Assembly (NCBI GenBank): GCA_009741485.1 | Contig: CM019238.1 | Coordinates: 15,651,947 to 15,715,946 of the forward strand | Direction of reading: 5' to 3' | From: Malurus cyaneus samueli | Taxonomy: Eukaryota > Chordata > Aves > Passeriformes > Maluridae | Length of the DNA stretch: 64,000 nucleotides | Part shown: positions 1 to 64,000 of the stretch, in pieces | Numbering within the stretch: position 1 is the first letter of the stretch | Layout: every line of letters begins with the position of its first letter | The notes under the pieces: model-generated | Database searches by the model: none | What the model was told of the DNA's origin: nothing | What the model saw: the letters and a program-made list of their open reading frames with translations, nothing else | Position numbers and translations under genes: made by a program

Positions 1-3000
1 GGATTTTTATTTTTAAAAGAACCATGAGCAAGCAAGATGAAGCAAACTTTGAAAAATTCTCTGTGCAGTGAGCTAGTTAGCTCACCAAAAACTTTGAAAA
101 GTGTAGGGGTTTTGAAACACCTCACCCTGAAAGCCCATTTTTGGCAGCATCTCTGCTTTCTTCCCTTCTGCAGATTGCAGTAATCACACAAGGGAGGGTG
201 ATCTGTGCATTCCTCAGTGCCACCCACACCTCAGTGCACACGCCAGAACTCTTCCACAAGAGCTGAGCAAGCAAGAAATGCACCATCACACTCTCAGCTG
301 GCCAATATTTTGTCAGGAGAGAACGAGGAGCTCTCTGTAGATTTATGGGGCTGCTGCTGCTGGGTACAGCCCCAGGGGCTGCTCCACAACCTGCAGGCTC
401 TGTAGGATGTGGGGTGCTTAGAGCAAACCTTGTGCTTTTTATTTTCCTTCCATTTTTACTTGGCTGCCTGAGTGCTTTCTCTCTGAAACAAGGAAAAGCA
501 TCCACAGGAACTGTCTGCAAATCCTTGCAGCTTAATTGCTTTCATCTGGGGACTTGTTATTGTTAAATTTAATAGACATTGGGGTGTTCTCTACTGAGAC
601 CTTTAATGTGTTCGGGGCTTTAGAGATCTCTGAAGAAAAATTGAACTTATGGAGAGAAAGTCAATGGTCCACTGACTGAGGAAAATCATGCACCTGCTAA
701 AGAACATCTTTCTTTCAATATTACACCACGGTATTTGGGTCCTGAAGGACCAGGCTTGACAGGGCTAATTTAAACCTTCTAGTCTTGCTGTGATTATAAG
801 ACAATGTCCAGCATGAATATACCTCTTATTCCTTGGAAAGTGACATAAAGAAATACTTTCTGGTTCAGAGTTATGTGTTTCTACTGAACAGACACAGAGT
901 TCCTTGTTAAAAGTGTGGAGGTTTTATAAAAAGGAAATAATTCTTGCAGGCAGGCACACAGCTGAGATTGCAGTTTACCTTTATGGTATCAATGATTTTT
1001 CTATGCATGTCAGGATTTGTTGTCAGATTTCATCCTTTATAACCCAGAGTTCAACATGCATTTTGATTTTCTAGTATCTTAACCTGTCCCAAATCAACCA
1101 ATAAACATTAAAAAAAAAAAATTAAGGAGAAACCCTGGTGTTCAGAGATTAACAGATTGATTTCCAACCTAATGAAAGGAGGTCAAAAAGTTCAGTTCTG
1201 CACTGAGTTTGGAAAGTTTATCCATAGCAAAGGTTTTGGGTTTTATACGGTACTTCTATTGGGTAATAAATATTCTGCCAGGCAGGAATTAATAAATGGA
1301 TCATGCTGTGCTATATATTAAAAAAAATGAGCAAAGGATTAATTTTTGTTCTTCTGGCCAATAGCTGATTTCTCACATATTTGAAAAGAATTAGAATTTA
1401 AAAGGTTAAACCAAACAGCAACCACCAGTACAAGGAGAAAACTGGGGTATGGAATGAAGAGATGGTTTTCAGATGAGAGCAAGAAGCAGATGGAAAGCTG
1501 ATGAGGCAAAGAAATGGCAACCTGGGACTTTATCAAACCATCCAGGTGGCAAAGCAAAGTGGGCTTAATTCAGCAAGATACTGAGAAATCCTTGAGATTG
1601 AGTTCCCTGATAGTCCCTACAGAGGAAATATTACAGCAGGCAATGAATCTGTACCCTGCTTTTTGACAATGGCTTGATATAAGAAATATCACACAAGAAC
1701 TTTTCGAGAAGATTAATTTCTTTAGAGTGCATTGGTGATGGTTTTTGGAAACTGCACAGGAAGAAGGTTTGGGTTTGACACTTCGGAGAGTTATATTTTA
1801 ACAGCCCTGATGTGTAAATATCTGAGTATCTCCTTACAGAAGTGAAAATAATTTATAAGATTAAAGTTTTAATAAAGCTCCTAGAACGTCTTAGGTGATA
1901 AAATAAAGGTGTTGGACACCCTTTTACCTGAAAAAAAAGGCATTAAAGTGAAATATTTTGGATACCAAAGACTGGGATCTCTAGACAAAACAACATTTTA
2001 TCAGAATGGTGCTGTCTCAGAAGTCTCTGAACTCCCATATACAATAATTGTCAATATTCAACAATTTTCCATGACTTATCCCAAATTCCCTCCCCTGCTT
2101 TGGCCTTCACACACCTTCACAAGTGACAGACTGTAACCTGTCTGCACGTACAGACCACGGGAAGGGTGGTTTGCACTTTTTTAACTTTTCTCCTCAGAGC
2201 TGCTGGCAAGGTCACACAAGTTTAGAGACTCTGAAGTGTGCCATAAAACTGCCTAAAACAGCAGAGAGCATCAATCTCTGCGTGCAGGATGAGCTGATCC
2301 CTGCAGCAGGGACACAGGAGTGACAGGCCTCATTGGGAAGACTGCAAAGAAATGGGAATGCTGAGGAAAAGCCACTCATTTGGGATGTCAATGAGAATGA
2401 AAATATTTTAGATACGATTAAAAGTAGTATTAGGAACTAAAAAAAAAGTGCTTTGGAAAAATGACTTGTCATATGGAAAAACCATGTCACTTATGGACAA
2501 AACCATGCAAAAACACAAACCACACTCATTTCTACCTATTTTCTAGTGAAAACTTCAAATTCTACTGAAGCCAATGAGTGGTGAAGGTACCAAGAGACAC
2601 TTTAAAAAACTGAGAAGGTGGAAGGTAAAATGCAGGAAGACTGGAGTCCATTCTATCAGCTCTTTGATCCCTGGCGACAGCCTTCCCACTGAGACATCAT
2701 TATTTCTGTTTAGATTTATTTCTAAAGTAACAGGAAGCTGAACTTTTCTTTTGTTTGTTTTGTTTGTGGCAGGGTGAATTCTTCTTTTCTAATTTTCCCT
2801 TTCTTCTTAACACACACTGAACAAGGACAGTGGCTCAGGGATATACATCTCTTGGGGAATACGTATTCATTAGCAGCTTAACTGCAATGCTAGCACAGTA
2901 GAAACAGCTGCATTTCAACTCTCCCTCAAGAATTGTGTTGTCTTTTGCCCTAGCAGGCTGAGAAAATACAGAGAAAAACAAGCGAGAAGTGTTAGAGAAA

Positions 3001-6000
3001 GGTTGTAGCAAAATTGCATGCAAATGGAAAAGATTTCTATCAAAAGCGACCACTGTGAAATACATATTTAAAATCTGACTCAGTCCTTAAACAGAATAAA
3101 CATCAATTTGCCAGTTGTCATGTGGTTTAGAACCATTTGCGCCATTTATTCTGAAGCAGCATCACATTTATTTTCCTGACCTGCTGTGAGAAGGGGTTTG
3201 AGATGTTACTGCCACAGCTGAAATATGTTGCTGTATTCACTGAAGACATTCAGCACTGTGCTGCACATAATAAGCTTCACCACTCATCTGACAATTAGTC
3301 ATGTTGACACATTTTTATAAATTAGACCGAGCGATCATTTTCAGATGAGACATTTTCCCTGCAGAAGGAATCCTTCAGCTTCGCAGGGCGTGCTGAAAGT
3401 CAGGCACTCGCCACAACGGAGAGCAGTGTCTGTTATGGAAAACAGAAAGGTGCCTTTTGAACATGCCAAAAGGAAAATGAAATCTGAACTAAATTTATGG
3501 TGGCAACAAAAAACCCATTTTCTTCGAGTGAAGAGACGTTTCACAGAGCCTAACGCTTCTTCTGGGCTAATTGTTCAAGTTCTATACATCAGAGTATGAC
3601 CAGAGGTAAAACAGAGCAAAACAAATTCCACTAATGAGTACAGTCCAGATTCTCAGAGGGCACAAACCAGCTTTAGTTACACCAAATGCCAGAGCCACAG
3701 CAGCTATTTCAGAGATGCAGCTGGTGCTGCAGAGCCTCAGAAAGAACCAGAAAGTGACAGAATAATATTTCTCCTTCCGCACGTCTGTTTTGACTGATGG
3801 ATTTCTGATGAATTTCCATTAAATATGAAACACTGAGCTAGGTACATATTTTTAACTGCCTGGTAGTTAATTTTACAGTTTGGAGCTGAAGACCCGGAGC
3901 TCTCTAGTGAAGGATGTAACTACAGCTAAGTAATCTGTCTGGTTAATTATTCCTCTCTTAAACACTGATAAATACAACTTTGAGAAAGCACTGCAGGCAT
4001 CTTTTTAAGCAAATACTTTCCATATTTATGTATTTATATCCCCAATCTGACAGAAACTACAAATTACTACAGAACACCATGTTATATATAACACTGCATT
4101 TTCTGCGCGGAGAGAACACAATTCCTACAGTCTGAAAAATGTTTAAAAACCACACATCCACACATCTGGGGGCTTTGTATTTGTGAAGGTCAAGGCACAG
4201 ATGTTTCACTCGTGCAGGCTGCTCCACAAAGCAGGCACACCTGTCAGCAATGCACGGTGCTGTGTTCCTGTTCCAGAGAGGATCCCAGCAGGTCCCTTTT
4301 GCCAAGGGCTGCCTGCCTTCAAGTCTCCCCAGCGCACAGAAACGCTCCAAAAAACGCTCTAGCGAGTGGTGATGGTGATGGATTCACTCTCTCCAGCCCA
4401 CTCCATCCTGCCCTGACCTTGTGGTTTGCCGGGAGAGCTCTGCAGAAATCACTGCAAAAATCTCCTGAGCAGCACCCAGACTCTCTGTGTGCATTATTCC
4501 AGACAGAGGGAAGCAGTGACAGCAGGAAACTCCACCTCCCTTCAGGTTCCACCTCATTTGCATCCAGATTTGTTTAATGACATTAAAGACAGCCGAGCGC
4601 TCAGGTTTGACTGCGGCGTCACCTGGTTTTAAATTTCCTTGTAAAACTTGCAAATACTTGTTATTAACTTCCAATCTTTTGTTCTAACTATTACATCCCA
4701 TCCCAGAATAATGAATTCTGCTCCCCAGGCAGCCCTCCTAGCCAGTTTTATAAGTCTATCAACATGCCCAAGTATATTTAAACAGCCTGGAGTGTGACAA
4801 ACTATGCAAAATGATCAAAGAACTTCAAAGTGTCATAGCACCTCACAAGGCAGATCTGTGCAAAGGTATCAATTCTTACTTTGCAAATATTTGCAAGTAA
4901 AAAAAGAGATTTCCATGAATTTGTCAAAAGGCAAAAAATGTCACTTCTCCCAGTAAATACAATTTTTCATTATGACAGCAGTAAAAATATAGAGTGGCGT
5001 ATGTGTACTCTGAGCTCTGCATACCTTGTAAAAATGAATGAGATCATTACAGCAAAATCATTTGAAAAGAATTATGGAAATAACATGATTTTAGTGAGGC
5101 TTTTTTCTTTTCCTTTTTTTCTTTTTACTTTTATCACACACTTTTTGATATACTTGGATATCAACTGATATACGTTGATCACTACTGATACAAATTAGGA
5201 AAGACTTCTCTATAATGTTTCTTACATTTGTGATGTGGAACCTTTTAAGAACATGGTTTCTGTGTTGGGGAAGTTATACTATTTCCAATATACTATGGTA
5301 ATTATCTTATTCTTTATTGTTGTAGGTTTTGAACTTTTTTTCTTTTTTTTAATTTGAGCTTATTTTTGCATCTTTAGTTCACTAAGTGTGATACATTAAA
5401 GGAAAAATTTTTAAAGCTTCATAAGACACACTTTTCAAATAAAAGCATTTAACTTTGAGCTATGACTTTCATCAAAAATCCAGTGCAGAAAACCTAAAAC
5501 AGTTAGTCAGAAATACTCTCCTAACATTTTGTTATGTACTCATACTTCCCTAAGTATCAGAGCCTCTATAACACAAAAAACGAACACTCAATTAAGTTCT
5601 CAGCCATCTGAAAAAATCGTTTTCTGCAGTATTTGATGTTCAAAGATTTGCTTATGTTTGTTACCAATAATTCTTTGAAAATGACTCTGTCTCCATGTGT
5701 TTGTGTGAACCTCTACATGTTCATTTCCTGGCTCCTGGAATTAAATATTTTCAGACTATTTTTCCATGCAGACTGTTTTTTCTGAGAGACCAGAAGCAGA
5801 ATGACTGGGGGCTTATTCACTGAGGGAATCTTACCTGCATGAAAGAGCAGCAGTTTTCCCCTTCTATTTTCCATTTAGAACAAAGCCCAGCATGCATAAT
5901 AAAGATGTCGAGTTTCTGACAGATTGGAAAGAACACAGAGAGCAGTCCTGTGAGCCCCAGAGGTAAGCAGAACGATTTCATAGGAGATTTCAATTTGGAT

Positions 6001-9000
6001 GTGCATTGTGAGTCATTTCAACACTGAGAAAGATTTAATGTCAACATCAGTTGATTCAGTACTGACATCATCTCAGAATTTCACCTGTTCTCCCTTGGGA
6101 AGAGCAACTCTGCCTCTAAGTTTACTCCAGACTGATTTTTATTACATGAAAACAGCCATTGAATAATCGTCAATATAATTAGAAAACCCCCCACGCTAAT
6201 CCACATGGTGGATGGATTTCAGGCTAATTCACTGAAGAGAAGAAAGCAGACATTAGCTAAAAATTCCTCTGGCTACACATCTCTGCCAGGAATTCTCCCA
6301 CTAATAAAGAAATCAGTTCTAAAGATCTTTTTTTGCTGCTATCTTTCTTGCCTTTGCTTGCTCTCCTGTCACTCCTATAGCTTCAGTGTTCATCATTCTT
6401 ACCACTCCTCCGTTATATCAATCTCCAGCTTCTGATTTTCCACCCCATTTTCCTCCAGTTTTGAACAAAATCACCTCCTCCAAATTACCTTGCATTCAAG
6501 AAGCTGCTCAGTTCCAGGAGAAGTGATGATGTGCTGTGAGTATGAAAGTGCTACTTATTCCTTCAGGTCCTGGGGCCATTGCCAGAATTATAGTGGCTTT
6601 CAAGTTGAGTTTACAAAATCAGGCTGGTTCCAAGGCAGTGTTTACTGCTCCATAATTTCATCTAATCCCCACAGCTACTGACATAAACTAATTGCATGTA
6701 CACATATGATCCCATTACAAATGGTGCAATCCAGATGGTGCCAATCTGGGACTGCAAACAGTGTTCCAGTGCTGTCAAATGCATGCCAGGCTTCCCTGCT
6801 GCATTTACATCTCTATTCCTCCTTTGTCATAGACATTTCCTGCTCAGCTGCTTGGGCAGCACAGGAAAGCCACGGAGTCATAAGACCCCGTGGAGAATAT
6901 TGTCCAAAAGATGTCTCCAGAGATTCTGAGAACACACCAATGGTTGAAAAATTTCAGGTTTTTTTTCTTTAAATCATTCTACCCTTACTACTATCATCAC
7001 TAACACCACCACTATTTATTATTAATTCAGCAACCCTTCCAAATTGCTGTGATTAGCAATAATTGAATCTGAACTCTCAGCTACAGAAAGACAATTCATA
7101 CCTGAAAGAACACATGGTAGGTTCTTATTTAAGTCTAAATAGAAGATACATATTGACCACACAGATAAAACTTACTTTTCCGAGCAAATTTGAAGTCAAC
7201 TGAAAGGCCACAAGCCTGGCTCATGTGAATTCAATTCAGAATCCAGCTGAATATTCCCCAGCTCCATTTTTCTGTTGTTGTTATTTATTGAGCTCTGGAA
7301 AACTGTAAACACAAAAAGAACAGCTGATATGAATAGCCTGGAGATCTAAAGAGTGCAATCAGTCAGGGGTGTAAATCAGCTTGGTGGCTCTGCTGGAGTC
7401 AGTGGTCGCACACCAAGGGATGGAGGCACTGAGTGATTCTCAAATCCATCCTCATCCTTTCCATGTTAATATATAAGCGCAGATGATTTTATGATTGTTG
7501 TTATTGCTCTTCATATTATTAAACAAACAGTTCAAAATTACTGTATTCAGTCTGAATTGCTTCTCACAAAATCACTAACAGAAATCCTTTCTGAACATGC
7601 AAGAGGCACTTCAGTATTTCATGAAGTGTTAAATTGGCAAAACAACAACACGAGTTCATTACTGCAGATTCTTTCCAGATGGAACCATAAATGTTCTGTA
7701 CTTTACTGAGCACCCGTGCTACAGAGAGGCAGAGTTGAGCATTCCGACCTCTTTTGCAGGAATATTTCTCATTGTGATCATTTCCTTTTGCAAGAAAGGC
7801 ACTAATTGAAAACAGAGCAGGGAAAGGAAGATTCCAGAACAGAATCAGAATAAGATTTCAGAAATAAATCAGAACAGCTCTGATTTATTCGCATCTGGTG
7901 TTCAGATCCCGAGTTGAAGCTGCTCTCCACATCTCCACCTCCAAACACAACACAGAGTTATTACAGTTGTGTTCAAGAGAAACTACTAAATGCTCCTACT
8001 TTTCTTTCCCTATACAGCAGTTCTATTTTTTTTGAAATCTGTCTATATCTTTATTTACATATTTTTAGAATTTAAAATTGTGTTTATTTGCTTATTTCAA
8101 AACAAGAGTTTAGCTGAGTCTTATCCCAACATAAATCAAGAATAATTCCAATGGTGTAGACCAAACAGGAACAACACATACATATAAAGATTTAAAATTT
8201 AATCAGTTGTATAATATTTAAAATATAATCCGTTCCATCTGTCCACTGTTCTTTGCCTAGAGGAAAAGTCTCACCAAAATTTTCAAAATTATTTAAAGAT
8301 GATATTGGTATATTTTTGTCTTCACTTTGAATGGGCTTTTCCCCAAAGCAGAATCATTTCATTAATCCATACCATTTCATTCTTTACATTTCCACTTTTG
8401 TACTGGAAATTCCAATCAATATGTTCATCCACTCCACTTGAAATGTTCTTGAAAAAAATAAATTAGATCTGCTTGTTCTGGAGAAGCTCTGGAGCACTAT
8501 CTTGTACTACTACAGTGTAGCTGCTACAGCTTTCCTCTCCCACTGTCTCTACTCACATCATTTTGAAATGTCTGTAACGGTGCTATAAAACTTGGCTGTG
8601 TTGATTGACACTTCAGTAAATCTGAATCCATCCCAAAGAAATGATGAAAACTTTATTGCCCTTGACAGAGCTGATAGACAGGGAGCAAAGTCCTGTTTTT
8701 GTGACATCTTCAGGGTAAATTCTGAAACCACACTGAGGATCCTACCTGATCCAACTCTCTGGCATTAAATAGGGCAAGAGCAGAAACAAAGTCCACAGTG
8801 GTAATAAACTCCCATAAATAACCACAGGGTAACACCTCCTGCACCAAAATTCTTCCCAAACTCAGAATCAATTAACCTGTCATCAGGTTAGCAGAAAAGG
8901 TTGATTTATATGGATATATAAATTTCCATAAGTGTAAGAGATTACAGTTAAACTTTCCAAAAGCAGAAACTTTCAGAGTCCTCAGACTCCTCTGAAAGCA

Positions 9001-11934
9001 CCTGTAGGAGCAGAGATCTATCTCGATATCTAAAAAGCACAGACACTGATCTGAATGAACATCCCTTGTATAAACACACTATCATGTTAGGAAGGAAATT
9101 AAATATATTCCTTTGAAGGCTCACTCTTCAGAAAATTCATATATTTAAGACCATTTCTTCAGCGTATGAGGACAAAAAAAAAGAAAAAAAAACCTATATT
9201 TTTGTTCAATTTTAGTTGTAGGGATGTTTGTACTTATCTCTGTGTTCATTAAGCATCACCCAGAAAAAGCAATATACCTACTTATTAAGGTAGAATGGCC
9301 CAGCAGCCCGAACATGGGCTTTAAAACTGCTGCCTCCAGTAGATCAACTGCTTTATTTATGGATTTTTGTGTCAGGTTTTACACCTGCCTCGCTGGAGAA
9401 GTCCCTTAACCCATTTGCCTACATCTCTGTAACAGCAATAATGTCAAACCACCTCTTTCTTCTGGAGTCTGAGGAAGAGGAATGAGTTACTGTTTTGAAA
9501 AGGCTCCAAGGAGAAAACCATTCCACAGTCATTAAACTGTGCTTTCAGAGATAATCAACCTCCAGAGGGAGTGATGGCAAAATTACCTGGTTTTTTTCCT
9601 GCCCTGTATCCTTGTGTTAAGTCAGGTTTCTGGCTTTTTTATACCATCTAAAATTTACCTTTTTTTAGCAGAGCCTGACACAACTGGGTGGATTATTCAA
9701 CAAACACCGAATAACCACCAGCAGAGGGGGGAAATTCCTACCCAATGCTATATTTTGGCAAGAGGTAGGAAAAGATGGCCCATTCCTCAGACCTGTACAC
9801 CAGTGAAACTGAGGAAATCTCAGAGATTCACCATGCATGGTGGCAGGTCTGAGAAGAACGTTCCAGAAATCAGGAATGTTTCTGTTCAGGAAGAGCTGGA
9901 AAGCCCCTCTGATGTTTCGTGGAGCCGGAGGGAAAGAAAACATCAATATATTCCTAATTTCTCTTACAGCTCACAGGAGAGGCACAAGAGGGAAGTGTGC
10001 AGTGATTTCTCTGGTGTTTCTTCCTTTCTTTCCGCTGGTGGAACACCAGCCTGCCCAAGGGTGAAGGCACTACCCTGAAAATGACAACCTATCAAATGAG
10101 CAATGCACCTAAAAATGGGCTTTAAAGGTGGAAGTTTATATAATCAAATGCCATTATATTGCCTTAAGTTATCAGCATGCAAAGTGATGATTTTCAATAA
10201 TTTCAGCAAACTGCTTTCAATAACTCTTTTGAATAAACAGTCACATTTCATGCAGTTCCTTCAGGTTTGTAAAATGTTATCTTTATACCAGACCACAAAG
10301 ACATCTGGTCCTTAAAATCAACTACAACCAGGATTTGGCCTGCTTGGAACCCATTCCCCAAACCCACAAACGTGGCTGGAATTGTCCTCACACACCTGGC
10401 AGACACCCCGAGTGCATTCAGAGCCTTTGAGAGATATCTTGATATGGTTATAGAGATTCAGGTTACTGAATGACCTCATTTTGTGAACCAGTAAACACGA
10501 ATTTATCTCAGGTCTCCTAGTAGACATATCTTACCATTGTGTAGCTCTTGAAATGTTTGAAATTCCTTTATGCTGTTTCAGATTGCTCTCAATAAGTTGA
10601 CAAGCCTGAATGCTTTCTGAGCCACTGCGAAGAGACTGACAACCAACACAATCTGAAGGCAGATAAAAGGGGATTTTTTGATGGGCCTGAAACTTATGAG
10701 CAAGGCAGAGAATAAATCTGTTTCTTGTAAGTTACTTTCTTAAAGGAAAAAATATCTGGAGTGTATTTCATCGAGGGCCTGTCAAAATAATGGCTCGGTG
10801 ATGTGAATTCAGAACATGAAAGTGCTCTATTAGCAATCAACAAGAGACAAGAGATACACCAATCTTTTCTAGCAGACTTTTCTTATCAGACACATTTGTT
10901 TTACTTCATGAGATTGTTCTAAATGCATAAAATTTACATACATATGGCTGTATTGTTAATTCCTACTATGAAACTCTTTTGGAGAGTTCTCGTTTTCTGC
11001 TTAGGAAAGGAACTTTGATGGCTGAGAAATGTTAAGTGAAGGATGTTTGGTGTTTCTCTGATCACATCAGTACAGTTATACAAAATATGGCTTTGTTCTA
11101 CCCCCATAATAATGAGAAATTATAGGAATTGCAGACATTACAGGTTGTAAGTACAAATTAGGAATAGTAAATAACAGATACTGGCAGAATGAGTAAACTA
11201 TTACAGAAGTCACCTAATTAATTTAATTCCATCTCAGTTATCTGATGATGGGCTTCCTTCATGAAACACAAAGCTTTTTTCTCTTTTCTTACATACTAGC
11301 ATACAAATAGTGCTAGAAAAAAACACTGCTCTGCAACTGGTTTAAAATGAGGTTTCTATTGCTTAAGGGAACACAAAAAACTTTGAAATACCAACTCAGG
11401 TGTGAGTTTTCTAAGAAAATATATCTTGTCATAGATTCGAGATATCTGTCTGTAAGGAACAAAATTACAGCTAATAGTTATATTTATCTAAAGATTCTGT
11501 GAAAGAGGTCACAGAATAAAAGCATTTTCACTCAACAAGAGCTGTGAGAAAATGTTCTTCATTCCTTATACAGGTGAAATTGCATTCCTCTAAATTAAAT
11601 ACAGGATATGAGGAATCCTAAATTTCTCAAAATCATGAGCTTCCCTTTCTTTCCACAGTGAAGTTAATCAGAGCTTGTTTTGACAGTGAGCACAATAAGT
11701 GAGAACTTATTTCCACATTCAGAGCAATTATTTTCATGCACTGAAGCAGATTTTGGCTTCTTAGAAAATGCCAAAGTGATGCCTCCATGCTATGATCGAA
11801 AGCAGTGATTATCATCAGATAAATCTGAGTTTCAGACCTGTTCAAATATTGAAATTCTATCTGGAAGTCCACTAAGAAAATGAAGCAGACATCATCCAAG
11901 TCTCCTGTATATGAAAAAAAAACAGTGAGTAGAT
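1..11934. other. AT-rich intergenic or intronic DNA without recognisable genes
   Basis: This stretch is AT-rich and contains only short open frames, mostly under 100 codons. The longest is a 154-codon frame at 9614-10078 plus. None shows a recognisable domain, codon bias or convincing flanking splice signals. Small homopolymer and low-complexity runs occur, for example the A-rich tract at about 9174-9191. A 14-base perfect palindrome (CACCATGCATGGTG) lies at 9829-9842 with no evident role. It could be intronic DNA of a large gene, but nothing in the sequence shows that. Confidence 0.7.
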
Positions 11935-12140
11935 ATTTATGGGCAGCCACAGCTTCTCTGGGCAACCTCAGCCAAGGCCTCTCCACCCTCACAGAGAAAA
12001 ATTTCTTCCTTATATCCAACCTAAGTTTACTTTTTTTTCTCTCTAAAACTCTTGCACCTTGAACTGCCACTACAGGCCTTGGCAAAAAGTCTTTGTCCAT
12101 CTCTTTTTTATAAGCCCCGTCTTTAAACTGAATGATAAGA
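11935..12140 (-). mobile_element. CR1: CR1 LINE fragment, internal part of the 3' region
   Basis: Read on the minus strand, this segment has the familiar order of the CR1 3' region: a piece resembling CTTATAAGCCCC to AAAGTCT, then GGAAGAAATTTTTCTCTGTG, then AGGTTGCCCAGAGAAGCTGT and GGCTGCCC. The spurious 188-codon minus-strand frame across it (11633-12199) gains its RKKFFSVRVERPWLRLPREA stretch from this CR1 piece, a pattern often seen when CR1 3' sequence is translated. Both ends are truncated or too diverged to place exactly, and the terminal 3' repeats are missing. CR1 is the dominant LINE family of birds and other sauropsids. No reverse transcriptase coding part remains. Confidence 0.85.
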
Positions 12141-15100
12141 CTAAGACAAATCCGTTGAACATTTATTTTCCGAGACATAAAAATGAATGAACGGGGCAAC
12201 AGGAAAAGGTATGCATAAAGGGAAACGTCTAAGATATTCTAATGGTTCTAATTTTAAAAGCTGCCATCAAATCTTGATGGATTATGAAAGTGTGTCTCGT
12301 TAGATAAATTACAGGCATGACACTTTGGAGATCAAGAATGTACCTTAATTTATTAAACAGTGACTGAGTGCAAGTGCTATGGCTCAACATTGAAGTGTGC
12401 TAATAATAAGTTCAGCTAACTGCATTCAGAGGGGAGGAAAATGTGGGGAGCAGTGGGGGCTCTGATTTGGGGGTTATTCACAAAGATTTAGTATTTCTTT
12501 TAAGGACATTATCCGTATGCCTAATGTTACGTGCCCATGGTGGCAAAGCAAAGAGATCACCAGCAGCAGGTTCAGGATGGATATTTATTGAGATGTTCTA
12601 AGGGCAGATGCTGAATGTTTCTGTAAAGCATTTTGTACTGCATGCAGCACTTAATGTTCATCCCTCATGCTGCCACTATTAAATGTTACTTATTTTGTCA
12701 GATTAATGAAAAAAAATGGGTTTATTATATGCTTAATATATCCATTTCTTGGTGCTGGAGTTTAAAAAAGAATTGTTTTGCTCTTCTGTGCAAAAATAAA
12801 TGGTGGTTTGGGGTTTATTTTTGGATACATTACTTAGGTTTTACATCTTACTGTAAATCTCAAAGTGACAATATAGGTCAGAAGGCAAAAAAAAATTGTC
12901 AGTCTGTGAATCTTGTCACTACAGCCAGAATTTACCAAGCTGCTGGATTACATTTTCTCCTTTGTTGAGAATGGGATTGCTTGACTTGCAATGTCCCTCT
13001 CACCACCTTGCATAAACCTGGTACAGAAACTCTGACAAAACTTTCCAAGTTCTGCCCAAAGTGGATTCTTGTCCTGTGGCCTTTATTGACATATTTACTG
13101 TTCTTTCCACTCTTGCAGCAGTAGCTGTTTCCAAATATTCTTCACAAAACTCATTTCCCAGCAAATCTAAAATTGCTGCTCTACCACTGCCAGAAATATC
13201 CCCTCTATATTTGAGCCTGCTCTTGTCATTACAAGAACCAGCAGCTCCAGAGAATAGGGAAAGAAAAAGAGGGAAAGCACAAGCAATAATCCCTTTCTGC
13301 ATCTCTGTGTAGGGGTTTTACTGTCACATTAAACTTACCTGCATTACCTGGCAGGGATATCCTTCCTCACAACTGCTCTGCTGTTCAAGAAAACAGAAAG
13401 AGATAAGCACAAATTTGGATTCAGAGCAAATTATGGCAGGCACTCAATAATATAACCTAGAGAAAGAAATGGAATCTGCAGAGGGAAAGCCAGGACTGAG
13501 ATTTTCAGTAACATTTGTTAAGGTTGTGTATGTGGGTCCCATTAATCTCACAACAAGCGAGGGAAATACACAAAGCTGGGCACTGCCCTAAACACCAACC
13601 TGGATCAATTGGTTCTTCTCTGGCTGCAGGGCTGACTTTATTTGTGATTGTCCTTAATTTTTATAAAATAACACATTTTAGTTTTGAACGGTTGCAGTTC
13701 AGAATCAGTATTGTGGTAACACTGAAAAAAAGGATGTTCAGTCCCATTTGCAGGGCACCAGAGGGTAAGAAAGAAGGTTAAGTCCCTTTCAAAAATAAAT
13801 GCACAGCAAAGCCTCTTCTATTTTTATTTCCTGTAGCATTCAGAAAGTCCATATTCTGAGCTGGATTGTATAAGGCAGGCAGTACTTTACCCTTTTGTGT
13901 GTGAGATAGAAAAATTTCTCTCCATTCTGTCCCTGAAAATAGGCAAAGATAGAGCAGAGAATGGCTGATGTATTTGATATGCCTCAGTCAGTTAGGCTGG
14001 ACTAACTCCCAAAGGTGGACACTGCATCTCTCAACAAAGTTCCAGCAGAAACAGAAGACAAGACAGAAACTCTGACAGCTCCCACTTCAAGGAGGGTTCT
14101 CAACAAACTTTAGGCCAGACAAAAGGAAGAGTCTGTAAGAACGTGAGTTTAGGCACAGCAGCTGCGGGTTTTACAAGTTAGACCTTTCCTGCAATTATCC
14201 AACACATGAAACAGTGAGACACCAGCTTTGCTTCATTTCTGTTTTGTCTGAGGTGTCCCAGACTGTCCTGGTACGAGTGACAGCCAGAAATTTGTATTTT
14301 GAAGGAGTCACTGTGAATTCAGGATGGAAATGTGGAATGCCTTTGCTCTCCTGCAGCTGACCTGAGGGAAATACAGCTAATGGGGTTGCTTAACTTTTCA
14401 GTTATCTTTCTGATAAAGAAATCTCTGCTTCCATGAGTTTAGTGCCCCTGAGGAAAAGAGGCAACAGAAGGAACACAACTGCAGCACTAATGGCCTGAAC
14501 AAAGGGGGATCACAGAGGGGATTCCATGTACATAAACTCTGCAAATCTAAAATCACCATATGAATGTATGTACATGGCCACTGAAAATGTGAAATATAGA
14601 TATTTCCTTCCTAAACAATGTGTAGGTGACATAAAACTCAATTCCTGCATTGCCATTAGCCAACAAAATATTTCTCAGGGCTGGAACAGAAGCTGAAAAA
14701 CTGTCACATTTCAGGTTTTCTGGTAACAACGTTGATTCAATATTTCCCCAGCACGGTTCTGTGTCTCTCACGGGGGATGGCAGAGTACTGTGTAACGCTT
14801 TTATTCCTGACAGTTTTTCTTGCAGGTGCATATAGTCAATCTACTTCCATTTCCTCCATTGCTCTCCCCAAAGAATCCCCCTTTATTGGCTCTAAAAGCA
14901 AGTGACACATTTCCCTCTACCTGAACAGTCTCTTTCTTTATAAATAAGTTATTTTGGAAATGTTTCTCTATGTGATAAACTGGAAAAGGCTATCTAATCT
15001 GTGGCAAGCCAGGAAGTGCAGCCTCCAGGAGCTCTCCTTGAGGAAGCATTTGGGATCTGTATATTTTCCTACCAAATGGAAAGCTTTGTGTGTGTGTTGG

Positions 15101-16438
15101 TATGAGCAGAAGCAAGATGCATGAAGGTTTATAAAAGTTACAGCACAAATGAGGCATTTTCAGAAATAATCCAAAATATTAACACCAAAGAAAACTAAAA
15201 TATCTTCCTGCCCACTGTTAAAAAACACTGATTTTCTAAACAATTTCATATATGATCTATTTTAATGCAATTTAATACAAGAGACACTGCATTTCCTTGA
15301 ATTCAGTTCCTGGAATATATTGAATATATACATCAGCAACAGATAGTGATTCCAAATCTCAAGATAACGCAAATTTTCTGCGAATAAAGACATATTTCAA
15401 GACTGGGTAAAACTTGACAAAGGAAAAGCTCTTCAGGTGCATCCTGATCTTTTTGAGGGTGGAGACAGAATTACAGCACCAAAGGCTCAGCTGGGATAAA
15501 TGGAGCACTAAACTGCACAGTCATAACGTGGTAAAATACAGTCAGCAAACAACATAAAGACATCCCCAGCTGGAATCAAAAGTAGTGTTATAACTCTTAT
15601 AACTACTGGAACCAGGTTAAAAAAAACATAGATTATCAGTCCATGCTGTTAAAAATCAAGTTACCATTCCAGGCTACTGCTCCTCCCTGGAATAAGCTCT
15701 GAGCTGCCTTGTAAATGTATTAGCAAAGCAAGGTTTCCTATAAATGTTTCACTACTAATTCTTTATTCAACAGCAAATCGAAACCTGAAACAAAGCTGTG
15801 CACCTCAAAATAATTTTATGGAATAAATATTGGGCTAAAAAATAACAATTAAACTTATTGCTTCATTTGCCAAACAGCTATATATGCAAAATGTGCTCTG
15901 AAATACTGTTATTCTTGGCGAGATTAAATCAAGCAAAAAGATAACCGAGAATTCTTTGATCTGAAACATGCAGAACCATAAAATGTTTGGACACGATAAA
16001 AATTTGACATTGTGGATAAGCTTCACATCTTTTATTCTTTTTCATAAAGAAGTGTCAGACAACCATATAAAAATAATAGATCAAATAAACATAGACACTG
16101 TTGTACACAGAGCATAAAACCTTAAAAAACACTGAATAATTCAAGGGAACTCCAGCAACACTTGTAATTTACAACCCTTGCAATTTTTCATAAAGCAATA
16201 CTTTTTCTAATTCTCATCTCTTTTCTCGCCGCTGCCTCAGGAAAGAGAAAGGCAAAAATGGAAACCATAACTACAAATATTAAAGTGTTTGCTTTTAGTA
16301 TCAGTGTAGTAAATACGCCATTACTCTTAGATGGTAATGCAATATGCAAACACTATTTGTCCCAGATCGCTACAGTAAACAAAATTTTCAGAGACTATAA
16401 TATTTTTCCCTCCTGCTATTTGTGAGAATTTACTTTGC
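12141..16438. other. Intergenic DNA, nothing recognised
   Basis: This is AT-rich sequence with short open frames of at most about 111 codons (12633-12968 plus), none of which resembles a known protein. I see no repeats of note. Confidence 0.6.
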
Positions 16439-16458
16439 AAAAAAAAAAAAAAAAAAAA
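16439..16458. repeat. Poly(A) tract
   Basis: An uninterrupted run of about 20 A residues follows ordinary AT-rich sequence. It may be a microsatellite or the tail of a decayed retroposed sequence, but no upstream element is recognisable. Confidence 0.9.
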
Positions 16459-18400
16459 TTATAATTTTTGAATACCTTCCCAATACAAGGTACTGAAAAA
16501 CAGCATCACACTCAGAATAAGGATTTTTTTTCTCTTCATGGGAAAGTGCTTGGGTTTTCAGCAATATCTTTAGCCTGGGTGTAGCCCCATTAATTCTGCA
16601 TTAATGTGAAGATCTGCCCATGACATGAATTTGTCCTAAGGAAACCAAAAATCTGGTGTCAGTTTTACCTCTGATCTGATCCTGGTATCTGCTGTGGCAC
16701 TTCAAAATACACAATTTTTCTCTCTAATTAATATCCATTTGCCCAAGAGTTTATGCACAGGGGAAGGAGAAGCTCACCAGGAAAATCAGAGACACTCAGA
16801 GTGACTAAATTGGGAGTTATATAACTTGATTTGAAGAAATCAACACCACATCCTCGCCTCGCTTTTACCTTTTATACACATATTTTATGTGATCACACTT
16901 GCACTACTGTTGGCTTGTTTTAAATCCTTTTTTTCCCAATTCCTCAATTTGAGTAATAGCATCCTACAATGCTCTCCTGCCAGTCAACCTGGAAAAGTTT
17001 CCTTTTTTTCTACCCCTCCCAGGCCCACTGCCACCACAACCAGACCCTCCTAAATAATAAAAGAGAATTTTCTTGGGTTTCCTCATTTACAATAGAGCTA
17101 CACCCAGAGACTGGGCACACTCAATTTCTATCATTACACTGTTATTTCCTGATCTAAGAATACAGACACAATTTAAAGCACTTATTAGCTGCAGTGATTT
17201 TGTCAGCCTCATAATTAAAATATCATTAATTCCTTTAGCAAGTGAACCTGTAACAAACTGAAAAGAGCAAATTAAGTGAATATATATATATATTATATAT
17301 ATATTTTTAATGCATTACTGGTGTATGAGTCACCTTGATCTCCTCTGGGATGGAACTCTAATTAACATTGGAACATATTTGGTCTATAAAAATTCCTGTT
17401 GATTGCCCAAGAGGTGGCAGAACTCATTTCACCAGTGAGGTTAACTTTGATGGGTTAAGGTGGTGAGTTACCAGGAGCTACAGCTTTGTGTTTTATGCTC
17501 AGGGTACTTTTAAGCAACTCAATATTTTAGGAATCATGACATTCACATCTGATGTAAGAGGAATTTTTAAAAAAGGAAGAGAGAAATTATAAATCATTAT
17601 GTATTAAAATATTAAAAAATACCTTGCTTTTCAAAATGATTAAAAAAAATAAAAAAAAAAGCCATGAGTTAATAAAGCAACTACACCATTCTAAACCTGA
17701 AATACAGAATTTTTACCTAACAACCCAAGGAGCAGACAAGTGGCACATCTACAGATCCTCAGAAAGCCCACACCATTTGATCAAAATTCACATAAAAATA
17801 GTGGAAGATTGAAGTTACTCTTTCTCTTTCTTTCCGATTTACCTCCTCCATCAAAGGAAACACCAAATTATTTGGCAGAATTTTAAGGTTTTTGAAGCAT
17901 TTCCAGCTGTTTTCACTCCTTTCTGCTATTTGTGCGGACAAATTAAATGCCATGAAAATAAAAGATAGATTAATATTTGCATGTTCGATAAATCATTTCC
18001 CTCAATAAATTAATTTCTCTCAATAAAGAAAAGTGTAATTAATGATACCAGTTTCTCCAATGAACATGTAATTTTTCTGAAAGAGACGTATGTTATTTAA
18101 CACGAGACCTTAATCCTGTTGAGAAATTCCCTACAGAAATTGAAGCTGGGGAATCTTTTAAAAGCTTCCATTCAAACTGTTGCTGTTCCCAAAACTGAGC
18201 AGGGCAGTCCAGTGAAGCCTCCTCACGTCCCCCATGTCAGGCCTGTGTTCGTTTCTTTTTATGAACTTCTTCCCATCAAATACAAAATTTTTTGGATCAG
18301 TTGATTTACACTGAGCTTTGTGAGGCCTGCAGAACAAGGAGCTCTGGACTCCATATTAAAAAGGTTGATAAAAAACGCTCCATGTCCTCTCAGCCAGACC
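16459..18400. other. Intergenic DNA with one AT microsatellite
   Basis: Apart from the TA microsatellite inside it at about 17280-17305, this stretch contains only AT-rich sequence and short spurious frames of about 60 codons. Confidence 0.6.
17280..17305. repeat. TA dinucleotide microsatellite
   Basis: This is an alternating TA run of about 26 bases with one phase break (TATTATA). It would be expected to be polymorphic between individuals. Confidence 0.9.
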
Positions 18401-18490
18401 TGTCCTCACATTAATGAACCAGTTCTCACATTAATGAACCAGTTCTCACGTTAATAAATCAGTACTCACGTTAATAAACCAGTCTGCACA
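18401..18490. repeat. 20-bp tandem repeat at the edge of the LTR-like element
   Basis: About four and a half copies of a 20-bp unit containing TTAATGAACCAGTTCTCACA lie head to tail, with single-base differences between copies (for example CACGTTAATAAA against CACATTAATGAA). In the minus orientation the repeat lies downstream of the LTR polyadenylation signal. It is therefore either the end of the LTR or the start of its flank. Confidence 0.85.
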
Positions 18491-18562
18491 TTCATATCCC
18501 TCCTTGCTGTGACAATGCAGGAACAGAGCCCACGGGCTCTCTCTGAGCTGCTCACAGAATCC

Positions 18563-18568
18563 TTTATT
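18563..18568 (-). terminator. LTR polyadenylation signal AATAAA
   Basis: AATAAA on the minus strand lies about 20 bases downstream of the TATA element. This close spacing is usual for avian LTRs with a short R region. Confidence 0.6.
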
Positions 18569-18586
18569 CTCCCAAAGCTGCGCCTC

Positions 18587-18592
18587 TTTATA
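18587..18592 (-). promoter_or_regulatory. LTR TATA box
   Basis: TATAAA lies in the context GAGTATAAAGAGG on the minus strand, about 28 bases downstream of a CCAAT box at 18620-18624. Together they form a compact RNA polymerase II promoter typical of an LTR U3 region. Confidence 0.6.
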
Positions 18593-18799
18593 CTCTCAAT
18601 GTTCCGGGGCTGAGCTCCCATTGGCTGTTTGCTCTGCACGGGCACCGCCCACAAACCTTCTTATCCAATCACATCTCTGGTTGGGCAGGGTCTATGTGCT
18701 CTGTTTAATCAATCACAGCCTGACACACCCAGCTATCACCTGTCAATCACACAGGCTCCTCCCCAGTCCTGTTCCCTGCAGTTTTAACCCTTTCCCACA

Positions 18800-21196
18800 C
18801 GGTGAGATTGAACTGGGGATATCTGAGGTTTCCTTGCTCCATCTCCCAGAAGATGCAGCTCAGAAGGTCCCTCCCAGCCCACAGTCACCGTGTTTGCTGG
18901 ATTCCAGAGATTTTTCAGATTTCTGCCAGAGCACTGTTAGCGCTCCCCATGTCAGCGACACCTGGCATCCGCCGAGACTCTGCACAATTTAACAGCAGCG
19001 AGGGAATTGTCATTGTCTCGTGCTTCAGTGGGCCACGAACCGAGGAGTTCCTGAGCAAGCCTTGGCACAGCACAGCAAAGCAGCTGTTGGGCCCTATTGT
19101 TGTGGAGAATATGCATTTTGACAACTACTAATCATGTATTTACTCTGAACTGTGAATAATCTTATACGTTTATTATTCTCGGAATATATTTACCCAACAA
19201 GTAATGGCAACTCTAAATGAGTTTCTCATGTCCTGGAAAGAAAACACAAATAGCAATTAATTAGTTTATTGTTATTTTGCAGCAGTTTATTTATTTATTT
19301 CTCCAAGCCGTTCATCAGATGCATCAAATACACGATGGTAGGTAGCTTTTTTTGTAGCATTTATAGTTATCAAGTTTCTGACAAAATTCCTTCTGAACTA
19401 TTCTAGGGATGCTCAGCTCTTCTTTGAGAAGAAATATCTAATTTTTGAATTGGGAACAATTAAAAGGACAAAATAAATGGATGGAGTAAGTAAAACAAAC
19501 TGGTTAAAGTTGGTGGTTATCTATTCTTTGTTAATGAAACAAAACACAAACAGGCAGATAAAACTGAGTTATAGAAAAGCAGAAAGTAAGGAGTCATTTA
19601 ACTTTTTCAGATTCTTTGGACTAAAAGGACAATGATTCAGCCCCGGTGTGGGTGAAGCAGGATGGATCATCAGACAGACATTAATCCTGAACAGGTCACC
19701 CAGTGCCTGATTAACAATTACTCTTTTTGCTACAGAAACCTTCTTATATAGAAATTACAAGGCTCAGTGATGGATTCTGTGAGTGACCACACAGAATCAT
19801 GAAAAAAATATAACTGCGCTGATTATGGTAATGCAGCATGGTTGATCATTAATTATGAAATTAATTTATTAGAAGCACATGGGATACAGTCCTGATATTC
19901 ATTTAAATCCTGAATGAAGTATGAGGACATGCAGGTCATATTATCACCTGCACAAAGCCCAGTGGTAAATTCTTATCAGGAAAGAGTGTGAGGACTTAGC
20001 TGGGGTTGCTGGTCCAAGAGCAGGGCTGCTGGAAGGGGCACTGGGAAGTTATTTGAACAAGCTCTTAATGGGAATGGTTCTTTGTTATGCCACAATTAAA
20101 TGAGAGAAGGAATGAGGTACAACCCTAAACTGCCTTAGGATAAGCCTGGGGAGATGTGAAAGGGAAGAGGGAAAGGATCTTTGAGAGCTAAGCACAGTTA
20201 CAATCAAAAGGTGCTCACAAAATGCTCAAGTCCCAGACAGGCCTGGGAACATGATCCTGACACACAGGATACAAACCACTGACGTTTATGAATGACTTCA
20301 AAGTCTGCTATTTTAAAATGCTGTGATACAGCATCAAAACAATTAATTTTGTTTGCTTATTTTTAGCCCCAAATCTTTCCAGTCGCTCTAACCTCCCCTC
20401 CTGTCTTTAGCTGGAATGCTGCCCTTCCCCCTAATCTAAACAGAGATGCATTTAATCTTCTTTTGGGGCTAACAAAAACCATTCAGGGTCTGGTTTTCTT
20501 GAAAAGCCTATAATGATTTGTGTTGAAAGATTTGGTTTAACTCATCATCGAAACATTTGGATTTGCAACTCAACCTAAATTTTATTTTTCCATTTTATTG
20601 CCCCTAGTCTCAGGAGCAGACTCATATTGTGAGGGTGAGCTTCATGCATTCAGAACAGCTCTTTTTTTCTCTTAAAACTACCTATGATGCTTATTGTTAT
20701 TTTTTTCTCCTTCGCCTGCTCCTCCAGCCTCCAATTAAAGTCTGGAACAATTTATTGAATTGTAAGCTCACTAATTGAATAGATATATAGACAGTTGAAA
20801 GCACCAGGATTCTCTACAGGGTTTGTTTATCAGTGTCTAAATCTTGGTTAACAGCTTGCTACCCTTCTAAATATACAACTATTTATTTAAGTATTTATGT
20901 ACAGTGTTTGTTTACCATGGCAACTGCTGTATCAACTTGACATACACAGGAATAATTTTATTCAGATACATTTACCTCTTTGTTAGAATTCATCCATATT
21001 TTATGGTGCTTAAAGAGAAATAACAACAAATTCTCAGTATAGGTTTCAACTTATGTGTAAGAGGCACTCGGCTGTTTTCTCACATAATGAATATGACTAA
21101 AGGTGTCTGCCAACATCAGAACTGGTCAAACAGCCAATTAAATCAGCTGGGGGAGAAATAATGGCAACTTTTGAATATTACTTGGCCTGTGGGTTT
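18800..21196. other. Intergenic DNA, including a possibly conserved non-coding stretch
   Basis: No gene is recognised. The part from 18800 to 19120 is somewhat richer in GC and CpG than its surroundings. The part from about 20480 to 20960 has the texture of conserved non-coding DNA, with many homeobox-type ATTA and TAAT cores and an RFX X-box-like GTTTACCATGGCAAC at 20910-20924. Conservation cannot be judged from one sequence. Confidence 0.45.
20910..20924. promoter_or_regulatory. RFX X-box-like motif
   Basis: GTTTACCATGGCAAC resembles the palindromic RFX recognition sequence (GTTGCCATGGCAAC type) with one inserted base in one arm. A single motif match in 64 kb could be chance. Confidence 0.3.
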
Positions 21197-21206
21197 NNNN
21201 NNNNNN
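21197..21206. other. Assembly gap of 10 N
   Basis: Ten N bases sit immediately before an A-rich run. The gap is likely a homopolymer or low-complexity assembly break of estimated or placeholder length. Confidence 0.98.
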
Positions 21207-21265
21207 AAAAAAAAACAAGAAAGAATGGAAAAAAAGATAATATGTATATCTCTGTCAAAATACAA

Positions 21266-21393
21266 GGCTAGGCTGGACGGGGCTTGGAACAAGCTGGTCT
21301 GGTGGAAGGTGTCCCTGCCCATGGCAGGGGTTTGGAACTGGATGGACTTTGAGGTCCCTTCTAACCCAAACCATTCTGTGATTCTGTGATTCT
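21266..21393 (+). mobile_element. CR1: CR1 LINE 3' end, 5'-truncated
   Basis: This is a well-preserved CR1 tail. It has GGCTGGACGGGGCTTGGAAC, then the AAGCTGGTCTGGTGGAAGGT block, TCCCTGCCCATGGCAGGGG, and a final pair of ATTCTGTG octamer-type terminal repeats. It is severely 5'-truncated, as is usual for avian CR1 copies, and keeps no coding sequence. It inserted close to the assembly gap. The quality of the match points to a moderately young avian subfamily. Confidence 0.95.
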
Positions 21394-23394
21394 CCATTCC
21401 AACTACCCTCAAAAATTAACCCTGCTCAGTTCCAGACCTCTGCAAGAACCCCATCCACACCTGAACACAGCCTGACCCTAGAGTGGCACAGAGCTGGGTA
21501 CTCAAAACTCCTTTTTTGATTTGTGCACTCTCATCCCATGCCATGACAGAAAGAGGTGACACCACAGAGTGGTCACAGTGCTGTGCATTGAGTGGCCATG
21601 GCTGGGCCAGGTCCTGGGCTACTGAAGGGACAGGAGCCACATCCCTCCCATCTGCACCCATGGAATTCCCATCTGTGCTGGAACCTATGGATCATGGCAA
21701 AAGAAAAAGCAAAACCAGACCCGTGCAGTTCACAGGAATATAAACCCAGTGCTCAGAAACACGAAGGGCAAGTGGTGATCTGCTTCTGCTTGACCTGCTG
21801 CACTGACTGGCACTGACATCTGATTTACCAGAGAAATCAGAATACACAGCCCTGGAAATGCCAAACTGAAGGCAGACCCCAAAGGGAGTTTACAGGGTTA
21901 GAGAGAATAATAACTACAGCACGACTGGAAAGGAAACGGGATATAATGGGATCTGTAATTACAGAAAGCAAGAAATAATTCAAGACTGCAACATCACGAG
22001 AGTGCAGTACCAGGAGAGATTAGAGGGAGCAAGAAATAGCCTGGCCGTGAAGCATTGTATACACTGCTGAGTTTTCAACAGGGAATAATTCACTTATGTG
22101 ATTCCACTCTTTCTCCCTCGTCACAGCCAGAAACCGCCCTGAGTTAAACAGAGGACAAAATTAAGAGATTCTGTAAATTCTCCAATATATTCTGTACCAG
22201 AAGCTGTACTCCGGTCCCTCCTGCAGTAAATGAATAAAAATAATGATAATAGTCATAATTAATATTAAACTCTTAGTGAAGGTTTATTATCTTCAAGTTC
22301 CATTAAGTAATTAATGAATTCATTAAGACTGCTAGTGTAAAAGCAAGCAAGTTACACAGAGACACACCCTGCAGGTCCAATATTTAATAATCTATTTTAA
22401 CAGAACCAAAAAATTAACATTTATTTCTTAATATAATAATGATCTAGTCCTGCAGTTATGCAAAACACAACTGCAGAACAATTTTTTTTTAGTTCTTATC
22501 TTTTCAGAACTTGCTATTGGGTTGCACAATCTCAGCTGGAAAAGCCTGCACAGGAATATGCTTGTGTTTGCTTGAGATAAAAGTCTACCCTGCAAATCCA
22601 CAAGGGTAAACCCACAAATTTTGTGAGACAAAGCAGAGATGGACACGGGTCTGTGTTTCATACACAGTTCTAGTTATCCCAATCAATTTTCTGAATTCAG
22701 CAGAGCAAATCCTGCAATTACACAGATATAAAACCCGAGCAATCACAGTCTCAGAGGTCAGAGCAACAAGGAAATTCAGCAAACCAAAATCACAGTGTCC
22801 ACATGTCCCATGTGCAACTGAAGCAGTGTGCAGTGCCTAAAAGTTCATGTCAAACTTCTCTTTTGTGCTAGTAAATCCACTTTCATCTTGAATGGGACCC
22901 AGATGGGTCACCTTTACCCAGTAAAACAGCTGGATCTGTTATTGATCTTATTTGCATTCAGGCAGTTGGCCAGTGGAAAATAAAACCAAGTGGCATTTTA
23001 TCTTTTCCAGGAACACTGGAATGTGTGGGAAGTTCAGAGTTCATGGACACCTTTTTTATTTTGCATAGTACTAAACTGATTATTCTAATGAGCCATTTTC
23101 TGCCTGAATATTTATCTGTTTTTTTATTGGAAAGAAGGAATTCTTTAGATCAGGTTTGAGAACTTTCACTTCCATTTTGGTATATTCTGGTTTCAAACAC
23201 AAGCCTTGCTTTCATTTTATATCCTGATTTACGAAGATAGTAAAAAGGTAAGACCTGTGCTTTCTCTTATTTTACATTTAATGTTTTTGCAAGGTCACAG
23301 CTTTCTCTTCCTCATACTAATGAAATGCAAATCTTCCTTAACTGAGTCAAACTAGTACTGCTGGAAAAGAGGAAGAGATAAACATCTTCTACAG

Positions 23395-23416
23395 AAAAAT
23401 AAATAAATAAATAAAA
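23395..23416. repeat. AAAT tetranucleotide microsatellite
   Basis: About five copies of AAAT/AATA in tandem. Confidence 0.85.
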
Positions 23417-24746
23417 AGTTATTCTGAATGTTGCACCTTATTTCCTCCTTTCATTTACTCAGTTTTCGAAACAAGATAGAAAGAAAGTTTTGCCCTCCTT
23501 GCATCTTGGTTCTTTGCCTGAGAAGCTCACCTCTGGAGAGGCACGGAGCTTGTAGCAGGCAGTATTTTAAGGATGTGTTTCTAATTAAGTGAACAGGTGG
23601 CTCCAGCCAGCAGGAACTACTGAGCAAACAAACCCAGGGAGAGCTGGGACTTGTTGGAGCAGATGGTGTGATCTTTGTACCTCTTTAATGAAGACTGCGC
23701 CTGAGCTCTCTGTTGGGTTTAATAGAACACTTTCCTCATCGTTTGTGCAACTGCATTTACACCAAAATGAAACAAAATGATTTCCAGATTAGAAAGGCAA
23801 TTCGTTCTCTGCACCCTTCAAACGTGTTCAAGCATAGCTTTACGTGCCAAGTGTGCAATCTGCATAACAAAATTCAGATGGAAGCTCAGGGCACACCTGA
23901 CACTACTGTCTGTACCCACTCCCACTCTACAAACTGCTTTAATACCTGTAGCATGCCAGCAATCATCTTGTAAAACTTTGCACAGATATTAAGTCTTTAA
24001 AGAGCAGGTAGACATTTAAAGATTTTTAACAGTCCCTTGCCAGCCTGTTTCTAAATTAATCTATCAATGATTTAGAATACATTTATTAAATTATAACCTG
24101 TCCTTTATAGATTTATGTGAGCATAGTTTAAATCAGAATTCATATCAGGGATGGGAAAATTTGCTTAAATGTTTTCAATGAGGATCATGATTCTGTTTTG
24201 CATCCTCCCTTCTATTTACGAGAGGGGAAAAGCAGTTCTATAAAAAGAATTCAAATGTGAAAATGCCCATTCCAACATGAGTAAGTCAGGGAACAGAAAA
24301 GGACAAATTTCCAGTACAAATTCAGAAACCAAAATCAGAAATTCCAATAAAGTATGCTTTTGTACAGTCCCGTATTATGATAGAGAATTCATTGATTTAT
24401 CAATATTTGTGCACACAATCTTAATTCAGAATTTCCTAAAATTCATCCATGTGTAAGACAGTTCAATTACCTTCCAAGAGTGTGCTGCAAACCGGTTTTT
24501 CCTAAAGCAGGAAGAGCTGAGGCGGTAAAATCCCCGTTGGCCCATGGTTGTTTCTGGGAAGCAGAGTCAGCCTCCCAGAGCACAGCTTTGGGATATTTTT
24601 GGGAAGTTTCACAAAAGCAGGGATGCAGGAAAAGTAACCCAGTGAATGGAGAGAAAAGGAAAAAGTGAGTGGACCATCAGGCTAAAGAAAACACCATGAG
24701 CATCATGGATGGAACCTGATAATTTCCTAACTTGCATTTTGTGGGG

Positions 24747-24760
24747 TTTTTTTTTTTTTT
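24747..24760. repeat. Poly(T) tract
   Basis: A run of 14 T residues follows GGGG. Confidence 0.9.
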
Positions 24761-27700
24761 CTGTCTCAGAATCATTATGGAAATACATTTGAATCTGATC
24801 CATAAATATCCACATTGTCAAAAAAAGAGAGAAAATGATACAGTGGTTTCCAAGTTACGTAGCTGCCTGGTCATTTTTTACTTTCACAGATTTCATTCCA
24901 TCATTAGGGCAATTAATATCCCTAGTGACCAGTGTATATGGCAGCTGAAGGCCAGGACAGGTGCCATTTATCTCTACATGCACAGAAAAATGATTTTGGT
25001 TTTGTCAAATAGAGTAGATATTTGGAAGGATGAGGGATTGAGACAGCAGCTGAGGGTGCCATGTGTTTTTATTACATCTTTGTTCCTATTATTTTAATTA
25101 TTACATTTGCTAACATGCTATAGTGTAGCTTGGCTTGATGCCCCAGGTTTAAATAAAGACATGGACAGTCAAAGAAACAGAAAATGGAAGTGGAGAAGTG
25201 CTGCTTTAGCTCCAGCACTTCTACCGTGACTGCTATCTGGTTGCTGTGACATCACTCAGTAATTAATTGTAAACCATATTTTACTCTATCTTTGTGCACA
25301 AATTCAACTGATAAGGAAAAAATAAAGATACAGCATGGCCCCCTCTGTAGGGAACTACTCCAATATGTAATAATTTGCCTGGAATACTGCAAGAATCATG
25401 GCACACACAACTCATTACTCCTCCTATTCCTATCTCCCACCTTGTCTTGCTAGCTCTATTTATTTTTCACTGGAGTAATTCTGTTGGGAACTTCAAAGCA
25501 ATTAGTTCAGGAGCACATGTTAAAGGGTGAAGGGTTTCAATGTTGCAGCAATGTAAGATAACTACAGATCACAAAATCTGTCATGGAATAATGCAGTGAA
25601 GAACAAAGCAAATTGGAGCTTTGTTTTCGAAAGATAAGAATGCAATGGAATGCATCAGTAGCTCCCCTTGCTTCTTGTGCTGTCTACCTAAACGAGACTC
25701 CCTGCTTGCATATTTCAAAGTCATTGGTTAATTATCCGGCAGCAAAACTGCATTTTGGGTGCTCTGATTTGAACATAATGATGTGACTATAATTCGAACA
25801 AATTGGAAATATGCAAAGTTGAATACTTGATTTCAGATATAATCCAGTAATTAAAAACATAGCAAATCATTTAGCAGGAATGCTGCCATTGTTGCTGAGG
25901 GAAGCTGCTAATTGCAGAGCCCGTATCTCCCCCATATTTGCAGTGCTTAATTCCAACTGCAAATCAAGGTCCCATGGCAAAAATAATTGATTAAAAGGTG
26001 CATTTTCCAGGTTTTTAAACCATGCAGACAGTACTGAGTAAGAAAGGAGCAAGATGGACTAAATAGGCATCACTCTCAGTGTCAGTTTAATTTTGGCTAT
26101 GTGCACTCTCTATCCTACAGAAAATAATATGCCAATGTGTAAAGCCACACAGATAATAGGCAAGTACAGAAAATATAAGATATTATCAAACACAAAATGA
26201 ATGCTGTGGAATATTTCTCCTAATAAAATGCTGTTGCTATTATCCTGATAATTTTATAGAGTCTTTTTGCTGCCCATTTACCCAGTCAGGATATATTTCT
26301 GGTATTTTTTATAGTGTTGAATGAATGTTTTTCCTCAACAGAGGATCACAATTCTGGGTGCAATTTAGGCAGCAGCATTTCCAAACACTTGTAGGAGCTC
26401 TCCCTGTGGCAGCTGCTCCCAGGCACTCAAGGTTAATATCACTGAATGTTCTTTCACTGGCAGCCCAAGGATCCCTGTGCAAAATACCTGCTCCAAAGCG
26501 TGCTGCAAGTGCATGGAAAACAAACACGTGTTCAGAGCTCTGTTCAGCCATGAACACTGTTCAACAGCGACCAAAAAGAGAGGGTGGAGGATGGGAACCT
26601 TTTACAGGTCAAATCTGCCATGTGAGACCTCAAATGAAACCCACCTTTCCTAATTCCTGGTTCCCTCAGCAGCCTGTGTGATCACAGACACAAACCTGTG
26701 CTCTCACACAGGGCACTTCGCCTCCAGAAGCTGTTCCAGTTTTGTCTATTTGCTGACCCCTCCTGCTGTAGGCAGAGTATAAAATCCATATTCCTTTGAA
26801 ATGCAACATGGTGTTTATATGGCAAAAATATTATTTCCTATTGACAGGGATCCTCACATCTGTGAGTGTTTTTGCCTCCCAGCAGTTCACAATCTGCAGG
26901 TCTGGTGAGACCAGACTTAACATTCCAATAACACGCACCGACATCTGCTGAGGTTTTAAGCACAGACTGAAGTTACTTCAGAGGGATGAGCTGTTTGTGC
27001 AGATAATGATGCACAGACTTGAGTGAATTCACTGATGCTGACTGACCCATCCCCATTTATCCTTCCTAAAAATCTCTGTTTATTTCCTCGATGTAGAGAC
27101 CAAACCTCTCCTTAAAATCCCCAGCAGCTTGCTGTAATTGATGACATAAAAGCAGTAAATAATATCGCATTCTGCTTGACATATTTGATGGGATAAATTC
27201 ATCTGCCTCTGCCTTACTTATTTTTGTGACACAATTTTGCAAATTGCTGAAATGCCCATGCTAATACCTTTTCTCAGGATAGTTAAACATGCCAATTGGT
27301 AATTAGCTATTAACATCTGTGTTTTGTTCAAACATTTGTCTCCTGTAAATATTCTTTAAAAACTGAACCTTTGACTCTGTCAGAGAAGAGAGCAGGAGAA
27401 GGGATTATGAATGTTGCATTTGGCTGGGAATTGGAAATCTGTATTGCCCATCAGTTCTTTCTTTTCTTCAAATAAAAACGGCAGTGTTGTAACACAATAG
27501 TTCAAAGCTACAGCAATTCCGAAACAGCAGTACTTGAAAATGACATAAATAATGCAGACTATCTAGGGAAAAAAAAAATCAGAAGAAACCTGGATATATT
27601 ATCAACAGAAAACTTGGAGAAGTATAAATGGGGCACTGGCACAGCGGATTGCCAGGAAAGCATTGGATTTACTTCTTTCATTCCAGCTCATTCACATTAT

Positions 27701-30700
27701 GTGGATCTTCAGAATGACAGACTGAAATGCTTGGAAAAAGTCTAAATACGTCAGGAAATGAAGAAAAAAAGCAGTTCTAGGACATGAATCCCTCAATTAT
27801 TTAGCACTCTCAGGTATTAATAATTTCATTAATTCCAGATTAAATACTGCTCATTTGACTCCACTGCTGTCCATACAAGAAAGTCAATTTCAGTGTATTG
27901 GTGAGGAATTCTTAAAAAAAGTAAACATCATGCTAAGATAAAGGAGAACAAGTAGGGAACACAAAGAAATGGAAAAGCTACCCAAGTAAGAGATCTGAAA
28001 ATAATTATAGCAATAAAAGTCAGTCATAAGAACACCAATCAAAAAGCAAATCTGACATTATTGTATGCATTGCACATAAAATAAAGATATTTGTGGCCAG
28101 AAACTGGCTCATAAATATGAAGGCTGACTGTCCAAAAAAAATTTGGAATATCTCAGCCTCTGTTATTTTCTTTCTTCACCTAAGCATTACTATTTTTTAT
28201 TTACTTTTCTTATTTAGATAGTTGTACTGAACTGCAAAACTCATATGCACTGGACTCTAAAAGTTGAGAGTCCTGCTATTTTTAACATACAATGACATAT
28301 GGTAATTCATTTTTCTTTTCCTTTCTTTGAATTGCACTTCAACACGATGCCACTCTGGAAGTTATTGAAATTATTGTTCATGCCCTCAATATCTGGTTAA
28401 ACAGAAATGTGTGATTCAAATTATTAACTAAAATGAAAGGAGCAAAAATGACAACATAAAAGGTCTTATTTTTAATTCTCTTTGCAAATCTCGGCAGTTA
28501 AAAGCCAGATGAATGGAAATCAGTTAAGGTTCATTACTGCCACAATTCGTCCAGAGAAAGAGAAAGAAAGAAGCTCTGCTACATTAACTTTTACGCTTGT
28601 GACCCGGTAAATAATGTTCTAGTTAGAGCTATGACTTCTTTCAACCCAGAGCTCATATAATTTCTATAATAATATATTAATTTTTTACATTGCTAATTCT
28701 GCTGAAGGAATATCCGATAGATATCAAATTGAGAACAAAAACGAGAGCATTCCTTTAAAAAAATCACAGATGTATGTCCAAAATGTTTAACTGCGCTGAG
28801 GCTCTTTAAATAAATGAGAAAACAGGGCCGTCTGTCAAATCCACAGAGCTCCAAATGAAAGCTCAGACCTGTACTGAGCCTGACACAGCTGACACGATTC
28901 CATTCCCTCTCCCAAATGGCAGAGAGAGGATGTCCAGCTCTCCTGGGTCGTTTAACCAACAGCTCTGGGGTTTGGATGGGAGAGCTGAGCCCGTACCCTC
29001 AACAGAGGAGATCAGAGAGGGGCTTTGACATTGGGTTTGTCCCCACAAAAGGATTTCCATCATGTCATAAATCTGTTGCACTTGCAACAAAGAATGAAGA
29101 AATTAATTCTCAGTAAATGATATCATGAATACTGGGCCTCTTTATTTTATTTATTGAATTATATCCTAATGATTAGAAATTCCTTCCTTGTGGTAGAGAA
29201 TTTAAAAGGATTCTCCTTGGACCAATGTGCAGCGTGGTTTGGGAGAAACCTGAACTGGTCAACACAGAAAATTTGTCAAAAATACAGGTGACCTTCATTT
29301 TTCAATACCCTTCATGATCTCAGGGTCCCAAAGTCAAGGTGAAATTTCAGATATGGCCAGCAACACCTTGCCCAGTTGGGAATAATTCCTCTGGTTTAAT
29401 TCAGGGTATCAGATAATTCATGGTTTTATCTGAGTGTGATGTCCTTGCCTAAACACCTCGTTCAGACCCAAAGTAAGAGACCTAAAGATGGATTTAGTGT
29501 TTTCAGAGCAAGAACATGAGCTTTTCTGAGTTCCTGAGGGCTCCATGTGCCTCTCTCTGAATCACTGGGACCAAAGCCTGAGAAACCTTTCCCCATTACA
29601 AAAGTCCAGAACAGAACATGTCAAAACAAAGACAGACTGCACCTAATCCTATTAATGCTGTGCAAAATCAATCTCCTAAAACTTCCCAGGGCTTGTGAAC
29701 ATGCAGTCTGGTGATGGACAGAAATTGCAGGTTTTCCTCCTGATTTTGTAGCCATTTCTTGTTTTTGTTCTCTTTGCTTTTGCTGAAAACTGATTGACTG
29801 TAAAAGATCTGTTTCAATGTCAGGCTCCTGTTAACAGCTGGGAAGTCACTTTGTCTTACTTGCAGCCACAAGGAAACACGAGATAATCACCCTGTGACAG
29901 CCATACCCAGCACAGGAGGAGAAGCAAATCTCCTTTTGCTATTCTGCTCTGCTCATTTCAAACCTTGCCGAATTTCCAAACAGTGGAAGGAAGAACGTTC
30001 CCTTTCAATTCCATCAATGGCTGGATAGCCAGTAGCAAAGCCTATTTTCAGCTCATAAAGCATATTTTCAGGATAAAGGTAGAGTTTTTCCCTTCTCTGC
30101 TACTAAAATTATAATCTACAGTTTTCATGAATCTTCCCATTTTAGGAGAAATGGTCTCTTCACTTTCCCACATGTGGATATCTCAAAGTACTGTTGAGCT
30201 GGAGAAGAGTATTCCAGACCGAGGAATTCAACAGGAAAAACTGTACAAGGAGGCAACACCGTGACACAAAAGTCTGGAATTGAACAGCGTTAATGCAATG
30301 TAATTTAGCTGTTAGTTTCTATCAACACTTGAATGTAAATCACAATTCCTACTGAGAATGGATTTTGTAACTCAAAACACGGGGAAGGAAGCATAAAGAA
30401 GACAATCTCCTTCTCTTCATTGCCTCTGAACAGTTCCTTGTTTCCATAGGTGCTGCTTCTCATTTAACAGAGCCATTAGCATAGAAATAATCTGCACCAA
30501 GTCTGTCTCAAAGCTCTGCTCAGTCCCTGGAGTTTTGGCTGCCTAACTATATCAGGATCACAAGTAATTTGAGTCATTATATTTTAGAATCAGATTAACT
30601 GTAGAAAATGCAACTTTACTTCTATTAACGGATAAACATTAGAAAAATAGTATTCCCCTCATATTCACATAATAATAGAGAGCTTTTCACTGCAGTTCAT

Positions 30701-31590
30701 TCAAAGAGCTAGAAAAAAAGATATTCAAAAAGTCACACTATCCGTTTTTTTTTTTTTAGTAAAACTATCATATCCAAGTCAGATTAACCAGTTATAATTT
30801 CACATTCCACATAGCATGTTATCTGAAAAGGAGAAGCTAAGTATATTTTTTGTGAAGTATGCCAATAAATAACAGGTTGTTACTCAGAAATCTATTAACA
30901 AGATCAAACCAAAGAAAACCAAAATGTTCTGCACTGGAAGCACTGTTTTGCACTGTTTAGCCAACTTCCAACATCTCAGAATCTATTATGAGGTCATAGT
31001 TTTATCTACTAAAAAATAAAACCAAGTTTGGCCAAGATCATCATAAAATCAGCAATAAATCCAAGATTTTATAAAAAGAAAGGGCAGGTTAAGGATACTT
31101 TGCCATCCATTTCTCTGGACTGGTAGTTATTTGTTGAAGCCTTCAGTGTTTATGAATTCCTGCAAACCTAGAAGTAATAAGTCAGCCGGCCAGACAAAGT
31201 GTTCCAGAGCCACGAGCCAGCCAGTAGGGAAAAAACAGTAATGAGTATGATGTATTGGTTAGAGCAGATACTCCTAGATCCTTTATTTAGCTCTGCCAGC
31301 AATTAGGATGTGACCTTGAACAAATCTGTCACTAACAAAACAGCTAAAGGCACCATTTTTATACTGGGCATAGATACAAACATATTCTGAATCTCATAGA
31401 TTTTCTAATGCAAATAGGTAATTCAGGTTCTCTCACATTTTTATGTTATTTTTAAAGAAAGTGCAAGAAAATAAGGAATATAGCTTCCACCCCTACTTCC
31501 ACAGAATTTTGTCCTGCTCCTTTGAAAAATATGTCAGACATGATGTTTTAAAGCTACTAAAGTATTGAAATTGTGTGCATTATGATGGTG

Positions 31591-32061
31591 CTCAGTGCTG
31601 CAGACCAGGGAGGCTTTGCTGTGCAGTGTTACTGAAGAGCTGGGTAACAACGAGAGGCAGAGGCAGATTTGGAACCTGAGAACCTCCAAATTCTCTGATG
31701 TCCTGTGTCTGCACAGGAGAGAAAGGGGAGTGAAGGGCAGATCCATCTCCCTGATTTCAGCAGTGCCAGGGAGCAGCAGCACCAGCAGCTCCAGGAGGGG
31801 AGCAGAGTCCAGGGCAGAACCAGCAATGAGAAGATTTTACCATGGCAAGGATGCAGAGGTCAGAACCAGGGCCAGGACCATTGGTCAGCTCTGTTCAATT
31901 GTCCAGGGGTCACCCACAAGGTCAGCACCAGGGCAGGGTGAGGGTGAGCAGGGCAGGGGCAAGATGAGCCCAGGCACAGATGATTTATTCCGTATTTATT
32001 GTGTGTCTCTAGCTCAGCTCCTGCCAGCCAAGGGGCTGCCCTCGGACTCCATCCATTCACT
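31591..32061. other. GC-rich left flank of the minisatellite
   Basis: The base composition rises here from AT-rich to GC-rich over about 450 bases before the array begins. The segment is rich in CAGCAGC, CAGGG and GGGCAG stretches but is not itself a clear tandem repeat. A 156-codon plus-strand frame covers it (31595-32065) without any recognisable protein family, and its composition suggests compositional openness rather than coding. Two minus-strand AATAAA signals occur near its array end. I cannot name an element. Confidence 0.5.
31984..32000 (-). terminator. Paired antisense polyadenylation signals beside the array
   Basis: Two AATAAA hexamers on the minus strand (31995-32000 and 31984-31989) lie within 80 bases of the left edge of the minisatellite. 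Any transcript running leftward out of the array would meet them almost at once. They are separated by only five bases, and TGTG sequence follows downstream. Their use is inference only. Confidence 0.3.
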
Positions 32062-32375
32062 GTAGCCCCCCGCCCTTGCCAATATGGCTGCCGCGCATGC
32101 GCCGGTAGCCTCCTGCTCATGCGCAATATGGCGGCCGCGCATGCGCGGCAGCCCCTTGCCCTTGCCAATAAGGCGGCCGCGCATGCGCAATAGCCCCTTG
32201 CCATTGCCAATATGGCGGCCGCGCATGCGCGATAGCCCCTTGCCATTGCCAATATGGCGGCCACGCATGCGCAATAGCCCCTTGCCATTGCCAAAATGGC
32301 GGCCCCGCATGCGCGAAAGCCCCTCGCCATTGCCAAAACGGCGGCCACGCATGCGCAATAGCCCCTTGCCATTGC

Positions 32376-32398
32376 CAAAATGGCGGCCGCGCATGCGC
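32376..32398. promoter_or_regulatory. Representative YY1 plus NRF1 motif pair in one array unit
   Basis: In this canonical unit CAAAATGGCGGC (32376-32387, YY1-type) is separated by one base from the perfect palindrome GCGCATGCGC (32389-32398, NRF1-type). A NotI site spans 32383-32390. Both factors are established promoter-binding proteins of CpG-rich promoters, and CpG methylation blocks NRF1 binding and impairs YY1 binding. The pair recurs with the same spacing in most units of both blocks. Binding in vivo is inference. Confidence 0.7.
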
Positions 32399-32787
32399 GG
32401 TAGCCCCTTGCCATTGCCAAAATGGCGGCCGCGAATGCGCGGCAGCCCCTTGCCATTGCCAATATGGCGGCCGCGCATGCGCGGTAGCCCTCCGCCCTTG
32501 CCAATATGGCGGCCGCGCATGCGCAATAGCCCCTTGCCATTGCCAATATGGCGGCCGCGCATGCGCAAAAGCCCCTTGCCCTTGCCAATATGGCGGCCGC
32601 GCATGCGCGGAAGCCTCCTGCTCATGCCAATATTGCGGCCCCGCATGCGCGGTAGCCCCTTGCCATTGCCAAAATTGCGGCCGCGCATGCGCAGTAGCCC
32701 CTCGCCATTGCCAATATGGCGGCCGCGCATGCACAATAGCCCCTCGCCATTGCCAAAATGGCGGCCGCGCATGCGCGGTAGCCTTGC

Positions 32788-32845
32788 CTTATAGCGTGCA
32801 TGCGCATACTTACATTGCGAATAAATGCGCCAGCTATCGCTAGCT
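32788..32845. other. Disrupted, non-canonical array unit
   Basis: The regular array is broken by about 58 bases that include GTGCATGCGCATACTTACAT and a CAGCTATCGCTAGCTG stretch that is nearly palindromic. The array resumes in normal phase with CCATTGCCAAAATGG. It may be a degenerate unit or a small insertion. Confidence 0.7.
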
Positions 32846-33029
32846 GCCATTGCCAAAATGGCGGCCGCGCATGCGCGGCAGCCCCTTGCCCTTGCCAATA
32901 TGGCAGCCACGCATGCGCGGTAGTCCTCCGCCCTTGCCAATATGGCGGCCGCGCATGCGCGGTAGCCTCCCGCGCATGCCAATATGGCGGCCGCGCATGC
33001 GCAATAGCCCTCTTGCCCCATTGCCTAAA

Positions 33030-34198
33030 ATGGCGGACGATTTATCGTTTGGGATATTAAGGTGCCTGCATAAGTTCATTGTATAAAGGAGTTAAAAGCC
33101 TAAAAAATGTTAATAATAAAGCCCCCAGATCTAATAACTTTAGGATTGAGAATTAATTGGAATTAGCTCTTTGCAGTCCTTTGTTGGGTGTATAAGTTTT
33201 TAAGAGGATAAGAGTGTCAGCCTACGTGCATGCTTTGGTCAATTCTACATTTGGTTCAGAGGACCAACGACGCGGAAAAGTCGATGCGACTTGGGAGTAG
33301 TCACTCCTGTGCCATGGTCTGTAGGGCAAAAAAGGACCAATCTGAGCAAACGGACTGATGGAGAATTTTTCCATCCGAGCTTTGTGTCAAGGCAAAGTGA
33401 ACGAAGTGATTGTTCATATTTTATAGGATTTCAGCTTCTAATGTTAATTTGAGGAATGGTTTGCTGCTGAGGCTTTACTCACTGATGAGGTGTTTATTTA
33501 GCTAAAACAGCAGCAATAGAGCGCCCTCATATGTTGGGTGTGCTGAACTCCTCCTCTTCTACTATGGTCGCAGGAATATAATTAGTAAATCAGCCCGCGT
33601 ACATGATGTTCGAGATCATATCTCGCTCTAGCATATAGTTCACTCTCAGTTTACATTGTCATACTAATTCTATATTATGCCTGATGTCAGCCCCTAATAG
33701 CACAAACTGCTGTGTTTTGGAAACAGCTTCCGCAAGCAAGAGATCAGACCTGTTTGTTTCAAGATTGAATTATTTTTATGCCATATCTTGCTAAAGCTGT
33801 TATTCATCTTATCCATCTTCTCATTTGGTCTCTGAGGCAAACACCCTCGATAGTTCTATTTTTGGCAATCTCCCAGCTGCACAACGAGGGCTTCTGCTGC
33901 TGTAAAAATCCAGGAACTGTACACTCAGAGGAAGTCCATCTCTGGTTCCTTTTTCCATCCTTTTGGATGTGAGGGTCGCGCCACACATCTTCAGGACTCC
34001 AGATTGCCCCTGACTTTAAGTGGCCTGGGCCAGTCGGTTTCTGCAGATAATTCGTCTTTATATTTGTGTTGCCTTTTGTTATTCAAAAAGCTGTGAAAAG
34101 AACTCACTCATGCTAACCGGCGCAGGCCACTGTGTATATGCCGCAGCGAAAATATTTCTCCCTGTCAGATGAGATGTTTTATCTGAGAGGTGCAATTA
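33030..34198 (-). repeat. Copy A of a ~1.1-kb inverted duplication, flanked by minisatellite on both sides
   Basis: This non-tandem segment lies between the two array blocks. Read on the minus strand it aligns along nearly its whole length with the plus strand of 41308-42327. Shared landmarks include CCATGGTCTGTAGGGCAAAA, GCTTCTGCTGCTGTAAAAAT, GAGGCAAACACCCTCG, AGATCAGACCTGTTTGTTTC and GAGAAATATTTC. Identity is high in blocks (by eye roughly 80-90%), with many small indels and a poorly matching middle part near 33540-33650. Copy A is about 150 bases longer. No coding potential is seen. It could be a low-copy duplication or two copies of an unrecognised dispersed repeat. The right end merges into the array right after CAATTA, and the left end shares ATGGCG with the last array unit. 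Confidence 0.88.
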
Positions 34199-34207
34199 CC
34201 AGAAGTG

Positions 34208-37200
34208 GTAGCCCCTTGCCATTGCCAAAATGGCTGGCCGCGCCATGCGCGGTGCCTCCGCGCATGCCAAAATGGCGGCCGCGATGCGCGTAGCCCTGCA
34301 GCCAAAATGGGCGCGCATGCGGGTAGCCCCTTGCCATTGCAAATGGCGGCCGCGCATGCGCAGGTAGCCTTCCCGCGCATGCCAAAATGGCGGCCGCGCA
34401 TGCGCGGCTAGCCCCTTGCCTTGCCAATATGGCGGCGGCCCGCGCATGCGCAATAGGCCCCTTGCCATTGCCAATATGGCGGCGCGCATGCGCGGTAGCC
34501 TCCTGCTCATGCCAAAATTGCGGCCCGCATGCGCGGGAGCCCTTGCCATTGCCAAATTGCGCGGCGCATGCGCAGTAGCCCCCGCCATTGCCAATATGGC
34601 GGCCGCGCATGCACAATAGCCCCTCGCCATTGCCAAAATGGCGGCCGCGCATGCGCGGTAGCCCCTTGCCCTTGTCAATAAGGCGGCCGCGCATGCGCAA
34701 TAACCCCTTGACATTGTGAAAATGGCGGCCGAGCATGCGCAATAGCCCTTTGCCATGCCAAAATGGCGGTCGCGGCATGCGCGGCAGCCCGCCCTTGCCC
34801 AATATGGCAGCCACGCATGCGCGGTAGTCCTCCGCCCTTGCCAATATGGCGGCCGCGCATGCGCGGAAGCCTCCCGCTCATGCCAATATGGCGGCCCCGC
34901 ATGCGCGGTAGCCTCTTGCCACTGCCAAAATTGCGGCCGCGCATGCGCGGTAGCCTCCCGCGCATGCCAAAATGGCGGCCGCGCATGCGCAATAGCTCCT
35001 TGCCATTGCCAAAATGGCGGCCGCGCATGCGCGTAGCCCCTGCCATTGCCAAATGGCGGCCGCGCATGCGCCTGGCCCCTTGCCATTGCAAAATGGGCGG
35101 CCGCGCATGCGCGGTAGCCTCCGCGAGCAAAATGGCGGCCGCGCATGCGCGGTAGCCCCTTGCCATTGCCAAAATGGCGGCCGCGCATGCGCAATAGCCC
35201 CTTGCCATTGCCAAAATTGCGGCCGCGCATCGCGGCAGTAGCCCCTCGCATTGCCAATGGCGGCCGCGCATGCCAATAGCCCTCGCCATTGCACAAATGG
35301 CGGCCGCGCATGCGCGGTAGCCCCTTGCCCTCGTCAATAAGGCGGCCGCACATGCGCAATAACCCCTTGACATTGCGAAAATGGCGGCCGAGCATGCGCA
35401 ATAGCCCTTTGCCATTTGCCAAATGGCGGCCGCGCGGCGCCGGCAGCCCCGGCCTTGCCAATATGGCAGCGCGCGCAGGTAGCTCCGCCCTTGCCAATAT
35501 GGCGGCCGCGGCATGCGCGGTAGCCTCTCCGCGCATGCCAATATGGCGGGCGCGCATGCGTGGTAGCCCTGCACTGCCAAAATGGCGGCCGCGCATGTGC
35601 AAAAGCCCCTTGCCTTGCCAATATGGCGGCCGCGCATGCGCGGAAGCCTCCCGCTCATGCCAATATGGCGGGGCCCGCATGGCGGTAGCTCTTTGCCACT
35701 GCCAAATTGCGGCGCGCGATGCGCGGTAGCTGCCGCGCATGCCAAAATGGCGGCCGCATGCGCAATAGCTCCTTGCCATTGCCAAAATGGCGCCCGCGGC
35801 ATGCCAATAGCCCCTTGCCATTGCCAATATGGCGGCCCGCGCATGCGCAAAAAGCCCCTTGCCTTGCCAATTGGCGGCCGCGCATGCGCGGAGCTCCCGC
35901 TCATGCCATATGGCGGCCCGCATGCGCGTAGCCTCTTGCCACTGCCAAATTGCGGCCGCGCATGGCCGGTAGCCCCGCCATGCCAAAATGCGGCCGCGAT
36001 GCGCATAGCTCCTTGCCATTGCCAAAATGGCGGCCGCGCATGCGCAGTAGCCCCTTGCCATTGCCAAAATGGCGGCCGCGCATGCGCGGTAGCCCCTTGC
36101 CATTGCCAAAATGGCGGCCGCGCATGCGCGGTAGCCTCCCGCGCATGCCAAAATGGCGGCCGCGCATGCGCGGTAGCCCCTTGCCATTGCCAAAATGGCG
36201 GCCGCGCATGCGCAATAGCCCCTTCCCATTGCCAATATGGCGGCCGCGCATGCGCAATAGCCCCTTACCAATGCCAATATGGCGGCCGCGCATGCGCGGT
36301 AGCCCCTTGCCATTGCCAAAATGGCGGCCGCGCATGCGCAATAGCCCCTTCCCATTGCCAATATGGCGGCCGCGCATGCGCAATAGCCCCTTACCAATGC
36401 CAATATGGCGGCGCGCGATGCGCGTAGCCCTTGCCATTGCCAAAATGGCGGCGCCGCGCATGCGCGGTAGCCCCTTGCCTTTGCCAATATGGCGGCCGCG
36501 CGCGCATAGCCCTGCCATTGCCAAATGGCGGCCGCGCATGGCGGTGCTTGCCATGCCAATATGGCGGCCGCGCATGCGCATAAGCCCCTTGCCATTGCCA
36601 AATGGCGGCCGCGCATGCGCGGTAGCCCCTTGCCATTGCCAATATGGCGGCCGCGCATGCGCGGTAGCCCCTTGCCATTGCCAATATGGCGGCCGCGCAT
36701 GCGCGGTAGCCCTCGCCTTGCCAAATGGCGGCTGCGCATGCGCAAAGCCCCTTGCCTTGCCAATATGGCGGCCCCGCGCATGCGCGGAAGCCTCCCGCTT
36801 GCCAATATGGCGGCCGCGCATGCGCGGTAGCCTTGCCTTCCATTGCGCGCATGCGCAGTAGCCCCTCGCCATTGCCAATATGGCGGCCGCGCATGCGCAA
36901 TAGCCCCTTGCCATTGCCAAAATGGCGGCCGCGCATGCGCGGTAGCCCCTTGCCATTGCCAATATGGGCCGCGCATGCGCAATAGCCCCTTGCCATTGCC
37001 AAAATGGCGGCCGCGCATGCGCGGTAGCCCCTTGCCATTGCCAAAATGGCGGCCGCGCATGCGCGGTAGCCCCTTGCCCTTGCAATATAGCGGCCGCGCA
37101 TGCGCGTAGCCCTTGCCATGCCAATGGCGCCGCGCATGCGCGGTAGCCCTCGCCCTTGCCAAAATGGCGGCTGCGCACTGCGCAAAAGCCCCTTGCCTTG

Positions 37201-38144
37201 CCAATTGATGCGGCCGCGCATGCGCGGAAGCCCTCCGCTCATGCAAATATGGCGGCCCGCATGCGCGGTGCCCCTTGCCATTGCAAAATTGCGGCCGCCG
37301 CGCATGCGCAATAGCCCCTTGCCTTTGCCAAATGGCGGCCGCGCATGCGCAATAGCCCCTTTGCCATTGCCAAATGGCGGGCCGCGCATTCGCGGTAGCC
37401 CCTTGCCATTGCCAAATGGCGGCCGCGCTGCGCCGAGCCCTTGCCATTGCCAAAATGGGGCCCCACGCGGATGCGCGGTACTCCGCGCATGCCAAAATGG
37501 CGGCCGCGCATGCGCGGGTAGCCCCTTGCCATTCCCAAATGGGCCGCGGATGCGCGTGCCCCGCGCATGCCAAAATGGCGGCGGCATGCGGGGTAGCCCC
37601 GCGCATGCCAAAATGGCGGCCGCGCATGCGCGGTAGCCCTCGCATTGCCAAATGGCGCCGCAGGCCGCGATGCGCGGTAGCCCCTCTGCCATTGCCAATA
37701 TGGCGGCCGCGCATGTGCAATCGCTCCTTGCCATTGCCAAATGGCGGCGCGCATGCGCAATAGCCCCTTGCCATTGCCAAAATGGCGGGCGCGCGTGCGC
37801 AATAGCCCCTGCCATTGCCAAATGGCGGCCGCGCATGCGCGGTAGCCTCCGCGCATGCCAAATGGCGGCGCGCATGCCGCGGTAGCCCTCGACATTGCCA
37901 AAATGGCGCCGCGCATGCGCGGTAGCCCCTGCCATTGCCAATATGCGGCGCGCATGTGCAATAGCCTCCTTGCCATTGCCAATATGGCGGCCGCGCATGC
38001 GCAATAGCCCCTTGCCATTGCCAAAATGGCGGCCGCGATGCGCGTAGCCTTCCCGCGCTGCCAAATGGCGGCCGCGCATGCTGCAATATCCCCTTGCCAT
38101 TGCCAAAATGGCGGCCGCGCATGCGCAATAGCCCCTTGCCATTG
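34208..38144. repeat. 42-bp CpG-rich minisatellite, block 2
   Basis: Roughly 90-95 further units of the same family lie in the same orientation as block 1. Some stretches (about 36040-36410, 36600-36700 and 36850-37080) are clean 42-bp units. Others (about 34210-34600, 35420-36000, 36410-36560 and 37080-38090) are full of one- to three-base deletions and insertions that alter the YY1 or NRF1 cores. Rare unit variants recur at intervals, showing higher-order structure: CAATAAGG at about 34676 and 35335, CTTGACATTG followed by CCGAGCATGC at about 34708 and 35367, and CACTGCCAAA-type units at about 34920, 35698 and 35939. All three minus-strand frames of the unit are open, so indels do not interrupt reading and a 1310-codon open frame results. 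No gene is inferred. Confidence 0.97.
36178..36415. repeat. 126-bp higher-order duplication inside block 2
   Basis: Three consecutive 42-bp units, including the rare variants CTTCCCATTGCC and CTTACCAATGCC, are repeated in tandem with a shift of exactly 126 bases (CCCATT at 36225 and 36351; TTACCA at 36265 and 36391). The variants occur nowhere else that I noticed, so this is a recent unequal-exchange or slippage event, or an assembly duplication. Confidence 0.85.
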
Positions 38145-41100
38145 ACAACTGAGCTGCCGAAGGAGCAGAGTCTCCAGGGGCTGCAGGTGCCCTGAGGGGC
38201 AGGAAGGAGAGAGCTCAGTGCTCCTCCAGCTCAGGAGAGAGGGTCACACCCCGGCAGCTCAGTGCCACCAACCCCTGACAGCTCCTGGAGGAGTCCTCAG
38301 CAGTTAATCACACTCTGTGCTGCCTCACCTCAGTGCTGAACCCGGGTCAAGCATCCCTTCCTAAGGCTGCAGCCTTGACAGGCAGGAGACTGAACCCAAA
38401 ATCCCTGTGGTTATCAGCAAAGCCACTGGAGCCTGCTCCTCCTCCTTTCTGCTCGATCTGAGCTCCTCAGTTGCGGATTTCAATTGTGCTTTATTCAGCT
38501 TTGGAAGGTTTAGAAATCCCAGTCGTGCTGGCTAGGTTCCTTAACAAACATTCTCCATGACATGGAAATCTCTGGATTAAAACCACCACAATGGCACCAA
38601 GTAGCATGTGCAGAATAGTATTTTTAAGAATTATTTTTATACGTACATTCTCACAAAAGCTCCAGAAATCCTGTTTGTGGCTTCCAAAGAGAAGCCAGTA
38701 AGGTCACCATGAGCAGATAAAATTAGCCAGCATCACTATAATTAGCCCAGAGACAGCCCTCTCAGAGGGATAAAACAATCTCTCTTCCAGCTCCTGCTCC
38801 TGATTTTCCCTTAAGCCCTTTCTGATGACAGGCAAACCTATTAAGCTTTCCATTGGCTGCATTTCCCCATTTAATAAAGACAAAAAAAAATACCCAAAAC
38901 CAGACAGAACCACAGCAGCATTCTCAGAACACAACCCTCAGTGGAGCACTTTGGAATCTTAGGATCGAGAGCACCAATAACTGATCCTGACTGCAAAACA
39001 CAAACTCACTACAAATAATAAGTTTGACATGGAATATCACCAGTGCTTCCTTAATTTCTAATGATATTTTCTCATAGTGAAGTTAATAAAACTTTATGCA
39101 ACCTATTTCCGTGGGATCTTTTCAAGGTTCCAGTTTGACATTGCCTTTCAGATCAAAAAGGAACGATTCAATCAAGTTCAAACACGTTTCAGAAATAGGA
39201 TGTCAGCGATGGAGGGTGGAAGGCTGACTGTAATGAGCTGAAGGATAATCACAGCTGACTCCCATTCACTTGTTCACACTGGAAACATTTATCATGAAAC
39301 TTTCTCTTAAATGAAACTTTGCAATCCAACAGCAATATCTGTCAGCTAAAGGGAGGAATGACAGAATTGTTCGATATAAGTCTTGTTCATTAGAACTTGG
39401 GTATTTTTTTTTCTCTCTTTTTAAAGAAAGGATGTCTTATGATTAAAATATCATTATAAATGAGATGGTAGCCTGTCATGTGGAAAATTGAGATTCTCTG
39501 GTTCTGGTGAGCTGCCTCCCAGCCTGAGGGCGTTTAGCTTACTTAAGTGACAGGCCTTCCTGTCTCACGAGTTTACACATTTAATTTTGCAATAACTGTT
39601 TTCATGTAGACTTTGGATTGTTTAATGTGCTCCAAGACACAAAATGTGTTTGTTGTCTTCTTGCTTTGATTACCATGCAGTCACATGTAACTGTGATCTA
39701 ATACAGAGTTCTACATACAGTCAATTTTTTTGAATGAAGACATTAAATCCACAGACATTAACCCCACTGCAAAAAGAGTTTATTTTTCTTGAATGACTAA
39801 AATGTAAATGCACAAGCATAACATTTTTATTTTTGGAGCCTGTCTTGCTCTTGAATGCAAAGTTTCAGTAGCCACACTGAACAGTTTCATTAGTGCACCA
39901 TTTTTTTTCAGTTCCTTCCTGATTTTAACATAGATTAGATTGACAGTAACCACATTTTCCCTTCAGGGCAAAAATATATGTTTTCCTATTAGATTGTGAA
40001 GGGATAACATCAATGGCTGACCTCAATTTTGGCAGACTATTCTACTAACTGCACTCCTATTATATTTGCCAATCAGTTAAAGCACTTCTGTCAGACCCAA
40101 GTACTTTACCTCTATCAGCCATGATCAAACAGGGTCAGGTCCTCTCATATAGAGGATTTTTTTTCTTTCTTTTCTCCCAGGAAGATATCAAAAGCCCATG
40201 TTTTAGTGAGTGATGGTCACGGGACAAATTCACACCCCAGAATGCAACCCAAAGGAATATCTCGGTGCAAAAAGGGAGAGAGAGAGCAGCAGCAACAGTC
40301 ACTTCTGGGATATTCACGCAGCAGAACAGATAAAAAGACATTTCTGAGTGTTTGTACCTTTTTCTGATTTGCCACACCATAATTGTCTAATGGCACAGTG
40401 AGTCATGGAGCCCCAGCTCCGAGTGAGCAGGCAGCTGCACATCACCCCGAAGCCAAAGAGAATGTTACCCATAAATGTCAGGGTAAATCAGCCCCCTGAT
40501 GTCTTTTCCTTACCCAGACTTTACTGAGATTGTTAATTAAGTGCACGTATGAGGCCACCTAACTTAGTTTCAGGGAAATATCGTTGTGTGAAGATGGGAT
40601 TTCTCCATTTGGAGAGCAGAGCAAACTGGGAAATAAAAGATGAGAGCGGGAATTGGACCCCTTATGGTTTCAAATAGAGCAAATATTAAATTCTTTCTTA
40701 ATGCAAGTTACTGGAAAGCTTCATTTCAGCCACATACTGAAAATATTCAGCACCTGGCTATTTTGTGCTAAAATATTTTGCTAGATAAAGTCAAATCTGC
40801 CTGTATTTAGCAAAATATTTAAGGCATTAAATAGACAGGAATTAAAGGCAATGAGTAAACACAGAATTCATCTGAAGAAATAGAAATAGTCATCACCACC
40901 CAAAAGACCAAAGAATTCACATTTCCCAGAGATGCTTGCAAACAATCCGTAATTTAAAATGGGGAAGAAAAAAGTGTGGAATCTTGTTTGTGTATTACTT
41001 AAGAGGATAAATTAATGGGATAAATTATTCATTCTGAAATAGTCACTGTGCTTTACTAATTCTGACAGCAAACACAATGCAGGAATTTCGTACATCGCAG

Positions 41101-41302
41101 TGTCACACCGAGATGTGAGGACATGCTTGGAGATGCTCTGCAGGCCGGAGTCAATGCTAAGAGAGATAATTAAAGATGCTTTAATAGGTTTTCAAAGTTG
41201 CTAAGATACCGTCAGGTAGTTCAGCACACCTTGGACAGCCACGATGTCCAACACTGCTCTAAATATTCATTTCCTGTAGCTTTGCTTTCCTTTTGCCTTT
41301 CC
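38145..41302. other. Right flank of the array and intergenic DNA
   Basis: The first 300 bases (about 38145-38450) are GC-richer, with CAGCTC, CTCCTCC and AGGGGC words, mirroring the GC-rich left flank. After that the sequence returns to ordinary AT-rich DNA without recognisable genes or mobile elements. Confidence 0.55.
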
Positions 41303-41307
41303 NNNNN
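41303..41307. other. Assembly gap of 5 N
   Basis: Five N bases sit exactly at the end of copy B of the inverted duplication. In copy A the equivalent position is where the minisatellite begins. The size is likely nominal. Confidence 0.98.
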
Positions 41308-42327
41308 TAATTGCAAACCTCTTCAGATAAAACATCTCCATCTGACAGGGAGAAATATTTCTGCTCGGGATTCACAGTGTTCGCTTAGCAATGAGTGAGT
41401 TTTCACAGCTTTTTCTGAATAACAAAAGGCAACACAAATATAAAGACGAAATTATCTGCAGAAACACGACTTGGAGCAAAGCAGGCAGCTGAGCTGGTGT
41501 GTGCTCACCACCTCCCAAAAGGATGGAAAGAACCAGGAGATGGAGCCTTCTCTGAGTGTCATTCCTGGATTTTTACAGCAGCAGAAGCCCTCAGTTGTGC
41601 AGCTGTGAGATTGAAAAAGAACACCGAGGGTGTTTGCCTCAGACACAAATGAGAAGATGGAATAATGTGAAATAAAACAGCTTTACAGATATGGCATAAA
41701 AATAATAATCGGAAACAAACAGGTCTGATCTCTTTGCTTGCTTGAAGCTTTTACAACACAGCAGTTTGTGCAAGTCTGCATCAGATAATATAATTATATG
41801 ACAATGTATATAATAACAGTGAATATTTAATCAATTAGGTGTTACTTTAATCCTCACAATAATAATAATATTCAGACACCCAAACAATAAGGCTTTGCTG
41901 TTTTTAACTAATAACACCTCATCAGTGAGTAAAGACCTCACAGCAAACATTCCTCAAATTAAAATTAGAAGCTGAAATACCTATAAATATTGAACAATCA
42001 CTTCAGTTCACTTTGCCTTGACACAAAGCTGGATGGAAAAATTCTCATCAGCCTTGCCTTAGATGTCCCTTTTTTGCCCTACAGACCATGGCACAGATAC
42101 ATTCCAATCCCACACTTTTCCGTCGTTGGTTCTCTGAAAAAGAGAATGACAAATGCCTACTGAACTTTTCTCTTAAAACTTAACACCCAAGATCAAAGAC
42201 TAATTCAATTAATTCTAATCTCTAAAGTTATTAGATCTGGGGGCTTTATTATTAACATTTTTTAGGCTTTTAATCCTTTATACAATGACTTATGCAGGCA
42301 CCTAATATCCCAAACGATAATCGCCAT
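41308..42327 (+). repeat. Copy B of the ~1.1-kb inverted duplication
   Basis: The plus strand here matches the minus strand of 33030-34198. It starts at TAATTGCAAACCTCTTCAGA next to the gap and runs through GGAGAAATATTTCTGC, the TTTTACAGCAGCAGAAGCCC block and GAGGGTGTTTGCCTC, to TCCCAAACGATAATCGCCAT. It carries no minisatellite on its 42327 side; the other side is hidden by the gap. A local ATAATAATAAT run (about 41859-41871) is absent from copy A. No open frame of note and no terminal inverted or long terminal repeats were recognised, so the mechanism of duplication is unknown. Confidence 0.88.
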
Positions 42328-43411
42328 GTTGCGAATTCTAATGAATTTTTATCTAGCACAAATCATATATAAATCTGTCAGTTTAGCTCCGTCTCAGTAG
42401 AAAAGAAAGGGAAAATCCTGCACATGATGGAAACAAGAGGTGATAAAGACTACAGATATCAGTGCACCATTTGCAACTAATCATTTATTCAGAGATCAGA
42501 AATTGTTTCCAAGCAGACACGGGGCAGTTCTTGGCACTTAACATGATCCTCTTTCAAGCAACTCAGCGATAAAAAGGGATATAAAGCATCCCAAGGACTG
42601 TGCAATGCAGCAATAGCTCTCAGCTGCCTTTTCTCCCTGCACTGTCTGCAGTCATGAGAGGCAAGCCCTGACCCCACTGAAGTCAACAGAATTCCTGTCA
42701 TTGCTGGTAGCAGGGCAGAGCTTTACCACTGTTTTTATTAATAATTCATCCCTTAGAATGACTTCATGTGTATTTTGACACTGGCTTTGATTTTTCCATT
42801 GAAGTGGAAAAATGATAAAGATTTGGGGAATGTTAGCAGCTCTGATATCAGGATAAAACTGATTGAGAAAAGAGTCAGACTGCTTGTGTTGAGTTCCTAC
42901 TCTGTCCAGCTCCTAGTTCAGTTCCACTTGAACTTTTAATTGAAATAGTGTTTGAAAAAGAGAAAGACATAATGAAAACCTTTGTTTTTTATGCAGAGAA
43001 AGGAAACATTTTCACAAATGGCAGAGGCTGGTCCAGAAGGTTCTCACACAATCAGTGCAGCAGTCTTGGTGGATGTTACACACTACAGAGAACACAACAG
43101 GATAAATCACAGGATAAATCACACCTTTGTGTCTGTCTGCCTGTCAGGGCTCCAACCTGAGCTCCCAAAAAAGTGCCTCCCTCAGGGACACGATTCTGTT
43201 TGTTGCAAACACAGCATTATTCCATTATTGAATGGAATGGATTGACCTGGATAAGAAGAAAACCCTTTTCTGTTGACAGGGTGTCAATGCAATGAAAAAT
43301 CTGTCAGGGGTCATTTCTAGAGAAACTGAAACCAATCAGCTCCTAATCTTTCAGAGCACAAGATCAATTCACCAACAAGTCCACAGAGTTCTTGGATTTG
43401 CAAAGAAAAGA
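42328..43411. other. Intergenic DNA, nothing recognised
   Basis: This is ordinary AT-rich sequence with short frames only. A small direct repeat (ACAGGATAAATC, then CACAGGATAAATCACACC) is present near 43097-43124. Confidence 0.55.
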
Positions 43412-43493
43412 GCCCAAGTCTGGAAGTTGTATCTTGAGTTGGATGCCCATGATCCTGGTGGGACCCTTCCAACTCAGAATATTCTGTGATTCT
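43412..43493 (+). mobile_element. CR1: CR1 LINE 3' end, short and diverged
   Basis: The segment contains GAGTTGGATGCCCATGATCC, then TGGTGGGACCCTTCCAACTC, and ends in AATATTCTGTGATTCTG. This is the order of the last part of CR1 (the TTGGATGATC, CCTTCCAAC, ATTCTGTGATTCTG pattern). Only about 80 bases are convincing. It is more diverged than the copy at 21.3 kb and so probably older. Confidence 0.8.
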
Positions 43494-45180
43494 GCCTCTG
43501 ACTTCTGACAAATTTCACAAGAATCTTCATTATTTCTTTGCATCAGAATTCTTAAAAGCATCAAAAAGCACTTTTCAATTTTAGAATGTAAAATTACAAG
43601 AACAAGTGACAATGAGTACAATAATTATTAAAAAATCAGACTAATCAATGATTACATTTTAAACAGATTGAAATATGCTGAACATTTGTTAAACAATATC
43701 TGACCCAAGTGTATAAATCTTGATATTTTGTCAGTCATGTATCCATCCACCAGCCAGATGCTGTTAAATTGTATTTGGAATTTGTACACACTGTTAGTGG
43801 ATGTATGAATGGAAGTTTTGGAATTGTGTGATTTCATTCACACTTCACAGTTCGTGCTTTGGACAGATGCTGAAATGGACTTCTCAGAAATTAAAAGAAA
43901 CTGATGACAAGTTCTAGACACTGTCACAAACTCCAGACTTGATGTGATGATACATTAATATTCTCACCCTACTGGACAAAATAAACATTTCAGAATTTTA
44001 AAAGTCACTGGCTTCAACAACCTGATGCTGATGAAAAAATCCAACCAAACCAACCCAGAAGGAAACAGTTCATGACCTTGAAACGGGGAAGGATGTAGGG
44101 AGCAGTTTTCTGTGGTCTGGTCCATACTAAATGACATCCAAGCATTAGTAAAATTTAACAACCTTTTTCCTGTTACAAAGGAATTGCTCCTGGAGAATTT
44201 CAATAGCTCATTTCAGACGAAAAGTGTAAATTGTTTTGGAAGCACCAGAGATTACATCAGACTCCTCCAGGTCTGCACAAGCACTCAAATTCCCACACAC
44301 TCAGAGGGACTGAACTGATCTCACCAGTTCCTCAAGGTGAGAGAGAAACAAACTCTGCACAAACTGTGGAGCAGAGCAATGAATTCCTTCCTTCATTCAC
44401 CTCCAAATTGGGGGTGATATTGAGATATCATTGCTACTTCCAAGCTCTTTGAAATCTGAATCTTAACGTCCACAGCTTGAGCTGCTTAAACATCACAGTC
44501 TACAAAGTCATTTTGGACAGATTGCTAATTCTTTTTTAATTATGGAAGTGATATAGCACAGGCAAAATTAGATACGTTTTATTTGGAATGTTAAATATCG
44601 ATAATGCTGGTGAACAGAGCAAAGAATTATTGATTAACTGTCAAGGGTGGTTGGTAAATGGTCTGTGTGTTTAATCAATGAGTTAGTACCCTGAAGAGTG
44701 TGATCCTTAAAGCACTTCGCCAAGCCCAGAGATTGATAGCCTTCTGCTTTATTTGCAGCTAGCTAAGTGTAGTGCAAAGTGTCTTTGTCATTGGCCTGAA
44801 AATAAAACTTGTTTTTGTGGATATACTATGTGCTTATGGCTGGCAACAGCCATTTCACACTTGCAAATTAAACCAATCCCTGTCGAGCGACTGGCAGTCG
44901 TGTTGATGTGGGTGAACCCAGAGAGATCTGGTAAACTGTCAAGATGAGTTTGGTTAAATGTTAGCAGAGTTCAAAAGGAGAATGGAAAACATCAGTTCTA
45001 GCGAATTCCAGAAAGCAATTTGTGTCAGGTTTACTTGAAGGAAAAAAAAGGTAAGAGAAACAGGCTTAAAACCCTAGAGAATCGTGCCCAACCCTCTGCT
45101 CAGTGTTTGGCCTTTGTGTACTCTGGCACTGAAATAGGTGTGAGCAAAGCTCCCCTGGAGACCAATCACTGCCTAATGGT
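43494..45180. other. Intergenic DNA with a conserved-looking non-coding stretch
   Basis: No gene is recognised. The interval from about 44520 to 44930 lacks low complexity. It carries several homeobox-type cores (TAATTA, ATTGATTAAC, TTTAATCAATGA) and CpGs in an AT-rich context, a texture common in vertebrate conserved non-coding elements. Conservation is not demonstrable here. Confidence 0.4.
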
Positions 45181-45305
45181 TATAAAATTAATATAATTTT
45201 TAATATATAATTTAATGCATTTAATATATAATTTAATATAAAATTTAATATGCAATTTAATTATTTAGTACATAATTTTATATATTTAATATAGGAATTT
45301 AATAA
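45181..45305. repeat. AT-rich degenerate tandem repeat
   Basis: About 120 bases are built almost only of A and T, with the word TTTAATATATAATTTAAT repeated imperfectly at intervals of roughly 20 bases. Confidence 0.8.
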
Positions 45306-48300
45306 AATCCTTCTACTCCATGGACTGAGTATGGACTGACAAATGAGAACCACACAGCACTGGCTCCCTCTCTTTTCCCATGCCATCAAATCCTTCTCAG
45401 AATCTCCTCATTCAGCCCAGCCCTGCCCAGCCTGCCTCTGCCTTTTTTCAAAGCACATTACAGAAATCTCAACTTTTTTTCAGTTTTCAGCACCAACTTG
45501 GTGTCTGACTACACTCTGTGAACTGCACCTTGCACACAGCAGGAAGTTCCTGACCCCTGGGAGCATTTTCACATTAATTTGATATTTCTATGCCAAGTAG
45601 AAACAATCACCAAAAACACAGCAAAAGGTTTCCATACCCATCATACTCTCAGCTTCCACATTAGTTCATGCAAATCATTTTGAGGGCTTTTTTAGCAAAT
45701 TTACATAATGTGTGCCCTGCCTTCCTCTTCCTTTTCACAAGCATTATTTTAATGTTCTGTTTGCACAGACCTTCAGTGATACACAGATAACAGGGACCCT
45801 GCAATGCCTCCAGAATTTGTGCAGCTTTACAAGCACAGAAAATTCCTTGTTCCCCTGGTTACTCTCCCTAGATCTGCATCATAACATCAGAAGAAACAAT
45901 GACAACTTCCTGGCCAGCACCAGCAAACCCAGCTATTAAGCAAAGATTTTGCAAATAGACATTGTTTAACATTTTAATTTTTCCTTTGAAAACAGGAGGT
46001 AGGAAGAGAACAGCTGTCAGTACACAGGCAGTCTAGAAGAATTAAGAGTCTCTGGAAGAGGAATTGAGAATGTGGGATGGTACCTGGCTGACAAAAGCAG
46101 CTGGGGAGAGAGAATTTTGTAAAATCATTTGTTTCAGTAAATGCTTAGAAATGTGGGGAACACAGCAAAGTGAGATGTTAAACTCAGGCCTTGGCTGTTT
46201 CCGAGGTGTGGTGTAAGATATCTGCTGGTGTGCACTGACCTGATATTCCCTAGTATGTGAAATTCTGGTTTTCACCAAGCAAAAAACATTTACATATAAA
46301 TGTGAAGTGTGCTAGAGCTTGTTCTGAATTTCCAGGCAGGGCTGAGCTGTCTGTGTCAGATAGCAGAATCCAGAATTGGGTTTATCTGAAGCAATCTCTG
46401 CCACAAACACATCCACCTCACCTGGCCAAGCCGCTGCCTTCTCCCACTCAATAAAAATGTAAAATTTACATTTCTGATCCAAATTGACCTGACTGCACAG
46501 CGCTTCTCCCATGATATTTTTTGCAGCATTTGTTCCTCACCCCTCCAGATCAGCAGAAGGAGATGAAGCTGAGGAACCTTCAGGAACACGAGCCACACTC
46601 CTGGGAACCACACCGAGCTTTATTCTGCATCGCCTGCTCTACCTCAGCTCACGTTCCATCACATCAAACATCCTGAAACTGAAATAATGCTACATGACAC
46701 AAGACATTTGTTGCATAATGCGATGTGACTGTTAAAATTTCACCCAAAAAAAATATTTTCCTGGTGCACAGACTGCTATCAAATCAGACTGCAGTTAATA
46801 AATCCAAATTGAATTTGGCACGGAGAGCATGAAAGTAAAACGAGAACAATTTTGTGCATGCATTATATACATAATCCTGTACTTAATATAATCATGTTGA
46901 GTTGGAGATGAGGATTTTCTTGTTTGAAACTGGCAGGCTTGTGCTGCTAAAAAAAATGTGGTTGTTTTATTTATTTGCATATTGATGTAGTAACAGAAAT
47001 CTACAGCGGATGAAAAACGTTTTCGTGCACAACACTGAAATAAACTTTGTCATCCTTTTAATCATCAGGTCTCCTTATAGGAAAATATTTGTAAATAAGG
47101 CAGAATGTTTAGTAAGAACAATTTAGAAATAATTTTCAGAAAATTTATATATTGTAACTTGTCATTTGTGATGCTTCCCAACTCCTTCCTAGTGAACTTC
47201 TTTATATTCTGTCCGGTCCCAACCCAATCTATTCTATACAAACACAAAGCCCTGGACATATCTTAATGAGGGATGCAAATTTCTAAACATCCTAAACAAA
47301 TTCTAAACAATTCTAAAGGAAGCCCAGACAGTTGATATTCCTGGCAGGGCATAGAGCTCACTTCAGCTAAATATTAAGGAGAGAGAATTTTTTGTTAAAA
47401 TGCCCAAATGTCCACATAAAACCCCCAAACAGCAGAGAGCATTGTGTCAAATAATTCTTTTTATGTCACTAAAATCCAGAAATCACAGTAAGCCAAACCA
47501 CTATTAACAGTGAGCATTTTGAAGCAGTGAATTTGGGGTTCTGCCAGAGCCTCTGCAGTGCAGGAGGTAAAGGCTGCAGCTGGGAGGGGGGAATGAGTGT
47601 GGAATTATTGTTTTTTGTGTCTGCTGCTCACAAGGAGAGGGATGGTGCTCAGAAATGATCCTCTCTCACCCTCCCTCTTTTGGAGACTGCACTTCCACTG
47701 ATGGTGAATCATTTACTCCTCACAGTAATCATCTTTTTCTACCTCCCTTGCCTTGTGAAGGGAAATTTCAGGATGAGCGAGGAGAGTCACGGATTCCGTC
47801 TTTCAGTGAAAATTCTATTTTATTTTGACCAGAATCTGAACCTTTACTACCATATCTTCTTTCCTATCTCTGGGATGATTGAAAAAGATTGCATCTAGAT
47901 CACACATTTTGATATTACAGCTGACCTTTTCCGAAGCTCTCATTTAATGGAGCAGTTGGAAAAGGACAAAATATGGTCAAAGAAACACCTAACTTTCATA
48001 AAATTAATTAACCACTTAGATTTTTTTAATAAATTATCTGTTCTCTACTGAGGCAGATATTTTCATTTCCATTAAAATATGTTACTCCTATTAATAAGAT
48101 TTAATATATGTGCCTAACTTTATGTACCACCTACTGGCTGGGTTTATTCCTTGATTAACCCACCCAGACACTGCTAAAACAATTAAGGGTAATGAGAGCA
48201 CAGTAACTCAGCCCAGAAAATGAACTTTTACAACAGTCCCAGAAAATGCTCCCTGAGTTTTAAATTCTGCCCTGTAATCAATTGGCAAATCCAGTTTTTA

Positions 48301-51300
48301 GTTCAGCTTTATAAAATGCACCCAGCCAATCAGAAAGAAAGTAAAATCAGTAAATTAGTGAAGGAGATTAAATTCCCTCTTAGGGGTAAAACAAGGAAAG
48401 GATCAAATGAGAGTTGGAAGTTTGTCAGCTCCTGGGTGCCACCAAAAGATGTCAGTGATACCTTGGCATTTTATAAATGGATAACCCTGACTTTGCTTGC
48501 CTGAGAAGAGCAGGAGTTTGGATTCTGCAGCACAAGAAAGCATCACTGGTTTATATGGCTTTTAAGGGCTGAAAACAAATTCCCCAAACAATAAGTGATA
48601 GGATTGATGGGATTTTTAACTGACACTACTCAGTGTTTATTTGTAAAATTTAAATGAGTTAGCTTGCCATGCCTGGGAAGAAATACAAGACAAATCCAGG
48701 TCTTATAAATGAGTCCCAGAATTTTGTTTCTTCCTCTGCTTTCTTCCTACGCTCAGGAAGAGCCTTCTTCAATGACATTAAGGTTATGATGGAAAAATGA
48801 TTCCAACAGGAGTCTATAGAGATTTTGTTAATATGCCTTTATGATGTGATATTATGACGGCAATTCAATTTCATTGCAGGCCTAATGAGACCGTGTTACA
48901 ATGTCAAAATGAAAGGAAACTATATTAATCAAGTTATAGTACCCTGAGAGAAAGAAAAACCTAAAGAAATTAACCCCATTAAAAACTATTTTAAAACAAC
49001 ATTAAGATTTAGTGAATTCAGAATTGCTTTGCTTTTGTTGCTTTAGTGCTTCAGGTAGGAGCTAAATTTGGCACTGATTTACAACTCATTAAATCTATTG
49101 ACATCGGGGGAATCAGGGAAAGTTTTGAGGAAATACAAACAGAACAAAATTCAGACCAACTACTGTGGTTATGCAAAGCACTGGGCACAGCCTGCTTACT
49201 CCTACAGCTAAAATATGTTTTCCCTTCAGTGCAACCAGAATTGTTACTTTTCTCACATAAAAAAGGTGGCAATTTGGGTACTGTCTAAGAATTGAGGTTG
49301 CCAAAAGTTGCCCAAGTTGCCAAAACTGAGGCTAAAGACATAAGTCACAACAAATAAACAGCTTTGTAGCAGCACTTTTGAAATCACCTGTAAGGGAGGT
49401 TAAGTCAGAGTTATGAAAACAGTTTAAAGTCCATTTTAAAATGTTAAAATGCCTATATTAGAAAAGTTAAACAAACAAACAAAACCCTGGATATATTGAT
49501 TTTCTAAAAAAAAACCTAATTTTTTTGTCAACACAGACCTTTTCATGTGCATACTTTGAATTTTATATCAAGGATTTTTGTCCCTTCCAAGCTAATGTTT
49601 CTGATGAAGTGCAGAAGTTGTAGCTGCAATACGAATGAGAATTTGATAAAGCACATATATTGCATCCAAAATGTGCCACTGTCATTTTCAAACATTTGTT
49701 AATGGCGATGCAAAGTTCTGCTCTCTTGAAAATCTGCCACCCACCTGAGCAGGTCTCAGACTCCCACGTGCAGCAGGCACTGTAAAATTCTGTATTTTAT
49801 ACAACAGGTACGTTCCAATTTTCAGCATAGAAATAGATGGTCTATTTCTTCAAAATTTGCATTTTGAGGTTTATAATTATATTTTCTTTTTGACAAAGTG
49901 CTTAAGTAATCACACCTCAAAAGGCTGAATTTCTCCTTTTTCCAAGTTTGGTTTTATTACGAGGGAATTCAAAGGCAAAGCTCAGGTCATGCTCCCAAAG
50001 TCAGACCTGGTGACACAGGAATATAATATATTTTACATTAATCATACTTACTCTTATCTCCTGATCTCGAAGCAGAGATAAATAGAATATTTCAACAATA
50101 CTGTTCTGCTAAACCTGCAGCCAAATGGAATCGAGGAACTGATAAGAAGCCTCTCCTACATCCAAGAAAACCTGAATATTCCTGTCATGGCTGTTGGCTG
50201 TGTCCTGTTCATCTACTTTTGCCTAAAGAAATAAAGCTGTTTCATCTAAAGAACTAAAGATCTTAATCTAAAATGGAAAGTTTTGATAACCCTAGACCAA
50301 AAGTCATCTAAGCAAAGATTTATTTTGGCTTCTTTTCAGACATGCATGAGAATGTTTGTTCTAATTTTTAATATTTTTCTTTAGAAAAGAAGAGCAAATG
50401 CTTCCTAAGGTCACAAGATATTCAGGGGTCACAAGAATCCTGCAGAGCTCTCACATAAGACAGTTTAATATATTTTTTTTTAAATCTCTGTGTGATAAAT
50501 GACTTACAGAAATAGGAATAGAATTGTGTTTAGATTCAAGTGTTCAGATTCATGTTCATCCAGAAAACCACTGTATAGTCCCGATTTTTTTTTTTTTTTT
50601 TTAATTCTAAGAGTGAGTTCAGTCTATTTTATGACACATTTCATGCTTTGACTGAGCAATAAACAGCTGTAGGCAAAAAAACACAACACAGCATGAGCTG
50701 GCAAGGCCTTGACAAACCATCTCAACAGTTCTGCCACCACAGTTAATAAGAACCAGTCGATAAAAATCCTGTGCCATGAACTCTCACAACTAAGACATAA
50801 TCTCTGCTTGTCTCCAGCCTTTTAACTCCTAGGAAATAAAATTTCTACAGCATCCCACTTTAGCAAGATTCCCTCAATGTTCTTGTTTTACTGTCTCAGG
50901 TAATATTACATTATTTAGACCGAGGCTCTACAATAATTTCTGAGATTTGAGCTCGTGCCTTGTACAAATTTTATCGACACCATCAAGTCACAGGGCTGAT
51001 GGAACCCTTAGACATCAGTTGTTAACTGCCATGAATTCCTTGACAACAAGTGAATGGGAAAATAAAGCTACACTTGGATAATCAGAAGAGATTGTAGAAT
51101 CCTCGAAACATACAGTGTTTATTACTGTGTCTACTGGCTTTGCAATGCTGGGTCGTAAAATAGCAAAAACATTTAAAGCAGATTTAAAGCTTTTATTTGC
51201 TGCTAAATCTACTCCTCTGTTTAAACAGCAAAAAGGGTTTCATAAAAGAAAAGATGATTTTTTTCCTCAAGATTATCACTGATGCAATGAATGTTTAATT

Positions 51301-54300
51301 TTGAGGTGGAAGAAAGAAAAGACAACATTGTTTATTATATTCAAAATATTAAACTTTGGCTAGAAAGCAGTACAGAAATGGTGATAGTGCTTTCACCTTT
51401 TGCTGGCAACAAGTCCACGAAAATGGGTTCATAAACCCCCTTGCAAAGTCTTATTTGTAAATGTTGGCACACCAAAAGGGGTGTGAGAACAATGATCTTT
51501 GTCAATTAAAACATTTGACAGACCAAATACAAATATAAACTCAGTTAGCAGCTCAAACACCTTTCCAAGAGGGGTCTCCTCCTTTGGGATTGGATGGATT
51601 TTCAGTGGCTTTCTGGCTGCACAGATATATTTACGTTTCCCTTGGAAGAACTGGAGGAAGTTCTCATCAATTTTGGGTTTTCATTGCATCTGCCCCACTC
51701 TCTCCGTGATCCTGCCTGTGCCAAGACCTCTCTTCTTGCTCTGTTTTTTTTCACAGACACTATTCCTGCTCTCCTTTTTGCTCCCACCAGTATTCCTGAC
51801 TGAAAGCAACTTTTCTGTGCCACTCCTGGGCTCCTCTGATCCGCAATGCTGCAGCCACAATAACAAACAGGAAAACTTGCTCTTGGCTGAAGATTACATT
51901 GATTTGTTTTTTAAGTCCAGGTGTCTCTAAACACACAGGCGCCTATCAACCACTAATAAGCAACACTGTGACATTCAAAAGCCTCTTTTCCTCAAAATAT
52001 TATTTAATCCCTTTCCTACCAAGAGAAAAACAAATCTCCAAGTGGGAATTTTGGAAGAAGTCAGAAATCAGAGTGCTATCTCTATGGTAGGATTCAGCAG
52101 AGACTCCATTAGAGATCTCTTATAATGGTTTATTTCATTTCAAGAGAAGGAAGAAAAAGAAATCCATAAAGCTGTCCTACAGTGAAGGGAAATAAACTCT
52201 CATATGTGTACCACATTTGAAATTAACTTTTTTTTGCTAGTGGCAGCATGCCAAGAACTAGAGTTAAATACTTTCCCAGTTCATTCTTTTCGTTACCTAC
52301 CACCACAGAAATCGATTTATTACCAAGTCTACACGAGGTTAAGCAAGTACATGCAACTCAGGCTCAGGTGTGAGTGCAGATGGATTTTAATCCATTTCAC
52401 AAATCCAGCCACAGCTCTATTGGTTTCATAGCTCAAAATATGACTCAGGAGAGGAATTGATGAAAGGCTACATTCACTGATTATCTTCAGTTTCTTTAGC
52501 TCAGTCCGTATCATCTCTTCAGTTTCCATCAAACTAATCACGACGCAACAAAAAGAAAAAATAAGCATTTGAGAGCTGCTTCTGCAACCTGCAGGGCGAG
52601 TGGAGACACGGAAATGTCTGCACTCACTAAGCAAACTATTATTCATAACATCTGCCTTTCCAGTGCAATGTGAGCTCCTGTCACTCAGCCCTGACACGTC
52701 TACAACTGATATCCCAACAGAACATTATTATCTTTCATGAGAATATGCTAATTCCTTTTGTATCGCTGATATTCAGTATCCTCTGACACTCACAGCATGT
52801 TCTAGTGTGATATATTAATTCAAAATTTAAAAAAAAAAAGAAGAAAAGAAAAAACCATGCAAAGGCAGTGGTAAAGCCAACATATGTCTGGTAAGAATGA
52901 ACTAAAAAAATGAAATGATTCACCCAGTAAAATTATTTTTCCCTATAACAACAGAATTTTTACCACTGGCCTCAGTGGTGCCAAGACTCCACCTGATATC
53001 CAGATTTTGGGTTATAAATTAATTATTGTCCCATTACTATCTCTGTTACTCCGTGACAAGTAAAATTATTAAAGGGTTTATCTTTCCTTTTGATTTCTAT
53101 AGAGCACATTGGCTATTTAGTAAAATATCTTCTTCAGTTCAGTTATTGTGATGAAGTGTGTATTCTCAGATCACACAGCACAGAGGTTCCTGACAGCATT
53201 TTCAGGCATGGAGTGACCATAAACACATGCACTTGACATACATCACTACAGCACATCATTTCACAGCTCAGAACGAGCAGGTGGCACTCTCACAGTGTCT
53301 CCTTATCATATTTTCTACAATAAATTCCTTCATTTTCATATTTGGCTTCTCTGCCCTTCATCCACATCCTCAATGATTTCTTCCACCAAGCGCTTTTCTA
53401 CTTCACCTACCCTAATTAATTCTCAACTCCAAATTCTCCACTGACCCCCAGGTAACTCTCTGTAGATTCAAAAGCTTTGAAACCAAAATCCAATGTTGGC
53501 CAGACAGCTTTTCTTCAGGCTCCTGCAGCTTTCAGTCTGATCCCACAAAATTCAGCCCCGAATCCTGCGCTGAGCAGTATTTTACACTGCTGTACTGCAA
53601 GGGTGTCTTCCCATGGCTGCACCCCAGAAAAATCACAAAATTCTGCTCTGAGTGTGGAGGCTCACCTTCAGCAATGAGACTTTGCAAAGAGAGGTTTTTT
53701 TTTGCTTTTTTTTTTCCTTCTTTCTTCCTGGAATCGATCAGAAAATCAAACCAAACCCAACCAAAACAAAATCAAGCAGCTTTTAAGCCTACATAACTTA
53801 TATCCAAAGTTAGAGTTCAACTGATGCCTAAGGGAAAGACAGAGATATTCTGCTCCCAATTTGGTCTCTGGGCAGTGTCACATCTCGTACAATATCTGAC
53901 TCTTTCAGAAATGACATTTTCATGTCATAAAATCTAATTGATAGGCACTTTCAAGTGCTATTTTTAGAGATAACATCCAAGACTAATGAATGCAATACAC
54001 TAAGAAGTTTATACGAAGTTAAATCAAGCTGTCTTGGCTCTGTTCAACTCATGCTGTTCTTGACAATAACACACAATAACAGCAACATTCCTCAGATGGA
54101 AGAGGGTTTGTTATAACCCTCATCTCTGCCTGAACTGGGTTTTTACTTGAAACAATATTTACCATTGCCTGAAAAGGCAGAGATCTCCTGTGATGTGTAA
54201 AGTGGGGTTTGTTTGGTTATCCCGACCCCCCTGATCTGTGCACCAGGGATCACCGTGCAGTTGATACCAGACCAGCTCAGTCACAATTTCTGTGACTGCA

Positions 54301-55977
54301 GAGTCAATCTCTTCATTCTTTTGGAGGAGAGCACCCAGGCTGAATAATGAAAATTGCTATTCTGGGCTCATTGCAGTTTTTCACCTTTCATAGGTTTGTC
54401 GTCGTATTTTCTGTGAGATTTCACCTTTTCTCACATTTCACCAGGGAAATTTTGATCCAAAATTTTTACTTTTTGCCCTCAAATGACTTCAGAAAACCTG
54501 ACTACAAGAAGTGTTTTACTACAAGCCTCTTCTACAAACCAAAAAGTGAAGTAGTTTTCCCTCATTTACCCCTACGTGGCTTCGGTAGGTTTGTGGGATT
54601 CTTTCTTCATGAAAACTGAGGTCAAGGTTCTCTCGCTTTTTTAAATGATTTCTCTTTCTGATTGCATTGTTGGTGGGTTTTTCCAGCTTCCTGTAAAGAG
54701 TCCTTGCAAAGAGTGCAGAATATTTAGCAAACAATGTGTCAAATTTTAAGGAAGAAAGGAATTTAAGGAAAATTAAATATAAAGCAAATAATACATCTGC
54801 CATGAAGTGTTTTCTACTCTACCATGGCTTCACAAGCCATCCCTGTGAAATTGCCTTGAACCTGCTTAAAAGAATTACAAGTGTAAGCAGATACACTTTT
54901 CAATGAAAATTTGACTGAATTTAAGCACGTTTTGTTTAGTAAAAAGTCAGCCAACATAATCATACCATGGAGTCAGGAAATAATGAATAAACTGATCCTT
55001 TGGTATTTTTCTTGCCCTAAATATGTTTAAGACATTTCAAGTGCATTAATATTCATAAGAACATTGAAAAGCCATCCTTACAGTCTGCAAGCACTGATCA
55101 TCTCGGGAAGGCAAACGAAATTCAGTTGTTGTTCCAATATTGGGAATCTCCTCACCCACTCTGGTCACACAAAGTAGACATCCTGTTGATTTCTATTAAC
55201 TGGGAAAAGCCCAGATATTAATTTTCTTAATAGGCATGGCATTTTTCAGGGTGCCCTCATCTTTTTGGAGGTGCATCCACATAAGATCCCCAATTTCCAG
55301 AGAGCTCGGTCTCCCACACCCACAAAGCAAAGAGGACCAGCACTGAGCCACCAAGAATGATCTTCCAGTTCCTTCATTATCAAGTTTTTTCAAGCATAAT
55401 GGATCTGCTTCATCTCTTCTCCATCCCAGCTACCTAAAACAAATCATTAAAACAAAAAGCAGGCTTTCACCCTCACTTAAAAATGCACACAGAACTAGAA
55501 GGGGCATCCTGATGGCTCAGCTGGAGCTCTGGAAAGCAATTTCCATATGGAAATACAAGAGACTGATGTCAGGGGAGCTCAAAATCAATATATTCCTCAG
55601 ATACTTAATAATTTCTCCCAGATTTCATTAGAAATAAGATTCAGAATAAAGGACTATTGAAATGTGAGACACAAAAACTGTTCTTGGAAGTTCTAATCAC
55701 ACATCCATAGCAGGACGTGTGACAAATAATCCGGGGGGATGTCAGGGAAAAGAGCACCACAGTTAACTTCCTATTGACCCAGAATACTGCATTTTCCAGC
55801 AGAAAACAGTATGAGCAGTAATTTTAAGTCAAGTTGACAGATGCAAGTCCAAATCATCACACACTTCAAAACCGAGTATTTAAGGGTTGTATTAAATAGC
55901 CCCGAGAGCTCTTAAACACCTTCATCCTTCTGTCACTCAGCAAATACACTAAGGGGAAATGCTCATGAAAAAAACTA
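45306..55977. other. Intergenic or intronic DNA without recognisable genes
   Basis: AT-rich sequence with short frames only. The longest is 143 codons at 51499-51930 plus, whose product is rich in F, L and S and unlike any family I recognise. It contains a poly(T) tract at 50585-50602. Confidence 0.6.
50585..50602. repeat. Poly(T) tract
   Basis: A run of 18 T residues. No associated retroposon is recognised on the minus strand. Confidence 0.9.
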
Positions 55978-55978
55978 A

Positions 55979-56015
<37 letters not shown>

Positions 56016-56024
56016 ATATATATA
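55978..56024. repeat. AT dinucleotide microsatellite
   Basis: About 47 bases of alternating AT with one phase break (ATTATA) near the middle. It is the longest dinucleotide run in the window. Confidence 0.95.
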
Positions 56025-56050
56025 GGCTTAAATATGAACATTATACTGGT

Positions 56051-56083
56051 AAAAAAGAAAGAAAAGAAAAAAAAAAAAAATAA
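56051..56083. repeat. Purine-rich A/AAAG tract
   Basis: A run of A residues interrupted by single G residues, ending in about 14 A residues, 26 bases beyond the AT microsatellite. Confidence 0.85.
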
Positions 56084-59000
56084 AGTCATGATGATGAAAG
56101 TGTCAAAGTAGCCTGAGGTCTTGGCAGCTGACAATAGTAACCTGTATAGAATTCACTTGGGAAGCTCTCCAGAACCAATCTGGCACAATGCACTCCCTTT
56201 AAAATGGCAATTCACCCCAACTTTAGCCTTCCAACTAGTCTGGGAATGTTTATTACACAAGAAATAAACAAAATTTTACTTAAATCAACACAAAGCATTG
56301 ACAGCTGCTCATGTACATGACCTTGCTACCAGATATATACTTTTTCTGATGAAATGGGATTTATCATCCTAATGCCTTGCCAGGTACTCTGCAGTTTGGG
56401 CTTCTCTGAAATTCCACCCTTGGGGATGACAATCCCCCCAAAAAACCCCATAATAAATAAAATATTCCGAAACCAAATAATGGATTGTAATAAAGTTGAT
56501 CATGTTTGTGCCACAGCTCTCCCTTTGGAAAGGTCAGAGTCCTCGCAGCGTGTCTGTTGTGGTTTTAATTTGTTACCATTGCTATACAGAACTAAGCCAG
56601 TTTCTTTCACACAGCTGCATCAGCCACCAGAAATAAAACAATAAACAGCAGAGCAGAGTCTGAAGGGTTTCGTTGGGCTGTTTTACCTGCAGCTGTCTCC
56701 ATCCTACACATCCGGCTTCAGATGTCCCATACAGTTAAAAGGGGTTTGTTCTAATTTAAGAATATTGTATCTGCAGACATAAAACTCAAGATTATCTCAA
56801 TCCAAACTCCTCAAAACCTTGCTGTCTTCTTGCTGTGCTTTCTTGTTCCTATTATTTTTCCTGCTGTTTTTTGAAAGAAGTAAGGATGTGGGTAGGGGTG
56901 AGAGGAATCATAAGAGCACATAAGTTTCAGATTTCAAAGCTTGCTCATGATGATAGAGAAAACTCCATTTGAGCTGGATTTCTTTATGCTAACACAAAGC
57001 CCCCAAGACAAATAGAATTAAATATACACAGTTCAAGAAAGAATATGATGCTATTATCCTAATTTGAAAATTTGAAGCTGTCAATAAAAAAGAAAAAACA
57101 ATTGGGATGAAATCAGAGTAAGAAACAGCAAATGAACTCTGCATTTTTATTTTCATCTGCTCTCCTCTATGGCAAAAAGGATGAGAATTTCTTTTATTGC
57201 AGCCAGAACACTTTGATAAAAGTGTTTTCATTTTCTCTCATTCTTCTTCTAAAAGGAAAATATCCATTCCACTGTTGTAAATAATTCATGTTTCTCAGGT
57301 CTCGCCCTGCTACATTTTTTTTTACCCTGTAAGTTCCTAACAGCTACAGATATAAATGAATATAGAAACTTGGATGTGACTGACCAAATCTTCGCTGTGT
57401 TCTGTGCCAACCTACAATTGGCAGCCCTTGCTTAGGCATCACTTTACATAAAATGAATCTGCAAAAAAGGAGAACAGAGATGAGAGACACAAACCAAAAA
57501 TGCAGCACTGGAGAATGTGAATTACACATTTTTGCCCTCCTGAGAGCCGCCTCATTGGCCACTATTCTGTATTCAACAGCTTGCCCATTAACCCCCTGAA
57601 AATACTGTGTAATAAGGAATTAGCTTTGTGTTTGCCACCAATTACTGCGAGCTGGGAGCAGAAACCTGTCAGCAAAATCTGTAGGTTTTTTGAAAGGACA
57701 AAGCAAAATCGCAGTGGTCTTCTGCTTTCCTGACATTAGCTGAATCAATTCTGCTATTTAAGGCCTTTTCCCAAGGTTTCCTTCAGAAAAAAATAAATGA
57801 AATAACCAAAAAGCACCAACAAGATTAGCTCATACAGGATGTACAGAAGTTGTCTGTGCTACTGAAACCAGGTGTACCCCAAATTTTTTGAAGGAGGTAT
57901 TTAGAATTTCTACTGATAACCTGCACCATGTGTGTGCATCAATGGGGCGAGCTTGCCATGAGCAGACAATTAAAAACACTGCAAACTTGCAGGATCAGCC
58001 TTCTGTCATCTCAACATTGGAGAGAGATCTGGGCTGCTGCCTGGTCAGCGCTTTGCTAATTAACTGCATTCTGACTATGCTGCAGAAATGATATTTTAGC
58101 TTGTAACCGATCAGATGAACATTATGGGCAAATCAACTTACACTGCAAAATCCTAAAGTCACTGTCAGTCTGCTGCATCTTCTCCTGAGAAAGCTCAGAA
58201 GGAGCCCAAATGTTGATTATGTCAATGTTATTCACTTTCTCAATAGGGAAGCATTTATATGTGCACCAAAGTTTGGCATTTTGGCATTCAAACCCACAAT
58301 GAAGTCTCAAACCAAGAATATTAAAATACTGTGCCTAATGAGATAAATTTAATAAATATCTCAGGACTAAGATGTGATTAACCCAACTTTCTCCAGGTTG
58401 CTAAAAAAACCTTCTGATCTGTTTACTTAGCAAGGAAGATGCCTTGTGCTCGTGATTCCATGTAATTCACAATCAAAAAAAGTAATATTAAGTGGACCAG
58501 AGCTTGAAGCAGACCCTTCAGGACAGTTCCTGCTTTTTCTTCTATTTTATTGGCCCAGAGCAGAGGTCAGTAAATGAAGTATGGCCATTTTTCTCCTTTA
58601 TCTGATTGTGAAATAATTCTTCACCACACTGGGAGTGCTACTGGGTTTGTCTATTAGGATTCTGTTCTAAGAGTTTAGAAAAAAAAAAAAAAGGTGAAAA
58701 TTCCCCACATTTTAAAGACAGCCCAAACAGTCTTTGTGGTGATCTTGGGCGTTCACTGAAAGCAGAAACAAAACCCTGACACAACACAGGGGCTGGAAGC
58801 TGAAAGATAAATTATGCTTGCTGCGTTTTTCTGAATTGAATCCTGCCTGCATGATCAGCAGCATTCAGACTCCCAGCAGGGAAGTCTCCAAAGGAGAGGG
58901 AAAACGAGGCAGGTGGCTTTAAAGAAAGCGAAGAGAAATGTACTGAAGGAAAATCCTGGTTGAGAAGGGAAAATGGTTAAACTCCTGACAGCAAGGATGT

Positions 59001-62000
59001 GGAGGAGAAGGGTCCCACATTGATCTCCCTGCTTGGAGGGGTGGGGAAAAGAGCATTGCAGAGCATGAAAAGCAAAAGCCTGGATGGAAAACTTGTTCAT
59101 TATGGACAATTTCTTTACAGAATGGGGGAGACACCAAAGAAACCACTGAGACATAGTGAAGGGATGTGTTTGGAAAAATTGTTCAGCAAAAGATTCACCA
59201 AAAGGTGCGAATGCAAGAAGAAGCTCATGGGAACAGAAGAATTCACCATCATCATCTGGTCCTGAAAGCAAAAATTGGGAATGGCAGAGCTGTGAGGTGC
59301 TCCTATCAGAGTTTACCCAAAAGAGAGGAATCATTTCTGCTTCATCATTACGAGCCAGCAGGAGCTTCAAGATATTCCAGATTGGATTAATGATGAACTT
59401 TTAAAAGTCAGATCACTATTGGGATCTGGGAGGAGCAAGTTAAGCTCAAAAGCAGCCACAGATGAAAATGAACAGCAAGGCTTCACAATTACTCACAAAG
59501 ATCGGAGCTGCATTCTGAAGCAGCTCCTTGTCTGTGAATTAAACTCAGCATTGACCCAGAGACTCAGCACAATTTACTAATGGGGGTTTTCATGAACATC
59601 CCCACTGAGAGCATTTTTTCTATCGAAATAAAGGGAACCAAGGAGCCCAAATTCCCCAAGCAGCTGAGAGGACCTCAGTCTAACTCCTTCTGTGCAGGTG
59701 ACCTGCTTCTTCCTCAGGATCACATCACAGCCTTCCTTTCCACAGAACCACGGATTGTTTCCCCCAGACGTCAGGATGATTTTTCAAATGGAAGAATTTT
59801 AAAACTCTGTCTTCTGGGCACTATAAAAATGTCAATCTTGGTGTGAGGCATGAACCGACCAATTTGTCTCTGGGCAATTGCACAGTACAGCAAGGGCATA
59901 ACAAATGTCTGGGACACAGCACAAGATACAGTGAGGAACAGACCACAGAGCTCCTCAGATCTGCTGCTTCTCCTGTGCAATTTCACTGCAGATTGTGTGC
60001 TAAGGACAACACTCAAATGTGTGGAAATCATCACTAATTTAATCTGAGACACTCACCAAAGGTTCCTCTCTGCAGAATGGAGACACCACGGAGGAGACAA
60101 CAAAACTTTGGGTCAGACCTGCAATTCAGGTGTAGCCAGGAGAGCTCAGTCTAATTTTTAAAAGACCCTGAACCCTTCCTTGCACACTGCACAGACATGA
60201 TACCTTTATAATCCTGATTTCTAAACTCACTCTGAACACCGAAGAACTAACTTCAATTCAACCATACTTGTGAACAACTCTTAAAATGAAGGATAAAATT
60301 ATTTTTCCAGGATTGGACACTACCCAATTAAACCATCAAACAATAAAATTGGCCTCTAAAGAATTATTTTTTTTCAGTATTGCCACAATACTGAATTACG
60401 TCCAACCGGCTCTTGTGCCTCTCTTTTCTGATGGAAAAAAGAACAAAACCTGAAGAATGAATCACAGCTGGGCTGGAATGTAAAGATGTCACCTTCTACA
60501 GGAAACATGCTTACTTTAAAAATCAGCTCCTTTGAGACGAGATAATAGGTTTCTAATGACCCAATTAATTTTACACTAAGTGTGTTTTGCAAATGCACAA
60601 AGTTAGACAGCAAATTGATGTCTGTGCTTTGGTAAGAAATGGCTGTCTCCAAACAAATCTCAATGTACAGTAATTCATGCCGACAGTTTATTCTAATTAC
60701 AGCTGAATAGAATAGTTCAGCTGAGATGCCAAATTTCACTGCAAACAACACTTTGCTAGACAGTAAATAAAAAAAAAATGAGAGAAAATTATTAATCTGA
60801 GTTATTTTAGCTGAAATCTTATTTTTTTCTGAACACATCAAGCTACTGAAAGGTGCGATGTAAGTGATAGGACTATCTGAGGCTGATTGAGAAAATAAGA
60901 TTTTTTTTTCAGCAAGACTATCAGACATTTGTTTATTCATGTGAACACAAACCTCATAATATTAACACTCTTTTTCCTCACAACTCTGACAGGATTCCCT
61001 GAAATTGTGATTGGGAAAATCATCATCCACGAGAAAAATTGAAGTATTTGTCCTTCCCTCTCTCTGAACATGCAGATTCTGGTGTGTCAAGGTGGATTTC
61101 ACATGTAAGAACTGGTATCCAAGCCAACATGGCCTGGAAGTACAGGAACAGCACCACCATATGTATTTTAAGCATTTTTTATAAAGAACCCACATTAATT
61201 CAACTGAGGACAAAAGCACAAATTTTCTGCACTAGAAATGTCCCTCCTTTTTCACCCTGCAATAAGAATATTCATTATAAAAATCAGAAAATTTTTCTGT
61301 AGGATAATATGAATGAGGCATGTAGTTAATCCACTAAGATTCCATTAAGAAGTGAGCTGATGTTCAGCCAGCTAATTACCCATTCATTAAAACAGAACCA
61401 TAAATGACATTTCCAACATCTTACAAAACCCCGCTGTAGTAATATTTTCCCATCTACATCTATGCTGACATTTATATTCTATGTCTCTTTCATAATTATT
61501 TCAAATAATTCCTCTGACATATTGAAGGGAAAATAGCTTAAAAAGAGATTACTTGCCATCTACCAATGGCTCTCAAAGAAAGGAGCAGGACAAAGTAATT
61601 ATGTTGGTGTGTTAATATAGAATTGATGTGCTTGTAGTCCCCAATAATCGCTGCTGTGGTTGAATTTTTCCATGGTGAAAACTTTCAAGAGCTTGAAATT
61701 ATTTGCATGCATCTATAACTCAAAATTCACCCTTCCAAAAAAAACAGGCACACATGAAAATCACTCATTTGATTCACAGAAAGTGATACACATTAATTTA
61801 ATATTTTCAAAAATAAATAAATAAAATTTCTCCTTCATACCCTGGTTCTGGCTCCCAAATTGCATTTTGTTCAAGCAAATCCCTTTCCATCCTTGCATCC
61901 TTTATCTTACAGTTCCTGTCTCTCACCACTACACATTATTTTGACCTAACTTCTGATGATATTTGTATTTAAAATCCATCAAACTTTCTGCTGATTCCAG

Positions 62001-64000
62001 ATCTAGTTGCGAGCAAGAAAACAGTGAAAAAACCCCAAAAATCAAGAAAATGTAGTTAAAAAAAGAAAACCAACAACAAAACTTCAAGATAACCTAGAGG
62101 AAAAAAACTTTTCAAAAAAACCTAGTCAAAGCCAGCTATGCATTACAGCACATATCTGATGAGATAACAACAAATATCAAATATAAAAATAGAAAGATAA
62201 AATAAAGATAAAATGGCCCCAGCCCAGGTTTGCACCCCTGCAAATGTTCTCAGTGCCATAAAAAGAAAAAAGGTGGGATGACATGGGTTTATCATGTGCT
62301 GTTTAGGGATAAAAGAAGCTACATCTGATACTGAAGCTGCAGCTTTCCAGTGAAAATGGGGTGATTAAATGTTTATAATATGGGTTGTGATCATCCACTG
62401 GTGGATTCTCATTTTCCTTGGTGGGAATCCCTCACCGAGTAAGGATTTCAAAAAGAAACCATTCTGTGACAAAGTCACTAACATGAAAAATAGTCACAGC
62501 ATCCTTTCAATGCACATGGCACTTAGTTTAGATTTTAAATACAAAAAAATCTTCCACAGCAATTTAAAGGATTTTTTTTTCACATTGCACGTGAGATTTT
62601 TTTTCCCAAATTCCACGTTTTGACACAGTCTCACCGAGAACTCAAGAGCAGCTCTCCTCAAAATAAACAAAACGTGTTCACTCTCAACGCACCAAAGTGC
62701 ATTGTTAGCAGCAGAATGTGAGTAACTTGGACCAAATTCTGGAGCAGATGCACAAATTCTGGGGCTGTGCTGTTAAACAGCGGCGCTTTCAAGGCTCTTC
62801 AAAGCAGCAGTCCGCAGGCACTGGGAATGCAGCACCAAGATAAAACACCTATCAGTGGCACTGCACTCTGCAGCAAAAATAATTGATGAGGAGTTGGGCA
62901 GAGTGGATTATAAATTGCAGGGTGCACGCAGTAGTTGCTGTGCTGGTCAATGGAGATGTCAGAGATGTGGCACAAAGGCAGTCACTGGTACAATAGAATA
63001 ACCCTCTAACGAGGAGGATTATGTTTTATTGATTGTGAAGAGATAAAATACCTGTATTATCCAAAATTAGTTTTTTGCTGCCTTAAGAAAAAAAAAAATC
63101 TCTTTCTGCAGACCCCGCATCAAATATTAATCAAGCAATAATTAAATGGGATAAAGAAAACTGTCCTGATATCTCACTTGCTATCATTTTCTTGGTGTGT
63201 AAAATAAGCCAAGCATGACTGAATAAAACTCTGTACTCTAATACTGGAATTTTAAATTTTAATGTCCTGTTTTATTGCTAAACCTGTATTAGAAATGCCA
63301 CTTTTAACTGGTAACTTCTGGTAGCCCATGAAATGAGAGTGTTGCTTACTCACAATGAGGTTGGAGAGCAAGGCGAGGCTTTGGATTCCTCTTTTCTCTC
63401 ACCTGAACCATCTCACTTTCACCGAAACCTTTCTTCATTGTGGTTCTGTGACAGAATACTGAGTCCACAGAGAGCCAGGTGCGATTTCCCTCCCTGCTCA
63501 GGCAGCAGTTACATGCTCAAGTGGTTTTTGAAGGAAAGAACTTCTTAACCAGATGCTTAAAGGATCCCTGGCCTGCTGAGGGGTGCACAATTAAGCACTC
63601 AAGGTGTAATTATGAACTCAGGTTCTACAGCTCCTGTGCTGGCCCCTGCCAGTGACTATTTCATCATCTGTTAATGGGTCAGTGCAGGTACAGGGGGGCA
63701 TTAAGATAATAAATATCAGAAAAAAGTCTTTTAAGGGATGCTGCTCTAATTATTCTGATTCCTCTGGAGCACACCTAATTCCTCCTTTTGGTGTTCATGG
63801 ATGTCTTGTCAATGGTACACACCCATAGACTGACTTTTTTAGATTATATTATCTAAATGATAGAATGAAAGCAAAGTATTCACAAATTCAATTATAAATT
63901 CTTTGGAAACATACCAAGACAGAGACGCTATAGTTCCACTCTCACTCAACAATTAGGTTGAGTCAGAGTGGAGCACTCAGCCTGGTAAAGAAGTCATGGG
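56084..64000. other. Intergenic or intronic DNA without recognisable genes
   Basis: AT-rich sequence with small homopolymer runs (A tract near 58678-58692; AAAT run near 61811-61827). The largest frames are 171 codons (58855-59370 minus) and 188 codons (60374-60940 minus). Neither shows a recognisable domain or a convincing promoter or splice context, and both are within chance for this length of sequence. Confidence 0.6.

Follow-up and report, generated by a model that had tools for sequence, protein, structure and literature searches.

A dispersed CpG-rich minisatellite with a paired YY1- and NRF1-type core in the genome of Malurus cyaneus samueli

Described systems with tandem YY1 or NRF1 sites

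The YY1 consensus is given as GCCATnTT, in which n is a free base (PMC2743690), and the long YY1 site shared by Peg3 and Xist, described as one of high affinity, reads GCCGCCATTTTG (PMC11602158) and is bound better than GCCAT (PMC4901126). At Peg3, seven tandem YY1 sites are reported to act on transcription (PMC5515438; PMC5526879), and mutation of the seven sites in mice left DNA methylation unchanged in the account of PMC5526879. Mouse L1 Tf monomers are described as tandem promoter units that need YY1 (PMC11602158). The TERRA promoter repeats comprise short, CpG-rich 29-bp units with NRF1 sites, described as methylation-dependent in human cells, and each unit holds two NRF1 sites that both lie two bases off the NRF1 consensus (PMC6600276). 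In birds, PO41 is a 41-bp repeat of 63% GC that is subtelomeric and transcribed (PMC3091757, PMC4301066), and CNM is a 41-bp centromeric repeat (PMC9974502). Among human promoters, YY1 and NRF1 count among nine leading motifs, and little co-occurrence between different motifs is reported (PMC3820735).

The array described here lies in a window of 64,000 nucleotides (the whole stretch of DNA analysed) and resembles each of these systems in part. Like the 29-bp tract of the TERRA 61-29-37 repeats, it strings together short, CpG-rich units that carry NRF1 sites, but its consensus unit has one full NRF1 palindrome plus a YY1 site, and four of the seven genomic places that carry the unit are not subtelomeric. 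Clustered YY1 sites are shared with the Peg3 imprinting control region and the YY1 first-intron cluster, and the A-type unit contains the 12-base YY1 site of Peg3 and Xist in reverse complement; Peg3, however, has seven sites as against dozens here, where the NRF1 partner comes in addition. Tandem units with a YY1 site also recall mouse L1 Tf, although the arrays have neither a common element body nor a common flank, and the right flank at this locus is single-copy. PO41 and CNM, compared by description and not by sequence, are likewise short-unit avian tandem repeats, and are set apart on the same descriptive basis by the small size of the present arrays and the interstitial position of four of the seven. 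A fixed YY1-NRF1 pair appears unusual because different motifs seldom co-occur in human promoters (PMC3820735), a rarity that is judged against that study and not against single-copy occurrences in this genome.

The repeat unit and the assembly of the locus

The first-pass annotation took the 42-bp unit to form two separate blocks (Table 1), but this layout looks like an assembly error. Aligned with the inverted 41308-42320, the stretch 33042-34198 shows 177 inserted, 33 deleted and 23 substituted bases, as an uncorrected long read would, and 41308-42320 borders the 5-N gap. The layout and the unit number are not trustworthy, since the stretch between the blocks reads as such an inverted copy. 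A real element between two arrays was rejected on the error spectrum; only one other copy of the stretch was found. The gap itself may conceal array sequence that runs the other way. TRF reports 10% indels in block 2 as against 1% in 32062-32783. The false spacer is a warning against inferring structure from gap-filled repeats.

Table 1. Positions of the array, its apparent spacer and related features within the window
Feature	Position	Strand	Basis
Array block 1, 42-bp units; 32062-32783 almost without indels	32062..33036	+	TRF, alignment
Example of an exact YY1-NRF1 pair, AAAATGGCGGCCGCGCATGCGC	32377..32398	+	pattern match
Irregular stretch within block 1, mere traces of the unit	32784..32843	+	alignment
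Apparent spacer: inverted, insertion-rich copy of 41308-42320, probable gap-fill artefact	33037..34206	.	matched part 33042-34198
Array block 2, ~97 units of the 42-bp repeat, indel-rich	34207..38148	+	TRF, alignment
5-N assembly gap	41303..41307	.	sequence
Clean partner of the false spacer	41308..42320	-	alignment

As assembled, the 42-bp CpG-rich unit is present in more than 100 copies, in agreement with the first-pass annotation: TRF copy numbers are 17.1, 4.5 and 96.5, and counting by wraparound alignment gives 24 units in block 1 and 98 in block 2 with partial ones included, and ~121 in the array. Each consensus unit carries the YY1-type word AA(A/T)ATGGCGGC, a gap of one base and then the NRF1-type word GCGCATGCGC. 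The orientation of the YY1 site is constant across units, and in 47 cases the next NRF1 word follows ATGGCGG at a distance of 9, the second commonest distance being seen in six. AAWATGGCGG occurs 16 and 53 times in blocks 1 and 2, and GCGCATGCGC 14 and 54 times, neither being found in the rest of the window. The words were also rightly regarded as strong ones, as the NRF1 word is a full palindrome and CAAAATGGCGGC is the reverse complement of GCCGCCATTTTG; tandem long YY1 sites are present in both blocks, as CAAAATGGCGGC (5 and 25 copies) and CAATATGGCGGC (10 and 21 copies).

The claim that most units pair both sites stands only when one or two mismatches are allowed. The 22-base pair AAWATGGCGGC-N-GCGCATGCGC gave 72 matches with up to two mismatches, against ~121 units and none in 100 shuffles. 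The exact 23-base form CAAWATGGCGGC-N-GCGCATGCGC was found in 40 of the ~121 units, and the consensus-level pair (AAnATGGC with YGCGCAYGCGC) in 53 of the 116 units with no more than 10 gapped columns, which leaves 63 without it; many units that fail the pair test are indel-ridden. Long stop-free frames in the array were taken as a by-product of the 14-codon unit, and on that ground a coding array was set aside. No Pfam match was obtained for the ten longest ORFs outside the array in the window, consistent with the description of the surroundings as gene-poor, and Rfam gave no match at gathering thresholds, so an RNA gene was rejected.

Dispersal, satellite kinship and variation of the core

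Arrays of the 42-bp unit are present at seven places in the genome, this locus and six others. A 26-mer search with up to three mismatches returned 221 forward and 26 reverse matches, and the reversed-pattern control none. Four places are interstitial, none closer than 4.7 Mb to the end of its contig (19.8 Mb along the 24.5-Mb C101, 10.1 Mb along the 20.3-Mb C104, and 6.4 and 11.3 Mb along the 19.3-Mb C114); the others are on C71 (0.9 Mb from the contig end), on the 35-kb contig C644 and on C67. The arrays are small and without a common boundary, and their flanks differ from place to place, the sole exception being a 73-base match that does not adjoin the arrays. At six of the seven places (C71 left out), left and right flanks share words of 4-9 bases at most, and no clear target-site duplication was seen at six places. 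By exact matching only, a 27-base piece of the unit had no match in genome_contigs, as regards a microbial origin, and core words of 19 and 24 bases had none in viral_contigs, as regards a viral one. Among the papers listed from open-licence PMC, no title or abstract described a YY1-NRF1 minisatellite, which is weak evidence of absence.

A CpG-rich satellite with a unit of ~240 bp, on 13 contigs of the same genome, has a ~39-bp core in common with the 42-bp unit, and the YY1-NRF1 core is in register in both families, which adjoin in C644. The full ~240-bp unit is absent from the present locus. Unlike the 42-bp unit, the longer one has a second YY1 site and mostly G in place of A or T, so that the G-type pair reads AAGATGGCGGC-N-GCGCATGCGC; this family is embedded in a satellite with a 20-22-bp period. 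Among 49 of its units, the pair is exact in 16, 23 of 218 windows are less variable than the pair, and the second YY1 site lies within the least variable 15-base window of 225. Of the 64 loci retrieved, one (L057, a locus of the ~240-bp family) has TTAGGG tracts. The satellite kinship of the core leans towards a known heterochromatin satellite, which the first-pass annotation had set against its own reading.

With column 22 left out, the YY1-NRF1 core is less variable than the spacer in every one of the 13 array blocks, which bears out the view that the repeat is unlike a random GC-rich satellite; as the units are related by descent, the low variation does not come from independent sites. The same holds at all seven places with column 22 included. 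The core ranks first of 42 rotations with or without this column, the margin being slim when it is included (4.06 vs 4.15%). Column 22 (29.8%) is the sole hypervariable core column and corresponds to the free base n of GCCATnTT. Columns 20-30, which form the YY1 half, average 2.7% variation once column 22 is dropped, and the NRF1 half averages 2.8%; at C644 core variation is 9.8%. CpG retention was also confirmed, with observed/expected ratios of 1.06 and 1.10 in the blocks vs 0.18 and 0.19 in the flanks. Nevertheless, CpG transitions in the core (54/3075, 1.8%) are about four times as frequent as transitions at core non-CpG G/C (9/2063, 0.4%), which points to some methylation-type decay in the core.

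Explanations for the array

The array at this locus is one member of a dispersed, CpG-rich, satellite-related minisatellite family, and we give an even chance to the reading in which its core, a promoter-type module, is predicted from its sequence to bind YY1 and NRF1 when unmethylated. Where the CpGs are unmethylated, at a best guess in the germ line or early embryo, both factors would occupy large numbers of neighbouring units and hold the array open; it would be an orphan CpG island from which non-coding transcripts start, in the manner of the NRF1-bearing 29-bp repeats of TERRA promoters, whereas a methylated array would exclude both factors and be silent. On this view, what preserves the core would be its own action, whether by shielding from methylation and deamination or by preferential spread of open units, and not any service to a neighbouring gene. 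Against this reading stand the CpG decay, the kinship of the units, the slim margin with column 22, the small share of exact pairs in both families and the variable core at C644, and the unchanged methylation in Peg3 mutant mice argues against YY1 alone shielding the repeat (PMC5526879). It is quite possible that the minisatellite is instead passive, with a core that is promoter-like by chance, growth by slippage, conversion and re-insertion, and no involvement of the factors. Small dispersed arrays with unshared flanks and no common boundary would fit such a history, as would the units without a consensus-level pair and the partial CpG decay, and kinship with conversion can keep a core alike; a chance core accounts less well for the lower variation in every block, for a variable column that coincides with the YY1 site's free base, and for two families of unlike unit length that hold the pair in register.

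The looping anchor, boundary, switch or sink specific to this locus that had been proposed gains no support: six further places carry the unit between flanks of their own, its core belongs to wider satellite DNA, and none of the findings favours a boundary, looping or sink role. Dense, strong sites in one orientation, and the action of tandem YY1 sites on transcription at Peg3 (PMC5515438; PMC5526879), would suit a host boundary, looping anchor, promoter cluster or sink acting through YY1/NRF1, but this is improbable, the more so as the ORFs outside the array yielded no domain. More improbable still is that DNA shape drives instability and spread and so keeps the core: the consensus unit does contain a 12-base, strictly alternating purine-pyrimidine run, CGCGCATGCGCG, prone to Z-DNA or cruciforms, but shuffled sequences fold just as well (z -1.36 and -0.29 for the unit), and conservation of the YY1 half, close to that of the NRF1 half, would go unexplained. 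Remnant promoter monomers of a retroelement would be laid out like those of mouse L1 Tf, where promoter units that include a YY1 site stand in tandem (PMC11602158), yet flanks, target sites and ORFs all speak against them, and we consider this origin barely credible.

One and the same pair of general promoter sites recurs, in fixed register, in two tandem-repeat families whose units differ in length, and at each of the seven places of the 42-bp family it is less variable than the remainder of the unit. Should the factors occupy these sites, as the preferred reading of a promoter-type core predicts, the seven arrays would form a natural series on whether methylation-sensitive activators can shield a repeat from silencing and drive its spread. 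An unlikely extension is that a songbird-like satellite lineage captured the YY1-NRF1 module and spreads by it: in the germ line or early embryo the module would hold its arrays free of methylation and active in transcription, with intact units copied and homogenised and the spacer left to drift. The arrays would in that case be self-maintaining orphan CpG islands and possible recombination hot spots in birds, which are not known to have PRDM9.

The window contains 74 NotI sites, every one of them inside the array.

Paired sites and array layout

The consensus of the 42-bp unit is GTAGCCCCTTGCCATTGCCAAAATGGCGGCCGCGCATGCGCG, column 22 being A or T, and wraparound alignment to this single consensus gave 24 units in block 1 and 98 in block 2, partial ones counted, the latter figure being approximate because indels reach 10% in block 2 vs 1% in 32062-32783 (TRF). 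In the 64-kb window, AAWATGGCGG occurs 16 times in block 1 and 53 times in block 2, on the + strand only, and the NRF1-type palindrome GCGCATGCGC 14 and 54 times; neither was found outside the two blocks when the whole 64 kb was scanned. With up to two mismatches, AAWATGGCGGC-N-GCGCATGCGC has 72 matches in the window and none in 100 shuffles. The first-pass annotation held that most units pair a YY1 with an NRF1 site; the frequency is far above chance, but the exact pair CAAWATGGCGGC-N-GCGCATGCGC (11 times in block 1, 29 in block 2) is present in about one third of units; of the 116 units with ≤10 gapped columns, 53 hold a consensus-level pair. Some units (e.g. at 32962, 34364 and 36131) have a spacer variant with CTCCCGCGCATGCC, an additional NRF1-like half site. 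The window has 74 NotI sites, every one of them within 32062-38148, which should make methylation of the array easy to assay. Elsewhere in the window, ATTCTGTGATTCTGTG resembles the terminal 3' sequence of avian CR1 elements.

Coordinates of the array and of associated features
Feature	Position	Basis
42-bp array block 1	32062-33036	tandem-repeat detection
42-bp array block 2	34207-38148	tandem-repeat detection
Inserted piece	33037-34206	genome search
Inverted partner	41308-42320	genome search
5-N gap	41303-41307	
ATTCTGTGATTCTGTG	21373-21388	
Duplicated C71 flank, two copies	~2400642-2403283; ~2405317-2407961	
Inverted-repeat arms, L046 (C644)	1697-3316; 8389-10000	
Weak 240-bp-family match	C56:72112092-72112265	

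The two blocks had been taken as the arrangement of the repeat, which now looks like a product of assembly. The piece between them has two matches in the genome (1.067 Gb, 1295 contigs), namely itself and a 1013-base inverted partner, which it matches at 957 positions, with 23 bases substituted, 177 inserted and 33 deleted. Substitutions dominate in diverged DNA and a surplus of small insertions marks uncorrected single-pass long reads, so the piece is read as an uncorrected long-read copy. The word ATGGCG, common to piece and array at the left join, is the likely cause of a wrong join. The partner terminates at the 5-N gap; the piece runs from the edge of this gap and its far end continues into array sequence, so that either the piece is chimeric or an array of opposite orientation is hidden in the gap, which may thus conceal a second, inverted array flanking 38149-41302. 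On contig C71, a 2.6-kb array flank occurs twice at 99.6% identity, each copy preceding an array block, and is perhaps a false duplication, a fault akin to that of the window.

Core variation and CpG retention

The alignment took in 428 units, belonging to 13 array blocks and seven places in the genome, with substitutions scored against each block's own consensus and with within-block identical units and gap-adjacent cells dropped. In every one of the 13 blocks the YY1-NRF1 core (columns 20-41), taken without column 22, is less variable than the spacer; with column 22 included, the same holds at all seven places (4.4 vs 11.3% at the window array; 0.9-9.8 vs 3.9-16.3% over all places). When the core label was slid round the unit, the true position ranked first of 42 either way, by a slim margin with column 22 (4.06 vs 4.15%) and clearly when that column was left out (2.83 vs 4.10%). 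Column 22 is the only hypervariable core column (29.8%; others ≤5.6%), and spacer columns 9 and 10 are as variable (27.1 and 34.6%). It corresponds to the free base n of the YY1 consensus GCCATnTT, as given in PMC2743690, an agreement that may be a chance coincidence. Low core variation suggests constraint or biased spread, as a suggestion rather than proof, since these are related sequences and not independent sites.

The earlier claim that CpGs are retained in the array was borne out, with CpG O/E of 1.06 and 1.10 in the blocks vs 0.18-0.19 in the flanks. Transitions affect 54/3075 core CpG cells (1.8%), 9/2063 core non-CpG G/C (0.4%) and 54/2834 spacer non-CpG G/C (1.9%, leaving out nine subfamily columns picked after seeing the data), so that core CpGs decay about four times as fast as their core neighbours and no faster than the non-CpG spacer. 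Over all spacer columns, the figures are 155/4024 (3.9%) for non-CpG and 64/407 (15.7%) for CpG cells. CpG retention is therefore real at the level of sequence, which is distinct from an unmethylated state.

Possible working of the array

Read on the opposite strand, CAAAATGGCGGC is GCCGCCATTTTG, which PMC11602158 names as the long YY1 site, of high affinity, in Peg3 and Xist. According to the same paper, YY1 binding to a very similar site, that of L1 Tf, falls at least 8-fold when its CpG is methylated. Methylation also inhibits NRF1 binding, according to PMC6600276, which describes two putative NRF1 sites per 29-bp repeat of the human TERRA promoter and higher activity on demethylation. The TERRA repeats are the nearest working precedent. 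The 42-bp array is like the 29-bp tract in plan, although subtelomeric position, a TERRA criterion, is lacking at four of the seven places; it likewise resembles in plan the Peg3 YY1 cluster, that cluster being a control region. We infer that, left unmethylated, the array would be occupied by both YY1 and NRF1 and serve as an array of orphan promoters, whereas methylation would render it inert. YY1 alone as a shield is disfavoured, since mutation of seven Peg3 YY1 sites changed expression and not methylation (PMC5526879).

A strong rival to an orphan promoter array is that the repeat is passive. Service to the host, such as the role of looping anchor, boundary, promoter cluster, switch or sink proposed at first pass for this locus, is possible, but nothing points there: the ten longest ORFs outside the array contain no Pfam domain, and flanks at the other array places are unrelated.

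Related arrays in the genome

A 719-base query from block 1 located arrays on C67 (where the window spans 15651947-15715946), C71, C101, C104, C114 (two) and C644. With arrays masked (E 1e-6; 9-18 kb fetched per place plus the whole window), no flank was common to any two of the seven places save a 73-base match (81%); this is found on C71 ~3.4 kb past the arrays and in the window 20 kb ahead of the array, whose right flank is single-copy in the genome search. Arrays terminate at differing points of the unit, and the six places tested of the seven gave no clear target-site duplication. In L046, a stretch of C644, the array flank forms an inverted repeat (94.6%) whose arms each run up to a 42-bp array and are separated by 240-bp and G-rich satellite. 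The repeat is not assigned to the avian repeats PO41 or CNM.

Short extra matches to the 719-base query led to a second family, with a CpG-rich unit of ~240 bp containing CTCGCCCTTCCCAAGATGGCGGCCGCGCATGCGC and close to the 42-bp unit across ~39 bases. One 246-base unit has at least 120 matches, a lower bound as 40 of 48 candidates were scored; among these, matches fall on 13 contigs, apart from three with 42-bp arrays only, with identity as low as ~70% among the 13. On C644 the 42-bp array adjoins a partial 240-bp unit. Of 225 windows of 15 bases compared across 49 of the 240-bp units (12 loci), the one that varies least contains the second YY1 site. The YY1-NRF1 pair stands out less in this family: 16 of the 49 units have it in exact form, and 23 of 218 windows are less variable. 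DNA beside four 240-bp loci has a 20-22 bp period, with a ~1.04 kb period too at two of them. About 2.5 kb separate the weak C56 match (70%) from the end of its 72.1-Mb contig, a position that may be close to a chromosome end. In L040 (C1:1172000-1179000), a different, CAGCTGTACACTGGAGTGTGTCACTG-like tandem repeat follows the 240-bp array from ~4000.
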